From positions 310,001 to 374,000 of the forward strand of contig JAVSMP010000001.1 of the NCBI GenBank assembly GCA_032027145.1: DNA of 64,000 nucleotides. Direction: 5' to 3'. Position 1 is the first letter of the stretch. Each line of letters starts with the position of its first letter. Below, piece by piece: positions 1 to 64,000 of this stretch. The stretch comes from Ignavibacterium sp. (GTDB taxonomy: Bacteria; Bacteroidota; Ignavibacteria; Ignavibacteriales; Ignavibacteriaceae). A model generated the notes under the pieces. It saw nothing but the letters and a program-made list of their open reading frames with translations, had not been told where the DNA came from and did not search any database. Made by a program: the position numbers and the translations under genes.

Positions 1-697
1 TCAGTCTTAATTTCAATCTTTCTGAAACTTTTCCAAATTCAGTGTTGATTCCGGTTTTAACAACTACAGCTTTGCCGTTACCGCTAACAACATGAGTACC
101 CATAAAAAGAGAATTAGTTCGCTGGCTTAATGCAGTTTCATTGCTTAATACCGAAACGCTTTTTTCAACCGGATAAGTCTCTCCTGTCAGAGTTGATTCG
201 TCAACAAAAAGATCTTTGGAAGAAATGATAAGAGAATCCCCCGGCACAACTGAGCCTGCAGAAAGAATTATTATATCACCAGGTACAATCTTTTCAACAG
301 CAATTTCTTTTTCCTGAGCATTACGAACTACTCTTGTTTTTATTTGAACTATTTCCAGAAGCTTTTGAACGGCACTTGCGGCTCCTTTTTCCTGCCAGAA
401 GCCGAGCACTCCGCTAATAAAAATTATTGTTAAAATAATAATCGCATCTACAGTATCATCGAGAAATATTGAAAGTACAGCAGCAAAAATTAAAATAATA
501 ATAATAGGACTTTTAAATTGAGCTGTTAAAAGTGTAAACGTATCAATTTTTTTCTTTGGCTTTAATCTGTTTAATCCTGATTGCTCTAATCTTTTATCAG
601 CTTCAGAATCAGAAAGACCATTTACATTGGTTTCAAGCTCCCTTAGTATTCCATCGGTTGAAATACTCCAGAAACCGGAGAGATTTATTTTTTCCAA
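1..697 (-). CDS. P-type cation-transporting ATPase, MgtA-like, N-terminal part (runs off the left edge)
   Basis: This is the first ~232 residues of a P-type ATPase that would pump a metal cation, plausibly Mg2+, across the inner membrane. Reading leftward, a TTG start is preceded by GGCAGGTAAC, a good ribosome-binding site, and the frame stays open to the window edge. Visible are a soluble N-terminal segment, the first transmembrane hairpin (hydrophobic run including IIIILIFAAVLSIFLDD), and the actuator domain with the TLTGET motif. The stretch SLFMGTHVVSG after TGET resembles Mg2+-importing (P3B) and related P2 ATPases. The phosphorylation motif DKTGT lies outside the window, so subtype and substrate are inferred. 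A Ca2+ ATPase of the PMA/SERCA-like group is the alternative. Confidence 0.8.
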   Translation of the reverse strand, partial: MEKINLSGFWSISTDGILRELETNVNGLSDSEADKRLEQSGLNRLKPKKKIDTFTLLTAQFKSPIIIILIFAAVLSIFLDDTVDAIIILTIIFISGVLGFWQEKGAASAVQKLLEIVQIKTRVVRNAQEKEIAVEKIVPGDIIILSAGSVVPGDSLIISSKDLFVDESTLTGETYPVEKSVSVLSNETALSQRTNSLFMGTHVVSGNGKAVVVKTGINTEFGKVSERLKLRL

Positions 698-885
698 TTA
701 GTTACCTGCCGCAAAATAAAACTTAGGAATAAAACTGTGATATTATTAATTAAAAAAAGTATTTTGTTATTTTACTTTACTTAAACTAAGAATCCTGACT
801 ATTATATAAAAAGGATTAATTATTTGATTCTGATTTATAATTAAATCTAAAAATGATGTCTGAATAAACAAGCAACGGAGTATTT

Positions 886-1581
886 ATGCCAAGTTTAATT
901 CATGTTGAAAAACATTTTAATGCTAACTACACTGTAAGAGATATTGTAATTGGCATGTCTGATGGATTGACAGTTCCATTTGCATTAGCCGCAGGTTTAA
1001 CCGGTGCAATAGCTGCAAGCTCATTGGTAATAACTGCTGGTCTTGCCGAGATTGCTGCAGGCTCAATTGCAATGGGGCTTGGAGGCTACCTTGCAGCAAA
1101 GAGTGATTATGAACATTACTTCAGCGAAAAGAAGCGCGAAGAATATGAGGTTAAAGAATTACCTGATGCAGAAAAAGAAGAAGTATCAGAAGTCTTTAGA
1201 AAATATGGACTTTCAGAAAAAGAAATACAGCCAATTCTTGACAAGTTTGAAAAAAATCCTAAAAACTGGGTGGAGTTTATGATGATGTATGAATTAGGAT
1301 TAGAAGAGCCCGATAAAAAAAGAGGACTTATAAGTGCATTAACAATTGCTTTATCTTATATCGTTGGCGGTATGATTCCGCTTTCACCTTACTTCTTTGT
1401 TGAGCAGGCAAGTGAAGGATTAACAATCTCAGTAATAATGACTTTAACTGCATTATTAATTTTTGGATTTGTTAAAGGAAAATTCACCGGTGCAAAACCA
1501 ATTATCAGTGCAATTCAAACCGTGGTGATTGGCGGTATAGCTGCAACTGCTGCATTTCTTTTGGCAAAATTTATCGGTTGA
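886..1581 (+). CDS. VIT1/CCC1 family Fe2+/Mn2+ transporter
   Basis: Integral membrane protein of the VIT1/CCC1 family, which moves ferrous iron or manganese out of the cytoplasm. The N-terminal block VRDIVIGMSDGLTVPFALAAGL is the family's first transmembrane segment with its conserved Asp and Gly. A second membrane segment ends in GLGGYLAAKSDYEHY. A charged, Glu-rich cytoplasmic region (about residues 75-140, with EKKREEYEVKELPDAEKEEV) corresponds to the metal-binding domain of VIT1. Three more membrane segments close the protein. At 231 aa it has the family's usual length. It stands alone, divergent from the upstream ATPase; both are metal transporters, but no shared regulator is visible. 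Metal specificity cannot be read from the sequence. Confidence 0.9.
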   Translation: MPSLIHVEKHFNANYTVRDIVIGMSDGLTVPFALAAGLTGAIAASSLVITAGLAEIAAGSIAMGLGGYLAAKSDYEHYFSEKKREEYEVKELPDAEKEEVSEVFRKYGLSEKEIQPILDKFEKNPKNWVEFMMMYELGLEEPDKKRGLISALTIALSYIVGGMIPLSPYFFVEQASEGLTISVIMTLTALLIFGFVKGKFTGAKPIISAIQTVVIGGIAATAAFLLAKFIG

Positions 1582-2197
1582 TAAAATGCTTATTGATTAT
1601 TTGATTGGACAAATAGTATATGGATAAACTTACATTATATAGTTATCTGCGTTTATCACTTGCAAAAAAATATCTTTCACTCAGTGCTGTCGCAGATTGT
1701 CTTTTAGACTCAAAATTAAGTTAGTAGAAATAAAATATTCCACCATCCATAGTTTATTTTGAGTTCATCTCAACTTTACCTTATAAGGGAATGGCTGATT
1801 GATACATACAAGCTGATGTTGATTTTCTCTCTGAATATTTTCATAAATCGTTTTATTATTTACGAGTCTCTCCCTCTATTGCAAGAAATAGATTAGAGTG
1901 AGTTCTTATTATTTTGGACAGATATGATAAAATAACAACACTTGTTAAACCACAAATTTCAACTCATTAATCCCGCCTATTTAAACAAAACGTTGACCGT
2001 TTAAATACTCCGCTTATCATTTATGCTTTGATAGTTAGAACACGAGGCGATAATTTTACAACCGCTATATTTGCAGCTATCTTTTGTATTTAAACTAACT
2101 GTAATTATCAAACATATAATTAGTGGAAAATGTTTAAGCATTAGTTAGTTTAAATTTTTATTTTCTTAATAATGGAAAAATTGCCGGAGATATTTTT
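1582..2197. other. 616-bp gene-free interval with a long inverted repeat near its end
   Basis: No open frame with coding character is seen on either strand. It is AT-rich and looks like decayed sequence. Near its right end is a 13-bp perfect inverted repeat (ATTTAAACTAACT at 2088-2100, its complement at 2143-2155) enclosing a nested AAACAT/ATGTTT pair. This lies about 40 bp before the efflux operon start and could be an operator, a leader hairpin or a remnant of an element. The ribosome-binding site for the next gene (GGAG before ATTTTTATG) is the only clear signal at its edge. Confidence 0.5.
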
Positions 2198-3523
2198 ATG
2201 ATCAGAATTGTGCTGATATTTTTAACTGTTACGCTTACCATTCTGCCGCAGCAAAAGGATATCATCTATCTTTCGTGGAATGAAGTAATTGATAAGGCAC
2301 TTACCGATAATCTAAGTATCAAATCTAAACGATTGGATTATGACGCTCAGAATCTGGAAGTCTGGCGGGCATATTCTAATTTTTTGCCAACTGTAAATTA
2401 TCAAGGTATCGGCACTTATAATATTGAGCTGCCAACTATTGTTTTTATGGGACAGAAATTTACAATGGGTACAAAATATGTTTTTCAACACTCGATTGAT
2501 GCTACCCTGCCGATCTTTACAGGCGGTTCCAGATTTTTTAATGTTAAAGTTCAGACTTTATTAAAAAAATCTTTGAGTGAAGAGCTTAAAGGAAAAGAAG
2601 AAGATGCGGTATTGCAAACATTGCAGGCTTATTACGGAATTATCCTTGCAAATGAATTAAGCAAATCATCGAAAGAAGCTGTAGAGGTTGCTGAATCAAA
2701 CTTAAAGCAGGTAAAATTTTTCTACGAAGAAGGATCTGCTACTCAGCTTGATCTTCAACGGGCGCAGGCGCAATACTATTCAACTTTACCATTATTTGAA
2801 AGTGCAGAATCAAACAGAATCTTATCATATCAGACTCTGAAAATGCTTTTGGATATTGATCTTAGTGATTCACTTGTTGTATCAGATTCCTTATCAGCAA
2901 AAGATTTTTTAAGCGAATTCAGAAATGAAGGACTTGGTGAATTAAAAATGCTGTCATTTGAAAACAGCAGCCAGCTTAAAGCAATTAACTATAAATTTGA
3001 TGCAACTGATCAAAGCGAATATCTTTCAATCTCAGCATTCTTACCCACAATTGCACTTTCAGCTAACATCCAGCATCAGGCATTTTCTGATGAAGATAAC
3101 ATAAAGTGGAAAGATTTTATCCGCTCAAAGACAATCACTCTTATTGCATCCTGGCCTCTGTTTGAAGGCGGAAGAAGATTTATTGATTATCAGCTTGCAA
3201 GTATTAGAACCGATCAGATGCGGCTGCTTAAACATCAGACTGAGGTTCAGTTAAATGTAGAAGTAGAACAAAATTATTTTAAATATTCGGAAGCAGTTAA
3301 AAATATTAAAAGCCTTAAAGAAGCAATGGAGCAGTCAAAAGAAAGTTTAAGATTATCAAATCTTCTTTATGCCGAAGGAATGAGTACACAGCTTGATGTT
3401 TTAAATGCACAGCTTTTGTATAATAACAGCAGAGTTCAATATCTGCAGGGAATTTATAATTACAACATAATACAACTTCAATTACTTAAATCAATTGGAA
3501 AACTAAATACTATCTGGAACTAA
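2198..3523 (+). CDS. TolC-family outer membrane efflux protein
   Basis: Outer-membrane channel of a tripartite efflux pump. A hydrophobic N-terminal signal sequence (about residues 1-17) precedes two homologous halves, each made of long amphipathic helices and short strands, as in TolC. The repeated motifs EEGSATQLDLQRAQAQYY (first half) and AEGMSTQLDVLNAQLLYN (second half) are the conserved helix ends of the two OEP repeats. The length of 441 aa is normal. It is first in a three-gene operon; the adaptor starts 2 bp after its stop. The protein would trimerise in the outer membrane and dock to the adaptor. Substrates are unknown. Confidence 0.93.
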   Translation: MIRIVLIFLTVTLTILPQQKDIIYLSWNEVIDKALTDNLSIKSKRLDYDAQNLEVWRAYSNFLPTVNYQGIGTYNIELPTIVFMGQKFTMGTKYVFQHSIDATLPIFTGGSRFFNVKVQTLLKKSLSEELKGKEEDAVLQTLQAYYGIILANELSKSSKEAVEVAESNLKQVKFFYEEGSATQLDLQRAQAQYYSTLPLFESAESNRILSYQTLKMLLDIDLSDSLVVSDSLSAKDFLSEFRNEGLGELKMLSFENSSQLKAINYKFDATDQSEYLSISAFLPTIALSANIQHQAFSDEDNIKWKDFIRSKTITLIASWPLFEGGRRFIDYQLASIRTDQMRLLKHQTEVQLNVEVEQNYFKYSEAVKNIKSLKEAMEQSKESLRLSNLLYAEGMSTQLDVLNAQLLYNNSRVQYLQGIYNYNIIQLQLLKSIGKLNTIWN

Positions 3524-3524
3524 T

Positions 3525-4640
3525 ATGAAGATTAAATATAAATACATAAGTCTTGGTTTATCGGTTTTATTATTAACACTTACCGGATGCGAAGGTAACA
3601 AGGAAGAGCAAAAAGAAAATTTAATTCCGGTTAAGGTTTATCAGGTTCAGCCTGAATCGCTTAAAGAGTATTTAAACATCACCGGAACAATCTCAGCTGC
3701 TAATGACCAAATTGTTTATAGTAAAATTTCAGAACGGATTGATCAGATATTTGTAAAGCCGGGTGATTTTGTAAAATCCAATCAAGTAATTGCCCGCCAA
3801 TACAACGCACTTTTATCCCAATCAGTTGATGTTGCTAAAGCTAATCTTAAAAATACTGAAGCTCAGTTTGAACTTGCTCAACAAAACTTTAACAGGATTC
3901 AACGATTATTTGAGCAGAGAGCAGTAAGCCAGCAGCAATTTGATCAAGCAACATCTCAGTTTAAAGTAGCAAATTCTGCTCTTGACGCAGCACAGGCTCA
4001 ATTAGAACAAGCCATAGAACAATTTGATAATAGTTTAATCAAGGCTCCGTTTAGCGGAGTGGCAGCAGCAGTTTTTGTTGAACTGAATCAGATGGTTACT
4101 GCAGGACAGCAAATTGCTCAGATAGTTGATCCCTCGTCAATGAAATCAAAACTGAAGGTAATCAGTAAAGACATTAAATATGTTAAGAAAGGACTTCCGG
4201 TTGAGATTGTAATTCCATCAGTACCCGATAAAAAATATAAAGGTAAAATAATTTCAGTTGATCAGGCAGTTGACCCGATTTCTAAGTCGTTAGAGATTGA
4301 AGTAGTGATTACAAATACGGATAATAATCTGAAGTCTGGTTTGTATGGTGAGTTTATGATTCCGATTAACGAAACTGATAATGTAGTTGTTGTTCCTGAA
4401 ACAGCATTGTTGAGCCAGACAGAAGTTAAAATTAACAAAGGAACCGGAATGCAGGAGACTTTAAAGAAATATTTCTTATTTGTTGTCGAAGATAATAAAG
4501 CAAAGATTAAGGAAGTAACTGTCGGATTAATTAGTAATTCACGCGCTCAGATAACTTCAGGTATCAATTTTAACGATAAGGTGATAATAGTTGGGAATAA
4601 CATCGTAAGGGACGATCAAGAAGTTCAAATCATTGATTAA
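3525..4640 (+). CDS. RND efflux periplasmic adaptor (membrane fusion protein), lipoprotein
   Basis: Periplasmic adaptor linking the inner-membrane pump to the TolC-like channel. A lipoprotein signal peptide ends in LTLTGCEG, with Cys22 as the probable lipidation site. It is followed by the biotinyl-lipoyl-like half (GDFVKSNQVIA), a coiled-coil hairpin (about residues 95-165, rich in Gln and Ala), the second lipoyl half (IKAPFSGVAAAVFVELNQMV), and the beta-barrel and membrane-proximal domains. The length of 371 aa is typical of the AcrA/MexA/HlyD_D23 family. It sits between the channel and pump genes with very short spacers, so co-translation is likely. Confidence 0.94.
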   Translation: MKIKYKYISLGLSVLLLTLTGCEGNKEEQKENLIPVKVYQVQPESLKEYLNITGTISAANDQIVYSKISERIDQIFVKPGDFVKSNQVIARQYNALLSQSVDVAKANLKNTEAQFELAQQNFNRIQRLFEQRAVSQQQFDQATSQFKVANSALDAAQAQLEQAIEQFDNSLIKAPFSGVAAAVFVELNQMVTAGQQIAQIVDPSSMKSKLKVISKDIKYVKKGLPVEIVIPSVPDKKYKGKIISVDQAVDPISKSLEIEVVITNTDNNLKSGLYGEFMIPINETDNVVVVPETALLSQTEVKINKGTGMQETLKKYFLFVVEDNKAKIKEVTVGLISNSRAQITSGINFNDKVIIVGNNIVRDDQEVQIID

Positions 4641-4653
4641 GGATTTTTAAATT

Positions 4654-7600
4654 ATGCTGTTAACAAAATTTTCTATAAACCGTAAAGTTACATTGCTGAT
4701 GTTCTATGCTATCATATTAGCATTTAGCTTTTTTGCCTTCACTCAATTAAAGATAGACTTTTTTCCGGAGATTCAATTTCCTATCGCCGGAGTAATTACC
4801 AATTATCCGGGTGTTGGACCAAAAGATATCGAAACAACAATCAGCCGCCAGCTTGAAGAAGCAATTTCATCAGTTAAAAACATCAAGAAGGTAAGCTCAC
4901 AGTCATTTACAGGAGCATCAATAATTATACTTGAGTTTAAGTATGGAACTGATATGAATCAGGCAGAAGTTGATATCAGGAAAAACATTGACTTTGTAAG
5001 AGACTTTTTACCCAAAGAAGCATCCGATCCGCTTGTCTTTGTGTTCGATCCTTCAATGAGCCCGATTATATTTCTGAGTCTGAGTTCGCAATATCTTGGT
5101 CAATCAGAATTGAGAAAACTTTCAGAAGACAGAATCGAGCCGATGCTTGAAAGAATTTCCGGAGTAGCATCCGTTGCCACAATCGGAGGTCTTCAAAGAC
5201 AGATTAATGTAAATATAAACCCGACTCTTTTATCATCTTATAATTTATCGCCTTCTGAAGTTACAATTGCTCTGCAAACCGGCAGAGGTATTCAACCGGG
5301 CGGATCGCTTAAAACTGATGAAAAAACTTATCAGCTCACTTTATTGAGTGAATACACAACTATTGATCAAATAAAAAAAACTACTGTAGCCATCAGAAAC
5401 GGAAGACCTGTTTATGTAGAAAATATCGCTGAGGTTGTTGATGGGTTTAAAGAGAATTCCACCGAAGCAAGAGCAGATTTTGGCGAAGGTTTAATGATAA
5501 TTATTAATAAGCAATCTGATGCAAATACTGTTCAGACTTCTGAGCTTGTTAAAAATGAAATCCCGAATATTCTTAAACGGCTTCCACAGGGCACAAAATT
5601 AAATGTGGTATGGGCACAGTCAGAGTTTATAACCCGCTCAATTAATAATCTGCGCGATTCGGCATTAATAGCATTTGTTCTCGCATTTATAATTATTTAC
5701 ATCTTCCTGCTGAATATACGCGGCAGTATTATAATGGGTATATCAATGCCTATTTCTGTTTTAGCTACTTTTGCAGTTTTGTATGCAAGTGATATTACAT
5801 TGAATATTATTTCAATGGCTGGATTAGCACTTGCTATCGGAATGCTGGTAGATAATTCTATCGTGGTTCTTGAAAATATATTCAGACACAGAGAGATGGG
5901 AAAAAGCAGAATTGAATCAGCAGATATCGGAGCTTCTGAAGTTGGCATGGCTATTACTGCTTCAACACTTACTACAGTTGCAGTTTTCCTACCGGTTCTG
6001 TTTGTTCCCAATATAACTGGGCAATTGTTTAAGGATATGGTGCTAACTATTACTTTTAGTTTGCTCGTTTCTTTGGTAGTTGCACTAACATTGGTTCCAA
6101 TGATGGCTTCCAATATTCTTGAAATAGAAAAAATAAAATCAAACGGATGGCTGAACAAGATTAAGACAACGATTGGTAATACAATTGACAGTCTTTCAAA
6201 GTACTATCATAAAATTTTATTGTGGGCACTCAGAAAAAAGAAAACTGTGTTGGGCTCAGTTGGAATAGCCTTTATTATTTCAATTGTTCTTGCAGTATTA
6301 GCCGGAGCTGAGTTTTTACCTAAAACTGACCAAGGCTTTATTAATTTGATTGTAGAAGCTCCCGCAGGCAACCCGATTGAAAAATCAAGAGTAATTGTTT
6401 ATAATCTTGAAGAAATAGTTAAGAAAGTAATTAAGCCGGAAGAACTTGAAAATGTATCGTTTATGTTCGGTACCCGTGAAGGTATTGGAGCATTCGGAAA
6501 TACAGAAAGTACTATTGAAGCATTTATAAAACTCAAGCCTGTTAATCAAAGAAGCAGAAGCCAGTTTGAAATAAGCGATCTGATGAGAGAAAAATTAAAT
6601 AAAATACCGGGCATAACTTATACTTTTCAGGAAACCGGAGGGTTCTCTACCGAAAAAGCAATCGAAGTAAAAGTTATTGGTTTTGATATTGACGGCGGAA
6701 TCAAAATAGCAGAGCAAATTAAATCCCGTATGCAAAAGATAAAGGGATTTGTGGATATCGGATTAAATGTAAAACAAACCACTCCCGAACTTCAGGTAAA
6801 TCTTAACTACAATATGTTAAATTCATTTCATCTTTCAACTCTGCAGGTTGCATCAAATATCTCCACTGCAATACAGGGAACAGTTGTATCAAGACTAAGA
6901 GAAGAAGGTGATGAGTACGATATACGTGTTCAGTTTGCAAAAGAATTCAGGAATAAAAAAGAAGCACTCAGTAATATTCAAATCCCACTGCCAACAGGCG
7001 GCTTTACAACTTTAAGTGAAATTGCACAGATAAATGAACTTGAATCAGCACCAACAATCTTCAGAGAAAATCAGAACAGATTTGTTTCTGTAGGTGCAGA
7101 CTTATCAGGTCTTGAACTTTCAAAGGCAATAAGTGAAGTAGAAAAGATAATTAATTCAACTCCTGTTCCGTCAGAGTATCAGGTAATAATCGGCGGCTCA
7201 GCCGAAGATCAGCAGGAGGCATTCTTTTATCTTGGCTTAGCTTTTATTGCTGCTATACTTTTAGTTTATATGATAATGGCAGCCCAATTTGAATCTCTGG
7301 TTGACCCTTTGATAATTATGTTTACTGTTCCTCTTTCAGTAATTGGAGTATTTCCATTTCTATTTATTACAGGTACAACATTGAGTGTAATGGCATTAGT
7401 AGGCTTAATTATGCTTGTTGGTATAGCAGTTAACAATGGTATCGTACTTGTTGATTACATCAACCAGATTAAAAGAGGCGGGTTATCCTTGTATGACGCA
7501 GTTGAGAAAGGAAGTCTGGCAAGGATGCGTCCGGTTCTAATGACTGCTTTAACCACAATACTTGGAATGGTGCCACTTGCAATTGAACTTGGAGAAGGTG

Positions 7601-7761
7601 CAGAAACCTGGTCACCGCTTGCAAGAGCAGTAATAGGCGGATTAACTGCAACTACTGTTTTAACCTTAGTTGTGATACCAATATTGTATATTGTTTTTGA
7701 ACGCGCAGGTGAAAAAGTAAAAGCATACTTTAAGAAAAGAAGAGTAGCTAAAGCAAGCTGA
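4654..7761 (+). CDS. RND efflux pump, HAE1 family inner-membrane transporter
   Basis: Proton-driven inner-membrane exporter of the AcrB/HAE1 superfamily (1035 aa, the expected size). It opens with the usual cytoplasmic start and TM1 (FSINRKVTLLMFYAII). TM2-6 fall at about residues 335-480, a second group at 525-545, and TM8-12 at the C-terminal end. In the TM4 proton-relay motif it reads GMLVDNSIVVLENIF: the first Asp is kept while the second, an Asp in E. coli AcrB, is Asn, which is a common variant outside the AcrB subgroup. The C-terminal half has GIAVNNGIVLVDYIN. The three genes together encode a full pump; no adjacent TetR/MarR regulator is visible. Substrates may be drugs, detergents or lipids. 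Confidence 0.95.
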   Translation: MLLTKFSINRKVTLLMFYAIILAFSFFAFTQLKIDFFPEIQFPIAGVITNYPGVGPKDIETTISRQLEEAISSVKNIKKVSSQSFTGASIIILEFKYGTDMNQAEVDIRKNIDFVRDFLPKEASDPLVFVFDPSMSPIIFLSLSSQYLGQSELRKLSEDRIEPMLERISGVASVATIGGLQRQINVNINPTLLSSYNLSPSEVTIALQTGRGIQPGGSLKTDEKTYQLTLLSEYTTIDQIKKTTVAIRNGRPVYVENIAEVVDGFKENSTEARADFGEGLMIIINKQSDANTVQTSELVKNEIPNILKRLPQGTKLNVVWAQSEFITRSINNLRDSALIAFVLAFIIIYIFLLNIRGSIIMGISMPISVLATFAVLYASDITLNIISMAGLALAIGMLVDNSIVVLENIFRHREMGKSRIESADIGASEVGMAITASTLTTVAVFLPVLFVPNITGQLFKDMVLTITFSLLVSLVVALTLVPMMASNILEIEKIKSNGWLNKIKTTIGNTIDSLSKYYHKILLWALRKKKTVLGSVGIAFIISIVLAVLAGAEFLPKTDQGFINLIVEAPAGNPIEKSRVIVYNLEEIVKKVIKPEELENVSFMFGTREGIGAFGNTESTIEAFIKLKPVNQRSRSQFEISDLMREKLNKIPGITYTFQETGGFSTEKAIEVKVIGFDIDGGIKIAEQIKSRMQKIKGFVDIGLNVKQTTPELQVNLNYNMLNSFHLSTLQVASNISTAIQGTVVSRLREEGDEYDIRVQFAKEFRNKKEALSNIQIPLPTGGFTTLSEIAQINELESAPTIFRENQNRFVSVGADLSGLELSKAISEVEKIINSTPVPSEYQVIIGGSAEDQQEAFFYLGLAFIAAILLVYMIMAAQFESLVDPLIIMFTVPLSVIGVFPFLFITGTTLSVMALVGLIMLVGIAVNNGIVLVDYINQIKRGGLSLYDAVEKGSLARMRPVLMTALTTILGMVPLAIELGEGAETWSPLARAVIGGLTATTVLTLVVIPILYIVFERAGEKVKAYFKKRRVAKAS

Positions 7762-7847
7762 TCTTATGAAACAATTCAATTGTTAAAGGATGTTTGACTA
7801 TCAGAAGTTTATAAAAAACTGCAGCTGATTGAAATGATGTAAAAATA

Positions 7848-7935
7848 AAAAAGCTCTTAAAATCAGGGCAGTTTTAAAAGCACGGCAAACTCAAATTGCT
7901 TAGAACTTTCTTTTACAATAATAAAGAGCTTTTTA
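7848..7935. repeat. Inverted repeat flanking a 65-bp spacer, between the efflux operon and the RM locus
   Basis: AAAAAGCTCTT and its exact complement AAGAGCTTTTT (11 bp each) enclose about 65 bp with no coding potential. The second arm ends in a T run, so as an RNA from the plus strand it could terminate the efflux operon, although the loop is long for an intrinsic terminator. It may instead be a small structured element. A second hairpin-like pair, GGGAATAG/CTATTCCC, lies at 7966-8016 and overlaps the end of the small minus-strand frame there. Confidence 0.35.
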
Positions 7936-8001
7936 CTTATCAGTACTGTGTTAAGATGTTGGCTGGGGAATAGATTCTCAGCCAATAACCGACAAACCAA
8001 T

Positions 8002-8136
8002 TTAGTCGCTATTCCCTGCTTTGATGAGCTTCATTTTTATTGCAACACAACTTGGGCAGGCGATTTTGTATCCTAGTTTGAGTAAATCAGATTCATAAAC
8101 CGAACCGATTATATCGCCTGTTATAGAGCCGAACAT
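8002..8136 (-). pseudogene. 44-codon frame beginning like an ADP-ribosylglycohydrolase; probable remnant
   Basis: The frame starts 2 bp after the hsdR stop, with GGGG as a plausible ribosome-binding site, and encodes 44 residues. Its first 15 residues, MFGSITGDIIGSVYE, match the typical N-terminus of the ADP-ribosylglycohydrolase (DraG-like) family. The family's next conserved block (RFTDDT) is absent. Instead the frame continues with an unrelated segment containing CPSC and then stops. I read it as the 5' end of a deleted ADP-ribosylglycohydrolase joined to other sequence. A real small protein with a CxxC motif, co-translated with hsdR, is the alternative. Confidence 0.5.
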
Positions 8137-8138
8137 TT

Positions 8139-11100
8139 TTACCCCACTAACTCATCCGCAATCAATTCAGCTTGCTTCAAAACTGTATCAATTGCTTTCT
8201 GCTGCTTGTCCGGTGGATAACCATATTTTGTAAGTGTTCGCTTTACTAACACCATTAGTTTTGCTCTTGCACTTTCTCGGATTGTCCAGTCTATCGTTGC
8301 ATTCTTTTTTACTTTGTCAGCAATATCTCTTGCAATTGTTTTTAACACTTCATCACCCAAAACTTTTACTGCACTATCATTAGTTTCAAGTGCATCGTAA
8401 AAGGCTAATTCAGCTTCAGACAACCCAAGTTTCTTTGCATCTTCATCTGACGACTTAACTTCTTTTGCAATCCTTATCAGCTCTTCAATAATCTGTACAG
8501 TGGTCAGTAAGTTGTTCTGGTATCTCTTAATTGCAGTTTCCAGCATCTCTAAAAACTTTTTGCTCTTTACGATATTAGTTCTTAATCTCGATTTAATTTC
8601 ATCATTCAAAATTTTCTTCAACAGTTCGAGAGCAAGGTTTTTATGAGTCATCCCCTGAACTTCCTGCAAAAACTCATCTGATAAAATTGATAGATCAGGT
8701 TTTTCAATTCCTGCTGCAGCAAATATGTCAACAACTTTATCAGAGCTTATCGCCTGATCAACTATCATCTTAATAGCTGTGTCAAATTCTTTTGCAGTTT
8801 TTCCCTTGCCTTCAATTTCAAACTTAACCAATCTTGCTTTCACTGCCTGGAAGAATGCAACTTCTTCTTTTATCTCCATCGCTTGCGGATGCGGCATTGA
8901 TAAAGAAAATGCCTGACTTAACAATGTTACTTCCCTGATAAATCTCTCTTTTCCTTTTTCCAATCCAAGAATATGTTCTTCTGCTTGAAGAATTATCGAA
9001 AGTTTTTCATTCGGCGTACCTGTGAAGAAACGATTGTAATTAAACTTGAATTGTCCTTTGTAATAAGCCTCCGGCTCTTCAACCAAAATATCTTTTTGTG
9101 TTTTACTCTCTTCATTAAACATCTGTTGGACTATCTCCAGTTTTTCCATCATCACTTCAACAGCTTGTTCAATATCTTCTGTCGGATCACCTTTGCCGCC
9201 CGAATCAGAATAGAATGACAATGCCTTTTTCAAATCAGTTGCAATGCCGAGATAGTCAACTACCAATCCACCCGGTTTATCTTTGAATACACGGTTCACT
9301 CTTGCAATAGCCTGCATTAACGAATGTCCACGCATTGGCTTATCAATATACATTGTGTGAAGACAAGGAACATCAAATCCTGTTAGCCACATATCAATCA
9401 CTATTACAATCTTCAGAGGGTCATTCGGGTCTTTCATTCTGTCTGCTAAATCTCTTCGCTGCTGTTTTGTTGTATGATGTTTTGCAAGAACAGGACCATC
9501 TGAACTCGCAGCAGTCATTACTACTTTTATTTTTCCCTTTGCCAGATCTTCATTACACCATTCCGGTCTTAATGCAACAATCTCATTAAATAACTCAACT
9601 GCAATCCTTCGACTCATAGCAACAATCATTGCTTTACCATCAAAAACATTCTGACGTTTTTCAAAATGATCAACAATATCCCTTGCTAAATTTTTTATTC
9701 GCTTCTCATTTCCAACTATTGCTTCAAGCTTTGACCATTTTGCTTTTGCTTTCTCCTTTTCTGTAATCTCTTCATCACGTTCAAGCTCTTTGTCAAATTC
9801 TTCTATTAAATGTTTTCCTTCTTCATCAAGATTTACTTTTGCCAACCTGCTTTCATAATAAATTTTAACCGTTGAGCCGTCTTCAACAGATTTAGCTATA
9901 TCATAAATATCAACATAATTGCCAAACACCTGTGGAGTGTTAATATCCGTTCCTTCAATCGGAGTTCCGGTAAATCCAATGTAAGTTGCATTCGGTAATG
10001 CATCACGCATATACTTCGCAAATCCATAAGCTATTCGCTGACCAACCACCTCTTTACTTTCTTTATTAACTATATCTTTTAACGATGCCTGAAATCCGTA
10101 TTGTGTTCTGTGAGCTTCATCTGCAATTACAATTATGTTGCGTCTGTCTGAGAGCTGATCATAAACTTCTTGCCCTGTGTCGGGTAAAAACTTTTGAATG
10201 GTAGTAAAAACTATTCCTCCGCTTGCAACTTTTAGCAGTTGTTTTAGATGATCTCTGTTTTCTGCTTGAACGGGTTCTTGTCTTAACAATTGTATTGAAG
10301 AAGCGAATGTATCAAACAACTGATCATCAAGATCATTCCGGTCAGTGATTACAACAATTGTTGGATTTTCCATTTCAGGTGATGTTATAAGTTTACCAGC
10401 ATAGAAAACCATACTTAAACTTTTTCCTGATCCTTGTGTATGCCATATAACTCCTGCTCGTTTATCGCCAGAGTTACCCTCACCTCTGTCCTCTCCCATA
10501 GGGAGAGGAAGTGCGGATGATATAGTTTCTAGAACAGACTTTGTATTGTTTAGTAGTTCTTCATTCTTAAATCTTAATACACGATTACCAAGTGACGATA
10601 AGTATTTGTCTCTTTTGCTATCGTGTTTTTGTTGTTCCTTTGAATTATGAATCTCACCATCGAATTCAATAATGAGTTTATGTTCATTACAGTAGAAGTC
10701 AGCCACGTAAGGACCAATTTGATGCTGCCGTCTGAATTTCAGATTTAAAAATTTTCTATTTCGGATTAACTCCCAAAATATTTCTTCAGCTTTCGTCTGA
10801 TTCTTCCTGAGTTCTCTCGCCTGTTCTATTAGTCCACTAAATTTAAAACCACCACGATAATTTCTCTTGCTTTCTGTCCTATTTCCCTCCCTTTGGTAGG
10901 GATTATGGGAGGGTTGATAGCCAATTGCCCTGATAGTGCTATCAATAGCTTTGTTGACTGCATAGTACTGATGATATGCTGCTAATATTTTTTCTGTATG
11001 TATCTGTAATACACCCTCACCTTGTCCTCTCCCAGTGGGAGAGGATTTAGGAGTGGGTTTCATATACTTCTGAAAGACGATAAAGTTTCTTGTTATATCA

Positions 11101-11834
11101 AGGAGAGTTTTTGGATTTAACATTCCGCTGATGAGTGTTTCTAACTGTGGTTTGAAACGCGATGCCTCTTTCTCTCCTTCAGCACTTTTCCAGGCAGTGA
11201 AACGATTAATTCCTGCAGATACACTACCTGCTTTACATTCCAGTCCATCCGATATTACACAAACAGCATTATATGTAAACAGTCCTGGTATTATTGCTTT
11301 GTAAGTTTGTATCTGGTTGTAAGCGGATTCTATTGTTGCGCTTTCATCTGCAGGATTTTTTAACTCGATAACAACTAAAGGAATACCATTAACAAAAAGT
11401 AAAATATCCGGACGTTTGTTCTGGTTGTTTTCAACGATTGTGTATTGGTTAACAACAAGAAACTGATTGTTTTCAATATTTTCAAAATCTATTAATGCAA
11501 TTTCGTAGCTTCTCTCGTAGCCATTCTGCTGATAAGGTATTTTTACTTTCTCAATTAGCTCTTTATGAAATGTTTCGTTGTTGTGAAGAATGTCCGTTGA
11601 ATAAATGCGTAGTATTTTTTGTATTGCCTGTTCCTGTGCTTCTTTTGGAATGTGGGAATTGATTACTGAAACTGCTTTGCGTAAACGATCTGTTAAAATT
11701 ATCTGTTCGTAGTTCTCGCGTTCGGCTTTTTCTCCTTCCGGTGAAATTACCGAGCCGTGAATATATTCCCAGCCGAGTGATTGAAGCTGTTCAATTGCTG
11801 CTTGTTCTACTTTATCTTCGGTGATGGGTTTCAT
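8139..11834 (-). CDS. hsdR: Type I restriction enzyme R subunit (HsdR) with an inserted DUF559 nuclease domain
   Basis: Motor and nuclease subunit of a type I restriction-modification enzyme; it binds the HsdM-HsdS core, translocates DNA using ATP and cuts it. The N-terminal PD-(D/E)xK nuclease shows Asp143 and Glu157-Leu-Lys159. The Walker A motif (TQGSGKS) is at about 466-472, the DEAH box at 572-575, and helicase motif VI (QAIARVNR) further on; a helical C-terminal domain follows. At 1231 aa it is well above a usual ~1050. The excess is at two sites: a short in-frame repeat at about 261-277, and about 150 residues (304-455) holding a complete DUF559 domain just before Walker A. The flanking blocks TIRAI and [16 protein letters not shown] would otherwise join directly. 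The frame is intact, so the enzyme may be functional, but this is untested. Confidence 0.95.
10474..10916 (-). mobile_element. DUF559 nuclease-domain cassette inserted in frame within hsdR
   Basis: The insert encodes a complete DUF559 (MTES/Vsr-like) endonuclease domain at HsdR residues ~335-440. Conserved family features are present: [31 protein letters not shown], the E-x-D-G-x-x-H motif (Glu390, Asp392, His396) and RVLRFKNEE. It is bordered on the N-terminal side by a repeat encoding [12 protein letters not shown] (10882-10916) and on the C-terminal side by one encoding [12 protein letters not shown] (10474-10508). Each border holds a small GC-rich palindrome with an outward GGGAGGGTT- or GTGAGGGTA-like tail, and the two lie in opposite orientation. 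Their similarity to each other is modest. The length, about 440-460 bp, is close to that of the GxxExxY cassettes elsewhere in the window. Mobility is inferred. Confidence 0.65.
11011..11048 (-). repeat. In-frame palindromic repeat in hsdR, ACCCTCACC...GGGAGAGG family
   Basis: A 19-bp hairpin, CCTCTCCCA-g-TGGGAGAGG (11026-11044), preceded by the CCCTCACC tail. It is translated as [11 protein letters not shown] between FQKYM and KILAAYHQY, two segments normally close together in HsdR. The same repeat family occurs at 10474-10508 in a different reading phase and, with small changes, in hsdM at 15783-15817. Confidence 0.75.
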
Positions 11835-11841
11835 ATTAATT

Positions 11842-12306
11842 GTCAGAATCAGAATTCACTGAATTTTAGAATTTTCAGAATTTTTATCTGAATATTTTGG
11901 ATTAAATATCAATTTGTACTGTAAACTTTGTGAACCGAAATTAATCAACAATCCTAATGGAAAATCATAAGCTACTACATAATTCTTTGCTTGTGCAATA
12001 TGAACATCCTCAAGATTTACTAATGCTTTTAATTCAATAATAACTTTATTTTCAGCTACAAAATCTGCTCGTCTTGTTCCAACCTCTATTCCTTCATAAT
12101 ATATCTTTTGTTCTTGTTCTCTTGCAAATTCAATATTAGCTCTTTCAAGTTCGATTGCCAAACATCTTTGATAAATTACTTCCTGAAAACCTGGTCCCAA
12201 AGTATTATGAACCTTCATTGAGCAGCCAATTATTTTATATGTTAGATCATCTTTTTCCATTAAAATATCCTGTTAATCCTTTAATCCTGCAAATTCTGAT
12301 TCAGAC
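11842..12306 (-). mobile_element. GxxExxY cassette 1, bordered by ~40-bp imperfect inverted repeats
   Basis: Two 40-bp sequences in inverted orientation (11842-11881 and 12267-12306) agree at 29 of 40 positions by eye; both begin GTC[AT]GAATCAGAATT. They enclose a single gene. The left repeat supplies the last codons and TGA stop of the enclosed gene; the right repeat supplies the end and TGA stop of hsdS plus an AGGAT ribosome-binding site for the enclosed gene. The element therefore fits exactly between hsdS and hsdR, ending 8 bp from the hsdR start. The ATCCTGTTAATCC..CTGATTCAGAC border belongs to a type of short dispersed repeat I know from Bacteroidota genomes. Movement as a unit is inferred. 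Confidence 0.6.
11856..12260 (-). CDS. GxxExxY family protein (PD-(D/E)xK nuclease-like)
   Basis: Small protein of 134 aa named for its signature, here Gly24, Glu27 and Tyr30. The family's predicted PD-(D/E)xK-type site is complete: Asp66 in RRADF and Glu76-Leu-Lys78 in VIIELKA, followed by Gln in IAQAKNY and the family's LLINFG strand. The biochemical role is not established; a nuclease or nuclease-derived function is inferred from the fold. It sits between hsdS and hsdR in the same direction, so it would be co-transcribed with the restriction system. It is unlikely to be a normal part of that system because the identical arrangement occurs far away at 62.6 kb, outside any RM locus. Confidence 0.88.
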   Translation of the reverse strand: MEKDDLTYKIIGCSMKVHNTLGPGFQEVIYQRCLAIELERANIEFAREQEQKIYYEGIEVGTRRADFVAENKVIIELKALVNLEDVHIAQAKNYVVAYDFPLGLLINFGSQSLQYKLIFNPKYSDKNSENSKIQ

Positions 12307-13560
12307 ATTTTTCACTCTTATTTCTCCACTCATCAACTTGGGTAATAGTGTATCCCGTAGTTGTGTGAGTGTGCGGATTTGGTTTTGATTAAATTCTATT
12401 TTATTAAGTATTGATTCAAATTCATTTTTATAAATTTCTAATTTATCTCTTGGTGGAACTTTGAATGAAATACTTTTAAGACCAACTATTGTAAGAGCTT
12501 CTTGTGTACTTCCAATAGTTATTGATGCGAGTTGTTCTTTTCCAATTATTGAATTTAACCAGAGATATATTATTGAGCTTGGGAGTAATTTGAAATCTTT
12601 AAACCAAGTTAAGTTCCCATCTTTGAAATAAAATTTGTCATCCTTTCTTACTCTGTATGTGACACCCAGAGTACCAACCGAAGTCATTAATATATCGCCT
12701 TCTCGTGGAGCTCCAAATTTTTCTTGTATTTCATTAAACCTTTCTTCCGAAATGAATAATTCGCTATCTGTACTTCCTGCATTATGCAATTCAATAATTT
12801 CCTTGCTTCTATAAAATGGTACACCAAAAGAAACATATTCAGAATAGTAAATTCGTTTACTTGAAGTAATAGTAAGTATTTCTCCGAGTGTCTTTTCCTC
12901 CCAACTCTCATCTGCTTTAATATTTCCCTCCCTTTGGGAGGGATTATGGGAGGGTTGAGGTCTCTCCTCAATAAACCACTGCCTGAAAAGTGTTTCTGCA
13001 AGTGCTTCAAGTGTTTTGTTTTGGCGGTGGAGGAAATCTATTTTGTCATCTAAACTGCTGAGGATTGAGGTGATAGATTGTTGTTCAGGCAAAGTTGGTA
13101 ACAGCAAGGGAATACTTTCTACAACTTTCCTTTCAGCAATATTTATCTGCACGGAGCCGTGAGAGACTTGCGATATCAATTCCAATCCCATTTTTGAAGA
13201 AAGAAAATAGTATAAATAATCTAAAAATACTTTTTTTACATCTGGTCTTAATATGAGTAAGGCTTGACTTATAATTCCTTTCGGATCTTCTTCCTTAATT
13301 ACTGAAATTTTTCCAAAAGTACCTGAACAACTAATAATCAAATCATTCGTTCTTACTTGAAATCTTTTAAGTTGTTCAAATTTTTCTTCGTCAATAAAGA
13401 AACGAAATTCTCTAGAATTGTAAATTGCATTTTTCTGTTCATAAACTGGGATACCATTTGTTTTCATTTCTCCTCGCAGTAGTGAGGAGCCAAACGGTCC
13501 ACGAATATATCCTTTTGGTTCTAACAATTCACCTAACGAAGTTTTTTTCCACTCACCCAT
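12301..13560 (-). CDS. hsdS: Type I restriction-modification specificity subunit (HsdS)
   Basis: DNA-recognition subunit shared by the methylase and restriction complexes. Two target recognition domains are visible, each opening with the usual Trp/Leu-Gly-Glu pattern (WKKTSLGELLE; WEEKTLGEILT) and each followed by a conserved helical spacer: LPEQQSITSILSSLDDKI near residue 160-180 and KIEFNQNQIRTLTQLRDTLLPKLMSGEI at the C-terminus. Residues ~201-214 (QPSHNPSQREGN) between the first spacer and the second recognition domain are an in-frame dispersed repeat. The length of 419 aa is normal. The stop codon lies in the border repeat of the GxxExxY cassette, so the last two or three residues may have changed on insertion. 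Confidence 0.94.
   Translation of the reverse strand: MGEWKKTSLGELLEPKGYIRGPFGSSLLRGEMKTNGIPVYEQKNAIYNSREFRFFIDEEKFEQLKRFQVRTNDLIISCSGTFGKISVIKEEDPKGIISQALLILRPDVKKVFLDYLYYFLSSKMGLELISQVSHGSVQINIAERKVVESIPLLLPTLPEQQSITSILSSLDDKIDFLHRQNKTLEALAETLFRQWFIEERPQPSHNPSQREGNIKADESWEEKTLGEILTITSSKRIYYSEYVSFGVPFYRSKEIIELHNAGSTDSELFISEERFNEIQEKFGAPREGDILMTSVGTLGVTYRVRKDDKFYFKDGNLTWFKDFKLLPSSIIYLWLNSIIGKEQLASITIGSTQEALTIVGLKSISFKVPPRDKLEIYKNEFESILNKIEFNQNQIRTLTQLRDTLLPKLMSGEIRVKNV
12923..12958 (-). repeat. In-frame CCCTCCCtttGGGAGGG repeat in hsdS
   Basis: A 7-bp palindromic stem CCCTCCC/GGGAGGG (12926-12942) followed by ATTATGGGAGGGTTG. It is translated as QPSHNPSQREGN. The copy in hsdR at 10882-10916 differs by only a few bases and is read in the same phase ([12 protein letters not shown]). 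In hsdS it sits in the inter-domain linker, a place likely to tolerate extra residues. Confidence 0.8.
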
Positions 13561-13580
13561 TATTCACCAACCAATTAAAA

Positions 13581-13673
13581 GTCTGAACTGTGATTTTTAT
13601 GATTAAAGAATTTGCCAGATTATTATTATATAAATCACAGAAATCATTTAATCCCATAAATCCCGGTTCAGAC
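13581..13673. repeat. Solo inverted-repeat element between the DUF1016 gene and hsdS
   Basis: GTCTGAACTGTGATTTTTAT (from 13581) and an inverted partner ending in CCCGGTTCAGAC (13631-13673) face each other with a short middle. The outer GTCTGAA matches the outer end of the GxxExxY cassette 1 border. It looks like an empty, gene-less member of the same repeat class and would fold into a long imperfect hairpin in the mRNA. The 68-codon frame spanning it (13553-13759, GTG start) has no recognisable features and I do not call it a gene. Confidence 0.6.
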
Positions 13674-13758
13674 AATTTACAGGAAGTGTTACCGGCAAAT
13701 TGATACACAAATAATGAGCCGGGGATTTTGAGAGTGTTGTAGAGCATTTTATTATTCA

Positions 13759-15411
13759 CTACTGACTATTATTTAATTGTTCTATTCTCTGATAGATATC
13801 TTCTACAATCCATTCAGCAAATACTTCAGCAAGTTTAGAAACCTCAACACCTTCGGGGATTTGATGATACAACTTTTCAATAAATACACCTGCAACTCCT
13901 TCAACCTCACAAGTATAACTATAGTTACCAAGTTGAATGGCTAATCGTTTATTTATATCAAAAGCCCGGATTCCCGCCTTCTTAAAACCGTGTAACTGAA
14001 CTTCAATTTTCATCGTGTGACACCGAAACCGGAGGCTGTTTTGAAGGTGACTCGCTGCGTCTTCATCGGTTTGATGCCCCTGACTATCAGTCCAGATAAA
14101 AAAATCAAAGCTTTCGAACAAAGGGATAACATCTTTCTTAAGTGACTCATAAATATTTTGCTTTAGGGGTAGAACAAACTCTTTGAATACTTTCGAAGTA
14201 TTTTCCGGAGAAAGTTTTTCTTTCACCTCTTCACTTTTTAATCCACTGAGCAGCTGTTTTAGCTTATTTAACTTTTTATCAATTGGTTTTACCAATTTCT
14301 TAACTTCAATTTCCATTGCTTCTTCTAATTCTTCAACAGTAGGCAATTCCCTTATTATCTCTTTTGGTAGTTTGTTACTAATCGTATATTCAGCAATGCC
14401 CATAGGTTTTGAACTATTACGCAACGCATATTCTACAACCATTCCATCTTTTGTTTTACATAAAATTAATCCTATGCTTTGCTCGTCATCCTTGTTTTTC
14501 AGTTGTTCATCAGCTAGACTGAGATAGAACTCCATCTTACCTTTATATTCAGGTTTAAACTCATCAATCTTAAGATCAATCACGATATATCTTTTTAATC
14601 TGGTATGATAGAACAATAGATCGAAATAATATTCCTTTTCACCAAGCATAATTTTGTATTGCCTGCCCATGAACGCAAACCACTCACCTAGTTCCAGCAA
14701 AAACTTTGTCATCTGATTAGTCAGGGCATCTTCAAGATCCCGTTCAGTTGCTTCTTTCCCGAGATAAACAAACTCAAACTTATATGGATCTTTAAAAACT
14801 TGCTGAACCAATTCAGAATTTGAAGGTGCAATAGTTGTTACAAAATTGGTTTGAATTTTCCCTTGCCTTTTGTGCAGCTCAGATTCAATCTGGTGAATCA
14901 TTACATTTCTACTCCAACCGTTTTCTATAGTTTTCTCTATGTAGAAAAGACGAATCTCCGGATCTTTAACTTTATCAAGCAGTGTTGTGTGATGATACCA
15001 GCTTAATTGTGCAAGTGTGCCCTGCACAAATTTACTTTTATCTGCTTTTTCCAATTGTGCAGGCGACACCTGCACAATTTCAGAAGCTTTGATTTCTCCC
15101 TGATTTAGCTGTTTTTCTGATAGGTTTTTGAAGTTTGGGTAAGCATCAGCAAATGCCCTCATATATTTTAGATTTCTGACAGACAATCCTTTCATATCTG
15201 GAAATTCTATCCTTAAATCGCTGGACAATCTATCAATAACTTTAGTGCCCCAACCTTCAGTTGCCTGCTGTTCAATGATAGTTTTACCAACTTCCCAATA
15301 AATTTCCAACAGTTGAGTATTGACTGAATAGACAGCCTTCGTTCTGGCTGATAGAATTTTCTCCTTTAGCTGTTTTAAAATTTCTTGATAATTTCTGGGA
15401 AGGTTTGTCAT
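13759..15411 (-). CDS. DUF1016/YhcG-family PD-(D/E)xK nuclease with an extra C-terminal domain
   Basis: An N-terminal DUF1016 helical domain (about 1-180; [32 protein letters not shown]) is followed by the YhcG-type PD-(D/E)xK nuclease domain, with Asp264 in YYFDLLFYH and Asp279-Leu-Lys281. Such proteins frequently sit inside type I RM loci; their role there is not settled. Usual members are about 340-380 aa. This one is 550 aa because ~185 residues follow: a Glu/Lys-rich coiled-coil-like stretch (360-420) and a domain with [12 protein letters not shown] and [20 protein letters not shown] that I do not recognise. The start overlaps the hsdM stop by 4 bp, so translation is coupled. Two related palindromes lie in frame near residues 113-135. 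Confidence 0.9.
15007..15077 (-). repeat. Two in-frame 23-bp palindromes, 48 bp apart, in the DUF1016 gene
   Basis: TTGTGCAGG-cgaca-CCTGCACAA (15055-15077) is a perfect 9-bp hairpin, and TTGTGCAAG..CCTGCACAA (15007-15029) is a close relative with a 7-bp outer stem. They are exactly 16 codons apart and are translated as VQVSPAQ and VQGTLAQ. Family members normally have a single VQQxVAQ-like sequence here, so one copy looks like an in-frame duplication of the palindrome. Confidence 0.6.
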
Positions 15412-17030
15412 ATTTTAATCTTATTAAGATTATCAATTATAGTTTTATTCAATTGATCTTCTTCAGCAAGCTGTTTTTCTAATTCAGCTTTTAGTGATGT
15501 GAAGCGTTCAACGAAGTTAAAATCATCTTCATCATCAGGTAAACCGACATATCTTCCAGGAGTTAAAACATAGTTAAGCTCTCTAACTCTTTCTACAGAT
15601 TCACTCTTACAGAATCCTGCAATGTCTTCATACCCTTCGACTCCGCTCAGGGTGCCGCTTTCTTTACTTCTCCAAGCGTGATAGGTGTTTGCAATTTTAC
15701 TTATATCATCAGGACTTAAATCACGGTTACGTCTGTTAACAAGAAATCCAAGATTACGAGCATCAATGAATAAGATTTCATTCACCCTCACCCTGCCTAT
15801 CCCATTGGGAGAGGAGATATTTCGAGCACGGGATAAGAACCATAGGCAGGCAGGAATTTGTGTATTTAAGAATAGCTTCGTTGGCAGATTGACTATGCAA
15901 TCAACCAAGCCTTTTTCAATCAGTGCTTTTCTTATTTCACCTTCATTATTTGTCTGAGAAGTAAGAGAGCCTTTGGATAGAACAAATCCAGCTTGTCCAG
16001 TTGGTGAAAGATGATAAATGAAGTGCATTATCCAGGCATAGTTAGCATTGCCCGGCGGAGGAATTATCTTCTGACCCAACACGCTCCAGCGTGCATCATT
16101 TTGTAAAAGTTCGCCGCTCCAATCACTGTCATTAAACGGAGGATTAGCCAAAACAAAATCTGCTTTAAGATCTTTATGTGCATCGTTTAAGAAACTTCCT
16201 TCATTATTCCACAAAACATTACTGCTGTCAATTCCACGGATTGCAAGATTCATTTTACACAAACGCCAGGTAGTCTGGTTGCTTTCCTGTCCGAAAATAG
16301 AAATTCTATCTTTTGGATTAAGCTTTAATCCGTTTCCGTTTTTCTTTTTATAATGATCTGAATGAGCTTCGATAAATTTTTCACTTTGCACAAACATTCC
16401 ACCACTGCCGCAGCACGGATCAAATACTCTTCCTTCATAAGGTTCAAGCATTTGAACAAGTAATTTTACAACACTGGTTGGAGTGTAGAACTGTCCGCCT
16501 TTCTTTCCTTCAGCAAGAGCAAACTGTCCAAGGAAATATTCGAATACTTTCCCTAGGATGTCTTTACTTTGTGCTTCCTTTGTTCCAAGAGTTGCACTGC
16601 TGAACATATCAACCAGTCCACCAAGACTTTGCTTATCAAGTTTTTCTTGAGCATATACTTTAGGCAGAACACCTCTAAGAGATTTAGGATTATCCTTCTC
16701 GATAGCATCCATTGCATCGTCAATATCTTTTCCGATAGTTGGAAGCTTTGCACGACCTTGAAGCCATTTCCATCGAGCAATTGGCGGAACATAAAAAACA
16801 TTTTCTGCAGTGTATTCATTTTTATCTTCGGGATCAGCACCTTCGCTTTTCTGAGCAACTAGTTTCTCATACTGTTCTTCAAAAGCATCGGATATGTATT
16901 TAAGAAAGATAAGTCCAAGAACTACATGCTTATACTCTGCTGCATCCATATTCTTGCGGAGTTTATCGGCAGCTTTCCATAGTTTTATTTCGAGAGGTTC
17001 TTCTTGAGTGGAATTGTTTTTCTTGGCCAT
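15408..17030 (-). CDS. hsdM: Type I restriction-modification DNA methyltransferase subunit (HsdM)
   Basis: N6-adenine methyltransferase subunit that protects the host recognition site and forms the core complex with HsdS. The N-terminal HsdM_N helical domain ([21 protein letters not shown]) precedes the SAM-binding motif I ([11 protein letters not shown]) and the catalytic NPPF motif ([10 protein letters not shown]). The length of 540 aa is within family range. Two in-frame dispersed repeats interrupt the C-terminal third at about residues 405-417 and 456-467; neither touches the SAM or NPPF motif. It is the first gene of the operon hsdM-DUF1016-hsdS-GxxExxY-hsdR. No strong ribosome-binding site is seen before its ATG. 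Confidence 0.95.
15631..15665 (-). repeat. In-frame CCTGAGCGGAGTCGAAGG-type repeat in hsdM
   Basis: The minus strand contains GCACCCTGAGCGGAGTCGAA, a short dispersed repeat of a kind seen widely in Bacteroidota-related genomes. It is read here as [11 protein letters not shown]. It adds about ten residues between the conserved NTYHAWR and the following EDIAGFCK segment. Confidence 0.7.
15783..15817 (-). repeat. In-frame CCCTCACCC...CCCATTGGGAGAGG repeat in hsdM
   Basis: Same family as the repeats in hsdR, with a small length change in the middle (CTGCCTATCCCATTGGGAGAGG). It is read as [12 protein letters not shown] between LWFLSR and [10 protein letters not shown], which are separated by a similar-length variable, basic segment in other HsdM proteins. 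Confidence 0.7.
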
Positions 17031-17303
17031 AGTCGTATCTAATAAATTCAGAATTCTTAATTTTTATTTTTGAATTATATTCAGTCATACCCACCAACTC
17101 AGCACCCCCGTTAAAGAAAAGTATTATGAAGGGAGTGTAATTTCTTACAATTAACATAGCCATTATACCGAGCCAATGATTATCAAAAATTACAGTCCAA
17201 ATTAAAAAAATGTTTCAATTAAGTCTAACATTTTTTGTTTTATAATTAACGGACATTCCTTGGTATAAGAAAGATATACTAACAACTAATCAGGAGTGTT
17301 ACT

Positions 17304-17573
17304 ATGTCTTTCACCATTGGCTGCGATCCAGAGTTGATCTGTCATCGCAACGGTCAGTTTATTCATGCTCATAATTTTTTCAAAAGCAATTCTTCATTCG
17401 GTTCAGACAGTGCTGAGAATGTGGCTGAATTGCGCCCCGGCTTTTCTGATTCCCCGGTTGATCTGACATCAAAGATTTATCAGATATTAGAATACTGTCT
17501 TGATAAAGCACCAAACCTTGAGTTCTACTCAGGACATTTTGTTGAAACTAAGAAGATGATTCTACTCAGATAA
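17304..17573 (+). pseudogene. Amidoligase-like N-terminal fragment fused to the end of a T9SS sorting tail
   Basis: Residues 3-80 (GCDPELICHRNGQFI, SFGSDSAENVAELRPGFSDSP, LEFYSGHFV) resemble the N-terminal part of phage-type COOH-NH2 ligase (amidoligase/ATP-grasp-like) proteins. The last nine residues, ETKKMILLR, are instead the characteristic end of a T9SS C-terminal sorting domain; the DNA there (AAGATGATTCTACTCAGATAA) closely matches the 3' end of the T9SS gene that stops at 26690 (AAAATGATTCTGCTCAGATAA). The junction falls at a shared Gly-x-Phe-Val/Ile stretch, suggesting deletion between two neighbouring genes through microhomology. AGGAG before TTACTATG is a good ribosome-binding site, so a short protein might still be made. 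Confidence 0.6.
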
Positions 17574-17665
17574 AAATTGGGGGCTACGGCTACTTTTTAT
17601 TTCCCATAGCCAGGAGTAAAATCAGTTCGAGCGGTTTTAACTAAATGGAGTTAGCTATGTAAATA

Positions 17666-17687
17666 AAGGCAGGTCCTCACCTGCCTT
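17666..17687. terminator. Hairpin terminator between convergent genes
   Basis: AAGGCAGGT-cctc-ACCTGCCTT forms a 9-bp stem with a 4-nt loop, flanked by A/T-rich sequence on both sides. It lies between the 3' end of the amidoligase remnant and the 3' end of the ARPP-1 family gene, so it can serve both directions. Confidence 0.7.
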
Positions 17688-17699
17688 ATTAAAATGACT

Positions 17700-18626
17700 T
17701 TAGAAATTTTTAATTAAACTCAACATTGCTAAATGAATCAAATGCCCTTCATATTCTAAACCAAATCCGGAAAAATCAGTTGATTCATATCTTTTTTCTT
17801 CACCAACACCAGCACCCGGAAAGATTTTAAATTTTCTGTTTTCTAACTCATCAAAAAAATCATTAGTCTTGTAGACAGCCTCAACTTTATCAAGTTTTTT
17901 CTCTTTTGGTTTTAAATGCAATGCTTCGCCGCTTACTCCTTTTAAGATCTTCGGGAAATATTCACAATAAATATCCTGTCTATTAAATACTTCAACATCC
18001 AGTATATTTTCATTTATAAAAACTGCTAAACCATTGGCTTTATCAGAATAAGAAAATTGATTGGTTACAGACTCAAATTCTTTTTTCTTATTATCAAACA
18101 CATCTGAAAGATTTGAAGTAAATGACGCGACTGATTGTTTTAAACAACAGTTTTCAACTTCGTGCCAGATTTCACTTTGATTTGCATAATGACCTGCCTC
18201 TGTCTCCAGACTATTTTTAACTTTATCGGATTTCATTGCTCTGAGAAAAACGGGAGCAGTGTAATCCGTGGATGAAAATTTAGGTGAGATGTAATTCCAT
18301 CTTCCCTTCTCAACACAACTGACAGGGATTTGTTTTGTACTATTTGGTGCTAAGAATAGTGAAGTGTTTAATATTCTGTTTTGTTTTGCGCCGGCTAAAA
18401 TATCACCGTCTGAGAGAAAAATATATTTTTCAGAGTTATTATTTACTACAAGATTGTTCACTGATCCTGTCTGACTGATTTCTAATACTTCAATAAGGTT
18501 CTGCTTTATTGCTTCAGATCCGGAAATATATTCAATTGTATTTACTCTTTTCGTTGAAAACTCAACTATTGAAACAACTCCGCGATTCTGAAAAGAAATG
18601 ATTTCTGATATCATAATAATGTCCAT
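17700..18626 (-). CDS. ARPP-1 family (DUF6569) domain protein
   Basis: Protein of 308 aa that is essentially one ARPP-1 domain. The diagnostic block is clear: FLSDGDILAGAKQNRILNTS, then LAPNSTKQIPVSCVEKGRW. ARPP-1 proteins were named for gene neighbourhoods with ADP-ribosylglycohydrolase and Rhodanese-phosphatase proteins; their activity is unknown. An ADP-ribosylglycohydrolase-like N-terminal remnant lies at 8.0-8.1 kb in this window, but not adjacent, so no functional link can be drawn. No signal peptide or membrane segment is visible, so the protein should be cytoplasmic. The start chosen is the first ATG of the frame; ATG at codon 5 is also possible. Confidence 0.85.
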   Translation of the reverse strand: MDIIMISEIISFQNRGVVSIVEFSTKRVNTIEYISGSEAIKQNLIEVLEISQTGSVNNLVVNNNSEKYIFLSDGDILAGAKQNRILNTSLFLAPNSTKQIPVSCVEKGRWNYISPKFSSTDYTAPVFLRAMKSDKVKNSLETEAGHYANQSEIWHEVENCCLKQSVASFTSNLSDVFDNKKKEFESVTNQFSYSDKANGLAVFINENILDVEVFNRQDIYCEYFPKILKGVSGEALHLKPKEKKLDKVEAVYKTNDFFDELENRKFKIFPGAGVGEEKRYESTDFSGFGLEYEGHLIHLAMLSLIKNF

Positions 18627-19021
18627 TCAATTATAGTTAATGATATTGTTTATTATATATTTATTGTGCGGTTTACATAATTGAACTCCTTTCTGATTTA
18701 ATTGGTTGAAGAAATAATTAAAACTTCTGCTTCATAGGCTTACCTTTCCTAATAATTTATAATAGTAATTGATTCTGATTATTAAATGGAGAAACTTGGA
18801 TTGTTAAGGTTGGAGAAAATAAATGAAGAGGATCAGCTAGTTATATGCATCTCTCCTTTCTTAAACAATTTTCAGTTTCACTAAAAATCGATTTAATATT
18901 TAAATATGGCTTGATCATTTTCCTTTTCAATAACTTTGTAAAAATATTATTAATATAGTTAAACGACAATATAAGATTGTCTATAGCTGATTAGCTTTTT
19001 TGTGCGTTGCAGATGTTTTGA
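18627..19021. other. ~395-bp gene-free AT-rich interval
   Basis: No coding frame, tRNA or clear hairpin is visible. It contains the upstream region of the ARPP-1 family gene at its left end and leads into a transposase remnant at its right end. Confidence 0.5.
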
Positions 19022-19174
19022 GCGAGGCTGAATAATATTTATAATAATCCTGTCAAAGCTGGTCTTGTAAGCAGAGCAGAAGATTACAAATATTCAAGTG
19101 CAAGAAATTATATGAATGGAGATCACTCAGTTCTTGAAGTGGGTATTGAGTATGCAGAAATAAGGATGTTGTAG
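19022..19174 (+). pseudogene. C-terminal fragment of a REP-associated tyrosine transposase (RAYT-like)
   Basis: About 50 codons with no start encode IYNNPVKAGLVSRAEDYKYS and SSARNYMNGD before a TAG stop. NNPVKAGLV and the YKYSSARNY motif are the conserved C-terminal signature of IS200-like REP-associated tyrosine transposases. The catalytic N-terminal HUH domain is absent and the frame is closed upstream by TGA. It is a dead remnant that lies 85 bp from the tRNA gene and its tandem array. Confidence 0.8.
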
Positions 19175-19258
19175 AGGTTTTTAAATCACCTTAAGATCAT
19201 GACGGCTTAAGAAAAATGCGAACCTGTTAAGTGAGGTTCGCATTATTGGAGGGGTCAG

Positions 19259-19330
19259 CTCCGCGAGCAAGACTCGAACTTGCAACCCTTCGGTTAACAG
19301 CCGAATGCTCCACCATTGAGCTATCGCGGA
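19259..19330 (-). tRNA. tRNA-Asn (GTT)
   Basis: On the minus strand a full cloverleaf can be drawn over 72 nt: acceptor TCCGCGA/TCGCGGA with all seven pairs, D-stem GCTC/GAGC, anticodon stem TTCGG/CCGAA with loop CTGTTAA (anticodon GTT), and T-stem GCAAG/CTTGC with loop TTCGAGT. The discriminator base is G and CCA is not encoded. The 5' flank of this gene is the first unit of the tandem array described next. Confidence 0.95.
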
Positions 19331-20070
19331 ATATAATTTCGTAAAGAACAATCGCATTTTTAACAGCCGTCCCGATACATCGGGAGAGCTATCGCGGAAT
19401 ATAATTTTGTAAAGAACAATCGCATTTTAACAGCCGTCCCGATACATCGGGAGAGCTATCGCGGAATATAATTTCGTAAAGAGCAACCGCATTTTAACAG
19501 CCGTCCCGATACATCGGGAGAGCTATCGCAGAATACAATTTCGTAAAGAACAACCGCATTTTAACAGCCGTCCCGATACATCGGGAGAGCTATCGCGGAA
19601 TAAAATTTCGTAAAGAGCAATCGCATTTTTAACAGCCGTCCCGATACATCGGGAGAGCTATCGCGGAATATAATTTTGTAAAGAACAATCGCATTTTAAC
19701 AGCCGTCCCGATACATCGGGAGAGCTATCGCGGAATATAATTTTGTAAAGAACAATCGCATTTTAACAGCCGTCCCGATACATCGGGAGAGCTATCGCGG
19801 AATATAATTTCGTAAAGAGCAACCGCATTTTAACAGCCGTCCCGATACATCGGGAGAGCTATCGCAGAATACAATTTCGTAAAGAACAACCGCATTTTAA
19901 CAGCCGTCCCGATACATCGGGAGAGCTATCGCGGAATAAAATTTCGTAAAGAGCAATCGCATTTTTAACAGCCGTCCCGATACATCGGGAGAGCTATCGC
20001 GGAATATAATTTTGTAAAGAACAATCGCATTTTAACAGCCGTCCCGATTCATCGGGAGAGCTATCGCGGA
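19318..20070. repeat. Tandem array of 11 units (67-68 bp) derived from the 5' part of tRNA-Asn
   Basis: Unit starts (GAGCTATCGC) are at 19318, 19386, 19453, 19520, 19587, 19655, 19722, 19789, 19856, 19923 and 19991, with a last partial copy at 20058. On the minus strand each unit holds the tRNA's 5' flank, tRNA nucleotides 1-13 (TCCGCGATAGCTC), then the palindrome TCCCGATGTATCGGGA in place of the rest of the D arm, then CGGCTGTTAA, the 5' anticodon stem and loop. The 3' half of the tRNA is missing. Units 2-6 (19386-19721) and 7-11 (19722-20057) agree except for one base, so a 336-bp block of five units was duplicated recently. No unit could fold as a normal tRNA. Assembly collapse or expansion of such an array is possible. 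Confidence 0.9.
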
Positions 20071-20153
20071 ATAAATAATATTTATCCTAAAATCGAAGCC
20101 AAAGATAACATTGACCTCATTGTTTGTCAAGCCTCAACACAGCTAAAATAGGA

Positions 20154-22313
20154 CTAAATTCCCATCTCTTTAAGCAAAAAATCAGCTTGTCCTGCTTTCT
20201 GAACAACCCACAAAATATAACGGATATCAACTCCAATAGAACGGCTGTATTGTTCACTCCAGGTATAATCGTTTACAGTTGCTTCAAAAGCCCGGTCAAA
20301 GTTTACTCCAACTATTCTTCCATATGCATCCATAATTGGGCTGCCCGAATTTCCGCCGCTTGTATCCATATTGTAAATAAAATTTACCGGCACATCATTT
20401 AATTTTGGATAGATAAACTGACCAAAGTCTTTTTTATCGTAAAGTTCCTTTATCTTGGAATTTAATTTGTACTCGCCAGAGTTTTTTCCCTTTTCAATTA
20501 CGCCGGTTAATGTTGAGATGGGAGAATAATATGTTGCATCTCTTGGCGAATAACCGCGCACATAACCATAAGTTAATCTTAATGTACTGTTTGCATCAGG
20601 AACAAAAGATTTTTGCAGCCATTGTCTTTTTGCATCGTTTAGCTTAGCAATAAGTATGTTCAGTTTTCCATCACGAACCAAAGTTTCTTTTCTTTCACTA
20701 TCACCTAAATCAATTGCAGCTTTAACCAGATTTAAATACGGGTCATCAATATCATCCAGTGTTTCATCAGTATCTTCTAAAAGATCAAAATATTTTTTAC
20801 TGTTCTTTATAAATGTATCATCATAAAGTTCGGCAATATATTCTTCTTTGTTCTTTACCTTCCTAAAAGATTTGAACGGTTCAATATCTTTTAATTCATC
20901 AAACGAGCTTGCATCATTGAATACTTTGTAAAATATCTTTGGTTCAAGATCAGACATATAATCATTATATAATTTTGTAATTAAGTTATAAAAGTCCTCT
21001 CTTTTATCATCTTTATACAATGCTTTGCGTTCAGTTTCCGGCTTCAGCATCTCTTTTTTATAATCAATAAAAAGCTCGGCGAGGCGATAATATTTTACAT
21101 TACGGCTAAGCATTAAAAGTACAAGATTTCTTCTGCCGCTTTCAAAAATATCTTTATAAACATCATCAATCTCATTTAAAATGGTTCCATATTTCTCCTT
21201 TAAGGATAAATCGGAATCTATAAATGATTGTAACTGTTTTTCCTCTTCTTGTTTTTTCTGTACCAGATTTAGTCTATCCAATCCTTGCATTTTACCCCGA
21301 TAATTTTTTTCGGTATTGGCAAGTCCTTGTATTTCACTGACAATATTTAATGCAAACTCAGGATCATCTTTGCCGCGCTCTTCATAAAGCCTTATCAGCC
21401 AGGAAAAAATATCCTGCACATAAGGAAGCTGAAATTTTTCCTGCATTATTAAAAACTGCGACGGCTGATGTTTAAATGTTCTGCCCGGATAACCAAGAAC
21501 AAACACAAAATCTTCTTCGTTAACTCCGTTTGGATTAACCAATAAAAATTTTTTGGGTTTATAAGGGACATTACTTTCCGAATACTTTGCAGATGAGCCA
21601 TCTGGAGCAACATAAGCACGGACAAAAGAAAAATCGCCATTATGTCTTGGCCAAATCCAATTATCAGCTTCACCTCCAAACTCACCGATTGTTCTTGGCG
21701 GCACATAAACCAATCGAATATCATTAATAGTTTTATATCTGAAGAGAACATACTGCTCGCCAACAAACATTTCAGAAACTTCTGCAGTTATTGTGCTGTC
21801 TTTTGCCTGTTCACGTTTTACTATCTCTTTAATTCTATTTGATATCATTGTTGTTCTTTGGGAAATATCTTCACTTGCATTTGCCGCTTCCAAAATTTCT
21901 TCACTTACATCTTCATACGATTCGGTTATTCTGCAGCTTACATCCTTTGCCGGAATTTCTTCTTCTCTGGTTCTGGCAATAAATCCGTTTTCAAGATAAT
22001 TATTTTCCACAGTGCTAACATTAGACACAATTCCAAATACACAATGATGATTTGTGATAATCAGTCCTTCTTCCGAAACGAATGAGCCTGTACATCCTCC
22101 GATCTTTACAAGCGCATCTACCAAACTTACTCCGTTTGGATTATAAACTTCATCCACGCCTATTTTTAATCCTTTCTCATTAAGATTTATACTTTTTATA
22201 TCGCTTAACGGAAACATACCCTCATCAGGTTTGGAAGGAATAAAAGCGAAAGAGATTGTAATCAAAAGAAAGAGTAAAAATGATAACGAATTATTATTTA
22301 TTTTTTTTATCAT
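20154..22313 (-). CDS. S46 family dipeptidyl-peptidase, DPP11-like (Asp/Glu-specific)
   Basis: Periplasmic or outer-membrane-associated serine exopeptidase that releases dipeptides from oligopeptides. An N-terminal signal peptide (about 1-23, SFLLFLLITISFAF) is followed by the S46 catalytic blocks: His90 in GLIITNHHC, Asp227 in RHNGDFSF and Ser656 in GGNSGSP. These positions match the family's trypsin-like triad, and 719 aa is the normal length. The residue 18 positions after the catalytic Ser is Arg (NFDR); in this family Arg there marks DPP11 (acidic P1 residue) and Gly marks DPP7. Acidic specificity is therefore predicted. The family is typical of Bacteroidota-like peptide users. Confidence 0.95.
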   Translation of the reverse strand: MIKKINNNSLSFLLFLLITISFAFIPSKPDEGMFPLSDIKSINLNEKGLKIGVDEVYNPNGVSLVDALVKIGGCTGSFVSEEGLIITNHHCVFGIVSNVSTVENNYLENGFIARTREEEIPAKDVSCRITESYEDVSEEILEAANASEDISQRTTMISNRIKEIVKREQAKDSTITAEVSEMFVGEQYVLFRYKTINDIRLVYVPPRTIGEFGGEADNWIWPRHNGDFSFVRAYVAPDGSSAKYSESNVPYKPKKFLLVNPNGVNEEDFVFVLGYPGRTFKHQPSQFLIMQEKFQLPYVQDIFSWLIRLYEERGKDDPEFALNIVSEIQGLANTEKNYRGKMQGLDRLNLVQKKQEEEKQLQSFIDSDLSLKEKYGTILNEIDDVYKDIFESGRRNLVLLMLSRNVKYYRLAELFIDYKKEMLKPETERKALYKDDKREDFYNLITKLYNDYMSDLEPKIFYKVFNDASSFDELKDIEPFKSFRKVKNKEEYIAELYDDTFIKNSKKYFDLLEDTDETLDDIDDPYLNLVKAAIDLGDSERKETLVRDGKLNILIAKLNDAKRQWLQKSFVPDANSTLRLTYGYVRGYSPRDATYYSPISTLTGVIEKGKNSGEYKLNSKIKELYDKKDFGQFIYPKLNDVPVNFIYNMDTSGGNSGSPIMDAYGRIVGVNFDRAFEATVNDYTWSEQYSRSIGVDIRYILWVVQKAGQADFLLKEMGI

Positions 22314-22798
22314 AGTAATTCAGCCTTAGTGTTTTTGATATGTGCAAATATAAAAAAACAGGTTCTGTTTAGCGAGCATTAAAATAAAACAGCAGGATTT
22401 AGCCAAATAAAGTTTTCTCATTTTATTCAAAATGACATATTATTCTTAATAGCTATCAATCCTTATCCAGGAGTGATGAATGATGGAAAAATATTTTTCT
22501 TTTATTTACCGGATAAAGGGGCGCTGATAAATCTGATCTGGAAAATCAGTCATCTGCTTTATATTCTTTATCTCTAATCTTTTAATTTGAATCTTCTTTT
22601 TAATTATGCAAAAGAACATTGTTATTTTTAAGATTATTTTAAGTTGGGTAGAAAATTCATCAGCTTTTATTTCATAAATTATTTACAAAAATTTTTTATA
22701 CCCCGTTTGGTTGCATCTTAAAGCAAATATTTCTAAATTCCTTGCGAGTCAAATCAATTAACCTGTTCTTATTACATTTCAAACATTTAGGAGGAGCT
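22314..22798. other. ~485-bp divergent intergenic interval
   Basis: It separates the divergent S46 peptidase and T9SS genes and must hold both promoters. No coding frame is convincing. The only definite signal is the strong ribosome-binding site AGGAGG at 22789-22794, which fixes the start of the next gene. Confidence 0.5.
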
Positions 22799-24892
22799 AT
22801 GAAAACACTATTTATTACATTTTCTTTCTTCATCCTGTCAATCTCAACTCTTTCTCAAACAAACTCTGTCGAGTTAAAAGATGGTGGTGGTGGTCTTTTA
22901 AGTACCCATGCTTCAATTGCAGAAGCGTACAATGCTATTCCAATGACAATCACACAAGCGTATTTAATAGAAATCCTTTCTCCTTATGATCAAAGTTCTG
23001 AAACTATACCAATTACACTTGGAGCAAAAAGCGGAGGAAGTTTAACAAATACCATTACCATTAGACCAACCGCAGGAAATACTGGCGAAACAATTTCAGC
23101 TAGTTCAACATCTGGAATATTAGTTTTCAATGATGCTGATTTTATTATTCTTGATGGAAGACCAGGAGGAGTTGGCAATACAGCAGATTTAAAGATAGAG
23201 AATCTTTCAACTACTGGAACAAACTCAAATACTATCTCGCTGTTAAACGGTGCTTCAAACAACATTCTACAATATGTTCACGTAGTTAATAATACTCAAA
23301 ATACGGCTGGTCCCCGAACAATTGTTTTAGGAACTACCACCACTACAGGTAACAACGATAACTTAATAACCAACTGCAAAATTGAAGGAGGAAGAAGCGG
23401 TATCGGTATTGCCGGCAGTGCTAGTGTTCCTAATCAAAATACAACGATAACTAATTGTGAAATCTTTAATTGGGGATATGCAGGCATCTGGCTGCTTTCA
23501 GGAGCTTTGGATGTTACAATAGAGTCGAATACAATATATCAAACTGTTGGAGTTAACAATACAATCGTTTCTGGAATTATAATGAGCACCTTTGCAGGTG
23601 GAACATATAACATACGTAAGAATTGGATTTATGACTTAAGAACAACTTCCACATCAACTTCTGCAAATATAAGAGGAATATATGCCTCTGCACCGGCAGC
23701 AGGTACTGTTTTTAATGTTGAAAATAATATGGTTTCAAACGCACTTGACAATATAAATTCACAGACAATTACCGGCATAGAGTTACTTGGATCTAATGCC
23801 TATACTGCAAATATCTACTATAATACTTTTTTGATTGGAGGGAATCATTCTGGTGGAACTGTAAATGCAACAACATCAGCAGGTATAAGAATTTCAGCCG
23901 CATCAATAACATTAAATATGAAGAATAATATTTCTATCAATAAGAGGACCGGCGGAAATGTAAATCATATTGGTTTTGCTTTAATTAATAATACAGGGAC
24001 TTATGACCTTGATTATAATTGTTATTATGCTAACGGTACTAATAGTTTTCAGGCTTTTATAGGAACAACAGGATATAATGATCTGAATATTTATAAATCA
24101 GCTTCCACCCCCAACGAACAAAATACAATTTTCAAAGATGTTTCGTTTGCTTCTATAACTGATTTACACCTTGTACCTCCTTCTGACGGAGACCCTGAGT
24201 TAGCTGGAACTCCGATTGCCGGTATTTTAGATGACTTTGATGGCAATATACGCAGTACTACATTTCCTTACCGCGGTGCTGATGAAGCAACAATTATTCC
24301 TGTTGAATTAATATCATTCAATGCATCTGTATCTGAAAATTCTGTTAAACTTAACTGGTCAACTGCAACAGAATTAAACAACCTGGGATTTGAAATTCAA
24401 AGACAATTGCTGGAAGATAGAAATCTGAACTCAGAATGGTTTAAGATTGGGTTTGTACCTGGATTTGGAACTACTGCCGAAGCTAAGTCCTATTCTTTCA
24501 CTGATTCTAAACTTGAAACAGGTAATTATTCTTACAGACTCAAACAAATTGACCTTGATGGAAGTTTTGTTTATTCAAATACAATTAATATCAAAGTTGA
24601 ACAACCGATTGTATTTGCACTGGATCAGAATTATCCAAATCCATTTAATCCAATTACAAAAATAAAATATACTATTCCCGATGCCTCTAAGGTAATGGGC
24701 GAAGGACTGTTAGTTAAATTGCAAGTTTATGATGTTCTTGGAAATGAAATAGTTACATTGGTTAATGAAGAAAAGCCAGCAGGCAAATACGAAGTTATCT
24801 TTAATGCAGCCGGTTTACCAAGCGGTGTATATCTTTATCAGCTTAAAGCTGGCGAATTTAAATCTGTAAGAAAGCTTGTATTAATTAAGTAG
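22799..24892 (+). CDS. T9SS type A cargo protein with a right-handed beta-helix domain
   Basis: Secreted protein of about 697 aa. AGGAGG-AGCT before ATG at 22799 sets the start; an upstream TTG at 22742 has no such signal. A signal peptide (FITFSFFILSISTLSQ) is followed by many short Asn/Gly/Ile-rich turns (NTIT, NNLI, NCKIEGG, NSNTI-like), typical of a parallel beta-helix of the NosD/pectate-lyase type, over about 40-480. Then comes an Ig-like module (VELISFNASVSENSVKLNWST ends the helix region) and the C-terminal T9SS tail with QNYPNPFNPITKI, VYDVLGNEIVTLV and SGVYLYQLKAGEF. The tail directs export across the outer membrane and anchoring. Polysaccharide binding or cleavage is possible but no catalytic site is evident. 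Confidence 0.88.
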   Translation: MKTLFITFSFFILSISTLSQTNSVELKDGGGGLLSTHASIAEAYNAIPMTITQAYLIEILSPYDQSSETIPITLGAKSGGSLTNTITIRPTAGNTGETISASSTSGILVFNDADFIILDGRPGGVGNTADLKIENLSTTGTNSNTISLLNGASNNILQYVHVVNNTQNTAGPRTIVLGTTTTTGNNDNLITNCKIEGGRSGIGIAGSASVPNQNTTITNCEIFNWGYAGIWLLSGALDVTIESNTIYQTVGVNNTIVSGIIMSTFAGGTYNIRKNWIYDLRTTSTSTSANIRGIYASAPAAGTVFNVENNMVSNALDNINSQTITGIELLGSNAYTANIYYNTFLIGGNHSGGTVNATTSAGIRISAASITLNMKNNISINKRTGGNVNHIGFALINNTGTYDLDYNCYYANGTNSFQAFIGTTGYNDLNIYKSASTPNEQNTIFKDVSFASITDLHLVPPSDGDPELAGTPIAGILDDFDGNIRSTTFPYRGADEATIIPVELISFNASVSENSVKLNWSTATELNNLGFEIQRQLLEDRNLNSEWFKIGFVPGFGTTAEAKSYSFTDSKLETGNYSYRLKQIDLDGSFVYSNTINIKVEQPIVFALDQNYPNPFNPITKIKYTIPDASKVMGEGLLVKLQVYDVLGNEIVTLVNEEKPAGKYEVIFNAAGLPSGVYLYQLKAGEFKSVRKLVLIK

Positions 24893-24944
24893 TAATAAAT
24901 ATTACTCCTTCTACATAGTATTTAGATAAACTGGAAGAATTGTT

Positions 24945-26690
24945 ATGAAGATTTTTTTATTATTAATTACCGCTTGTGGATTTACGCTGGCGCAAATACC
25001 ATTTACACAAGACACTATAGCATATAATAACAGATTTAATAACAGGCAATTTGCTCAATACAATTCACAAGGATTACTTAGATTAACTTATACCGGCGGA
25101 TTAGGAACAGTCAGCAGCTTTAATGAATTATTTTTCGTTGAAGAGGATACCCTTGGAAACTTCTCGACTTTTAACATTACAAATAACGCTGTTGATGATA
25201 ACTATTCAACACTATCAATTGATCAACTTGATAATATTCATATCAGTTATGAATCGCGTGACCCTTCGATTTTTCAGGTAATGTATATGCACAATACCTC
25301 AGGGTCTTTTTCAGCACCGATTGCTATAACACAAGGCGGATTAAATAAGGGAACTCCTTACGGAAAAATCGGACCTGATAGTGTAATGCACTTTGTCTAT
25401 TATACTTATACATCAGGTACAGACAATTTTTATTATAGAGGATATGATCTAAAAACAGCCACTTTAACTCCCGAAGTGTTATTATCAAATGGTGAAGCAG
25501 GTGGTGATTTTGAAGCAACACTCGATATTGATTCAAATGGCAAAGTTCATATTGCAGGAAGAAGCGGTTCAGGATTATGGGCAGGACCCTTGAAATATTT
25601 TAACAACACTTCAGGTTCTTTTCAGGAATATCCAACTAATGTTATTACTGATGTGAATTATCCAAGAATAAGAACCGACTCGAATAATAAAGTACATATT
25701 GTTTATAGTTCTAATTCAAGATTGTACTATATAAATAATATTAGCGGCGCTTTCTCCGCTCCTGTTGTATTTACTCCATCAGGTCAAATGCCTGCAGGGA
25801 TTCAGTCTTTGGAAGTTGATTCTCAAAACAGACTTTATACTACATATCAATCAAGTCAAGCTGCATCCGGAAAAGGGTTTTATCTTCTTCTTGCTGAAAA
25901 CTTCGTTTTTAATGACACTATTTTTATTGCTGATCTTTCACCCGGACATATATTAAGAAATTCTTCACAGGTTGTTACAAGCAGCAGCGGTGATATTGCA
26001 ATGTTATATGCTGAGTCCGGAATAAGAAATGATACTGTTATCTGTGATATATTTATGAAGCGTGGAAGTATTTATGAAATTATACCGGTTGAATTATCTT
26101 CTTTTACGGCTATAGTAAAAGAAAATGATATTCAATTATTTTGGACTACTGTTACTGAAATAAACAATCGGGGATTTGAGATTGAAAAAATAAATGATTC
26201 CAAATCCAAAATTATACAAGACTGGGAAATGATAGGTTTTGTACCTGGCTATGGCACTTCGACAGAGCCTAAATCATATTCATTTGTTGATAAAGACGTT
26301 ACAACAGGAAAACACAAGTATAGATTAAAACAAATTGACTTTGATGGCAGCTTTGAATATTCAGAAATAATTGAAACTGAAGTCATACAGAAATTAAATT
26401 ATTTACTAGAGCAGAATTACCCCAACCCATTCAATCCGGTAACTTCGATTAGTTACACAATTCCTGATTTCTCTCTGAGCAAATCTGAAGGGTGTTTTGT
26501 AACATTAAAAGTTTTTGATGTTTTGGGTAATGAAATAGTAACATTGGTTAACGAAGAAAAAGCACCCGGCACTTACGAAGTTAATTTCCAATCATTAGTC
26601 AACAATAATCAGCTGGCAAGCGGAATATATTATTACCAATTAAAAGCTGGTGAATTTATCCAAACTAAAAAAATGATTCTGCTCAGATAA
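24945..26690 (+). CDS. T9SS type A cargo protein, probable beta-propeller
   Basis: Secreted protein of 581 aa with a short signal peptide (MKIFLLLITACGFTLAQ). The body (about 20-380) has repeated units of the form hydrophobic-strand / IDSxxxxHIxY / W-or-Y-strand (for example IDQLDNIHISYES, IDSNGKVHIAGRS, TDSNNKVHIVYSS, VDSQNRLYTTYQ), as in WD40/neuraminidase-like propellers. It ends in the Ig-like module (VELSSFTAIVKENDIQLFW) and T9SS tail (QNYPNPFNPVTSI, VFDVLGNEIVTLV, KKMILLR). It lies 52 bp after the preceding T9SS gene in the same direction, so they may be co-transcribed. Ligand is unknown. Confidence 0.85.
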   Translation: MKIFLLLITACGFTLAQIPFTQDTIAYNNRFNNRQFAQYNSQGLLRLTYTGGLGTVSSFNELFFVEEDTLGNFSTFNITNNAVDDNYSTLSIDQLDNIHISYESRDPSIFQVMYMHNTSGSFSAPIAITQGGLNKGTPYGKIGPDSVMHFVYYTYTSGTDNFYYRGYDLKTATLTPEVLLSNGEAGGDFEATLDIDSNGKVHIAGRSGSGLWAGPLKYFNNTSGSFQEYPTNVITDVNYPRIRTDSNNKVHIVYSSNSRLYYINNISGAFSAPVVFTPSGQMPAGIQSLEVDSQNRLYTTYQSSQAASGKGFYLLLAENFVFNDTIFIADLSPGHILRNSSQVVTSSSGDIAMLYAESGIRNDTVICDIFMKRGSIYEIIPVELSSFTAIVKENDIQLFWTTVTEINNRGFEIEKINDSKSKIIQDWEMIGFVPGYGTSTEPKSYSFVDKDVTTGKHKYRLKQIDFDGSFEYSEIIETEVIQKLNYLLEQNYPNPFNPVTSISYTIPDFSLSKSEGCFVTLKVFDVLGNEIVTLVNEEKAPGTYEVNFQSLVNNNQLASGIYYYQLKAGEFIQTKKMILLR

Positions 26691-27071
26691 TTTCCAAGTC
26701 GTTCACAGGCAGGCAGCTTTTAGCTTTCTGCCTGGTTTATCTAAATCCTGAGTGATAAATGTTTGGAAAAAATTCGTCTTTAGAGAATGTTTTCATCTGC
26801 TGTTTAATGTTCAATGTTACATTACTGCTTAAATGTTAAAAATTTCCTTTTATGCAAATAAACTCATCAAATTATAACTTAGTGAAAAAAACCCTTAAAA
26901 AGCGCGTATTAAGTTCAATTTTATGAAAATTCTGGCTTTCCCTCCTGTTTATCTCGTAAAAAACTAAAGTTTTTCACCTTTTCTTCGATAATCAAGTACA
27001 AAAAATAATACAGAAGACTTTACACGGATTAAATCTAAAAAGTCTTAAAAACAATTAAATTAGGAAGAATT
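26691..27071. other. ~380-bp interval between two T9SS genes
   Basis: It opens with a hairpin terminator at 26710-26734 and then holds AT-rich sequence with no coding frame. The promoter of the next T9SS gene must lie in its right part. Confidence 0.5.
26710..26734 (+). terminator. Hairpin terminator after the beta-propeller T9SS gene
   Basis: CAGGCAG and CTGCCTG form a 7-bp stem around an 11-nt loop, followed by GTTTAT. It lies about 20 bp beyond the stop codon. Confidence 0.6.
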
Positions 27072-28346
27072 ATGAAAATAAATTTTTACTTATTTGTTTT
27101 GCTTACATTTCTATTAACAAATCTAACTTTTTCACAGGAGATATGGATAAATGAATTCAGCTATAACTGTGCTGATAGTTTAATAGGAGTTCCTGAAGGT
27201 GATGAATTTGTTGAGATTGTTGCACCTGTTGGAACAGATATGAGCCAATATGGTTTGATTCTCTATTATTACGAAAATAATGATGCTTATTATACATACT
27301 CTTTCAGTCGTTTATCTGGAATAGTAACTTCAGTTAATCAAAGCGCTGGTAAAGGATATTATGTAGTGTTGACTGAAAACAGTTATAGACTTGAAAAGTT
27401 TACACCTATTCCAGAAGGTGTTTCTTTTATAACAATTGACACTCGTAATGCTGGATTTGTAAATACTGAAGGCGGAATACTTTTAGTTCACGCTGAATCT
27501 GGTGAAGTTATTCATGGAGTTTCTTATGAGATGCCTAAGGATATTGATTTACCAATTTCTTTAATGCTTAAACTTGAGGAGGTCGATTTTGAATGGGCAA
27601 CTTTACCTGAGCTTGAAATTACCTCTTCCACTGTTGATGCAATAAAGCCGCCCTTAAAAGATGATGGAAACTCTCCTCCATATAATAGTATTAAAATGAT
27701 CGGTTCAGGGTTTTCCAGAATGTGGACAACAACTACCGGAAAAGAAATATCAACACCTGGATCGTTAAACTATAATCAGAGTGCATTGCCAGTTGAATTG
27801 TCTTCTTTCTTCTTAACCGCTGTTTCAAACGGTGTTAAGCTAAAGTGGATAACCGAAACTGAAACCAATAATTTTGGATTTGAAGTGGAAAGAAAAACCA
27901 GTAATACCGATTGGTCAACTTTAGGTTTTGTAAATGGAAACGGAAATAGCAATTCACCGAAAGAATACAGCTATATTGATAATGTTAAGAAAAATGACAA
28001 ATATTCTTATAGATTAAAACAAATTGATAACACCGGACAATTTGCTTATTCAAAAATTGAAGTAATAGATTTTACAAAACAACCGCAGTATAATCTTACA
28101 CAGAATTATCCGAATCCATTTAATCCATCAACCTCAATTAGTTTTACATTGCCCCGTTCCGAAGTGGTTAGATTAACAGTTTATAATCTGCTGGGTCAGA
28201 AGATTAAAACCTTGATAGATGAGTTCAAAGAAGCCGGTGTACATTATGTTAACTTCGAAGCAAAGGATTTAAATAGCGGAATATATATCTATACGATTGA
28301 AACAGTCAGTTTTACACAAACAAGAAAGATGACCTTAATCAAATAG
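27072..28346 (+). CDS. T9SS type A cargo protein with an N-terminal lamin-tail-like domain
   Basis: Secreted protein of 424 aa. After the signal peptide (FVLLTFLLTNLTFSQ) the first domain (about 22-190; IWINEFSYNC, EGDEFVEIVAP, GLILYYYE) follows the pattern of LTD (lamin-tail) domains seen in many secreted bacterial proteins. An Ig-like module (VELSSFFLTAVSNGVKLKW) and T9SS tail (QNYPNPFNPSTSISF, VYNLLGQKIKTLID, SGIYIYTIE) complete it. It is third in a run of three T9SS genes with unrelated N-terminal domains but near-identical tail logic. Function is unknown; LTD domains are often linked to nucleases or surface proteins, but no catalytic module is present here. Confidence 0.85.
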   Translation: MKINFYLFVLLTFLLTNLTFSQEIWINEFSYNCADSLIGVPEGDEFVEIVAPVGTDMSQYGLILYYYENNDAYYTYSFSRLSGIVTSVNQSAGKGYYVVLTENSYRLEKFTPIPEGVSFITIDTRNAGFVNTEGGILLVHAESGEVIHGVSYEMPKDIDLPISLMLKLEEVDFEWATLPELEITSSTVDAIKPPLKDDGNSPPYNSIKMIGSGFSRMWTTTTGKEISTPGSLNYNQSALPVELSSFFLTAVSNGVKLKWITETETNNFGFEVERKTSNTDWSTLGFVNGNGNSNSPKEYSYIDNVKKNDKYSYRLKQIDNTGQFAYSKIEVIDFTKQPQYNLTQNYPNPFNPSTSISFTLPRSEVVRLTVYNLLGQKIKTLIDEFKEAGVHYVNFEAKDLNSGIYIYTIETVSFTQTRKMTLIK

Positions 28347-28373
28347 CTTTTGCTAAGACCGATAATTTAGAAT

Positions 28374-28408
28374 GCTGCCTTCAAAATTTTTTGGAGGCAG
28401 CTTTTTTA
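28374..28408 (+). terminator. Intrinsic terminator after the LTD/T9SS gene
   Basis: GCTGCCTTCAAAA pairs with TTTTGGAGGCAGC (one G-T pair) and is followed by a run of seven T. It is the clearest intrinsic terminator of this region. Confidence 0.85.
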
Positions 28409-28486
28409 TTTTAAACAAGAAGTGATTTTTAGCATTTATCTGAAAACAATAATTTTTTAAGTTCGTTAAGCAAAAACTAATCTATA

Positions 28487-28786
28487 ATGAATTTATTACT
28501 TGTAACAATCTTTGTGTTTTTTTTTAATCTCCCTTTTGGTTATTGGAGAGCAAGTGAAAAATTATTTTCACTTAAATGGATGCTCGCCATTCATTTACCT
28601 GTTCCATTTGTAATTCTTGCAAGAATATTTTCAAATATTGGATTTGAAGTGTACACTTATCCTGTTTTAATTGCTGCTTTTTTTATTGGACAATTATCAG
28701 GCAGTAAACTTTATTTGAGAAGAAAAAATCTTGGCTGTGTACCGTTAACATCTTGTTTAATAATGGATATTCTAAAACAAAATTAA
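28487..28786 (+). CDS. Small conserved-type membrane protein, function unknown
   Basis: A 99-aa protein with three likely membrane segments: residues 2-20, 33-52 and 58-75. PFGYWR near the N-terminus and GQLSGSKLYLRRKNLGC near the C-terminus are the most distinctive stretches. The basic cytoplasmic tail ends in CVPLTSCLIMDILKQN. I recognise the general pattern as that of an uncharacterised small membrane protein present in various bacteria, but cannot name a family. It precedes a glutathione peroxidase gene by 24 bp in the same direction, so the two may be co-transcribed. Confidence 0.65.
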   Translation: MNLLLVTIFVFFFNLPFGYWRASEKLFSLKWMLAIHLPVPFVILARIFSNIGFEVYTYPVLIAAFFIGQLSGSKLYLRRKNLGCVPLTSCLIMDILKQN

Positions 28787-28810
28787 TTAAAAAGTTTATG
28801 GGAAATATTT

Positions 28811-29398
28811 ATGAAGAAATTTTTTTCAAATTTTATTTATGTTTCTATTCTAATAACACTACTTTTACATCATCAAACTCATGCTGTTAAAAATCAGACA
28901 CACGATAAAATGAATAATAATATCAGCAAAATAACAGTTAAAGATATTAATGGTCAGGAAGTGAACATCTCTGATTATAATGGAAAAGTTTTATTAATTG
29001 TAAATGTTGCAAGTTACTGCGGATTTACTAAACAGTATTCAGGACTTGAAGAAATTTACAGGGAATATAAAGACCAAGGATTTGAGATATTAGCTTTTCC
29101 TTGTAACCAATTCGGAAACCAGGAGCCAGGGACAAATGAAGAAATAAAAAACTTCTGCTCATCAAAGTTTGATATAACATTTAAACTGTTTGATAAGATT
29201 GATGTCAACGGAAAAGACCAATCACCCCTCTACTCAATCTTAACAAATAATGAAGTTACAGGTAATTCAGAAATAAAGTGGAATTTTGAAAAGTTTCTGA
29301 TTGATAAGAATGGAAATGTTATTGCGCGCTACTTAAGTAAAGTTGATCCAAAGAGTGAGGAGTTAATATCTATGATTGAAAAGGAATTAAACAAATAG
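28811..29398 (+). CDS. Glutathione peroxidase family thiol peroxidase
   Basis: Peroxide- or lipid-hydroperoxide-reducing enzyme of 195 aa. The peroxidatic residue is Cys, not selenocysteine, in NVASYCGFTKQYSGLE. The family's Gln and Trp partners are present in AFPCNQFGNQEPG and IKWNFEKFLID. The Cys in FPCNQF is the usual resolving position of thioredoxin-dependent homologues, so thioredoxin is the likely reductant rather than glutathione. A hydrophobic N-terminal segment (about 9-24) suggests export to the periplasm, which is less common; ATG at codon 33 would give a cytoplasmic form. The first start is preceded by GGGAAATATTT. Confidence 0.93.
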   Translation: MKKFFSNFIYVSILITLLLHHQTHAVKNQTHDKMNNNISKITVKDINGQEVNISDYNGKVLLIVNVASYCGFTKQYSGLEEIYREYKDQGFEILAFPCNQFGNQEPGTNEEIKNFCSSKFDITFKLFDKIDVNGKDQSPLYSILTNNEVTGNSEIKWNFEKFLIDKNGNVIARYLSKVDPKSEELISMIEKELNK

Positions 29399-29426
29399 CG
29401 GTTATAAAATTATTTTATTAACCGCT
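29397..29426 (+). terminator. Hairpin after the glutathione peroxidase gene
   Basis: AGCGGTTATAAAAT pairs with ATTTTATTAACCGCT with one bulged base. It overlaps the stop region of the gene and has no long T run, so it may act as a terminator on either strand or only stabilise the mRNA end. Confidence 0.55.
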
Positions 29427-29497
29427 TAAGAGTTAATTTTCTATTAAAGTCTTCTACAACAATCTTGAACCAGCATTATATCAAACAGCATATCAGT

Positions 29498-29971
29498 TTA
29501 ATTTATTCCCAATTGTTGTTTTACCCATAACTTTGAATTGATTAGCTGTTTATGTTCTATATTCATCGTTGCACTGATAATTTTAATAAGACGATCTTCA
29601 TAAGCACTTAACTTTTGGTCTGCATAAATCAGTCTCCACAAACTTTCTATCAATTCAATTTTTTCCTGCTGTGTAAATTTGTTGTTAATTATTGTTGTAA
29701 ATTCATAAAGGCTAACACTCTCTTTAATTTTTTGTTCAGCTAGTGTTATTAAATCTTTTGTACAATCATCATCAAGACTGAAAGTTTTTTTCATTTCAGA
29801 AATAATCAATTTTTTTTCTTCTTCAGAAAACTCACCGTCTGCTTTTGCCAATTCAATAAAAAGAGCACAAGCAGCTATTTCAGTTTTGCACTTATTTATT
29901 TCTGAAGTCTTTTGTTCTGTTGAACCAATATTTTTCTCTTCATTGAATATTTTTTTCAGGTAATCAAACAT
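29498..29971 (-). CDS. TerB-like tellurite-resistance/DjlA N-terminal domain protein
   Basis: A small helical protein of about 157 aa. Residues ~40-150 fit the TerB fold: AACALFIELAKADGEFSEEE, the repeated acidic metal-site pattern, then LIESLWRLIYADQKLSAYEDRLI. Two copies of the A-DG-(F/L)S-E pattern mark the two halves. The start is placed at the ATG giving MFDYLKKIF, the usual opening of this family, 5 bp after the stop of the preceding gene; a longer form overlapping that gene is less likely. The role is unclear; many such proteins have nothing to do with tellurite. It is translationally close to the VOC protein upstream. Confidence 0.85.
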   Translation of the reverse strand: MFDYLKKIFNEEKNIGSTEQKTSEINKCKTEIAACALFIELAKADGEFSEEEKKLIISEMKKTFSLDDDCTKDLITLAEQKIKESVSLYEFTTIINNKFTQQEKIELIESLWRLIYADQKLSAYEDRLIKIISATMNIEHKQLINSKLWVKQQLGIN

Positions 29972-29975
29972 AATT

Positions 29976-30467
29976 TTAAATCTTATCCAATTCACTTAAC
30001 AGATCAGGCACATCCAATGGTTTGGTAATCATTACTAAATTACCATCCTCATCTTTTGGCCATTTTTCAACAAGTTTATCGTAATAAAGTTCAATCATAT
30101 TTCCATCGGGATCTTTAATATAAACTGATTCAGAAACACCGTGATCAGAAGCTCCTTCAATCGGATAATTTGCTTCCCATACTCTTTTAAATGCTTTTGC
30201 CAGATCTTCTCTTGAAGGATACAGAATCGCATAATGATAAAGTCCGGTATGTCCATGTGGTGCAGGAGTTGCATTCTCGCCAGACCAGGTATTCAAGCCT
30301 ATATGATGATGATAATTACCCGATGAAAGAAAAACTGCATCTTTACCAAATCTTGCAGTTACCTGAAATCCCATTAGATCCCGGTAAAACTTTAAGGCTC
30401 GTTCAAGATTAGCAACTGTTAAATGAACATGTCCAATTCGTGTTCGGGGATTTAATTCGTATTCCAT
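29976..30467 (-). CDS. VOC family (glyoxalase / extradiol dioxygenase-like) protein
   Basis: A metal-dependent vicinal-oxygen-chelate protein of 163 aa. The first beta-alpha-beta-beta-beta unit opens with IGHVHLTVANLERALKFYRDLMGF, and the second with GLYHYAILYPSREDLAKAF; the C-terminal metal motif DPDGNMIELYYD supplies the Glu ligand and HVHL and GLYHYA the His ligands. This is the layout of CatE-like catechol 2,3-dioxygenases and glyoxalases. The real substrate cannot be read from the sequence. It is followed by the TerB-like gene 4 bp later and preceded by glgP 14 bp away. Confidence 0.9.
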   Translation of the reverse strand: MEYELNPRTRIGHVHLTVANLERALKFYRDLMGFQVTARFGKDAVFLSSGNYHHHIGLNTWSGENATPAPHGHTGLYHYAILYPSREDLAKAFKRVWEANYPIEGASDHGVSESVYIKDPDGNMIELYYDKLVEKWPKDEDGNLVMITKPLDVPDLLSELDKI

Positions 30468-30481
30468 TACGCTCCAAAAAT

Positions 30482-32971
30482 TTATTTGTGATTTACTTTT
30501 ACTGGTCTTACTTTCCAGATTTTTTCTGCATATTCTTTTACTGATCTATCAGAAGAAAATTTTGCCATCCTTGCAACATTCAATATCGATTTTCTCGTCC
30601 ACTCATTTTTATCTGTATAAAGCTCAGCAACTTTATCCTGAGTATCAATATATGACTGATAATCTGCAAACAGAAGATAATAATCCACATTCATCAGCCC
30701 TCTTATCATGTCATCAAAGATTCCAAATTCTTTCGGATTGAAAAAGTTTGTTGCAATCATATCAACAATATGTTTTAATTCTTTATTCTTTTCATAATAC
30801 TCGCGCGGGTTGTAGCCTTTGGATTTGAGTTTAACAACTTCATCAGCCAGAAGCCCGAAGATAAAAATATTTTCGTCACCCACTTCTTCTCTTATCTCTA
30901 CATTAGCTCCATCCATTGTACCGATAGTTAAGGCGCCGTTTAAAGCAAACTTCATATTGCCTGTTCCGGATGCTTCCAACCCTGCCATTGATATCTGTTC
31001 AGAAAGATCAGAAGCCGGTATAATCTTTTCAGCTAATGAAACAGAATAATTTTTCAGAAAGACGACTTTTAGTTTATCACCAACATCAGGATCATTATTA
31101 ACAACATCTGCGACCGAATTAATAAGTTTTATCACCATCTTAGCTGCATAATATGCCGGTGCAGCTTTTCCGCTAAAAATAATGGTGCGCGGAACCATTT
31201 TAGCCTTGGGGTTACGCTTGATCCGGTTATAAAGTGTAATAATATGAAATACATTTAATAGCTGTCTCTTATACTCATGAAATCGCTTTATCTGAACATC
31301 AAATATAGACTCAGGATTAATCTTAATATTATGTTCTTTCTCAATCAGTTCAATCAACACCATTTTATTATTTAATTTTATTTTCTGCCATTGCTCTGAA
31401 AAGTCTTTATCATTAACAAACTTTTCAATTTTTTTAATCTGAGATAAATCCTTAGCCCAATCAAATCCTATTCTTTCAATCAGCAATTGTGATAACAATG
31501 GATTAGCTGTTATAAGCCATCGCCTTGGTGTTATACCATTAGTAACATTAATAAATTTCTTAGGATAGATTTTATTAAAATCGGGGAAAATTCTTTTTTT
31601 CAAAATATTAGTATGCAATGCAGCCACACCGTTAACAGCAAAACTTCCAACAATAGCAAGGTTTGCCATTCTTACTCTTTTATCTTTTCCTGTTGAAATG
31701 ATTGAAAGCTTTTCAATCAACGCCTCATCCTTTGTGTACTCCTGTTTTACTTTTTCAATAAATCTTCTGTTAATTTCATAGATGATCTGCAGATGTCTTG
31801 GGAGAAGATTGCTAAATATTTGTTCGGACCATTCTTCCAAAGCTTCAGGAACAACAGTGTGATTTGTGTAAGCAAAAGTTTTTGAAGTTATTTCCCACGC
31901 CTTATCCCAGCTTAAGTTTTCATCATCAATCAAAATCCTCATCAATTCTGGTATTGCAACAACGGGATGTGTATCATTAAGCTGAATGCAGGTTTTGTCT
32001 GCAAATTGATCAAATGCAGAGTGTTTGATTTTATACTTTCGTATAATATCCTGAAGTGTAGCTGATACGAAAAAATATTGCTGCTTTAATCTTAAAAATT
32101 TTCCTTCAACATAAGTATCGTTCGGATAAAGAACTTTAGATATTGTTTCCGAATCATCCTTCTTTGCGACTGATTCGATATAGTTGCCTTTGTTAAAATC
32201 AGCAAACTCAAAATCAACAGTTGCTTTTGCACGCCACAATCTTAAATTATTTACAACCTGACTTTTATATCCGGGGATAGGAACATCGTATGCAACAGCC
32301 AGAACATTTTCAGTGTCAACCCATTTAAAACCAAGTTCTCCGTTTCCTTTATTATAAGTTTCTGTTTTTCCATAAAACTGTACTTTATATGTCAGTGATC
32401 TTCTCATCAAGTCCCAAGGGTTTCCATTTCGCAGCCAATTATCGGCTCTTTCAACCTGATAACCATTTTCAATATCCTGCTCAAATATTCCATATTCATA
32501 TCTAATTCCATATCCAAATGCAGGCAATTGAAGTGTAGCCATTGAATCAAGATAACAGGAAGCTAATCTGCCCAAGCCGCCGTTACCCAATCCCATATCA
32601 AGTTCCTGTTCCATTATTTCATTCAGATCATAACCATCACGATTTAAAATAACACCGCATTCATTGTAATAATCCAGATTGATCAGCGCATTGCCAAGAA
32701 TTCTTCCCATCAGATATTCCAGTGAAAGGTAATAAACTCTTTTAACATCTTTATCGTGATATACTTTTTGAGTGCGGAGCCAGTTTCTTACCATTCTATC
32801 TCTAACTGCAAGTGATAATGCAAAATAGGCATCTGCACCGCTTGCTGTATTTTTATCTTTTACAAGAGTAAACTCCAGATGTTCGGCAAACTGATTTGAA
32901 AGCGAAAAACTTGCAGGGTCTTCTTTATCTGTAAAGAATATAGAATCAGTGTTTTCAATCTTTATCTTCAA
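30482..32971 (-). CDS. glgP: Glycogen/starch phosphorylase
   Basis: Releases glucose 1-phosphate from glycogen-type alpha-1,4-glucan using phosphate and pyridoxal phosphate. The length of 829 aa is usual for the GT35 family. Seen directly are YYLSLEYLMGR in the N-terminal domain, QLNDTHPVVAIPELMR, NVTNGITPRRW and the PLP site EASGTGNMKFALNGALTIGT with Lys674 as the Schiff-base residue. No phosphorylation-site N-terminus or other allosteric region of eukaryotic enzymes is evident. It is the first of three closely spaced minus-strand genes with the VOC and TerB-like proteins, so the trio may be one transcript. No other glycogen genes are in the window. Confidence 0.97.
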   Translation of the reverse strand: MKIKIENTDSIFFTDKEDPASFSLSNQFAEHLEFTLVKDKNTASGADAYFALSLAVRDRMVRNWLRTQKVYHDKDVKRVYYLSLEYLMGRILGNALINLDYYNECGVILNRDGYDLNEIMEQELDMGLGNGGLGRLASCYLDSMATLQLPAFGYGIRYEYGIFEQDIENGYQVERADNWLRNGNPWDLMRRSLTYKVQFYGKTETYNKGNGELGFKWVDTENVLAVAYDVPIPGYKSQVVNNLRLWRAKATVDFEFADFNKGNYIESVAKKDDSETISKVLYPNDTYVEGKFLRLKQQYFFVSATLQDIIRKYKIKHSAFDQFADKTCIQLNDTHPVVAIPELMRILIDDENLSWDKAWEITSKTFAYTNHTVVPEALEEWSEQIFSNLLPRHLQIIYEINRRFIEKVKQEYTKDEALIEKLSIISTGKDKRVRMANLAIVGSFAVNGVAALHTNILKKRIFPDFNKIYPKKFINVTNGITPRRWLITANPLLSQLLIERIGFDWAKDLSQIKKIEKFVNDKDFSEQWQKIKLNNKMVLIELIEKEHNIKINPESIFDVQIKRFHEYKRQLLNVFHIITLYNRIKRNPKAKMVPRTIIFSGKAAPAYYAAKMVIKLINSVADVVNNDPDVGDKLKVVFLKNYSVSLAEKIIPASDLSEQISMAGLEASGTGNMKFALNGALTIGTMDGANVEIREEVGDENIFIFGLLADEVVKLKSKGYNPREYYEKNKELKHIVDMIATNFFNPKEFGIFDDMIRGLMNVDYYLLFADYQSYIDTQDKVAELYTDKNEWTRKSILNVARMAKFSSDRSVKEYAEKIWKVRPVKVNHK

Positions 32972-33318
32972 CTTTTTCCTCTGTTTTATTTCACAAATAG
33001 CAGTAACAAATTTACTTTCATCTGTATTTAATACAAAATTTTACATTGTCTGTTATCAATGTCATTTTCAACAAAATAGTAATTAATTCAGGATTAAAGA
33101 AACCGGCATCTGATAATTTTTTGTTTTGTTATTCAGAACCGGTTCGGAATTAAAACAATGAGTCTTTGAAAATAATCCTGTTTGGATTACAGAAGAGAAT
33201 TAAGATTGGAGTTTTCAACTCCCGATTGGGAAAAATATTTCAGAAGTTTCACTACTTTAACTCATATTCAAAAAAATCACAGAGGATTAAATATCAGAAA
33301 TTGGTTAAGTACTTCTGT
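32972..33318. other. ~350-bp interval between ispD and glgP
   Basis: AT-rich sequence without a convincing gene. Frames at 33166-33514 on the plus strand run into and across ispD and have no coding character. The glgP promoter should lie here. Confidence 0.5.
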
Positions 33319-33999
33319 TTATCTTTCAGATATAATTTTTCTAAAAAGTTCTAAGTCATCTTTGGTCGTTATCTTAAAGTTAAGAACTGATCCCTCTACA
33401 ATATTTACTCTTTTGCCGGATCTCCTAACAAGCATTGATTCATCAGTACCCACAAAATTTTCTTTTTCTGCTTTCAGCAAAGCTTTAAGTAAGACCTTAT
33501 ATTTAAATATCTGAGGAGTTTGAACATAATAAACACCATCACGGTTAAGATATTCATTAACAAACTTTCTACCTTTAATTAAGGTATCTTTAGCTTTTAT
33601 ACATACTAAAGCATTGCCATTTTTTTTAGCAGATAAGATTGATTTTGTAAGTACACTACGGGGCAAAAGTGCTCTTGCAGCATCGTGGACTATTAATAAA
33701 TCATTCTCTTGAGCTTCAGAAGAGTAAACTGCATTAAAGACAGATTGCTGTCTTGTGATTCCGCCTTCAACAATAAGTTTTACTTTAGTGAGTTTATACT
33801 TTTTTATAAGATTTAATAGTTTATCAAAGTAAGCGGCTTCAGCAGAAACAATAATTTTATTTACAAGTTTGTTTTTTTGAAATGTCTGAAGTGTATAGAC
33901 AATTATTTCCTTGCCATTAATTTTTAAGTATTGTTTAGGAGTGGAAAAACCACTCCTAAAACCTTTACCGCCTGCTGGTATAATTGCTATACAATTCAT
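33319..33999 (-). CDS. ispD: 2-C-methyl-D-erythritol 4-phosphate cytidylyltransferase
   Basis: Third enzyme of the MEP isoprenoid pathway; joins CTP and MEP to give CDP-ME. The nucleotide-binding motif IIPAGGKGFRSGFSTPKQY opens the protein with the conserved Arg and Lys. VHDAARALLPRSVLTKSI and the C-terminal FVGTDESMLVRRSGKRVNIVEG are further family motifs. The length of 226 aa is normal. The start overlaps the queA stop by 4 bp (ATGA), so translation is coupled. The partner ispF is not adjacent. Confidence 0.95.
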   Translation of the reverse strand: MNCIAIIPAGGKGFRSGFSTPKQYLKINGKEIIVYTLQTFQKNKLVNKIIVSAEAAYFDKLLNLIKKYKLTKVKLIVEGGITRQQSVFNAVYSSEAQENDLLIVHDAARALLPRSVLTKSILSAKKNGNALVCIKAKDTLIKGRKFVNEYLNRDGVYYVQTPQIFKYKVLLKALLKAEKENFVGTDESMLVRRSGKRVNIVEGSVLNFKITTKDDLELFRKIISER

Positions 34000-35030
34000 T
34001 TTATAAACATTGCATCGCCATAGCTTAAAAAGCGATACTTATCTTTAAGTGCCTTTTTGTAAGCTTTCATAACATGATCAGTCTCACCTAATGCACTAAC
34101 CAGCATTAAGAGAGTTGATTCTGGTGCATGAAAATTAGTAATCAATTTTTGTGTTACCTTAAACATATACGGCGGATAGATAAATTTATCAGTCCATCCC
34201 TTTCCAGGCTTCACAAATCCATCAGCAGTAGTACTTGTTTCTAAAACACGGCAGGTACTTGTTCCCACAACTATTATATTATGTTTTGCCTGCATAGCTT
34301 TATTGATAACATCTGCCGAGTGCGGAGAAATTTCATAATACTCTGAATCCATTTTATGCTTTGTAAGGTCTTCAACTTCAACTGATCTGAATGTACCAAG
34401 ACCAATATGAAGAATAACCGGTACAATATGAATTCCCTTCTTGCTGATTTTCTCCAGAAGTTTAGTAGTAAAATGCAGTCCAGCAGTTGGTGCGGCAACA
34501 GCTCCATCAACTTTTGCATAAACGGTTTGATAAGTCTCTTTATCTTTTGGCTCTGGTTCTCTCTTAATGTAAGGCGGAAGAGGAGTAAGTCCAATTTTTT
34601 CAACCGCCTGAAATACATTGCCTGGTTGATTAAACCTTACTGTTCTTCCTCTGGAAGTTGTATTATCAATTACCTCACACCAAAGATTGTTATCAAAGTA
34701 AATCTTATTGCCAATTCTAACTTTACGCGCAGGATCAACGATAACATCCCAGATACAATCTTCTTTGTTCAACTCTCTTAAAAGAAATACTTCTATCTTA
34801 GCCTGTGTCTTTTCTTTTTTCCCATATAATCTTGCCTGAAACACTCTTGTTTCATTAACAACAAGTACATCACCCTTTTCCATATAATCAACAATATCCG
34901 AAAACTTTTTATCTTCCATTTCACCAGTTTCTTTATCAAGCACGAGCAGCCTCGATTTATCTCTTGGTGAAACGGGATATTTTGCAATTGCTGGTTTGGG
35001 CAAATTGTACTTGAAATCTGATAGTTTCAT
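33996..35030 (-). CDS. queA: S-adenosylmethionine:tRNA ribosyltransferase-isomerase
   Basis: Transfers and isomerises the ribosyl moiety of SAM onto preQ1-modified tRNA, making epoxyqueuosine. The start MKLSDFKYNLP, the motif PRDKSRLLVLD, HFTTKLLEKI, VGTSTCRVLE and the C-terminal NFHAPESTLLMLVSAL are all typical, and 344 aa is the usual length. The window also holds queC and queF about 17 kb away, so the later and earlier steps of queuosine synthesis are both encoded, although not clustered. It is coupled to ispD, an unrelated pathway. Confidence 0.97.
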   Translation of the reverse strand: MKLSDFKYNLPKPAIAKYPVSPRDKSRLLVLDKETGEMEDKKFSDIVDYMEKGDVLVVNETRVFQARLYGKKEKTQAKIEVFLLRELNKEDCIWDVIVDPARKVRIGNKIYFDNNLWCEVIDNTTSRGRTVRFNQPGNVFQAVEKIGLTPLPPYIKREPEPKDKETYQTVYAKVDGAVAAPTAGLHFTTKLLEKISKKGIHIVPVILHIGLGTFRSVEVEDLTKHKMDSEYYEISPHSADVINKAMQAKHNIIVVGTSTCRVLETSTTADGFVKPGKGWTDKFIYPPYMFKVTQKLITNFHAPESTLLMLVSALGETDHVMKAYKKALKDKYRFLSYGDAMFIK

Positions 35031-35148
35031 TAATTTAACCTTTAACTTATTATTTTAATTTTCACTTAATCATTATGAGCGACTGAAAAGTCTATCTGAA
35101 CAACAGATTCCTCTTCACATCGCTCAACAAAATGATCTATGAAATTAT

Positions 35149-37980
35149 TTATTTCTTTTTAGATACTTTTTTCTTTGCAACAACTTTCTTTTTAGGTGCA
35201 GTTTTTTTAGTTGATTTTTTTGCGGCTGATTTTTTTACAGCTTTAGCCGGTTTACCTTTCTTAGCTTCTTTAATAACTGCTTGTGCAGCGGCTAATCTGG
35301 CAATCGGTACTCTGTAAGGCGAACAGCTTACATAATTCAATCCTATTTTATGGCAGAACTCAACTGATCTTGCTTCGCCTCCGTGTTCACCGCAAATTCC
35401 AATTTTAAGATCTGGTCTGGTACTTCTTCCGCCTTCAACAGCAATTTCCATCAATTTACCAATTGCTACCTGATCAATTGACTGAAAAGGATCTTCGGAT
35501 AGAATTTTCTTATCGAGATAATCAGGTAAAAATCCGCCTATATCATCACGTGAAAATCCAAAACCCATCTGTGTTAAATCATTTGTACCAAAAGAGAAGA
35601 ACTGTGCTGTTTCTGCAATCTTATCAGCAGTTAATGCTGCACGGGGAATCTCAATCATAGTACCGGTTAAGTGATTAATTTTCTTTAATCCGAATTTTTC
35701 ACATACTTCTGAATGAACTCTTACAACAATTTCACTCTGATGATTAATTTCATTAACGTCACAAGTAACTGGAATCATTATTTCCGGAAAAGGTTTCTTT
35801 CCTTCTTTTAATAATTCAGCCGATGCTTCAAAGATAGCGCGCACCTGCATCTCTGTAATTTCAGGATAAGTAATTCCTAATCTTACTCCGCGATGCCCCA
35901 TCATCGGATTACTTTCGTGTAACGAATCAGCTCTTTGGTTTAATTCTTCTAAAGTGATTCCTAAGCTTGCAGCAAGTTTTTCTTTTTCATCACGTCTGTG
36001 CGGAACAAATTCATGTAATGGTGGATCAAGCGTTCTGAATGTAACCGCAAATCCATCCATTGCTTCCAATGTTTCTTTAACATCCTTTTTAACAAACGGA
36101 AAAAGCTCATTCAGAGCGTTTATTCTTTCCTGTTGAGTATTTGAATGAATCATCTTACGAAGATTAAACAATGGTTCTTCAGAATTTTTACCATAGAACA
36201 TGTGCTCTGTTCTGAAAAGACCGATACCTTCTGCACCAAAAGCTCTTGCTCTTAAAGCATCTTCTGGTGTCTCTGCATTTGTTCTGACTTTTAATTTTCT
36301 TACAGAATCACACAATTTCATAAATGCCTGAAAGTCTGGATTTTCTTCTGCAGATTTTTTCATTGGTAACTCACCCGAATAAACAGTACCTTTAGTTCCG
36401 TTCAAGGTAAGCCAATCACCTTCTTTAACTGTAATTCCATTAACCTGAAAAGAACGCTCTTCATAATTGATTTTAATTCCACCGGCACCAACGATACAGC
36501 ATTTGCCCCATCCACGTGCAACTAAAGCAGCATGTGAAGTCATTCCACCGCGTGCAGTTAAAATAGCTTGAGCAGCTCTCATTCCTTCTATGTCTTCAGG
36601 GTTAGTTTCATCTCTAACGAGAATAACTTTCTTCCCATCTCTTGCCCAGGCAACGGCATCATTTGCTGAGAACACAACTTGTCCTGCAGCACCACCGGGC
36701 CCTGCTGGTAATCCTTTAGTAATTGGTTTTGTATTCAATTCAACTGAAGGATCAATAATCGGATGTAACAATTCATCCAACTGAGAAGGTTGAACCCTCA
36801 TTATAGCTTCTTCTTTGGTGATAAGTTTTTCTCTATACATATCAAGAGCCATTTTTACTGCAGCCGGTCCGTTTCTCTTTCCAACACGACATTGCAGCAT
36901 ATAAAGTTTATCTTCCTGTATTGTAAATTCAATATCAAGCATATCACGATAATGCTTCTCTAATTTCTTTTGCATACCGTGAAGCTGTTTGTAAGTATCG
37001 GGCATTCCGGTTTCAAGTGATTGTAAATGGGCTGTATGTTCACTCTTTCCAACTTCATTTATTGGATTTGGAGTTCTGATACCAGCTACAACATCTTCAC
37101 CTTGAGCATTTGTTAGCCACTCGCCATAAAAATAATTTTCACCAGTTGCAGGATTACGCGTAAAAGCAACACCGGTAGCAGATGTTTCGCCCATATTACC
37201 AAAAACCATTGATTGAACATTTACTGCTGTACCCCAATCATCCGGGATTCCTTCAATTCTTCTGTAAGATATTGCACGTTTACCCATCCAGCTTTGAAAT
37301 ACTGCAGAGATAGCTCCCCAGATTTGATCCATAGGATCTTCGGGGAATGGTCTGCCAAGAACTTCCTGAACTTTTGCTTTATAGATTTCTATCAATTCTT
37401 TTAAATCATCAGCAGTAAGATCTGTATCTGCAAGAACACCGCGGTCTTCTTTCATTTTGTGCAGTTCTTTTTCTAACTGTTGTCTTACTCCTTTACCTTC
37501 TTCAGTTTCGATACCGGCAGCTTTTTCCATAACAACATCAGAATACATTTGTATTAATCTGCGGTGTGAATCATAAACAAATCTTGGATTACCTGTTTTC
37601 TTTATCAACGCTTCCCGTGTTTGATTGTTCAGTCCGACATTAAGAATTGTTTCCATCATTCCCGGCATTGAAGCGCGTGCACCGGAGCGCACAGACAGCA
37701 AAAGTGGATTTTCAAGATCGCCAAATTTAGCACCCATTAGTTTTTCAACTTTAACAAGAGCTTCTTTAACTTGTTTATCCAATTCCTTTGGATATTTTTT
37801 ATTGTTTTTATAATAAGCAGTACATACTTCGGTAGTTATTGTAAATCCTGCCGGAACAGGAAGACCGATATTAACCATCTCAGCAAGGTTTGCACCTTTA
37901 CCACCTAACAAAGCTTTCATTTCAGCTTTACCTTCTGCTTTTTTACCTCCGAAGAAGTAAACATATTTTTTTTGAGCCAT
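35149..37980 (-). CDS. ppdK: Pyruvate, phosphate dikinase with a lysine-rich C-terminal tail
   Basis: Interconverts pyruvate + ATP + phosphate and PEP + AMP + pyrophosphate. ATG at 37980 is preceded by GGAGGAAAGGAT; a longer frame from 38022 overlaps lpxK and is not needed. The N-terminal ATP-grasp domain (FGGKKAEGKAEMKALLGGKG), the swivelling domain with the phospho-His in GGMTSHAALVARGWGK, and the C-terminal PEP/pyruvate barrel with the catalytic Cys in NYVSCSPYRVPIA are complete. At 943 aa it exceeds the usual ~875. The surplus is a C-terminal tail of ~40 residues, almost only Lys, Ala, Ser, Thr and Pro (KKSAAKKSTKKTAPKKK), resembling histone H1-like tails. Its role is unknown. Confidence 0.97.
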   Translation of the reverse strand: MAQKKYVYFFGGKKAEGKAEMKALLGGKGANLAEMVNIGLPVPAGFTITTEVCTAYYKNNKKYPKELDKQVKEALVKVEKLMGAKFGDLENPLLLSVRSGARASMPGMMETILNVGLNNQTREALIKKTGNPRFVYDSHRRLIQMYSDVVMEKAAGIETEEGKGVRQQLEKELHKMKEDRGVLADTDLTADDLKELIEIYKAKVQEVLGRPFPEDPMDQIWGAISAVFQSWMGKRAISYRRIEGIPDDWGTAVNVQSMVFGNMGETSATGVAFTRNPATGENYFYGEWLTNAQGEDVVAGIRTPNPINEVGKSEHTAHLQSLETGMPDTYKQLHGMQKKLEKHYRDMLDIEFTIQEDKLYMLQCRVGKRNGPAAVKMALDMYREKLITKEEAIMRVQPSQLDELLHPIIDPSVELNTKPITKGLPAGPGGAAGQVVFSANDAVAWARDGKKVILVRDETNPEDIEGMRAAQAILTARGGMTSHAALVARGWGKCCIVGAGGIKINYEERSFQVNGITVKEGDWLTLNGTKGTVYSGELPMKKSAEENPDFQAFMKLCDSVRKLKVRTNAETPEDALRARAFGAEGIGLFRTEHMFYGKNSEEPLFNLRKMIHSNTQQERINALNELFPFVKKDVKETLEAMDGFAVTFRTLDPPLHEFVPHRRDEKEKLAASLGITLEELNQRADSLHESNPMMGHRGVRLGITYPEITEMQVRAIFEASAELLKEGKKPFPEIMIPVTCDVNEINHQSEIVVRVHSEVCEKFGLKKINHLTGTMIEIPRAALTADKIAETAQFFSFGTNDLTQMGFGFSRDDIGGFLPDYLDKKILSEDPFQSIDQVAIGKLMEIAVEGGRSTRPDLKIGICGEHGGEARSVEFCHKIGLNYVSCSPYRVPIARLAAAQAVIKEAKKGKPAKAVKKSAAKKSTKKTAPKKKVVAKKKVSKKK

Positions 37981-38011
37981 ATTATCCTTTCCTCCGTTAT
38001 AAGTTTTCTTT

Positions 38012-39103
38012 TTACGAAGCATTGTTTATTTTATTAATTAAATAGTGTTTGAATGATTCTTCATCATCCACTCTTAAATTTATTTTCAAATAAAAAATTT
38101 CAACATCATCCAATTCCCGTTTAAATCTGGAAAGCTTTACTGCATCTTTTTCTGTTGTTACAACAGAGTGGGAATTAGTTGAATAAAATTGTTTCCTTAT
38201 TTTCTGAACTTCCTTAACAGTATAATTTTTATGATCGCTGAATATTAATCTGTTTTTTGTATTTACATGAACCTGTTCAAGTATATCAAGGAAGGATTGC
38301 GGATTTGCAATTCCGGAAACAACAAGACTATCTTGTCCTTTAAACTCTTCCAGAGAATACTCATCCTTTTTCATTACATCAACAAAGCTGATTGCTTTAT
38401 AAAATGCAGTAAAAAGTTTTTTGTCCTCAAAATATTTTTTAAGGCTCTGATTTAATTCTTCCTGATCAAAAAACTTTCTGTTAAGCACTATAGCATCTGC
38501 TCTTTTTAATGAATCAAAGCTCTCTCTCAGATCACCAAGAGGTAAAAGATTATGAGTAAGAGCTGACTTATGATTAAGAAAATTCTGATCAACAACAACA
38601 AGATCAACATCACGGAAAATCCATCTGTGCTGAAATGCATCATCAAGAATAATCGTATCCACGTTAGTTTCCTTAATTAATCTTCTTACTCCTTTAACCC
38701 TTTTTTCTGAAACAGCCGCAGGTACCCTGCATTCCATTACAGTCTGCAATATCTCATCTCCGCAAATTTCAACCGGAGTTAATATCTCCTTTCCATCGGA
38801 GACTAATTTATAACCTTTTGACTTTCTTCCGTATCCGCGGCTTACCACTCCAACTTTGTAACCGGAATCCTTTAACAATCCTGCTATGTATATAACAAGA
38901 GGAGTTTTACCGGATCCGCCTATTGTAATATTTCCGACAGATATAACTTTTGCATCAACTTTTACAGATTTAAAAACAGAATTATCAAAGAACAAATTTC
39001 TAATTTTTATCAGTCCGCTGTATAAAAATACAAACGGTGAAAGCAGTATTTTTAATAACTTTATCAAACTCTTAAAATTTTTCAGCTTCAAGCTGAAGTT
39101 CAT
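38012..39103 (-). CDS. lpxK: Tetraacyldisaccharide 4'-kinase
   Basis: Phosphorylates the lipid A precursor at the 4' position on the inner face of the inner membrane. The Walker A motif is in NITIGGSGKTPLVIYIA, and GVVSRGYGRKSKGYKLVSDG, CGDEILQ and LDDAFQHRWIFRDVDLVVVD follow, as in the family. A hydrophobic N-terminal segment (about 15-33) is the usual membrane anchor. The length of 363 aa is normal. The start overlaps the DUF374 gene by 32 bp, and lpxB lies just beyond, so this is a lipid A operon. Confidence 0.95.
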   Translation of the reverse strand: MNFSLKLKNFKSLIKLLKILLSPFVFLYSGLIKIRNLFFDNSVFKSVKVDAKVISVGNITIGGSGKTPLVIYIAGLLKDSGYKVGVVSRGYGRKSKGYKLVSDGKEILTPVEICGDEILQTVMECRVPAAVSEKRVKGVRRLIKETNVDTIILDDAFQHRWIFRDVDLVVVDQNFLNHKSALTHNLLPLGDLRESFDSLKRADAIVLNRKFFDQEELNQSLKKYFEDKKLFTAFYKAISFVDVMKKDEYSLEEFKGQDSLVVSGIANPQSFLDILEQVHVNTKNRLIFSDHKNYTVKEVQKIRKQFYSTNSHSVVTTEKDAVKLSRFKRELDDVEIFYLKINLRVDDEESFKHYLINKINNAS

Positions 39104-39728
39104 TTAATTTTTTTTCACACTCTTCAATAATTGTTGAAGTTTCATCGTAGCTTAATTTTTCATCAACATAAACTGGATCTGAGTACACTACATTTATTTT
39201 CGTAAATGGATTCGGAACCTGAAATTTATCCCAGCTATTTAACTTTCTTTTTGATTTGATTCCAACTCCCATCAACACAACCGGTACACCACTCTTTTTA
39301 GCAGTTATAACTGCTCCTGCTTTAAACTTATGAATCGGTCCTCTTGGACCATCTGGTGTAATAGCAATTGAATAACCATTTTTTGCATGATCCACCATAA
39401 TACCCAAAGCTACATCTCCACCTTTACTACTGCTGCCTCGTACAACTTTGTACTTCCAGTGTTTTAATTGCTTAGCCAGCAAATCACCATCTTTACTTTT
39501 ACTTGTTAGCGCAGCAAATCCATCATTTTTATGTAAGAACCAGGAAAGCAGCATTGTATCATGCCAAAACGCTAAAACATAATTCTGTTTTTGCTTTCTT
39601 AAACTATCTACACACTTCTTATTCTTATAGCTTACCTTTAATGTTTTGCACAATGCATCTAAACTATGTGTTAGAATCAGACTGCCTAAAAATCGCAGTG
39701 CATTTTGTTTAACTTGCTTTGTGTTCAT
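39072..39728 (-). CDS. DUF374 family lysophospholipid/lipid A acyltransferase-like protein
   Basis: Protein of 218 aa in the LPLAT superfamily. The acyltransferase His-Asp motif is in VLAFWHDTMLLSWF, followed by the DUF374 block ALTSKSKDGDLLAKQLKHW and the TPDGPRGPIHKFKAGAV motif. In other Gram-negatives such proteins neighbour lpx genes and are thought to add an acyl chain to lipid A or a related lipid. Here the gene overlaps both lpxB (20 bp) and lpxK (32 bp), which supports that role. Substrate is inferred from context. Confidence 0.9.
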   Translation of the reverse strand: MNTKQVKQNALRFLGSLILTHSLDALCKTLKVSYKNKKCVDSLRKQKQNYVLAFWHDTMLLSWFLHKNDGFAALTSKSKDGDLLAKQLKHWKYKVVRGSSSKGGDVALGIMVDHAKNGYSIAITPDGPRGPIHKFKAGAVITAKKSGVPVVLMGVGIKSKRKLNSWDKFQVPNPFTKINVVYSDPVYVDEKLSYDETSTIIEECEKKLNELQLEAEKF

Positions 39729-40860
39729 TGATCATCGAATAAATACTTTTTGCTGCATTTCTTGGAGCATTTTTTTCACCAAGAATTTCCTTAATTCTTC
39801 CCAATCTTGTTTTAATATTTTCGTATAAATCCTCATCTGACAAAATATTTTTAGCTTCGTCATATATCTTATCAGCATTTGCGTTACTCTGAATTAATTC
39901 CGGTACAACCTGTTCATCCAAAATTATGTTAGTCATACCGATATTACTGATCTTAACCAGGGTTTTACCAATTATATATGTAAGCCAGCTTGTTTTGTAA
40001 ACAATAACCATTGGCAGCTGCATCAATCCGGCTTCAAGTGTTGATGTACCGGATTTTATTATTCCGAATTTTGAATGCTTTAATAAATCATAAGTATGGT
40101 TTTTTATCACTTTAAAATTCTTCAGTCCAGTTAAATCATAAAAAATATTTTCATTAAGATTTTCTGCACAAGCCACTACAATCTGCATATCCAAATCATC
40201 AGAGATTTTTTCGGCTGCTTTTAAAGTTTCCGGAAAAATACTTTTTACTTCCTGTTTACGGCTTCCGGCTAAAATCAGTAAAATGTCCTTTGCAGGATCA
40301 AGATTAAATTTATTATAGAGCAGGTTTCTGGAAATAAAGTCATAATTATTAATCTCTTCAATCAATGGATGACCGACATATTCACACTGAACATTTTTTT
40401 CTTTAAAAAACTTTTCTTCAAAAGGAAATACAACCAGAACTTTGTCAAAATATTTTTTAATTTTTTTTACTCGTCCTTTACCCCATGCCCAAACCTGTGG
40501 AGTAATGTAATATGTGAGTTTAAGTTCAGGTAAAAGAGTTTTAATTTTTTTAGCGATACTAAGATTGAAGCCCGGGTAATCAATTAAGATAACGTAACTA
40601 ATTTTCCTTCTTTTAACTTCATCCAGCAATCTTGCCTGAATCTTTTTTATAAATGACAGATGTTTGATTACTTCAACAAAACCTAAAAACGCCATCTTAT
40701 CAATGTGATAGATCAGTTCCATTCCTTCAGCCTGCATTTTACTGCCGCCAATTCCAAATATTTTCAAAGAACTATCCAGTTTCTTTAACTCACGTATTAA
40801 CGATGCACCGTGAAGATCGCCTGATGCTTCTCCAGCAATAATTAAGACGTTGTTACTCAT
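39709..40860 (-). CDS. lpxB: Lipid-A-disaccharide synthase
   Basis: Joins UDP-diacylglucosamine and lipid X to give the lipid A disaccharide; GT19 family, 383 aa. Family motifs seen are IIAGEASGDLHGASLIREL at the N-terminus, MAFLGFVEVIKHL, the IDYPGFNLSIAKK block, ITPQVWAWGKGRVKKI, VGHPLIEE, LAGSRKQEV and SGTSTLEAGLMQLPMVIVYK. It overlaps the start of DUF374 by 20 bp and shares one base with the end of the upstream methyltransferase-like gene, indicating tight co-translation. Confidence 0.97.
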   Translation of the reverse strand: MSNNVLIIAGEASGDLHGASLIRELKKLDSSLKIFGIGGSKMQAEGMELIYHIDKMAFLGFVEVIKHLSFIKKIQARLLDEVKRRKISYVILIDYPGFNLSIAKKIKTLLPELKLTYYITPQVWAWGKGRVKKIKKYFDKVLVVFPFEEKFFKEKNVQCEYVGHPLIEEINNYDFISRNLLYNKFNLDPAKDILLILAGSRKQEVKSIFPETLKAAEKISDDLDMQIVVACAENLNENIFYDLTGLKNFKVIKNHTYDLLKHSKFGIIKSGTSTLEAGLMQLPMVIVYKTSWLTYIIGKTLVKISNIGMTNIILDEQVVPELIQSNANADKIYDEAKNILSDEDLYENIKTRLGRIKEILGEKNAPRNAAKSIYSMINEHKAS

Positions 40861-41459
40861 TACAATAAATTATTATAACTTAAATACGATTTAATAACAA
40901 TTAATAAAGCTGCTATTCCAAAAGCCTGCAGCGATCTTGTTTCAGATTTTAATCCTTTTGATAAAATAAACTCCGGTTGAGTTACTGAATTATTTTTATA
41001 AGGAGTAAACCTCCATCCAAATCTTGGAACATTTTTAAGATAATCCTGATAATCATCTTTAAACTTGGTTATTAAAAAATTTTCTTCTTCTTTAACAATC
41101 AGATAATATTGAAAATAAAAAAATACTGCGGCAATTATTTGTAAATACGGAAATAATGCCATAGACATAATTCCAATTCCAAGATAGATCAAAATATTAC
41201 CCACATAAAGTGGATTACGAACATGAGCAAACGGACCGCTGATAACAAGAAAAGTTCCGCCAACACCGGCACCGGTTGTTCTAGTTTCACTGCCTGCCCA
41301 GCTTACTCCCCAAAGTCTGATTGCCTCTCCAGACAAAGCAATCACAAATCCAACAATAAAGCTGACTATTGAAGCATCGGCATAAATCAGCATAAGAATT
41401 AAAAATGGAATGGGGGTGTAACTTCTGTACTTAAATATTTTTGCTGCTATATTACTCAT
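40860..41459 (-). CDS. Isoprenylcysteine carboxyl methyltransferase (ICMT)-like membrane protein
   Basis: A 199-aa membrane protein with about five hydrophobic segments. The core VISGPFAHVRNPLYVGNILIYLGIG is the conserved SAM-site region of the ICMT/PEMT superfamily, and the C-terminal EENFLITKFKDDYQDYLKNVPRFGWRF is its usual partner with the conserved Glu and Tyr. Bacterial members methylate diverse lipids or small molecules; the substrate here is not known. The position in the lipid A operon suggests an envelope lipid but does not prove it. Confidence 0.85.
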   Translation of the reverse strand: MSNIAAKIFKYRSYTPIPFLILMLIYADASIVSFIVGFVIALSGEAIRLWGVSWAGSETRTTGAGVGGTFLVISGPFAHVRNPLYVGNILIYLGIGIMSMALFPYLQIIAAVFFYFQYYLIVKEEENFLITKFKDDYQDYLKNVPRFGWRFTPYKNNSVTQPEFILSKGLKSETRSLQAFGIAALLIVIKSYLSYNNLL

Positions 41460-41462
41460 TTT

Positions 41463-42185
41463 TTATTCCGCTAAATAAGCTGACTTTCGTTTTAATTGAG
41501 CCTGATGTCTTTTTCTTAAATTTTTCTTATTCATTAACTCAACAAGTTTATTTTGAACATCATCGAAACTGTTGAACGGATAAAAGCTTATTCTCTCCAT
41601 TGAGCAAAACCGTGCAAGATCTTTTTTAGCAAAAATAAAATCGCAGTATTGTGCAGCTTCTTTATCGGAGTTTCCATCGCCGATATAAACAGTATAATCT
41701 TCATCACTGCTGTGATTTATTATATGATTTCTTTTACAGTTTGCGCTTGTAGGCGAATCTGCATCATAATGCGGATATCCGGCTGATAAGCGTCCATTTC
41801 TTTCAATCTTAAGATTGTTTGAATAATATTTTAATCCTTTTAATCTGTACTTTTCAAACATTTTATCTATATAAAAATCAAAACCATCACTTAACACAAT
41901 CATCTCAAGATCATTCTTATTACAAAATTCTGTAAACGTGATAAACGTTTTATCTATCTCCATTGTATTTACAAAATCAATAAGTTCATTCAGATCAACA
42001 GTACCGGCACTATCACACAACTCATCCCAACATTGTTTGGACGAAATTTTATCTTCCAACAGATTAGTTATGATCTCATCTACCTTTCGGGCATCTCCAA
42101 ATTTATTAAAAATTGCCTCACCAATATCCTGCAGAGTAATGGTGCCGTCAAAATCGGCAAATATTTTTATCTCACGCTTCTTCAT
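41463..42185 (-). CDS. HAD-IB / MtnX-like phosphatase
   Basis: A 240-aa cytoplasmic hydrolase of the haloacid dehalogenase superfamily. Motif I is DFDGT in IFADFDGTITLQDIG, motif II is VLSDG in MIVLSDGFDFYI, and motif III is YIGDGNSDKEAA. The closest named type is MtnX (methionine salvage phosphatase), based on length and the DADSPTSANCKRN segment, but the rest of that pathway is not nearby. A phosphoserine phosphatase-like activity is the alternative. The C-terminus is basic (MNKKNLRKRHQAQLKRKS). Confidence 0.85.
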   Translation of the reverse strand: MKKREIKIFADFDGTITLQDIGEAIFNKFGDARKVDEIITNLLEDKISSKQCWDELCDSAGTVDLNELIDFVNTMEIDKTFITFTEFCNKNDLEMIVLSDGFDFYIDKMFEKYRLKGLKYYSNNLKIERNGRLSAGYPHYDADSPTSANCKRNHIINHSSDEDYTVYIGDGNSDKEAAQYCDFIFAKKDLARFCSMERISFYPFNSFDDVQNKLVELMNKKNLRKRHQAQLKRKSAYLAE

Positions 42186-44152
42186 TAATCAGTAATGATC
42201 ATTTTTTTTACATCAATAAATTTACCTGCTTTTAGCTTGTAGAAATAAACACCAGCGGGTAAATCTTCTGCTTTAAAAGTAATTTCATTTTTACCTGCTT
42301 TACATTCAACTCCTTCAACCTTTTTTATAGCTTCAATGTTGCTGTTAAAAAATTCAAAAGTTACTTCTTCACTTTCAGGTAAATAAAAATTTATAGTTGT
42401 ACTGTCTGAAAATGGATTTGGAGAATTTTGTCCAAGCACTATCACTTCCGAATCACTGAAATAATTCACACATTCGATATTAGAATAGCGCGGTTTATTA
42501 TTAATAATTTTTTGTATTACTTTATAATAAAGTGCACCGCTTTTATCGGGTTTATCAAAGAACTCATAATAGTTATTAGAAGATTGGTTTATCTTCTTTA
42601 ATGAAGAAATCAATTCCCATTGGTCATCAGCAGCTTCTTCAATGTCTGATCTATAAATATCATAAACTACATCACTGTTTTCATTTGCAGCATACCAGCT
42701 AAGCTTAACTGAATCATCAATTACTTCTGCATTAAATCCAATCATTTGTGAAGCATAGGTACCTGTACTATAAATTCTCTGCCCATAAATTTCATTTTCC
42801 TTATTCAGCGTTCCTTTGAAAACAGCAATCGCACCGCCTTCGCCGTCAGAAATAAGATTTAAATAACTATTTTCTATCTCTTTTGACGATGAGATAGTTA
42901 CACCTAAAGAATCCCAAAGTAAATTACCTTGCGCATCAACTTTTTGAATAAAGAGATTCGTGGCTGATGAGTTGGATTTTTTATCTATCCATGCTAAAAT
43001 TATACTTCCTTTTTGATTGTGAACAATTCTTTGTCCGAACTGATTTCCTTTAATATCAATAATACGTTTTCCATTGCTGCCCCAAAGTCTTTTTCCATTT
43101 AGATCAAATCTTTGAATATAAACATCCTTAGATTTTTCAAATTCATTAGTCCAGCTGACAACAACAGTTGAATCAATAAATGCAAACTGAGGATTCGTCT
43201 GACTTCCGGCTTTGTGTGTTAATGATATACCCTCACTTCCCCAAAGTAATGTGCCGTTTGCAGAAATTAAATTCTGATAGATAATCTTATTTGTCCCCTG
43301 ATAAGTATATGCCGTATAAATTCCATTACCAAGTTTTCCGACAGTATAATTAATAACACTGTTATTCTCTTTTGAGATGTTCAATGGTTTGTTTCCCCAT
43401 TTTCTTGAACCAGTTGAATCAATGTACTGAGAGAAAAGCATCATTTTATTTTTTTGACTTTCAAGCCAGAAAATGTATTTACCGCCTTTATTATCCGGAA
43501 TTATTTCTGTATCAGTTATCCTGTTTCCGGAATTATATAAACTACCCTTAAGCGAATCACTTAAAAATTTTCCATTTACATCCAGCGACTGATATTTTAC
43601 AGTGTATTTTGCGGGAGAAGTATTTGTTTTACTGACATAACCAACATGTATATTACCTTTTTTATCAACACAAAGAGAATAACCTGATTTTTCCAATTTG
43701 GTTTCGGTTAACTGAATGCCTTCATTTTTCCAAAGTCTTAAACCAGTTTTGCTAAGTTTTTGGATGTATAATTCTGAATTATTTTTTTCTTTACCACTCC
43801 ATAAGACAAGTGCATTGCCAAACGGTCCAACAACTGCAATTGGATTTTCTTTCACACCGCCTCTTGTGGAAATCGCTTTACCATCACCCCTGAAACGTAC
43901 TTCACCTTGTTTATCAAATCTTATGTAGTAAATATCTTTATTATAAACACCCTTTTTATCTTCCCAAAAAACATATCCTCCGCCTTCTAAATCGCTGTAA
44001 GCAGTTATGTTTACAGGATCAACCGGACCAATAACAAGTTTGGTATTAGCTGAAGGATCGTTTACCCATTGAGCGTTAATATTCCCTGGAAAAACTAATA
44101 ATAATGCTGACACTATGAGAAAAAGGGAAATATGTAAAGTATGATTCTTCAA
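42185..44152 (-). CDS. T9SS type A cargo protein, probable beta-propeller
   Basis: Secreted protein of 655 aa. A signal peptide (LHISLFLIVSALLLVFPGNINAQ) precedes many repeats of the type W-G-x-x-G-(strand)-x-x-W (LRLWKNEGIQLTE, RKWGNKPLNISKE, LLWGSEGISLTH, RLWGSNGKRIIDI, LLWDSLGVTISS), which suggest a beta-propeller. An Ig-like domain (IGFNAEVIDDSVKLSWYA) and a T9SS tail follow; the tail reads GQNSPNPFSDSTTI and AGVYFYKLKAGKF, a slightly divergent form of the motif in the other cargo genes. It sits between smc and the HAD gene, sharing one base with the latter, which is unusual for an exported protein. Confidence 0.85.
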   Translation of the reverse strand: MKNHTLHISLFLIVSALLLVFPGNINAQWVNDPSANTKLVIGPVDPVNITAYSDLEGGGYVFWEDKKGVYNKDIYYIRFDKQGEVRFRGDGKAISTRGGVKENPIAVVGPFGNALVLWSGKEKNNSELYIQKLSKTGLRLWKNEGIQLTETKLEKSGYSLCVDKKGNIHVGYVSKTNTSPAKYTVKYQSLDVNGKFLSDSLKGSLYNSGNRITDTEIIPDNKGGKYIFWLESQKNKMMLFSQYIDSTGSRKWGNKPLNISKENNSVINYTVGKLGNGIYTAYTYQGTNKIIYQNLISANGTLLWGSEGISLTHKAGSQTNPQFAFIDSTVVVSWTNEFEKSKDVYIQRFDLNGKRLWGSNGKRIIDIKGNQFGQRIVHNQKGSIILAWIDKKSNSSATNLFIQKVDAQGNLLWDSLGVTISSSKEIENSYLNLISDGEGGAIAVFKGTLNKENEIYGQRIYSTGTYASQMIGFNAEVIDDSVKLSWYAANENSDVVYDIYRSDIEEAADDQWELISSLKKINQSSNNYYEFFDKPDKSGALYYKVIQKIINNKPRYSNIECVNYFSDSEVIVLGQNSPNPFSDSTTINFYLPESEEVTFEFFNSNIEAIKKVEGVECKAGKNEITFKAEDLPAGVYFYKLKAGKFIDVKKMIITD

Positions 44153-44168
44153 TAAATCTCAACACAAA

Positions 44169-47100
44169 TTAATTATTCACAAAATCCAGATCTTCATTAA
44201 ATTTTACACTTACTAATTTTGAAACGCCTTCTTCCTGCATCGTAACACCATACAATGCACTTGCTGCTTCCATTGTTCTTTTATTATGTGTTACTACTAT
44301 AAACTGTGTGTTCTCACTAAACTCGTTAAGTATCCTCGTAAAGCGATCTATATTTGCATCGTCAAGCGGCGCATCAATCTCATCAAGAATACAAAACGGA
44401 CTTGGTTTTACAAGATAGATTGCAAACAACAAAGCAATTGCAGTTAATGTTTTTTCTCCGCCGGATAAAAGTTCAATTGATGTTGGTCTTTTACCCTTTG
44501 GTTTTGCGATTATCTCTATCTTCGCTTCCAGCGGATCAGCATTCTCTTCAATTTTTAAATCAGCCTCATCTCCAGGATCAAACAATGTTCTAAAGATGTT
44601 TATAAAGTGACTTCTAATTTTTTCAAATGTTTCAGAAAATTGTGCCTGAGCTGTATTGTTAATCTCTTCAATTGTTTTAATCACATCTTTTTCAGATTCA
44701 ATCAGATCATCTCTCTGCTTATGAAGAAATTCAAGTCTCTCCTTTTCTTCTTCAAATTCAGAATGAGCGACAAGGTTAATCGGACCCAGATTTTTTATTT
44801 TACTTTTTAACTCTGATACTTCATCAGCCCTTTGCTTAAAATCAAAAGATGATAAATCATCGAAATCTTTTTGTTCAAGAGTTAAAGAGTAATTTTCTTT
44901 TATATGATCAATCAGATTAGCACTTTTAATATTCAATTCCCTGATGGTTATATCCATATTATGAATAGTTTCAGAAACTGCTTCGCGCTCTTTGCGTAAA
45001 ACACGCAATGATGACTCTTTACTGTTTACTTCCTCTCTTAATGTTTGATATCTTAATTCAACTTCGCCCAATTGGTTATTAAGAGTTGATTTTACAGATT
45101 CAAGTCCAGTCAGATTATGCTGTAAGTTTTCGAGTTCAGAACTAATCTTTTCAGTTTCAACTGAAACTGATTCAATATCTTCTTTTCTTTTAGTAATTGA
45201 GTTTGTAATTGATAGAATAGATTCGTCTGCACGTTTAATTGCATTTTCAGTATTTCGTTTTTCTCCAACTAATCTTTCGATATTAACGCTAAGTTCGTTT
45301 CTTCGGTTTAATATCTGATTATAATCTCTTTCAAATTCCTTGTATTCATTCTCAAGAGTTTGTCTTTTTCTCTCCTCAGAATCACGTAAAGCAATTTCTG
45401 TATTCAACAGTGATTCAAGTTTTATCTTCTTATTATCCAAAAGATTGGATTCGGCAGCGTGTTCTTTAATTTCACTCTGAATTTTTTCTATTTCATCTTC
45501 AGCTTTTTTCTTTTCAAATTCAAATTGTGCAAGTTGTTTTTCAACATTCGAAAGATCATTTACAAGAAGTCTTCCCTGTTCAGATAATATCTTCAGATCA
45601 ATTGCATTAAGCAGATTTTCTTTATCAGTTATTGCCTTTTGAACTGAAATTAATTCAGATTCGTGTTTAGGAAATTCAATTGAAAGGCTTTCCAAAAACT
45701 GCTTTCTTCCAAACAATGAATCATCCGGTCTAGGTGCTGAGCCTGCTTCTACAACTCCATCTTTAGATACAAAATCTCCGTTTAGAGTAGCAAAACTAAA
45801 TGACGGATAACGGGAAAATAAAGCAAAGGCTGTATCAAGATTTTTTACAATACAAATATTTTTGAGAATCTTTTTGAAAAATGGCATCCACTTTTCATTC
45901 GCTTTAATCGAATCGTCAGCCCATACAACAAATCCGGATTCACGTTCAAGTTTCTTCGCTTTCCTTTTGTCAGAAAATCGCTGAAGCTTATTGATCAAAC
46001 CTTTTCCATTCAGTTCATCAAAGTGAGGATAATAAAATGAAGCTTTACCGATTTTATTATTATTTAAATATTCAATTCCTTTTTTTAATTCTTCCAAAGA
46101 TTCTACAAGCACGTTATTCAGATTATTTTTAAGGGCGGCTTCAATAGCAAAGCGGTGTCTTTCATCAGAATCACCAATATCTGCAAGAATCATACTTCCA
46201 TTTTTTGACCAGCTTTTATTATCAAGTAAAGCTTTAGCCCCTTTTGAAACTCCCTCAAGATTATCAATAAGATTCTGAATGAATACGATTTTATCTTTAA
46301 TTGATTTTATCAGGCTTCGTTTTTCAAGTTCGAGTTCTTTCAGTTTAGCAATCTGCTGTTCAAGATTCTCTTTTTCTTTTTGTTGAATTAAGTATTCAGT
46401 TTCTGCCTGAGAAATCTTTTTTTGAATCTCATCTTTTTCACCCCCTAATTCTTCTATAAATCCAACTGTTTTGGCAATTGTATTTGTTAATACCTGAATC
46501 TTATCATTCAGTTTTTTGATATTAACCTGTTTGGATTCAAGTATAGCAATTGTATTCCGAAGTTCGTTTTCTCTTCCGGTAATTTCTTTAAACTTTTCAA
46601 GCAGCAGATCAGACTGTTCTTTGAGTACATTTTTTTTCTGTTCTAAAAATCCTAACTGCACTTCAACATTGTGATCGAGTGTCTTCTTTTCCTGTTCATT
46701 TTGAATAATCTGTTCGGCAGTATCTGCAATTGTTGTGCTTCCTTTTTCAATTATTGTCTTAGCTCTTTCTAACTGAGTATTTAATTCCTCAAGCTCAGAT
46801 AAAAACCGTGCTTTGTTTTTAGCTAAAGAATTTTTCCGCTCGTTATTTAATGAAATAGAGTTTTGAACATTAAATATCTTTTCTGTCTGAAGTGTAATTT
46901 CGTTTCTTTTTTCTTTAAGCTCACTTTCTATGGAAATGAGTTTTTGACTGGCATCATTAATTTCATCTTCAATTTTTGAAATCTCAGATTCAAACTGAAT
47001 TTTCTTTTTAAAGTTCTCATCCTTTGAAGCTTTTGATTCATTAATTCTGAGATTAAACAAAGCAAGCTCTCTTTCAGAAAGATCAACTTCTGATTCCCTG

Positions 47101-47765
47101 AGCTGAGAGGTTAAAACATTATGCTTATCTGCACGTTTTGCCTGTCTTTCCAGCGACGAAACTTTTCTTTCAACCTCCGACACAATATCATTAACACGCA
47201 TAAGGTCTGCTTTTACATCATCAAGTTTTCGCAGTGCCAATCTTCTTCTTAATTTATACTTGTTAACGCCGGCGGCTTCTTCAAACATCGTCCTGCGTTC
47301 TTCTGCTTTGTTACTAAGAATTGTTTCAACCATTTTTAATTCTATAACAGAATACGCATTAGCTCCGATTCCTGTATCCATAAAAAGATTTGTAATATCT
47401 TTTAAACGGCAGATATTTTTATTCAGAAGATACTCGCTTTCGCCGGACCTGAAAATTCTTCTGGTAATAGTAACATCTGTGTATTCGGTTGGAAGTATTC
47501 CTTTTGTATTCTCAATAGTTAACGAAACTTCTGCCATACCCATTGGTTTGCGGCTGGCAGTACCATTGAAAATAACATTTTCCATTTTATCGCTTCTGAG
47601 AGTAGAACTTTTTTGTTCACCAAGACACCATCGCAATGCATCTACAACATTAGTCTTTCCACAGCCATTAGGACCAACAATAGACGTTACTCCATGATTA
47701 AAACTAATCTGAGTTTTTTGCGCAAAAGATTTGAATCCAAATATTTCAAGTTTTGATAAATACAA
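44169..47765 (-). CDS. smc: Chromosome partition protein SMC
   Basis: ATP-driven condensin core that organises and segregates the chromosome. The 1198-aa layout is complete: N-terminal ATPase half with Walker A GPNGCGKT (residues 31-38) and the Q-loop region, a coiled coil of about 330 residues, the hinge (about 500-680, with LEGVSKGAKALLDNK and SFATLNGDFVSKDGVV), a second coiled coil, and the C-terminal half with signature LSGGEKTLTAIALLFAI and Walker B FCILDEIDAPLDD. The start is 5 bp from the stop of the GH2-like gene. scpA and scpB are not in the window. Confidence 0.98.
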   Translation of the reverse strand: MYLSKLEIFGFKSFAQKTQISFNHGVTSIVGPNGCGKTNVVDALRWCLGEQKSSTLRSDKMENVIFNGTASRKPMGMAEVSLTIENTKGILPTEYTDVTITRRIFRSGESEYLLNKNICRLKDITNLFMDTGIGANAYSVIELKMVETILSNKAEERRTMFEEAAGVNKYKLRRRLALRKLDDVKADLMRVNDIVSEVERKVSSLERQAKRADKHNVLTSQLRESEVDLSERELALFNLRINESKASKDENFKKKIQFESEISKIEDEINDASQKLISIESELKEKRNEITLQTEKIFNVQNSISLNNERKNSLAKNKARFLSELEELNTQLERAKTIIEKGSTTIADTAEQIIQNEQEKKTLDHNVEVQLGFLEQKKNVLKEQSDLLLEKFKEITGRENELRNTIAILESKQVNIKKLNDKIQVLTNTIAKTVGFIEELGGEKDEIQKKISQAETEYLIQQKEKENLEQQIAKLKELELEKRSLIKSIKDKIVFIQNLIDNLEGVSKGAKALLDNKSWSKNGSMILADIGDSDERHRFAIEAALKNNLNNVLVESLEELKKGIEYLNNNKIGKASFYYPHFDELNGKGLINKLQRFSDKRKAKKLERESGFVVWADDSIKANEKWMPFFKKILKNICIVKNLDTAFALFSRYPSFSFATLNGDFVSKDGVVEAGSAPRPDDSLFGRKQFLESLSIEFPKHESELISVQKAITDKENLLNAIDLKILSEQGRLLVNDLSNVEKQLAQFEFEKKKAEDEIEKIQSEIKEHAAESNLLDNKKIKLESLLNTEIALRDSEERKRQTLENEYKEFERDYNQILNRRNELSVNIERLVGEKRNTENAIKRADESILSITNSITKRKEDIESVSVETEKISSELENLQHNLTGLESVKSTLNNQLGEVELRYQTLREEVNSKESSLRVLRKEREAVSETIHNMDITIRELNIKSANLIDHIKENYSLTLEQKDFDDLSSFDFKQRADEVSELKSKIKNLGPINLVAHSEFEEEKERLEFLHKQRDDLIESEKDVIKTIEEINNTAQAQFSETFEKIRSHFINIFRTLFDPGDEADLKIEENADPLEAKIEIIAKPKGKRPTSIELLSGGEKTLTAIALLFAIYLVKPSPFCILDEIDAPLDDANIDRFTRILNEFSENTQFIVVTHNKRTMEAASALYGVTMQEEGVSKLVSVKFNEDLDFVNN

Positions 47766-47770
47766 TAATC

Positions 47771-50368
47771 TTATCCAAATATATTAAACTGTTTTAATGC
47801 CAGTCTTAAATACTGAAACACCGAGTTATTAACTTCGAAATAAATAAAGATAATTAATTTAATTAACGCAATTGTAAGCAGTCCATAAAAGTAGATGCCG
47901 CCGGCATTAATATCGAATATAACTGAGACACCCTTTAATAAACGATAGAGCATCCAAAATGAAAATAAAATCAAAAATATATAGATATAAATATTTCCTG
48001 CGCCTGCATTAAGTAATCTGTATAGGACAATACCAAGCGGAATTAATAGAACTGCCGGAAGCAACGACCATACAATTGTAAAGAAAACACTTGAGAGATA
48101 AACTTTTGTTCTTACAAAAAAGGATGATGCAGTTATTACTATTGTTAACAAAAACATAACACTAACTGAAATAACAAATAACCATATCAATGCTTTAACC
48201 GGATTCCATGCAAGATAGCTTACTCCCGCAATCAAATCAGCACTTCCAAAAGAAAGTATAATTCTTTCAAATAAAATATTGTTCCTTACATAATAAAATA
48301 AATTCGCAAATATTAAAGATATTACCAATGAAATTACTGCTCCTAAAAACAACGAATGATATGCGGAAATTATTCTTTGATCGCGAACATCCGCAAAAAA
48401 ATTATACGGACGAAGAAGTGCGCGGGAAGCATCATCTCTGAATTTTCTTCCAGAGTTAACAAGTACACCCATCAATAAGGCAAGCACTAATCCGGTTATA
48501 ATAAATATCATTGGTGCGTCATCTTTTTCGCTGCCTATTGGGATTGTAACCTTTTCAGCATTTTTCATTCGTGCTGAAAGTATCTTAAATGCAAGCCTTT
48601 CCTGATTTCTGTCTTCGCTGATCAGCCCAATGTTGTAAACATTTTCTGTATTATATCCTGAAACTATTGAACGGTAATCCCCCCTGATATCATACATTGT
48701 GTTTACAAAAAATCCGCTAAGATTATTTTCTTCATAAAAACTAAACATATCATCAAAAAATTTAGCCTGGGCTTCATACGAAAATTTATTTACATAACCA
48801 TCTGTCTGCCCGATATTTACAATATAGGTTGCTTCGCCAATAAATAATTTACCACTACCAACTGATGTTTTAAGATTTTCAACTTCATCCTGAACATCAT
48901 TTGGCTGCTTGTTGAGCAGTTCAATTCCGTAGATATCAAGATCATTTATTTCCTGATAACCAAAGTCAAAGAATGAAGCATAAGTAATAATATTTCTATT
49001 TTTCTTTACCTGTCCGGTTAAATTTGAGAGCAAAGAACGATGCTTGTCAGAGCTAAAAAGATAACCTGATCCAAAACCGATTCCGGCAATAACAGAACTG
49101 CTGCTATAAGCAGAAAGCAGTCCTGATAAATAGTTTTTACTTCTTTCAACAAAATTTTGTGATGCTGCCAGATCCTCTGGTAAATTGGATATTGGCAGTT
49201 CAACAAATGCTAATAGTCCAAGATTCTCGCATAGTCTTAAATAATATGGATGAGGAAGTTCGCGTGAAAATCTTACAGCATTAAATCCTGCCTGCTTAAT
49301 TAAAGTAAGATCGCTTTCCATTCTTTCGTAAGAAGAAAGACTTCCGTATTGAAAATCCGATGCAGAATAAGTAACACCATACAGATGAAAATCTTTTCCG
49401 TTTAGAATAAAATTATTTTCAGATAATTGAAGATTGTAAAGCGCCACGCTCTTATCGCTTCTGTCCACTAATTTGTCACCCTGCCATAATTCCAATCTTA
49501 CAATGTAACTAACAGGATTATCGGGTGACCATAAAACCGGCGAAGCAATTGTCAGATTGTTTTTAATTTCTATTCGTTTACTTGGGTCTAATCGAAAAGC
49601 ATTTTGTTCAGAAGTTACAATAGTTATTCCATCTTTAGAGAGAATCTGTGCCTTTAATACAAAATCAGATTTTGAACCAAGTGAATCAGGTATCTTTCTG
49701 AACTCTTTATTATCAATTACCGTTTGTATGGAAATAAGTGCTTTATTGTTTTTAGTATCAATATCTTTTTTGAAATTAAAATCAGTTATACTGACATTTG
49801 GTGTCAGGTGCAGATATACATCTCTAATAATACCGCCTAAATTCTTAGGGAACAGAAATCTTTGCTTTAATGGAATTGTATTCAATGCATCAAGTGCGTA
49901 AAACAATTTTACTGAAATAATGTTTGCTTTATCAGACTTTAAAAGATCTCTTGGTATCGGAAGCGAGAAAGGAAACTCACCACCGGGATGACGGTAAATG
50001 ATCGCATTATTTACAGAAATATCAGCAGAGTAATTAAGTCCAAAAAAGTTTAGTGAAATTTTGTGATTGTTTATTTGTTCGCTTGTTAAATCAAAACTCT
50101 TTTCAAAAACAAATTCACCTTTCCCTTCAAATACAGAAGGGATAGTAATCTTAACTTTTTCTTCTTTCTTATCATCAGCAGTATAAACCTTCCATATTCC
50201 ATTTAATGAAATAATGTCTCTTGAACTGGATATATCAAATAAAAACTGATCGGAAGAATTAAGTTTATAATTTGGAAGATCTCTGAAAATAACCTGTGAA
50301 AAAGCTAAATGAGAAAAAACAGTTGCGAATATAAACAGATAATAAAATACACTTTTGTGGAAAATCAT
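47771..50368 (-). CDS. GH2-like beta-galactosidase fold protein fused to a multi-span membrane domain
   Basis: An 865-aa exported protein: signal peptide (FYYLFIFATVFSHLAFSQ), a GH2 sugar-binding domain (about 50-190; SLNGIWKVYTADD, FEKSFDLT, LGGIIRDVYLHLTP), an Ig-like domain, and a TIM-barrel-like domain (about 320-610; FHLYGVTYSASDF, AGFNAVRFSRELPHPYYLRLCENLGLLAFVE). Then about 220 residues with six or so membrane spans follow, resembling Yip1-like domains. In active GH2 enzymes the acid/base is the Glu of an NE pair; the matching site here reads VIAGIGFGSGY, without it. A Glu remains in KLFIGEATYI at the nucleophile site. I infer a non-catalytic or altered sugar-related membrane protein. 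Confidence 0.8.
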   Translation of the reverse strand: MIFHKSVFYYLFIFATVFSHLAFSQVIFRDLPNYKLNSSDQFLFDISSSRDIISLNGIWKVYTADDKKEEKVKITIPSVFEGKGEFVFEKSFDLTSEQINNHKISLNFFGLNYSADISVNNAIIYRHPGGEFPFSLPIPRDLLKSDKANIISVKLFYALDALNTIPLKQRFLFPKNLGGIIRDVYLHLTPNVSITDFNFKKDIDTKNNKALISIQTVIDNKEFRKIPDSLGSKSDFVLKAQILSKDGITIVTSEQNAFRLDPSKRIEIKNNLTIASPVLWSPDNPVSYIVRLELWQGDKLVDRSDKSVALYNLQLSENNFILNGKDFHLYGVTYSASDFQYGSLSSYERMESDLTLIKQAGFNAVRFSRELPHPYYLRLCENLGLLAFVELPISNLPEDLAASQNFVERSKNYLSGLLSAYSSSSVIAGIGFGSGYLFSSDKHRSLLSNLTGQVKKNRNIITYASFFDFGYQEINDLDIYGIELLNKQPNDVQDEVENLKTSVGSGKLFIGEATYIVNIGQTDGYVNKFSYEAQAKFFDDMFSFYEENNLSGFFVNTMYDIRGDYRSIVSGYNTENVYNIGLISEDRNQERLAFKILSARMKNAEKVTIPIGSEKDDAPMIFIITGLVLALLMGVLVNSGRKFRDDASRALLRPYNFFADVRDQRIISAYHSLFLGAVISLVISLIFANLFYYVRNNILFERIILSFGSADLIAGVSYLAWNPVKALIWLFVISVSVMFLLTIVITASSFFVRTKVYLSSVFFTIVWSLLPAVLLIPLGIVLYRLLNAGAGNIYIYIFLILFSFWMLYRLLKGVSVIFDINAGGIYFYGLLTIALIKLIIFIYFEVNNSVFQYLRLALKQFNIFG

Positions 50369-50648
50369 TCTTTGCTACAAAACTCCTCAAAAAATAAGTT
50401 ACAAATATAACCTCAAAACGAAGGGATTGCAATGAAAGGAAGGCTTGATTTGAGCAAAAAATCGTGCATTTTAATATTGGAAAATGCTTAATAAAGCTCT
50501 TAATCTAAAAAAAATTTCATCTAAAACTCGCTTGTCTTAAAACGATTTTTCGTTATTAAACATTTACAAAGATTTAAATAAAGAACAATGATAACTTCTA
50601 ATTGATTATGTAAAATTTAATAATTGCATTTTAGCAAATAAGAAATCT

Positions 50649-51404
50649 TTAAGTGCTTTTTATTATTCCCATAAACGAATCAGCTCTTAAGCAGGCACCG
50701 CCAACTAAAGCACCGTCAATATCCTTTTGTGAAAGAAGTTCCTTTGCATTTTCTGGTTTTACGCTTCCGCCATATTGAATTGTTACATCATTTGCTGTTT
50801 CTAAGGAGTAATCAATCTGAATTAAATCACGGATAAATTCATGAACTTCCTGAGCTTGAGATGGTGTAGCGGTCTTTCCGGTTCCAATTGCCCACACAGG
50901 TTCGTAAGCAATGATAATATTTTTCATATCATCTTCAGTTACACCTTGTAATCCGGTTAAAATCTGTCTTTTAATAATATCATTTGTTATTCCGGTTTCA
51001 CGCTCACTCAGTAGTTCTCCCACACAAAAAATTGGCTTTAATCCAGCTGAGAGTGCTTTCCTAATTTTTTTATTCATTACTTCATCACTTTCTTCAAATA
51101 TTGTTCTGCGTTCTGAATGACCAAGAATCACATATTCACATCCAACTGATTTTAACATTGAAGCAGATACTTCACCGGTAAATGCGCCGCTGTCTTCAAA
51201 ATACATATTTTGGGCACCAAGTTTTATCATAGTTCCCTTTATAAGTTTTGATGATTCTGAAAGTGAAGTGAAAGGTGGACATATAATTACATCACAGTTT
51301 GGTTTTTCATTTTGCAATAGACTTATTAATTCAGCAATCAATTTTTCTGATTGAACTAAATCATTATTCATTTTCCAGTTGCCAGCTATTACATTTTTGC
51401 GCAT
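50649..51404 (-). CDS. tpiA: Triosephosphate isomerase
   Basis: Interconverts dihydroxyacetone phosphate and glyceraldehyde 3-phosphate. The ATG at 51404 gives the family's NVIAGNWKMNN start and follows AGAGGAAGC; a frame extending to 51440 is not needed. Catalytic residues are Lys in GNWKMN, His in LGHSERR and Glu in AYEPVWAIGTG. The phosphate loop GSVKPENAKEL and GALVGGACL are present. The length of 251 aa is normal. It stands upstream of the GH2-like gene with a 280-bp gap that shows nothing else. Confidence 0.97.
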   Translation of the reverse strand: MRKNVIAGNWKMNNDLVQSEKLIAELISLLQNEKPNCDVIICPPFTSLSESSKLIKGTMIKLGAQNMYFEDSGAFTGEVSASMLKSVGCEYVILGHSERRTIFEESDEVMNKKIRKALSAGLKPIFCVGELLSERETGITNDIIKRQILTGLQGVTEDDMKNIIIAYEPVWAIGTGKTATPSQAQEVHEFIRDLIQIDYSLETANDVTIQYGGSVKPENAKELLSQKDIDGALVGGACLRADSFMGIIKST

Positions 51405-51695
51405 TGCTTCCTCTGATTTTTTAATAAAGAATATATGCAAAATTAAGCAAGAATTAGTTTGATTAAAATATTATCCATTTTTGAAACCACTAAAAGGCTT
51501 GTTTAAATATGAATGTCTTTTTTACAAAAGAGCATATAATAGTTTTTCTTGATCTTGAAGATGCCAGAATAAATTCAGTGTAATTTTTGCACTTAACAAA
51601 TAACAAAAAGTTACTCACAAAGCTTACACGGAATCAAAATCTTTTGTTCATTTTTCGTATTTTGTGATTAAAGTTTTCATTAATAAATATTTAAA

Positions 51696-52388
51696 ATGCA
51701 CACTGATAATAAAGATACTGCGGTTATTGCTGTAAGCGGAGGTATGGATAGTTGTGTAACTGCTGCAATTGCAAATATGGAATTTAATCTTGCTTTTGCA
51801 CACATTAATTACGGACAGCGAACTGAAAAAAGAGAATTAAAAGCCTTTAATCAAATTGCGGATCATTACCGTGTTAAAGAAAGGTTAATAATTGATTTAA
51901 CACATTTAGCAAAAATCGGCGGTTCATCTCTTACTGATAAAAATATATCAATACCCAAAGCAGATTTGAATAATAAAAGTATTCCTACTTCTTATGTGCC
52001 GTTTAGAAATGCAAACATACTATCTGCCTGTGTCAGCTGGGCAGAAGTTTTAAATGCAAAAGCTGTTTTTATCGGTGCTGTTTATGAGGATTCCTCGGGC
52101 TATCCGGACTGTACACCTGATTTTTTTTCTGCTTATAATAAAATGGTTGACCTTGGAACAAAACCAGAGACAAGTATAAAGATTACTACTCCGATTATTA
52201 ATTTATCCAAGTCTGAAATCGTTAAAAAAGGTATTGAACTTGATGCTCCCTTACATTTAACATGGAGTTGTTATCAAAACGAAGATGAAGCGTGCGGTGT
52301 TTGTGATAGTTGTGCATTACGTTTACGTGGTTTTCAGCAGTCAGGATTTGAAGATCCGATAAAATATAAAATCAGACCAAAGTATTGA
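51696..52388 (+). CDS. queC: 7-cyano-7-deazaguanine synthase
   Basis: Converts 7-carboxy-7-deazaguanine to preQ0 with ATP and ammonia, in the queuosine pathway. The PP-loop motif SGGMDSCV is at about residues 14-21, and LAFAHINYGQRTEKRELKAF follows as in the family. The C-terminal zinc site uses Cys residues in TWSCYQNEDEACGVCDSC. The length of 230 aa is normal. No preQ1 riboswitch-like structure is visible in the 290 bp before it. Confidence 0.96.
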   Translation: MHTDNKDTAVIAVSGGMDSCVTAAIANMEFNLAFAHINYGQRTEKRELKAFNQIADHYRVKERLIIDLTHLAKIGGSSLTDKNISIPKADLNNKSIPTSYVPFRNANILSACVSWAEVLNAKAVFIGAVYEDSSGYPDCTPDFFSAYNKMVDLGTKPETSIKITTPIINLSKSEIVKKGIELDAPLHLTWSCYQNEDEACGVCDSCALRLRGFQQSGFEDPIKYKIRPKY

Positions 52389-52716
52389 TTAGAATGAATA
52401 AAACTTCAAAAATATATTTAGGAGATGCGAGAGCAAATTGACTTATCTTTCAAGAAATTTAAGAATCTTTAATTAGAATTTTCAAATATGAAAAATGAAA
52501 AAACATGAATTATTTTTCAGTTTAGATATAAGAGATATTTAGGGAATCGCTGACCAAGATCTGGAAAGAGAACTAAAAAGAAGAACTTAAAAAAAGTAAT
52601 TGATATAGTTCCCCCATATATTAAATGGGATGAAGTTATCAGTTTTGCATTTATGTAATTACAACTACCAACAAATGACGAATTAATTGAAAAAGAAGAA
52701 AGAAATCAAGAAACCA
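52389..52716. other. ~330-bp interval between queC and queF
   Basis: AT-rich with several stop codons in every frame. A short decayed-looking stretch on the plus strand (around 52600-52655) would read IVPPYIKWDEVISFAFM before a stop, which suggests a remnant of some coding sequence that I cannot assign. The in-frame TTG at 52687 is upstream of queF but is probably not its start. Confidence 0.45.
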
Positions 52717-53154
52717 ATGAACAACAAAACAAAAATCTTAGAAACATTTGAAAACAAATATCCAGACAGAGATTATAAAGTTAAACACATTGCACCTGAG
52801 TTTACTTCTCTCTGCCCTAAAACCGGACAGCCGGATTTTGCAACAATAACACTTGAATATATACCCGGTAATCTTTGTGTGGAATTAAAATCATATAAAT
52901 TTTATCTCCAATCTTACCGGAATGAAGGTATTTTTTTTGAAAGTGTTACCAATAAAATTCTTGATGATCTTGTTGAAGTGCTGCAGCCAAGATGGATGAA
53001 AATTACTGCTAACTTTCATACCCGCGGCGGTATTTCTTCGGTAATTGAAGCAGATTATGAAGATGAAGATTATTGGTACGAGGATGACTTTGATGAGGAT
53101 GAGGATGATGATTTTGAAGATGGTGATTATAAAGATGATTTTCTTAAAAATTAA
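52717..53154 (+). CDS. queF: NADPH-dependent 7-cyano-7-deazaguanine reductase with an acidic tail
   Basis: Reduces preQ0 to preQ1. The short (single-domain) QueF type: catalytic Cys33 in [12 protein letters not shown] and Asp40 seven residues later, with [20 protein letters not shown] as the substrate-binding segment and [10 protein letters not shown] near the end. The start is put at ATG 52717; a TTG start at 52687 would add ten Lys-rich residues. The core ends near residue 110, and about 30 residues follow that are nearly all Asp, Glu and Tyr ([16 protein letters not shown]), unlike the usual short end. Together with queA and queC this supports queuosine biosynthesis. Confidence 0.93.
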
Positions 53155-53166
53155 AATTTATTTTTT

Positions 53167-55740
53167 ATGCCGCAGCTTTCCGAAATAAAAAAAGAATTTA
53201 TAAATCAGCGGGATAAACTCTTTTCATCCTTTAATGCCCGATCTGATGCTTTCATCTTCAGCAAAAATTATAGCTTGCTTATTGAAAATGCTGTCAGAAA
53301 AATATTGGATGGAAAAACAATTCCTTTTGCTTTAGCTTCAGCCGGAAGTTTTAGCAGACGCGAGCTTTCTCCTTTTTCTGATATTGATCTTATGATTATT
53401 TCAGATTCAATTGAAAAAGACAATGAAGAAATAAAATCTTTTATAACCAACCTTTGGGATAGCGGCATAGAATCTTCCCATACAGTGCGTGATGTTTCAG
53501 ATATTGAGAAATATCTTACAACTGATCTTCATACTTTTACTCAGTTTTTTGAAACACGATTAATTTCAGGCAATGTAGATTTATATAACTTTTGGAATAC
53601 TACACTGCTTAACTCAATAAGCGATGATTCAAAAAGAATTCTTATTACAAATTATATTGAAGATATAAACCGGCGTCATCAGAAATACGGCTCATCACAA
53701 AAAATACTCGAGCCAAATGTTAAAATGTCAGCAGGCGGCTTGCGGGATTTTCAGTCAATCGAATGGATGATGATGATAAGCAGTAAACGCTTGTTAAATT
53801 CACAATACGAACAGACACAGGCTGAGATTTTTATTGATTACTTAAAAGAAAATAATCTTGCTATACCTGCAGAATGTAAAAGACTTTTAGAAAGTTATAA
53901 ATATGTTTTAATGATCAGACATCTTTTGCATTTAACTACAAAAATCAAAACTGATAGATTCGAATTTTCTGATCAGATAAAGCTTGCAGCGCTTTTTGGT
54001 TTCTCTGAATCTGAACTGATGCTGTTTATGAAAAATTATTTTAGTGCAGCTAATATTATTTTTAGAGTATCGCATACATTAATCAAAAAATATAAAGTTC
54101 AGTATGTTAACCCTGTGCCGGATTCACTTTCATACGATCTTGACTCTGACTTTTATATTAAAAATAAGGTTATCTATCTTAAGAAAGAAGAAGAACCTAC
54201 TTTGTCAGATATATTCCGGGTGTTTTATTACCGAGTTCGTTACAATGCTGGTTTTGATGATCATCTTAGGACAAAAATAATGGAGGCTGTGGAAAATGCT
54301 GAAGAAAACAATTGGCTGCAGCCAGATTCATCAGTTTTTTTCAGAGAGATACTTAAGTTTTCCAGACACGTCGGCTCAACACTTGCAATCATGAATGAAC
54401 TTGGTGTTCTTGGTACCTTCCTACCTGAATTTGGAGAGCTGAACGGTTTTATGCAGCACGGTGTTTATCACTGCTACACTGCTGACGAACATACAATAAT
54501 GGCAATTAAAAACCTGGAAAAATTAGCTAATGATAATTCACTGCTCGGCAGGATTTATAATTCAATAAAAGATAAAGAGATACTTAACTTAGCTTTGCTT
54601 TTTCATGATATTGCAAAACCGATTGATATTTCAGGACACGAAATAATCGGTGCCGAAATGGCTTCATCAATTATGATAAAGCTTGGTTATGAAGAAAATG
54701 AAATTGATACTGTCTGTTTCCTTGTTAAAAACCATATTGCAATGGAACAAGTAGCTTTCAGAAGAAATTTAAATGACCCAGAAACACTTGATTCCTTTGC
54801 AGCTAAATTCAATACAGTTGAAGAACTTGATTTACTTTACCTTATTACTTATGCTGATCTTTCAGCTGTTAATTCTGTAGTCTGGACTTCCTGGAAGGCG
54901 GAATTACTTTCTGAACTTTACAGTAAAAGTAAAAGAATGATTCAGGATAAAATATCCGGTGAAGAGCTTCTTTATTCAACAATTTATTCCACCCCTAAAG
55001 ATATTTCCAAACATTCTGATAAGATCACTGAAGACCACGTTCAAGATCATATTGATTCTTTGCACGATGATATGGGATATGTAAACCATTTTACTGACGA
55101 AGAAATTGCTCTGCATACAGAAGAAATATTACGAGGAGACAGTGTTTCTGTTTTATTTAAAGATCTTGATGACTTTACAAATGTAACTGTAATTACAAAA
55201 GATTTCCCATCTCTTCTTTCAAAGCTTTGCGGTGTGCTTGCAATTAACGATGCTAACATTCACTCAGCAAAGATATTTACACGTAAAGACGGAATTGTAA
55301 TTGATACATTTCTTGTTACTGATTTCAGAACCCACAAACATATTGATACCAATAAATACGAAAAGATAAAGGAAGATTTCTACTCTGTAATAAATGGTTT
55401 TTTAGAGCTTCATCAAGAGGTTGCTAAATTAAAAACACGATGGTGGAGAATTGAGAACAAGTTATTCAAACGAAGCGGGCAGATTAAAATCAATTTTGAG
55501 AAACATGACCGTTATACAATTATTGATATTCACTCACCTGACAGATTGGGTTTTTTATATCATATCACAAATAAAATGAATCAACTTGGACTGATAATTT
55601 ACTATGCAAAAATCTCTACAAAAGGCGATGATATTGTGGATTCATTTTATGTGCTTGACAGAAACGGACATAAAGTATCGCAGAATGATTATCAATTTAT
55701 AATTTCAGAATTAACTGATACAATTACACAAATTTTGTAG
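53167..55740 (+). CDS. glnD: GlnD-like [protein-PII] uridylyltransferase/UMP-removing enzyme
   Basis: Bifunctional nitrogen sensor in the classical family. Domains in order: nucleotidyltransferase with GSFSRRELSPFSDIDLMII (about 59-77), the GlnD uridylyl-removing/transferase linker (KMSAGGLRDFQSIEWM), an HD phosphohydrolase domain with LALLFHDIAKP and KNHIAMEQVA, and two ACT domains at the C-terminus (from VTVITKDFPSLLSKLCGVLA and from YTIIDIHSPDRLGFLYHIT). 857 aa is the usual length. It begins 12 bp after queF. No glnB/PII gene is in the window, so its target protein is not proven here. Confidence 0.93.
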   Translation: MPQLSEIKKEFINQRDKLFSSFNARSDAFIFSKNYSLLIENAVRKILDGKTIPFALASAGSFSRRELSPFSDIDLMIISDSIEKDNEEIKSFITNLWDSGIESSHTVRDVSDIEKYLTTDLHTFTQFFETRLISGNVDLYNFWNTTLLNSISDDSKRILITNYIEDINRRHQKYGSSQKILEPNVKMSAGGLRDFQSIEWMMMISSKRLLNSQYEQTQAEIFIDYLKENNLAIPAECKRLLESYKYVLMIRHLLHLTTKIKTDRFEFSDQIKLAALFGFSESELMLFMKNYFSAANIIFRVSHTLIKKYKVQYVNPVPDSLSYDLDSDFYIKNKVIYLKKEEEPTLSDIFRVFYYRVRYNAGFDDHLRTKIMEAVENAEENNWLQPDSSVFFREILKFSRHVGSTLAIMNELGVLGTFLPEFGELNGFMQHGVYHCYTADEHTIMAIKNLEKLANDNSLLGRIYNSIKDKEILNLALLFHDIAKPIDISGHEIIGAEMASSIMIKLGYEENEIDTVCFLVKNHIAMEQVAFRRNLNDPETLDSFAAKFNTVEELDLLYLITYADLSAVNSVVWTSWKAELLSELYSKSKRMIQDKISGEELLYSTIYSTPKDISKHSDKITEDHVQDHIDSLHDDMGYVNHFTDEEIALHTEEILRGDSVSVLFKDLDDFTNVTVITKDFPSLLSKLCGVLAINDANIHSAKIFTRKDGIVIDTFLVTDFRTHKHIDTNKYEKIKEDFYSVINGFLELHQEVAKLKTRWWRIENKLFKRSGQIKINFEKHDRYTIIDIHSPDRLGFLYHITNKMNQLGLIIYYAKISTKGDDIVDSFYVLDRNGHKVSQNDYQFIISELTDTITQIL

Positions 55741-55804
55741 CTCATTATTCTTATCGTAAATCTTAAAAGTTTATTATTAAAACTTAAAAACTAAAGGCAC
55801 AATT

Positions 55805-56638
55805 TTGAATTTTATGGAAAAGGAAAAACCTATCGGTGTATTTGATTCCGGTATCGGCGGTTTAACTGTGGTAAAAAGATTATCATCAGTGCTGCCGAAA
55901 GAAAGTATTGTTTATTTTGGTGATACCGCACGTGTGCCTTACGGTTCAAAATCAAATTCAACTGTTATTGATTACTCAATCCAGAATACTAATTTTTTAC
56001 TAAGTAAAAATGTTAAGGCTGTTGTTGTTGCGTGCAATACTGCCTCATCAATTGCAATTCCTTCATTAAAAGAAAAATTTGATGTTCCGGTTATTGGCGT
56101 AATTCTGCCGGGCGCTGATATGGCAGTAGGCGAAACAAAAAACGGAAAGATCGGAGTTATCGGAACACGAGCAACAATATCAAATCAGGCTTATTCAAAG
56201 GCAATAAAAGAAATTGATGATCAAATTAAGGTTTACGAAAAAGCTTGTCCTTTGTTTGTACCGATTGCAGAAGAAGGCTGGATACATCACAAAGCCACTT
56301 ATAATATAGCAGAAGAATATTTGGCAGAATTAAAAGCAAAAGATATTGATACGTTAGTACTCGGATGTACGCATTATCCAATTCTTGCCGATGTAATTCA
56401 GGATGTAATTGGTAAAGATGTTAAACTGATTGATTCGGGTATTGCCACTGCAGAAGTTGTGAGAAACGAAATAAACAGAATAGGATTTGAAACTAATTCT
56501 GCTGTTCCGGGAAATCTTGATTTATATGTGAGTGATATTCCAACAACATTTAAACAAGTTGCTGAATTATTTTTAGGCAAACAGATCAATGAAGTAGTTA
56601 AGGTTGATATAGAAGAATTGCTTAAGACTAAAACTTAA
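55805..56638 (+). CDS. murI: Glutamate racemase
   Basis: Supplies D-glutamate for peptidoglycan. Two-Cys mechanism: Cys in VVACNTASSIAIP and Cys in LVLGCTHYPIL. GVFDSGIGGLTVVKRL and DTARVPYGSKS are the other family blocks. The length of 277 aa is normal. The start at TTG 55805 is placed 7 bp after AAAGG; ATG three codons later (55814) is possible but has a longer spacer. Confidence 0.95.
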   Translation: MNFMEKEKPIGVFDSGIGGLTVVKRLSSVLPKESIVYFGDTARVPYGSKSNSTVIDYSIQNTNFLLSKNVKAVVVACNTASSIAIPSLKEKFDVPVIGVILPGADMAVGETKNGKIGVIGTRATISNQAYSKAIKEIDDQIKVYEKACPLFVPIAEEGWIHHKATYNIAEEYLAELKAKDIDTLVLGCTHYPILADVIQDVIGKDVKLIDSGIATAEVVRNEINRIGFETNSAVPGNLDLYVSDIPTTFKQVAELFLGKQINEVVKVDIEELLKTKT

Positions 56639-56721
56639 TTCACTTGCAAAATATGTGACTGAGTGATCTGCTGAGTTAAAAGATTGCCTTACTCCAAAAG
56701 ATTTGTTTGCAATAAACTTTT

Positions 56722-57693
56722 TTATTCAAAATACTTTTTTATCTCATCATATTTATTTGTTAAACCAAGAACGATCATAAGTTTAATTCTGGCTTTCTGA
56801 CCATTCAGATAATCAGAGAAAATAACTCCAAGATCATGAAGATGTTTTCCTGCACCGGGATAACTGTAAATATCATCTGTTTCGCCTGCAGGGCATCGGG
56901 ATGTCAGAACAATTGGGATCTTTTTTTCAACTGCGTATTTTATTCCTTCGAAGGCAGGCGGTGGAACATTGCCTACTCCGAGCGCTTCAACAACAATTCC
57001 ATCAACACTGCTGTCAGCAGAAAATTTAAAAAACTTTTCATCCATTCCCGCATAAACAGTCAGCAAATCTACATTAGAATTTATCTTTTGTGTTTCAATT
57101 GTTTCAAGCCTTCTGGGTAAACGGTTAAATATTACCCTTCCATTCTGAACAAAACCAAGAGTACCAAAGTCAAGACTTTTAAAGGACTCGACTGAATCAG
57201 AATAAATTTTTGTTACTTCACTGGCAGCATTTATTTCACCATTCAGACAGACAAGTACACCAAGATTTTTTGAATTATCATTCATACAAATAGTTAAAGC
57301 ATCAATTAAATTTTTTGGTCCGTCCCAATCCGGTTCAGAGCTGTTCTTCATCGCTCCGATAACAACAATTGGCACTTCTGTTTTAATAGTTAAATCTAAA
57401 AAGTAAGCAGTCTCTTCAAGTGTATCTGTTCCGTGTGTTACAATTACACCATCATATTTATCTGCTTTAAGTTTTGTATTTATTTTTTTTGACAGGTCTA
57501 ACATTAATTCCGGTGTAACATGCGGACCGGGATATTTTCCAAAATCAAAGCATTCAATTTCCGCCAATAATTTTGCTTCGGGAATCATCGCGAGCAGTTC
57601 GTTTCCGGAATACTTTGGGACTGCACCACCGGTTTTTTCATCAATCATCATAGAAAAAGTCCCGCCGGTAAATACAACTAATATTTTTTTCAT
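56722..57693 (-). CDS. Type I L-asparaginase
   Basis: Hydrolyses asparagine to aspartate and ammonia. Catalytic Thr in VVFTGGTFSM at the N-terminus and the second motif VTHGTDTLEETAYFLDLT with its Thr-Asp pair are clear. The 323-aa length and the absence of a signal peptide fit the cytoplasmic, housekeeping type rather than the periplasmic one. It converges with murI, with about 80 bp between stops. The closest E. coli counterpart would be AnsA; glutaminase side activity cannot be excluded. Confidence 0.93.
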   Translation of the reverse strand: MKKILVVFTGGTFSMMIDEKTGGAVPKYSGNELLAMIPEAKLLAEIECFDFGKYPGPHVTPELMLDLSKKINTKLKADKYDGVIVTHGTDTLEETAYFLDLTIKTEVPIVVIGAMKNSSEPDWDGPKNLIDALTICMNDNSKNLGVLVCLNGEINAASEVTKIYSDSVESFKSLDFGTLGFVQNGRVIFNRLPRRLETIETQKINSNVDLLTVYAGMDEKFFKFSADSSVDGIVVEALGVGNVPPPAFEGIKYAVEKKIPIVLTSRCPAGETDDIYSYPGAGKHLHDLGVIFSDYLNGQKARIKLMIVLGLTNKYDEIKKYFE

Positions 57694-57843
57694 AAAATTC
57701 TCAAAATTTTCTTCTAAAAATAGCCTTAGTAAAACATTATAAAAAGAATTCTTTGTGAAATGTGATAACAGAATTAAACTGACTTGAAGAGTTTTAATTT
57801 AAAGGTTATTTTTCCGGTGAGATTTAATTAGAAAGGAACAACT

Positions 57844-58386
57844 ATGTTAATGGTTCAAGATGTTGATTTAACTCCAAACCCTCATGCATTAAAATTTATA
57901 TTGAATGAAAAACTATTAGATCGTGAAACCCGTCAATATGCAGATAAAGAATCTGCACAAAACGATCCATTTGCAACAGGTATTTTTGAAATCCCAGGTG
58001 TGGTTTCTGTTTTTTATATGGATAGATTTGTAACAATTGAAAAATCACCTGAAAATAATTGGGGACAAATACAAAGACCTTTCATTAATTTCTTGAAAAC
58101 ATTTGACAAAAATCTGATTCCTGCCGAGCAGGAAGTAAATGTCAGCAATGAAGAATCAAATGAATTGTTAAAGCAAATAAATATTTTACTAGATCAAAAA
58201 GTAAGACCTGCATTAGCCGGAGATGGCGGTGGTTTAGAAGTTTTAGGATTAGACGGTTATACAGTTATGATTCGTTATCAGGGTGCCTGCGGCAGCTGCC
58301 CGAGTGCTATCAGCGGAACCTTAATGGCAATCGAAGGATTACTTAAGCGTGATATAAACCCTGCAATAAATGTAATTCCGGCTTAA
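57844..58386 (+). CDS. Nfu-type iron-sulfur cluster carrier protein
   Basis: Carries and delivers assembled Fe-S clusters to client proteins. The N-terminal Nfu domain (TPNPHALKFILN, then FATGIFEIPGVVSVFYMDRFVTI) is followed by a NifU C-terminal-like domain with ALAGDGGGLEVLGLDG and the cluster-binding CxxC in GACGSCPSAISGTL. This two-domain form is the one seen in Bacteroidota-type and mitochondrial Nfu. AGAAAGG before AACTATG is its ribosome-binding site. A strong terminator follows. Confidence 0.93.
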   Translation: MLMVQDVDLTPNPHALKFILNEKLLDRETRQYADKESAQNDPFATGIFEIPGVVSVFYMDRFVTIEKSPENNWGQIQRPFINFLKTFDKNLIPAEQEVNVSNEESNELLKQINILLDQKVRPALAGDGGGLEVLGLDGYTVMIRYQGACGSCPSAISGTLMAIEGLLKRDINPAINVIPA

Positions 58387-58408
58387 TGAAATTTTCCTAA
58401 GAAATTTC

Positions 58409-58433
58409 AGGCTGCTTGATGCAGCCTTTTTTT
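58409..58433 (+). terminator. Intrinsic terminator after the nfu gene
   Basis: AGGCTGC-ttgat-GCAGCCT forms a 7-bp GC-rich stem with a 5-nt loop followed by a run of seven T. It sits 16 bp before the next gene's start and largely separates the two transcripts. Confidence 0.9.
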
Positions 58434-58448
58434 ATCTCAAGGATTAAA

Positions 58449-58952
58449 ATGAATAAAACATATTATTCTGAAGAAACAATCGGCGGAATAAAAATAATTG
58501 TTTTGGTATCAAGAAAAGGAATAAAAAAACTATCCCTCAATCCGAAAGAAAATATTCCTGAATTATCTTCTTCAACAAAGCTGCATAACGATGATCCGTA
58601 TTTATTCGGAGCATTTAACCAATTAAGAGAATACTTTTCAGGCGAAAGAAAAAAATTTAACCTCCCACTTGATTTGGAAGGAACAGAATTTCAAAATAAA
58701 GTTTGGAAAGAATTACAAAAAATTCCTTATGGAAAAACTATTTCTTATAAAACTCTTTCAGAAAAAATTGGTAATGTAAAAGCAATCCGTGCAGTAGGTA
58801 AAGCAAACGGACAAAATCCTGTTGCCATAATTATTCCTTGTCATCGTGTAATTGGAAGTAACGGAAGTTTAACCGGTTATGCAGGCGGGCTGGATATAAA
58901 AGAAAAACTCCTTCTATTGGAAGGAGTAATAAGTCCGGATTTGTTTGAATAA
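58449..58952 (+). CDS. ogt: Methylated-DNA--[protein]-cysteine S-methyltransferase
   Basis: Suicide repair protein that removes alkyl groups from O6-alkylguanine. The active-site motif IIPCHRVIG carries the acceptor Cys, the helix-turn-helix region is PYGKTISYKTLSEKIG, and the C-terminal SLTGYAGGLDIKEKLLLLEG is typical. The start is ATG at 58449, preceded by AAGGATTAA; the frame extending to 58416 would run through the terminator. About 167 aa, the Ogt type without an AdaA domain. Confidence 0.94.
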   Translation: MNKTYYSEETIGGIKIIVLVSRKGIKKLSLNPKENIPELSSSTKLHNDDPYLFGAFNQLREYFSGERKKFNLPLDLEGTEFQNKVWKELQKIPYGKTISYKTLSEKIGNVKAIRAVGKANGQNPVAIIIPCHRVIGSNGSLTGYAGGLDIKEKLLLLEGVISPDLFE

Positions 58953-58955
58953 AGA

Positions 58956-59120
58956 TTATTTAATGTCTGTTACTTTACTAACATCATTAAGCTTCACAAA
59001 TTTTTCATTAAACTTGTAAGCACCGCCATTTGTCTTTACGCTTTTAATAACCTTTACAGTAACACTTTCAACTTTTTTCTTGCCCTTAGCTTTATCAGAA
59101 AAGGTTTGTTGTTTTGCCAT
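58956..59120 (-). CDS. Small basic protein (54 aa), similar in layout to DUF4295/bL38 ribosomal proteins
   Basis: A 54-residue basic protein beginning MAKQQTFSDKAKGKKK, with VESVTVKVIKSVKTNGGAYK and FNEKFVKLNDVSKV after it. Its ATG follows AGGAAAATAAA, an acceptable ribosome-binding site. Length, MAK opening, Lys-rich N-terminus and the VIKSVK..GAY..E core resemble the Bacteroidota DUF4295 proteins, one of which has been described as ribosomal protein bL38. I cannot align it confidently beyond that pattern, so family assignment is tentative. It is between ogt and an aldo/keto reductase and not near other ribosomal genes. Confidence 0.7.
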   Translation of the reverse strand: MAKQQTFSDKAKGKKKVESVTVKVIKSVKTNGGAYKFNEKFVKLNDVSKVTDIK

Positions 59121-59265
59121 TTTATTTTCCTGTTATTTTAATTTCTAATTTCGGGCTGTAAATATATAGCAATAATGCTTTAAAGAAAAGGTTTAATATA
59201 TTTCTAAATCTTGAGAATCTTACATTTTTCCTTAGTTTTGAACATAACTTTTCAATCTTTGCATA

Positions 59266-60759
59266 ATGGCTACAGTTGAAGGAACAAAAAAATATATTAT
59301 TGAATATCCGGAAATAAAATCCAAAGTATTGGGTAAAACAGGGTTAACAGTTTCGATATGCGGGTTCGGCGGATACAGAATTGATAACGAAGTATTACAG
59401 CACAAAAATGCTTTAGAGCTTGCACTTACTTCGGGAATTAACTTAGTTGACACTTCATCAAATTATTCTGATGGCGGAAGTGAAATCCTTGTTGGAAAAG
59501 TTTTAAACAGGCTTGTATTAGAAAATATAATTGATTTAGGAAATATTGTTGTTGTTTCTAAAGGCGGATATTTACAAGGCTCAAATCTTAAGCTTGCAAT
59601 AGATAGAGAACTATCGGGTAAGCCATTTAATGAAGTAGTTAAGTGTGGGCAGGATCTTTGGCATTGTATCAGTCCGGATTTTCTTGAAAATCAGATCACG
59701 CTTTCTTTGCAAAGATTAAACCTTAAGAAGATTGATGTTTATCTGCTTCACAATCCTGAATACTTTTTAACATACTCGATCATTTCAGATTCAAACAGAA
59801 GAGAGCGGGAATTTTATAGAAGAATTAAATCTGCATTTATCCATCTTGAAAAAGAAGTTGATAACGGAAGGATTTCATATTTCGGAATTTCATCAAACAC
59901 TTTTGCCGAGAAACAATCAAAGCAAAACTTTATTTCACTTGAAAGGGTTGTTGAGATTGCAAATGAAATTTCTGATAATAATCATTTTGCTGTTGTACAG
60001 TTCCCAATGAATTTAATTGAAAATGGCGGGTTGAATATTTTAAATCAGGAAAATCAATCTAAGACTTTTTTAGATACAGCTGCTGAAAATAATTTAGGAG
60101 TGCTGGTTAATCGTCCATTAAATGCAATCAATAAAAATAAACTTATCAGATTAGCAGATTATTCTGTAACTGAAGACCGAAATGAACAAGAAATTTTCAA
60201 TTTGATAGATGATTTAAACAAACAAGAAAATCTGATTATAGAAAAGTATATCAACTATATTGGATTAAGTGTAAGCGGGAAAAAAAATCTTATTGATTGT
60301 ATTTCTGTTTCAAACATCTTAAAAACAAATTACAAAAACTTTGATGATCCCGGAAAATTCAGAGAAATTAAAACAACTTATTTGATACCGCGTGCTAATT
60401 ATGCAATAAATGAAATCGGCAGAAATTATTCAAATGATGAAAATATTTTACGTGCACTAAGGAATTATGCTGTAACAACCAACATTTTGCTGGACTCAAT
60501 ATTCAGCAATCTGGCTAAGAATAAAAACAAAGAAAATCTCATTTTTCATAAAGCAATAGATAAATTTGCCAATATTGAGCAGCAAAAATTGTCTTTATCT
60601 CAAAAAGCTATATTATTAATTAATAGTGTACCTCAGGTTACAAGTACATTAGTCGGGATGAAAAGCGTTAATTATGTTGAAGATGTGAAAAAATCGATAA
60701 AATGTGAATATCTGGAAAAATACTCCGATTACTGGCATAATAATGGTTCAATTATTTAA
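59266..60759 (+). CDS. Aldo/keto reductase family protein with a long C-terminal region
   Basis: NADPH-dependent oxidoreductase type fold. Catalytic Asp and Tyr are in LVDTSSNYSDGGSE, the Lys region is VVVSKGGYLQG and the His is in VYLLHNPEYFL. VTSTLVGMKSVNYVEDVKK near the end is the NADP-binding C-terminal motif of the family. At 497 aa it is some 150 residues longer than usual; the extra is mostly between the barrel's middle and this last motif (about 300-440), helical and Asn/Lys-rich. Substrate unknown. It stands alone between two small intergenic gaps. Confidence 0.9.
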   Translation: MATVEGTKKYIIEYPEIKSKVLGKTGLTVSICGFGGYRIDNEVLQHKNALELALTSGINLVDTSSNYSDGGSEILVGKVLNRLVLENIIDLGNIVVVSKGGYLQGSNLKLAIDRELSGKPFNEVVKCGQDLWHCISPDFLENQITLSLQRLNLKKIDVYLLHNPEYFLTYSIISDSNRREREFYRRIKSAFIHLEKEVDNGRISYFGISSNTFAEKQSKQNFISLERVVEIANEISDNNHFAVVQFPMNLIENGGLNILNQENQSKTFLDTAAENNLGVLVNRPLNAINKNKLIRLADYSVTEDRNEQEIFNLIDDLNKQENLIIEKYINYIGLSVSGKKNLIDCISVSNILKTNYKNFDDPGKFREIKTTYLIPRANYAINEIGRNYSNDENILRALRNYAVTTNILLDSIFSNLAKNKNKENLIFHKAIDKFANIEQQKLSLSQKAILLINSVPQVTSTLVGMKSVNYVEDVKKSIKCEYLEKYSDYWHNNGSII

Positions 60760-60895
60760 CAAATAAATGAATCTTACGATAATTATAAATATCTAACGCG
60801 GGAAAGATGAATTTTTTTATAAATATCAATTGTTTCTTTTCGTTGATTCTTTATTAAATATTGTTTAGGTTTTGCATCAACTTTAAGGTTTATTA

Positions 60896-61555
60896 ATGTT
60901 TTTATTAGCAACAATCATAATTCTTTCTTACTTAGTTGGCTCTATACCAACAAGTTTAATTATTAGTAAATATTTTCATGGGATTGATATACGTGAACAT
61001 GGCAGCGGTAATGCCGGCGGTACAAATGTTATGCGTGTGCTGGGCTGGAAGAAAGGATTATTAGTTATTATTCTTGATGCTCTTAAAGGAGCAGTTGCTG
61101 TAGTAATTGTTGCAAGATTACATTATGGCGGATTACCATTTCAAAACGTTTCTCCATTTGATGATTTTACTTTAGTTCAGATCATTGCTGGTATTGCTGC
61201 AGTTATCGGACATATCTGGACTGTTTTTGCAGGCTTCCGCGGTGGAAAAGGAATTGCTACTGCTCTGGGTATGTTATTAATGATCATCACTGTTGATATG
61301 CTTATAGCAGTTGGAATATTTATTCTTGTAGTTTCAATATCAAGATATGTTTCTTTGGGTTCTATTATAGCTGCATTATCAGTTCCGCTTACTCTAATAT
61401 TCAGAGAAAATATTTTACACGATCACATTCAAAGTTATGGCACATTGCTTCCTTTTGTTGCCGGTGTTGCTTTACTTGTAGTATTTACACATAGAAAAAA
61501 TGTTGTTCGTTTATTTAACGGAACAGAAAACAAATTAAGTTTTAAGAAAAAGTAA
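60896..61555 (+). CDS. plsY: Glycerol-3-phosphate acyltransferase PlsY
   Basis: Integral membrane acyltransferase that makes lysophosphatidic acid from acyl-phosphate. Conserved motifs: SYLVGSIPTSLIISK, REHGSGNAGGTNVMRVLG, and FAGFRGGKGIATALG. Five or so membrane segments. The 219-aa length is normal. gpsA starts 2 bp after its stop, so the enzyme that makes glycerol 3-phosphate and the one that uses it are co-translated. Confidence 0.96.
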   Translation: MFLLATIIILSYLVGSIPTSLIISKYFHGIDIREHGSGNAGGTNVMRVLGWKKGLLVIILDALKGAVAVVIVARLHYGGLPFQNVSPFDDFTLVQIIAGIAAVIGHIWTVFAGFRGGKGIATALGMLLMIITVDMLIAVGIFILVVSISRYVSLGSIIAALSVPLTLIFRENILHDHIQSYGTLLPFVAGVALLVVFTHRKNVVRLFNGTENKLSFKKK

Positions 61556-61557
61556 TA

Positions 61558-62559
61558 ATGAAAATTACGGTGCTTGGTGCAGGCGGCTGGGGAACTACAC
61601 TTGGTATTCTTCTACACTATAACGGTCATCAGGTTACACTTTGGGAATACAAAAAAAATTACGTTAAGGAACTAATTAAAAAAAGAATCAACTCTCTTTA
61701 CCTTCCCGGTGTGTCTATCCCTGAAGAGATTATAATCACCCATGATCTTGAAGATTCAATCCATCAAAAAAATATTATAGTTCTTGCAGTGCCTTCACAG
61801 TTTCTTCGTTCTGTTGTTGAACAGATTAAGTATTCTGAAATTAAAAATTCCATTCTTGTAAGTGTTTCAAAAGGTATCGAGAATAAACATCTAATGACAA
61901 TGTCTCAAATGTTAAAAGATGTTCATCCTCAGTTAAACAAAAATCAAATTGGTGTTCTTTCCGGGCCCTCGCATGCTGAAGAAGTAAGCAGAAGAATCCC
62001 AACTGCGGTTGTTGCTGCATCAGTTGATCATGATACTTCCAAATCTATTCAAGCAGCATTTATGAATTCTTATTTCAGAGTATATTCATCTACTGATATT
62101 CTTGGTGTTGAGCTTGGCGGTGCATTTAAAAATGTAATTGCAATCGGTGCGGGAATAATTGACGGTGCCGGCTTTGGTGATAATACAAAGGCTGCAATAA
62201 TGACCCGCGGTGTTGCTGAGATCTCTCGACTTGGTTTAGCAATGGGGGCAAAACCTGAAACTTTTGCCGGACTTTCAGGAATTGGCGATCTTATAGTTAC
62301 TTGTATGAGCAAACATAGCCGCAATCGCTATGTTGGTGAACAAATTGGTAAGGGTAAAACTCTTAAAGAAGTTTTAAAAAGTATGGATATGGTTGCTGAA
62401 GGCGTTGAGACAAGCCGGTCTGCTTCTAAACTTGCTGATAAACATAAAATTGAAGTCCCTATTACTACAGAAGTTTATAAGATATTGTTTGAAGATAAAG
62501 ACCCGGTAAAAGCAACAACCGATCTTATGACCCGCGATATGAAAACCGAAAGACATTAA
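61558..62559 (+). CDS. gpsA: NAD(P)H-dependent glycerol-3-phosphate dehydrogenase
   Basis: Reduces dihydroxyacetone phosphate to glycerol 3-phosphate for phospholipid synthesis. The dinucleotide-binding motif GAGGWGTTLG is at residues 6-15; VSVSKGIENKHL, GPSHAEEV, the catalytic Lys in GGAFKNVIAIGAGI and GLSGIGDLIVTCMSKHSRN are all present. 333 aa is normal. It pairs with plsY. Ten bases after its stop the second GxxExxY cassette begins. Confidence 0.97.
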   Translation: MKITVLGAGGWGTTLGILLHYNGHQVTLWEYKKNYVKELIKKRINSLYLPGVSIPEEIIITHDLEDSIHQKNIIVLAVPSQFLRSVVEQIKYSEIKNSILVSVSKGIENKHLMTMSQMLKDVHPQLNKNQIGVLSGPSHAEEVSRRIPTAVVAASVDHDTSKSIQAAFMNSYFRVYSSTDILGVELGGAFKNVIAIGAGIIDGAGFGDNTKAAIMTRGVAEISRLGLAMGAKPETFAGLSGIGDLIVTCMSKHSRNRYVGEQIGKGKTLKEVLKSMDMVAEGVETSRSASKLADKHKIEVPITTEVYKILFEDKDPVKATTDLMTRDMKTERH

Positions 62560-62568
62560 CACAAAATT

Positions 62569-63044
62569 CAATAGAACACGGATAGCGCAGATTACGCTGG
62601 TTCACACGGATTTTCGATCATTTGAAAATACTTTTCTCTTAAATTCTGCTTTCTTTCCAAAATTTAATAATAGACCGACTTCAAGATTTGTTGCTTTTAG
62701 ATAATTGATCAGTTGAGCTTCATGTTCTTCACATAAACTTTCAGCAGCTTTTAATTCTACTATTACTAAATCTTCGACTATTAAATCTGCAAAGTAATCA
62801 CCAACCTCAAACTCATTATAAAACACTTTGACATTTTTCTGCTGATCAACTTTTAGATTTGCTCGCCTAAGTTCAATCTTTAAAGCATTTTCATAAACCT
62901 TTTCTAAGAATCCATAACCAAGAGAATTATAAACTTTATAATAAGCTTCAATAATTTTCTTTGTAATATTTTCGTGCAGCATATAAATCCTCCTGTTTTT
63001 AATCTGTGCAAACCCGCGCAATCTGTGTCATCCGCGTTCTATTG
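62569..63044 (-). mobile_element. GxxExxY cassette 2, bordered by ~45-bp imperfect inverted repeats
   Basis: Border repeats at 62569-62613 and 62997-63044 are imperfect inverted copies: CAATAGAAC[AG]CGGAT then CAGATT[AG]CGC[TG]GGTT, ending in CACGGATT or CACAGATT. They enclose one gene whose last codons and TGA stop lie in the left repeat, as in cassette 1. The unit fits exactly between the 3' ends of gpsA (10 bp away) and the dGTPase gene (8 bp away), so it damages neither. AATCTGTG..ATCTGTGTCATCCGCGTTC belongs to a common class of dispersed repeats. The border sequences differ from those of cassette 1, but the architecture is the same. Confidence 0.65.
62602..62982 (-). CDS. GxxExxY family protein (PD-(D/E)xK nuclease-like)
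   Basis: 126 aa from the ATG at 62982, which follows AGGAGGATTTAT; a frame reaching to 63021 has no ribosome-binding site and runs into the border repeat. The signature residues Gly24, Glu27, Tyr30 and the predicted active-site residues Asp66 and Glu76-Leu-Lys78 have exactly the same numbering as in the protein at 11.9-12.3 kb. Gln in EAQLINYLK and LLLNFG also match. Overall similarity is typical of distant family members, so the two are not a recent duplication. Function unknown. Confidence 0.88.
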   Translation of the reverse strand: MLHENITKKIIEAYYKVYNSLGYGFLEKVYENALKIELRRANLKVDQQKNVKVFYNEFEVGDYFADLIVEDLVIVELKAAESLCEEHEAQLINYLKATNLEVGLLLNFGKKAEFKRKVFSNDRKSV

Positions 63045-63052
63045 CGATTCAG

Positions 63053-64000
63053 TTACTCTGTTACCCGACCACCCGGTAAAGAAATCCCTTTTATTTTCCG
63101 ATAGATCGAAACAGCATAAGAATCTGTCATTCCTGAAATAAAATCAATTATGCGTAAAAGCCTCTGATAAAGTTCGGGATATTTTTTTTCTCCATAGAAA
63201 AATCTTTTGGGAACGAGATTTATTATTGCTCTATATTTTGGAGTAAGATTATGATTGGAATATTCATTATAGCCAGTGATAAAAGTATCGAGCAAACCGC
63301 CAAGAACTTCATATCCGGCAGCTTCACGTTCAACAACACTTCTATGCCTGTAAATTTTTGCAACAGAAGCTTTCTCAATTTTCTTAAGAGTATTTGATTT
63401 TGAAATTACTGTTACAAGCTCTTTCTTAAATTTTCCTGTAAGAATATCTTTTTCATTTTCCATAAAAGCCTCTGCAACAAGACTTACAAGATCACTAATA
63501 GCTTTTGCCCGCAGATAACCAACCTTTTCATTATCATCTCTCTTTTTGTAGCCTGATAAATCACTCTGATGAATTAATGGCAAAAGTAAATTTTCTGTTT
63601 CTTTAAAAGATAATAATCCCAGACGGAAGCCATCTTCAAGATCCATAATGCTGTAGCAAATATCATCAGCAGCTTCGACAAGAAAAGAAAGCGGATGACG
63701 ATGCCATAAAAAATTTTCGTTTCTTTCAGGTTTTCCCAAACCAGTTTTCTCAGCAACGTGTTTAAATATTTCTTTTTCAGACTGGAAGAAACCAAACTTC
63801 TTGTAAATATTTTTATGTCCATTCCCATATTTAATTTCAAGATCTGTTAAAGATTCTTTTGGGTATTTATTTAATGCAGATAAAGTTGCATAGGTTAACT
63901 GTAATCCACCATCTACATCCTGGTTTTGTAACTTTGTAATTATTCTAAATCCCTGTGCATTTCCTTCAAAGCGAATCAGATCGTTCCATTTTTTCTCATC
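63053..64000 (-). CDS. dgt: Deoxyguanosinetriphosphate triphosphohydrolase (dGTPase), C-terminal part (runs off the right edge)
   Basis: HD-domain enzyme that removes triphosphate from dGTP and related dNTPs. The frame is open to the window edge (315 codons seen). Family marks: LIRFEGNAQGFRIITKLQN, then LTYATLSALNKYP, the second metal site and its surroundings in SFLVEAADDICYSIMDLEDGF with the conserved His-Asp partners outside the window, and ISGMTDSYAVSIYRKIKG at the C-terminus. These fit the dGTPase type 2 subgroup. The N-terminus, with the first His-Asp metal ligands, lies beyond the edge. Confidence 0.93.
   Translation of the reverse strand, partial: DEKKWNDLIRFEGNAQGFRIITKLQNQDVDGGLQLTYATLSALNKYPKESLTDLEIKYGNGHKNIYKKFGFFQSEKEIFKHVAEKTGLGKPERNENFLWHRHPLSFLVEAADDICYSIMDLEDGFRLGLLSFKETENLLLPLIHQSDLSGYKKRDDNEKVGYLRAKAISDLVSLVAEAFMENEKDILTGKFKKELVTVISKSNTLKKIEKASVAKIYRHRSVVEREAAGYEVLGGLLDTFITGYNEYSNHNLTPKYRAIINLVPKRFFYGEKKYPELYQRLLRIIDFISGMTDSYAVSIYRKIKGISLPGGRVTE

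Follow-up and report, generated by a model that had tools for sequence, protein, structure and literature searches.

Two intact GxxExxY genes lie in the window (the whole 64,000-nt stretch of DNA analysed here), each between two inverted arrays. Cassette 1 (11842..12306, minus strand; recognised by its inverted repeat and TIGR04256) extends tip to tip between hsdS and hsdR, and its GxxExxY (PDDEXK_3) gene, an ORF of 134 aa matching TIGR04256 and PF13366, occupies 11856..12260 on the minus strand. The inverted-repeat search places the downstream arm at 11838..11885, where it holds the GxxExxY stop codon, and the upstream arm at 12263..12310, where it holds the hsdS stop codon. Cassette 2 (62569..63044, minus strand; inverted repeat and TIGR04256) lies in the gpsA-dgt intergenic region, and its ORF (62602..62982, minus strand) encodes 126 aa from the ATG, with TIGR04256 scored from 62614. 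The arms of cassette 2 found by the same search, both inverted arrays of the CACGGAT class, lie downstream at 62569..62612 and upstream at 63001..63044, the latter also carrying a pattern match (G000:373025-373043). The two arms are 73% complementary over 48 nt in cassette 1 and 80% complementary over 44 nt in cassette 2, each pair is the top-ranked inverted repeat in the stretch searched, and the borders of both cassettes are runs of roughly 10-bp units. The first-pass annotation had described a small PD-(D/E)xK-like gene between inverted repeats in both cassettes, with the stop codon within the border repeat; the intact genes confirm the former, and the ORF and arm coordinates confirm the latter. 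A gene-less element with two 46-bp inverted arms (13581..13673, score 20) carries the GTCTGAAC tip as in relatives of cassette 1; it was sought because of this resemblance, which was judged by eye, and a coarse hairpin scan of the whole window picked up no element, including this known one.

GxxExxY proteins and other small-protein families

Both GxxExxY proteins score far above the cut-offs for TIGR04256 (135 bits for cassette 1 and 140.6 bits for cassette 2; cut-off 35) and PF13366 (128.4 and 145.3 bits; cut-off 22). PDDEXK_3/GxxExxY is the sole profile match in cassettes 1 and 2, with no Y1 tyrosine (IS200/IS605-like) transposase found in either. The conserved residues of the cassette 1 protein are E27, D66, E76-x-K78, and Q90xxxY94; across 20 GxxExxY sequences, E27, D66, K78, Q90, and Y94 are invariant and E76 is nearly so. 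The AlphaFold model of this protein has a mean pLDDT of 91, and its predicted fold best matches SSO0001 in the PDB (4ic1; E 7.5e-5, TM about 0.5), with a weaker match to lambda exonuclease, while a sequence search for relatives of solved structure gives nothing significant (best E 0.71). The active-site residues and the modelled fold identify GxxExxY as a predicted PD-(D/E)xK nuclease of the RecB/Cas4-like kind. The family is patchy, being present in 45 of 59 genomes (139 matches, 96 of them fetched). Three other roles were considered and rejected: an anti-phage defence gene (PADLOC gave 0 families for both proteins), phage cargo (0 matches of the cassette 2 protein against 50,697 phage records), and plasmid cargo (8 matches of the protein of locus L001 against 72,556 plasmid records).

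The window also holds a DUF559 domain inserted in-frame in HsdR (about 10476..10919, minus strand), recognised by alignment and PF04480. The insert comprises 148 residues (about 306-453), PF04480 covers residues 337-442 of the 1231-aa HsdR, and in the alignment of 12 HsdR relatives, ten aligned relatives have 1-30 residues at this position. The DUF559 borders are GC-rich palindromes of ~23-34 bp. A separate border palindrome, found from inverted and direct repeats and the alignment, lies in-frame in HsdR at 11025..11058 with no nuclease, and a 38-bp copy of the border repeat, found as a direct repeat, lies within hsdS at 12921..12958 (97% to 10880-10917). The domain can occur in-frame inside both HsdR and MetH, shortly before the GSGKS motif in the former and before ATVKGDVHDIGKN in the latter. 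Its borders score at least 17 at 10 of 23 loci and exceed the 99th percentile of mismatched pairs at just two of the 23, and on these counts DUF559 was rejected as a case of the GxxExxY layout. The layout that the first-pass annotation saw in three cassettes holds for cassettes 1 and 2, with their arrays of ~10-bp units; DUF559, a palindrome-bordered in-frame insertion, is a looser parallel. GIY-YIG borders score at least 17 at 10 of 25 loci, at least three of these 10 resembling terminators or a tRNA stem, and exceed the 99th percentile at 4 of 25; by eye, GAGCGnAGTCGA-type palindromes occur in 6 of the 25 loci and a GAGCTTGTCGA variant in two. For the four-helix genes, which carry 7-bp arrays in relatives of this genome, 7 of 25 loci exceed the 99th percentile. 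Loci too near contig ends were excluded (four-helix 5/30, DUF559 8/31, GIY-YIG 3/28), and GIY-YIG L404 and L407 (of 30) and DUF559 L039 (of 32) were left out of the counts.

Inverted borders, array classes, and repeat abundance

Strong inverted borders (score at least 17) occur at 119 of 165 GxxExxY loci and at 0 of 464 other positions within the same loci, a pseudo-position control that covers GxxExxY loci alone; none of 29 gpsA control genes reaches this score. Inverted borders are far commoner by these genes than elsewhere in the loci, the opposite of what the first-pass annotation had named as counting against its idea. The score is below 15 at 33 of the 165 loci, and under a harsher null, in which the arm of one locus is paired with that of another, just 30 of 92 and 30 of 72 loci exceed the 99th percentile. 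Loci too near contig ends are excluded from these sets (4/96, 8/80, and 11/176 for GxxExxY; 1/30 for gpsA). The borders are built of degenerate, roughly 10-bp units arranged in arrays, which fall into several sequence classes; the ~10-bp period is modest in autocorrelation, with its peak at 9. The bracketed layout recurs across many phyla. Concerted evolution between the arms was considered and set aside, since concerted matching in 21 of 35 ortholog pairs is a weak result and the measure is biased towards the effect.

The class of the array follows the protein. On a protein tree of 168 rows, of which 101 are class-labelled by regular expression and 67 are unlabelled, the array class changes 21 times, compared with a mean of 63.4 and a minimum of 57 for shuffled labels; the covariation of flank repeat family with protein clade, anticipated by the first-pass annotation, is thus found for GxxExxY. 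With same-genome and same-site pairs removed, the share of pairs whose arm score is at least 20 is 0.4-1.8% where protein identity is below 50%, 76% at 70-80%, and 97% above 80%. A Mantel test of arms against proteins over different-genome pairs, same-site pairs included, gives 0 of 300 permutations. Two or more array classes occur in 17 genomes. Of the 45 genomes with GxxExxY, 38 contain the cassette 2 repeat pattern and 7 lack it, whereas none of the 14 genomes without GxxExxY has it (Fisher 8.7e-9); the reversed control pattern has one match across all 59 genomes. At clade level, based on the part of the loci fetched, the median repeat count is 11 in 13 genomes and 2.5 in 32 (p 0.004), and two genomes with 81 and 26 matches (G045 and G036) have no cassette 2-like gene in the loci fetched (1/4 and 1/3, respectively).

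Gene-less copies, cassette-free sites, and cassette exchange

Gene-less elements of ~88 bp, with both arms and no gene, occur in GxxExxY-bearing genomes (L250, L259, L265, and L266). The copies examined carry no gene ends, unlike the deletion in G005, where both arms are kept around an internally deleted GxxExxY gene. Presence and absence at orthologous sites show that sites without a cassette exist, so the lack of empty sites in related genomes, which would have weighed against the first-pass proposal, is not what we found. Junctions were examined at 21 of the 30 returned loci for the gpsA site and at 14 upstream junctions for the HsdR site. No target-site duplication was recognised among the loci compared, which included no near-identical empty site. 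No strain-level pair of empty and filled sites was found; both loci are filled in the closest flank pair, which is 95% identical. Several cassette sites, hemE-hemN among them, are common to distant genomes, so movement may be rare.

At one Flavobacterium site, three cassette types alternate between similar flanks, with flank identity up to 95% where the cassette proteins are 64% identical. The search covered 199 genomes, 198 with a match, and 70 loci were taken (30 returned and 40 requested), 66 of them with both flanks. A cassette is present in 30 of these 66 chosen loci, which is not a frequency because the 30 best were mostly filled and the 40 were picked mainly for sites at which the match was interrupted by the cassette position. 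Among 26 intact ORFs, array classes X, Y, and Z correspond to protein groups with no exception, and a fourth class, W, is close to X in array and protein alike. In three loci (L286, L290, and L297), Z cassettes are followed by X- or Y-like remnants, as judged by eye, which places the remnants of older cassettes next to newer ones.

Proposed explanation and comparison with known systems

We consider it probable that GxxExxY cassettes are minimal selfish elements, RAYT/REP-like and with miniature derivatives, in which a nuclease takes the transposase's place. Such a cassette would be about 450-530 bp long, with a RecB/Cas4-like PD-(D/E)xK nuclease gene flanked on each side by an array of about three or four ~10-bp units, the two arrays being inverted relative to each other, and gene-less derivatives of ~88 bp would accompany it as MITEs accompany an insertion sequence. 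The nuclease would recognise its own array class, as one unit per helical turn or as a single-strand arm hairpin, and would cut at its own array or at the target; host repair or replication would then copy the unit into intergenic gaps. The cassettes would thereby be mobile, and the repeats would depend on the nuclease. Bracketing, class-clade covariation, and gene-less copies together give the cassette the look of an undescribed, very small kind of mobile element, and term searches of the open-licence literature, mostly at listing level, found no description of a GxxExxY-array element.

Environmental genomes commonly carry short intergenic repeats, many of which have no known maker. A nuclease family with a clade-following array class is a concrete candidate, and the question is open to laboratory work with a ~130-aa protein and ~40 bp of DNA. 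If true, the explanation would add a way for gene-sized units to move without a transposase, together with small sequence-linked nucleases that are possibly useful. More tentatively, there might be a class of transposase-free mobile units, each a very small protein with its own inverted repeat arrays and one grammar per family (~10-bp units for GxxExxY, 7-bp units for the S23-type four-helix proteins, and GC-rich palindromes for DUF559 and GIY-YIG), and many of the short intergenic repeat families in environmental bacteria might originate from this class.

It is somewhat unlikely that GxxExxY is a homing-type gene, with the nuclease cutting gene-less arrays, the gene copied in via arm homology, and the arrays spreading otherwise. 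Gene-less and gene-bearing forms do have a common arm structure, one cassette takes the place of another at the Flavobacterium site, and PD-(D/E)xK is among the homing endonuclease families listed in PMC6083498. However, we found no array that is empty in one genome but, in a close relative, occupied by a cassette of the matching class, and homing leaves unexplained that the gene-less arrays spread too. We regard as unlikely a trapped passenger nuclease inside MITE-like arrays that are moved by an unrelated transposase or host recombination. Because the arms and the gene travel as one, even a passenger gene would be expected to covary with its arms through linkage alone, and part of the observed covariation could be due to such co-inheritance. 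The array tips are also commoner away from the gene, with three of the 33 pattern matches in G000 at GxxExxY cassettes. Against a passenger stand the lack of the cassette 2 repeat in all 14 genomes without GxxExxY, the identical gene family and layout across phyla, and the unseen mover that every array class would require for itself.

That the arms are kept for a long stem in the transcript, as in 23S rRNA intervening sequences (IVSs), with the nuclease incidental, is highly improbable. The cassette is similar in layout and size to the 428-nt IVS of Coxiella, which has an S23p ORF and heptamer repeats (PMC4990558), and G-U mismatches exceed A-C mismatches at 55 loci, with the opposite excess at 33. 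However, the pooled sense-strand counts over 119 loci (G-U 235 vs. A-C 200) do not reach significance in the wobble test (p = 0.10), on which the stem was rejected, and the arm class follows the protein clade, which a stem would not need. Least probable of all are ordinary host genes, with the arrays serving a chromosomal nuclease as operators or terminators and the gene-less copies arising by decay, a reading that fits the sites common to different families (hemE-hemN) and the arms retained in G005 but not the missing gene ends of the examined gene-less copies, the patchy presence, or the alternation of different cassettes within similar flanks.

The selfish-element explanation draws its closest comparison from RAYT/REP, in which, according to PMC2817692, the gene lies between two inverted repeats, the repeats coevolve with it, and repeat abundance is tied to its presence. 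GxxExxY gives a similar result for bracketing, coevolution, and abundance, the last for one class only, so the RAYT/REP parallel of the first-pass annotation stands for this family and is looser for DUF559. In contrast to RAYT, an IS200/IS605-type transposase, the GxxExxY enzyme is a RecB/Cas4-like PD-(D/E)xK nuclease by prediction, and its repeats are degenerate ~10-bp unit arrays whereas REPs are single short palindromes. The 23S rRNA IVS, as described in PMC4990558, is a unit of about 430 nt with a small S23p (four-helix bundle) ORF and inverted and tandem short repeats. The GxxExxY cassette is similar in unit size, small ORF, inverted repeats, and short tandem repeats beside the ORF, but encodes a nuclease, has ~10-bp units, and is not associated with rRNA in the 14 loci scanned with Rfam, which returned one tRNA alone. 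Like insertion sequence/MITE pairs, GxxExxY has long gene-bearing and short gene-less forms with the same kind of ends; unlike insertion sequences, the cassettes have no transposase and no recognised target duplication. Free-standing homing endonucleases (PD-(D/E)xK, EDxHD) are likewise small nuclease genes entering conserved places, as DUF559 does in HsdR and MetH, but there is no intron or intein here, and to our knowledge homing endonucleases are not characterised by inverted arrays or gene-less copies. Rickettsia palindromic elements are palindromes inserted in-frame in coding genes, as are the DUF559-border palindromes, some of whose copies here, unlike those elements, carry a nuclease domain.

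Inverted borders and repeat classes of GxxExxY genes

The window corresponds to G000:C1:310001-374000 of the source genome, G000, a single contig of 3.67 Mb. The first-pass annotation had claimed nuclease genes between inverted repeats for cassettes 1 and 2, and both indeed hold an intact gene of the GxxExxY family (PDDEXK_3, a small predicted PD-(D/E)xK nuclease) in such borders. Cassette 1 (11842-12306, minus strand) lies between hsdS and hsdR, with the hsdS stop codon inside its upstream arm, and cassette 2 (62569-63044, minus strand) lies between genes that we take to be gpsA and a dgt-like gene. A gene-less element at 13581-13673 has a tip resembling those of cassette-1 relatives. A YhcG/DUF1016 nuclease gene was also seen at 13759-15411, within the type I restriction-modification locus, and its PADLOC match is the candidate system PDC-S02.

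The first-pass observation is real and extends beyond the window. The family is present in 45 of 59 genomes (G000 and its relatives) with 139 matches, several interrupted by stops; G000 itself has seven, part of them decayed, and six of these have inverted borders. Border tests covered 96 of the 139 matches and the best 80 of 559 candidates from named genomes, and 165 loci with sufficient flank entered the counts. The results show strong inverted borders (inverted-repeat score of at least 17) at 119/165 GxxExxY loci, compared to 0/464 other positions within the same loci and 0/29 control gpsA genes, so such borders are far commoner at these genes than at the control positions. On a harsher null that pairs the arms of one locus with those of another, 30/92 and 30/72 loci in two sets exceed the 99th percentile (23.4 and 22.4), which is high because loci of the same class match one another. 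The arms consist of degenerate units repeated at ~10-bp spacing, CACAGAG, CGCAAAG, CACAAAG, CACGGAT and CACGAATT among them, and their autocorrelation rises modestly at 9-12 bp with a peak at 9. Inverted borders are the rule for the GxxExxY family.

Array class, the sequence type of these units, tracks the protein clade. With same-genome and same-site pairs excluded, arms are similar in ~1% of pairs below 50% protein identity, 76% at 70-80% and 97% above 80%. The proposed check of flank repeat family against protein clade gave 21 class changes on a FastTree tree (101 labelled rows of 168), compared to at least 57 in each of 200 shuffles, and two or more classes stand side by side in 17 genomes. 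Linkage of arms and gene would also yield covariation, which thus demonstrates a unit, not recognition.

Gene-less elements of ~88 bp with two inverted multi-unit arms are found in G000 at 47.3 kb and 1,057 kb, and twice in G003. Of the 33 matches in G000 to the tip pattern of the cassette-2 class (CACGGAT), three lie at GxxExxY cassettes. The pattern is present in 38/45 genomes with the family and 0/14 without it, the latter from three families (p = 8.7e-9, which overstates independence because the genomes are related), while the reversed control pattern has one match across all 59. Median matches are 11 in the 13 genomes where a cassette-2-like gene was seen, 2.5 in 32 with other GxxExxY genes and 0 in the 14 with none, a partial clade-level comparison that rests on the subset of loci fetched and in which G045, with 81 matches, is anomalous. 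Separately, cassette-2-class half-arrays repeat ~2.6 kb apart in similar surroundings at G000:C1:552550-566150 and 895200-898650.

Sites with and without cassettes

The suggested search of relatives found sites without the cassette for cassette 1, cassette 2 and a third G000 cassette (L003). Among 21 junctions read, gpsA and dgt are adjacent without cassette 2 in G005, G001, G003, G016, G018 and G034; the spacer carries another repeat in its place in the first three, measures ~55 bp in G016 and is shorter than 10 bases in G018 and G034. On a short contig of G004, a GxxExxY gene adjoins the gpsA end. The spacer repeat at L101, L102 and L103 is a different hairpin, GTCATTGCGA...GAAGCAATCT-like, at the position of cassette 2. 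Among 14 junctions at the cassette 1 site, hsdS runs directly to hsdR in G036 and G011, and a GxxExxY gene occupies the same place in G038 and one G033 locus. The L003 site is filled in G002, lacks the cassette in G001, retains both arms around a deleted gene in G005, holds other DNA (>2 kb between matches) in G003 and is interrupted by contig ends in G004. Six GxxExxY cassettes (L027, L028, L031, L032, L036 and L056), from six genomes of three families and of different array classes, share a place between genes that are presumably hemE and hemN.

In many genomes of Flavobacterium (the genus of L207), the sequence match stops abruptly at the boundaries of the cassette. GxxExxY is present in 30/66 selected loci with both flanks and absent in 36/66, and the neighbouring genes are just 12 and 32 bp apart at the two shortest sites. 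The site has array classes X, Y and Z, which match protein groups (57-69% identity between groups, 74-98% within), and the class W protein is 76-86% identical to X, with similar arms. In pairs of different class, the flanks are 91-95% identical while the cassettes are just 59-67% identical, so the cassettes have been exchanged and did not simply diverge. By eye, what follows the class Z cassette of L290 reads as the end of a class Y cassette (its final codons and arm), and class X-like arms follow class Z cassettes in L286 and L297. Several of L302-L313 carry at this site an unrelated gene flanked by TTTCAGGTTTCAAG-type repeats, a possible further array family.

DUF559 genes with palindromic borders

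The DUF559 piece (~10476-10919, minus strand) is an in-frame insert of 148 residues within HsdR that terminates shortly before the GSGKS motif. It is found in G000, G038 and G022, while the corresponding stretch is 1-30 residues long in ten aligned relatives, one of them (L132) read from a broken frame of 576 aa. In the G022 HsdR (L135), GIY-YIG and DUF559 are both inserted in-frame in one protein. In the window, copies of the DUF559 palindrome without the nuclease occur in HsdR and HsdS. In nine further genomes (L340, L342, L343, L344, L346, L348, L349, L350 and L352), DUF559 lies in-frame in MetH immediately before ATVKGDVHDIGKN, adjacent to the B12-binding motif and accompanied by palindrome-derived peptides; the identification of MetH as B12-dependent methionine synthase comes from Pfam for L346 and from the same sequence motifs for the other eight. 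The first-pass annotation had grouped DUF559 with the two cassettes. The similar layout stands, but the borders are palindromic, the placement is in-frame and 10/23 loci, fused ones included, score at least 17 in the border test; DUF559 is therefore a cousin in layout and not the same element. Elsewhere, GIY-YIG genes form tandem runs of three to five copies equal in score and spacing (G000:C1:1733881-1734727), with similar runs at G006:C1:2945594-2947066 and G024:C1:120132-122135.

The enzyme and known systems

The conserved GxxExxY residues are E27, D66, E76-x-K78 and Q90xxxY94, and QxxxY is a mark of the RecB family. The predicted structure (pLDDT 91) has the Cas4-like SSO0001 (4ic1) as its nearest PDB entry, followed by lambda exonuclease. 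We consider it reasonably probable that the GxxExxY cassettes are mobile units, the most likely reading, whose catalytic step we infer.

The portions of the open-licence literature seen give no account of GxxExxY in connection with mobility (the passage found is unrelated to it) and never place DUF559 together with 'inverted repeat'; PDDEXK_3 is not mentioned in that literature, and the main text of a prokaryotic MITE review has no word starting with 'nuclease' or 'RAYT'. Novelty beyond this literature is not proven. For comparison, the features of REP-associated tyrosine transposases (RAYT) are those given in PMC2817692. The four-helix bundle genes (TIGR02436/S23) of G000 relatives (L369-L397) also lie between inverted arrays, here repeating every 7 bp, as autocorrelation maxima at 7, 14, 21 and 28 show; 15/25 have inverted-repeat scores of at least 17. 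These 7-bp arrays agree with the heptamers preceding S23p in the Coxiella IVS.
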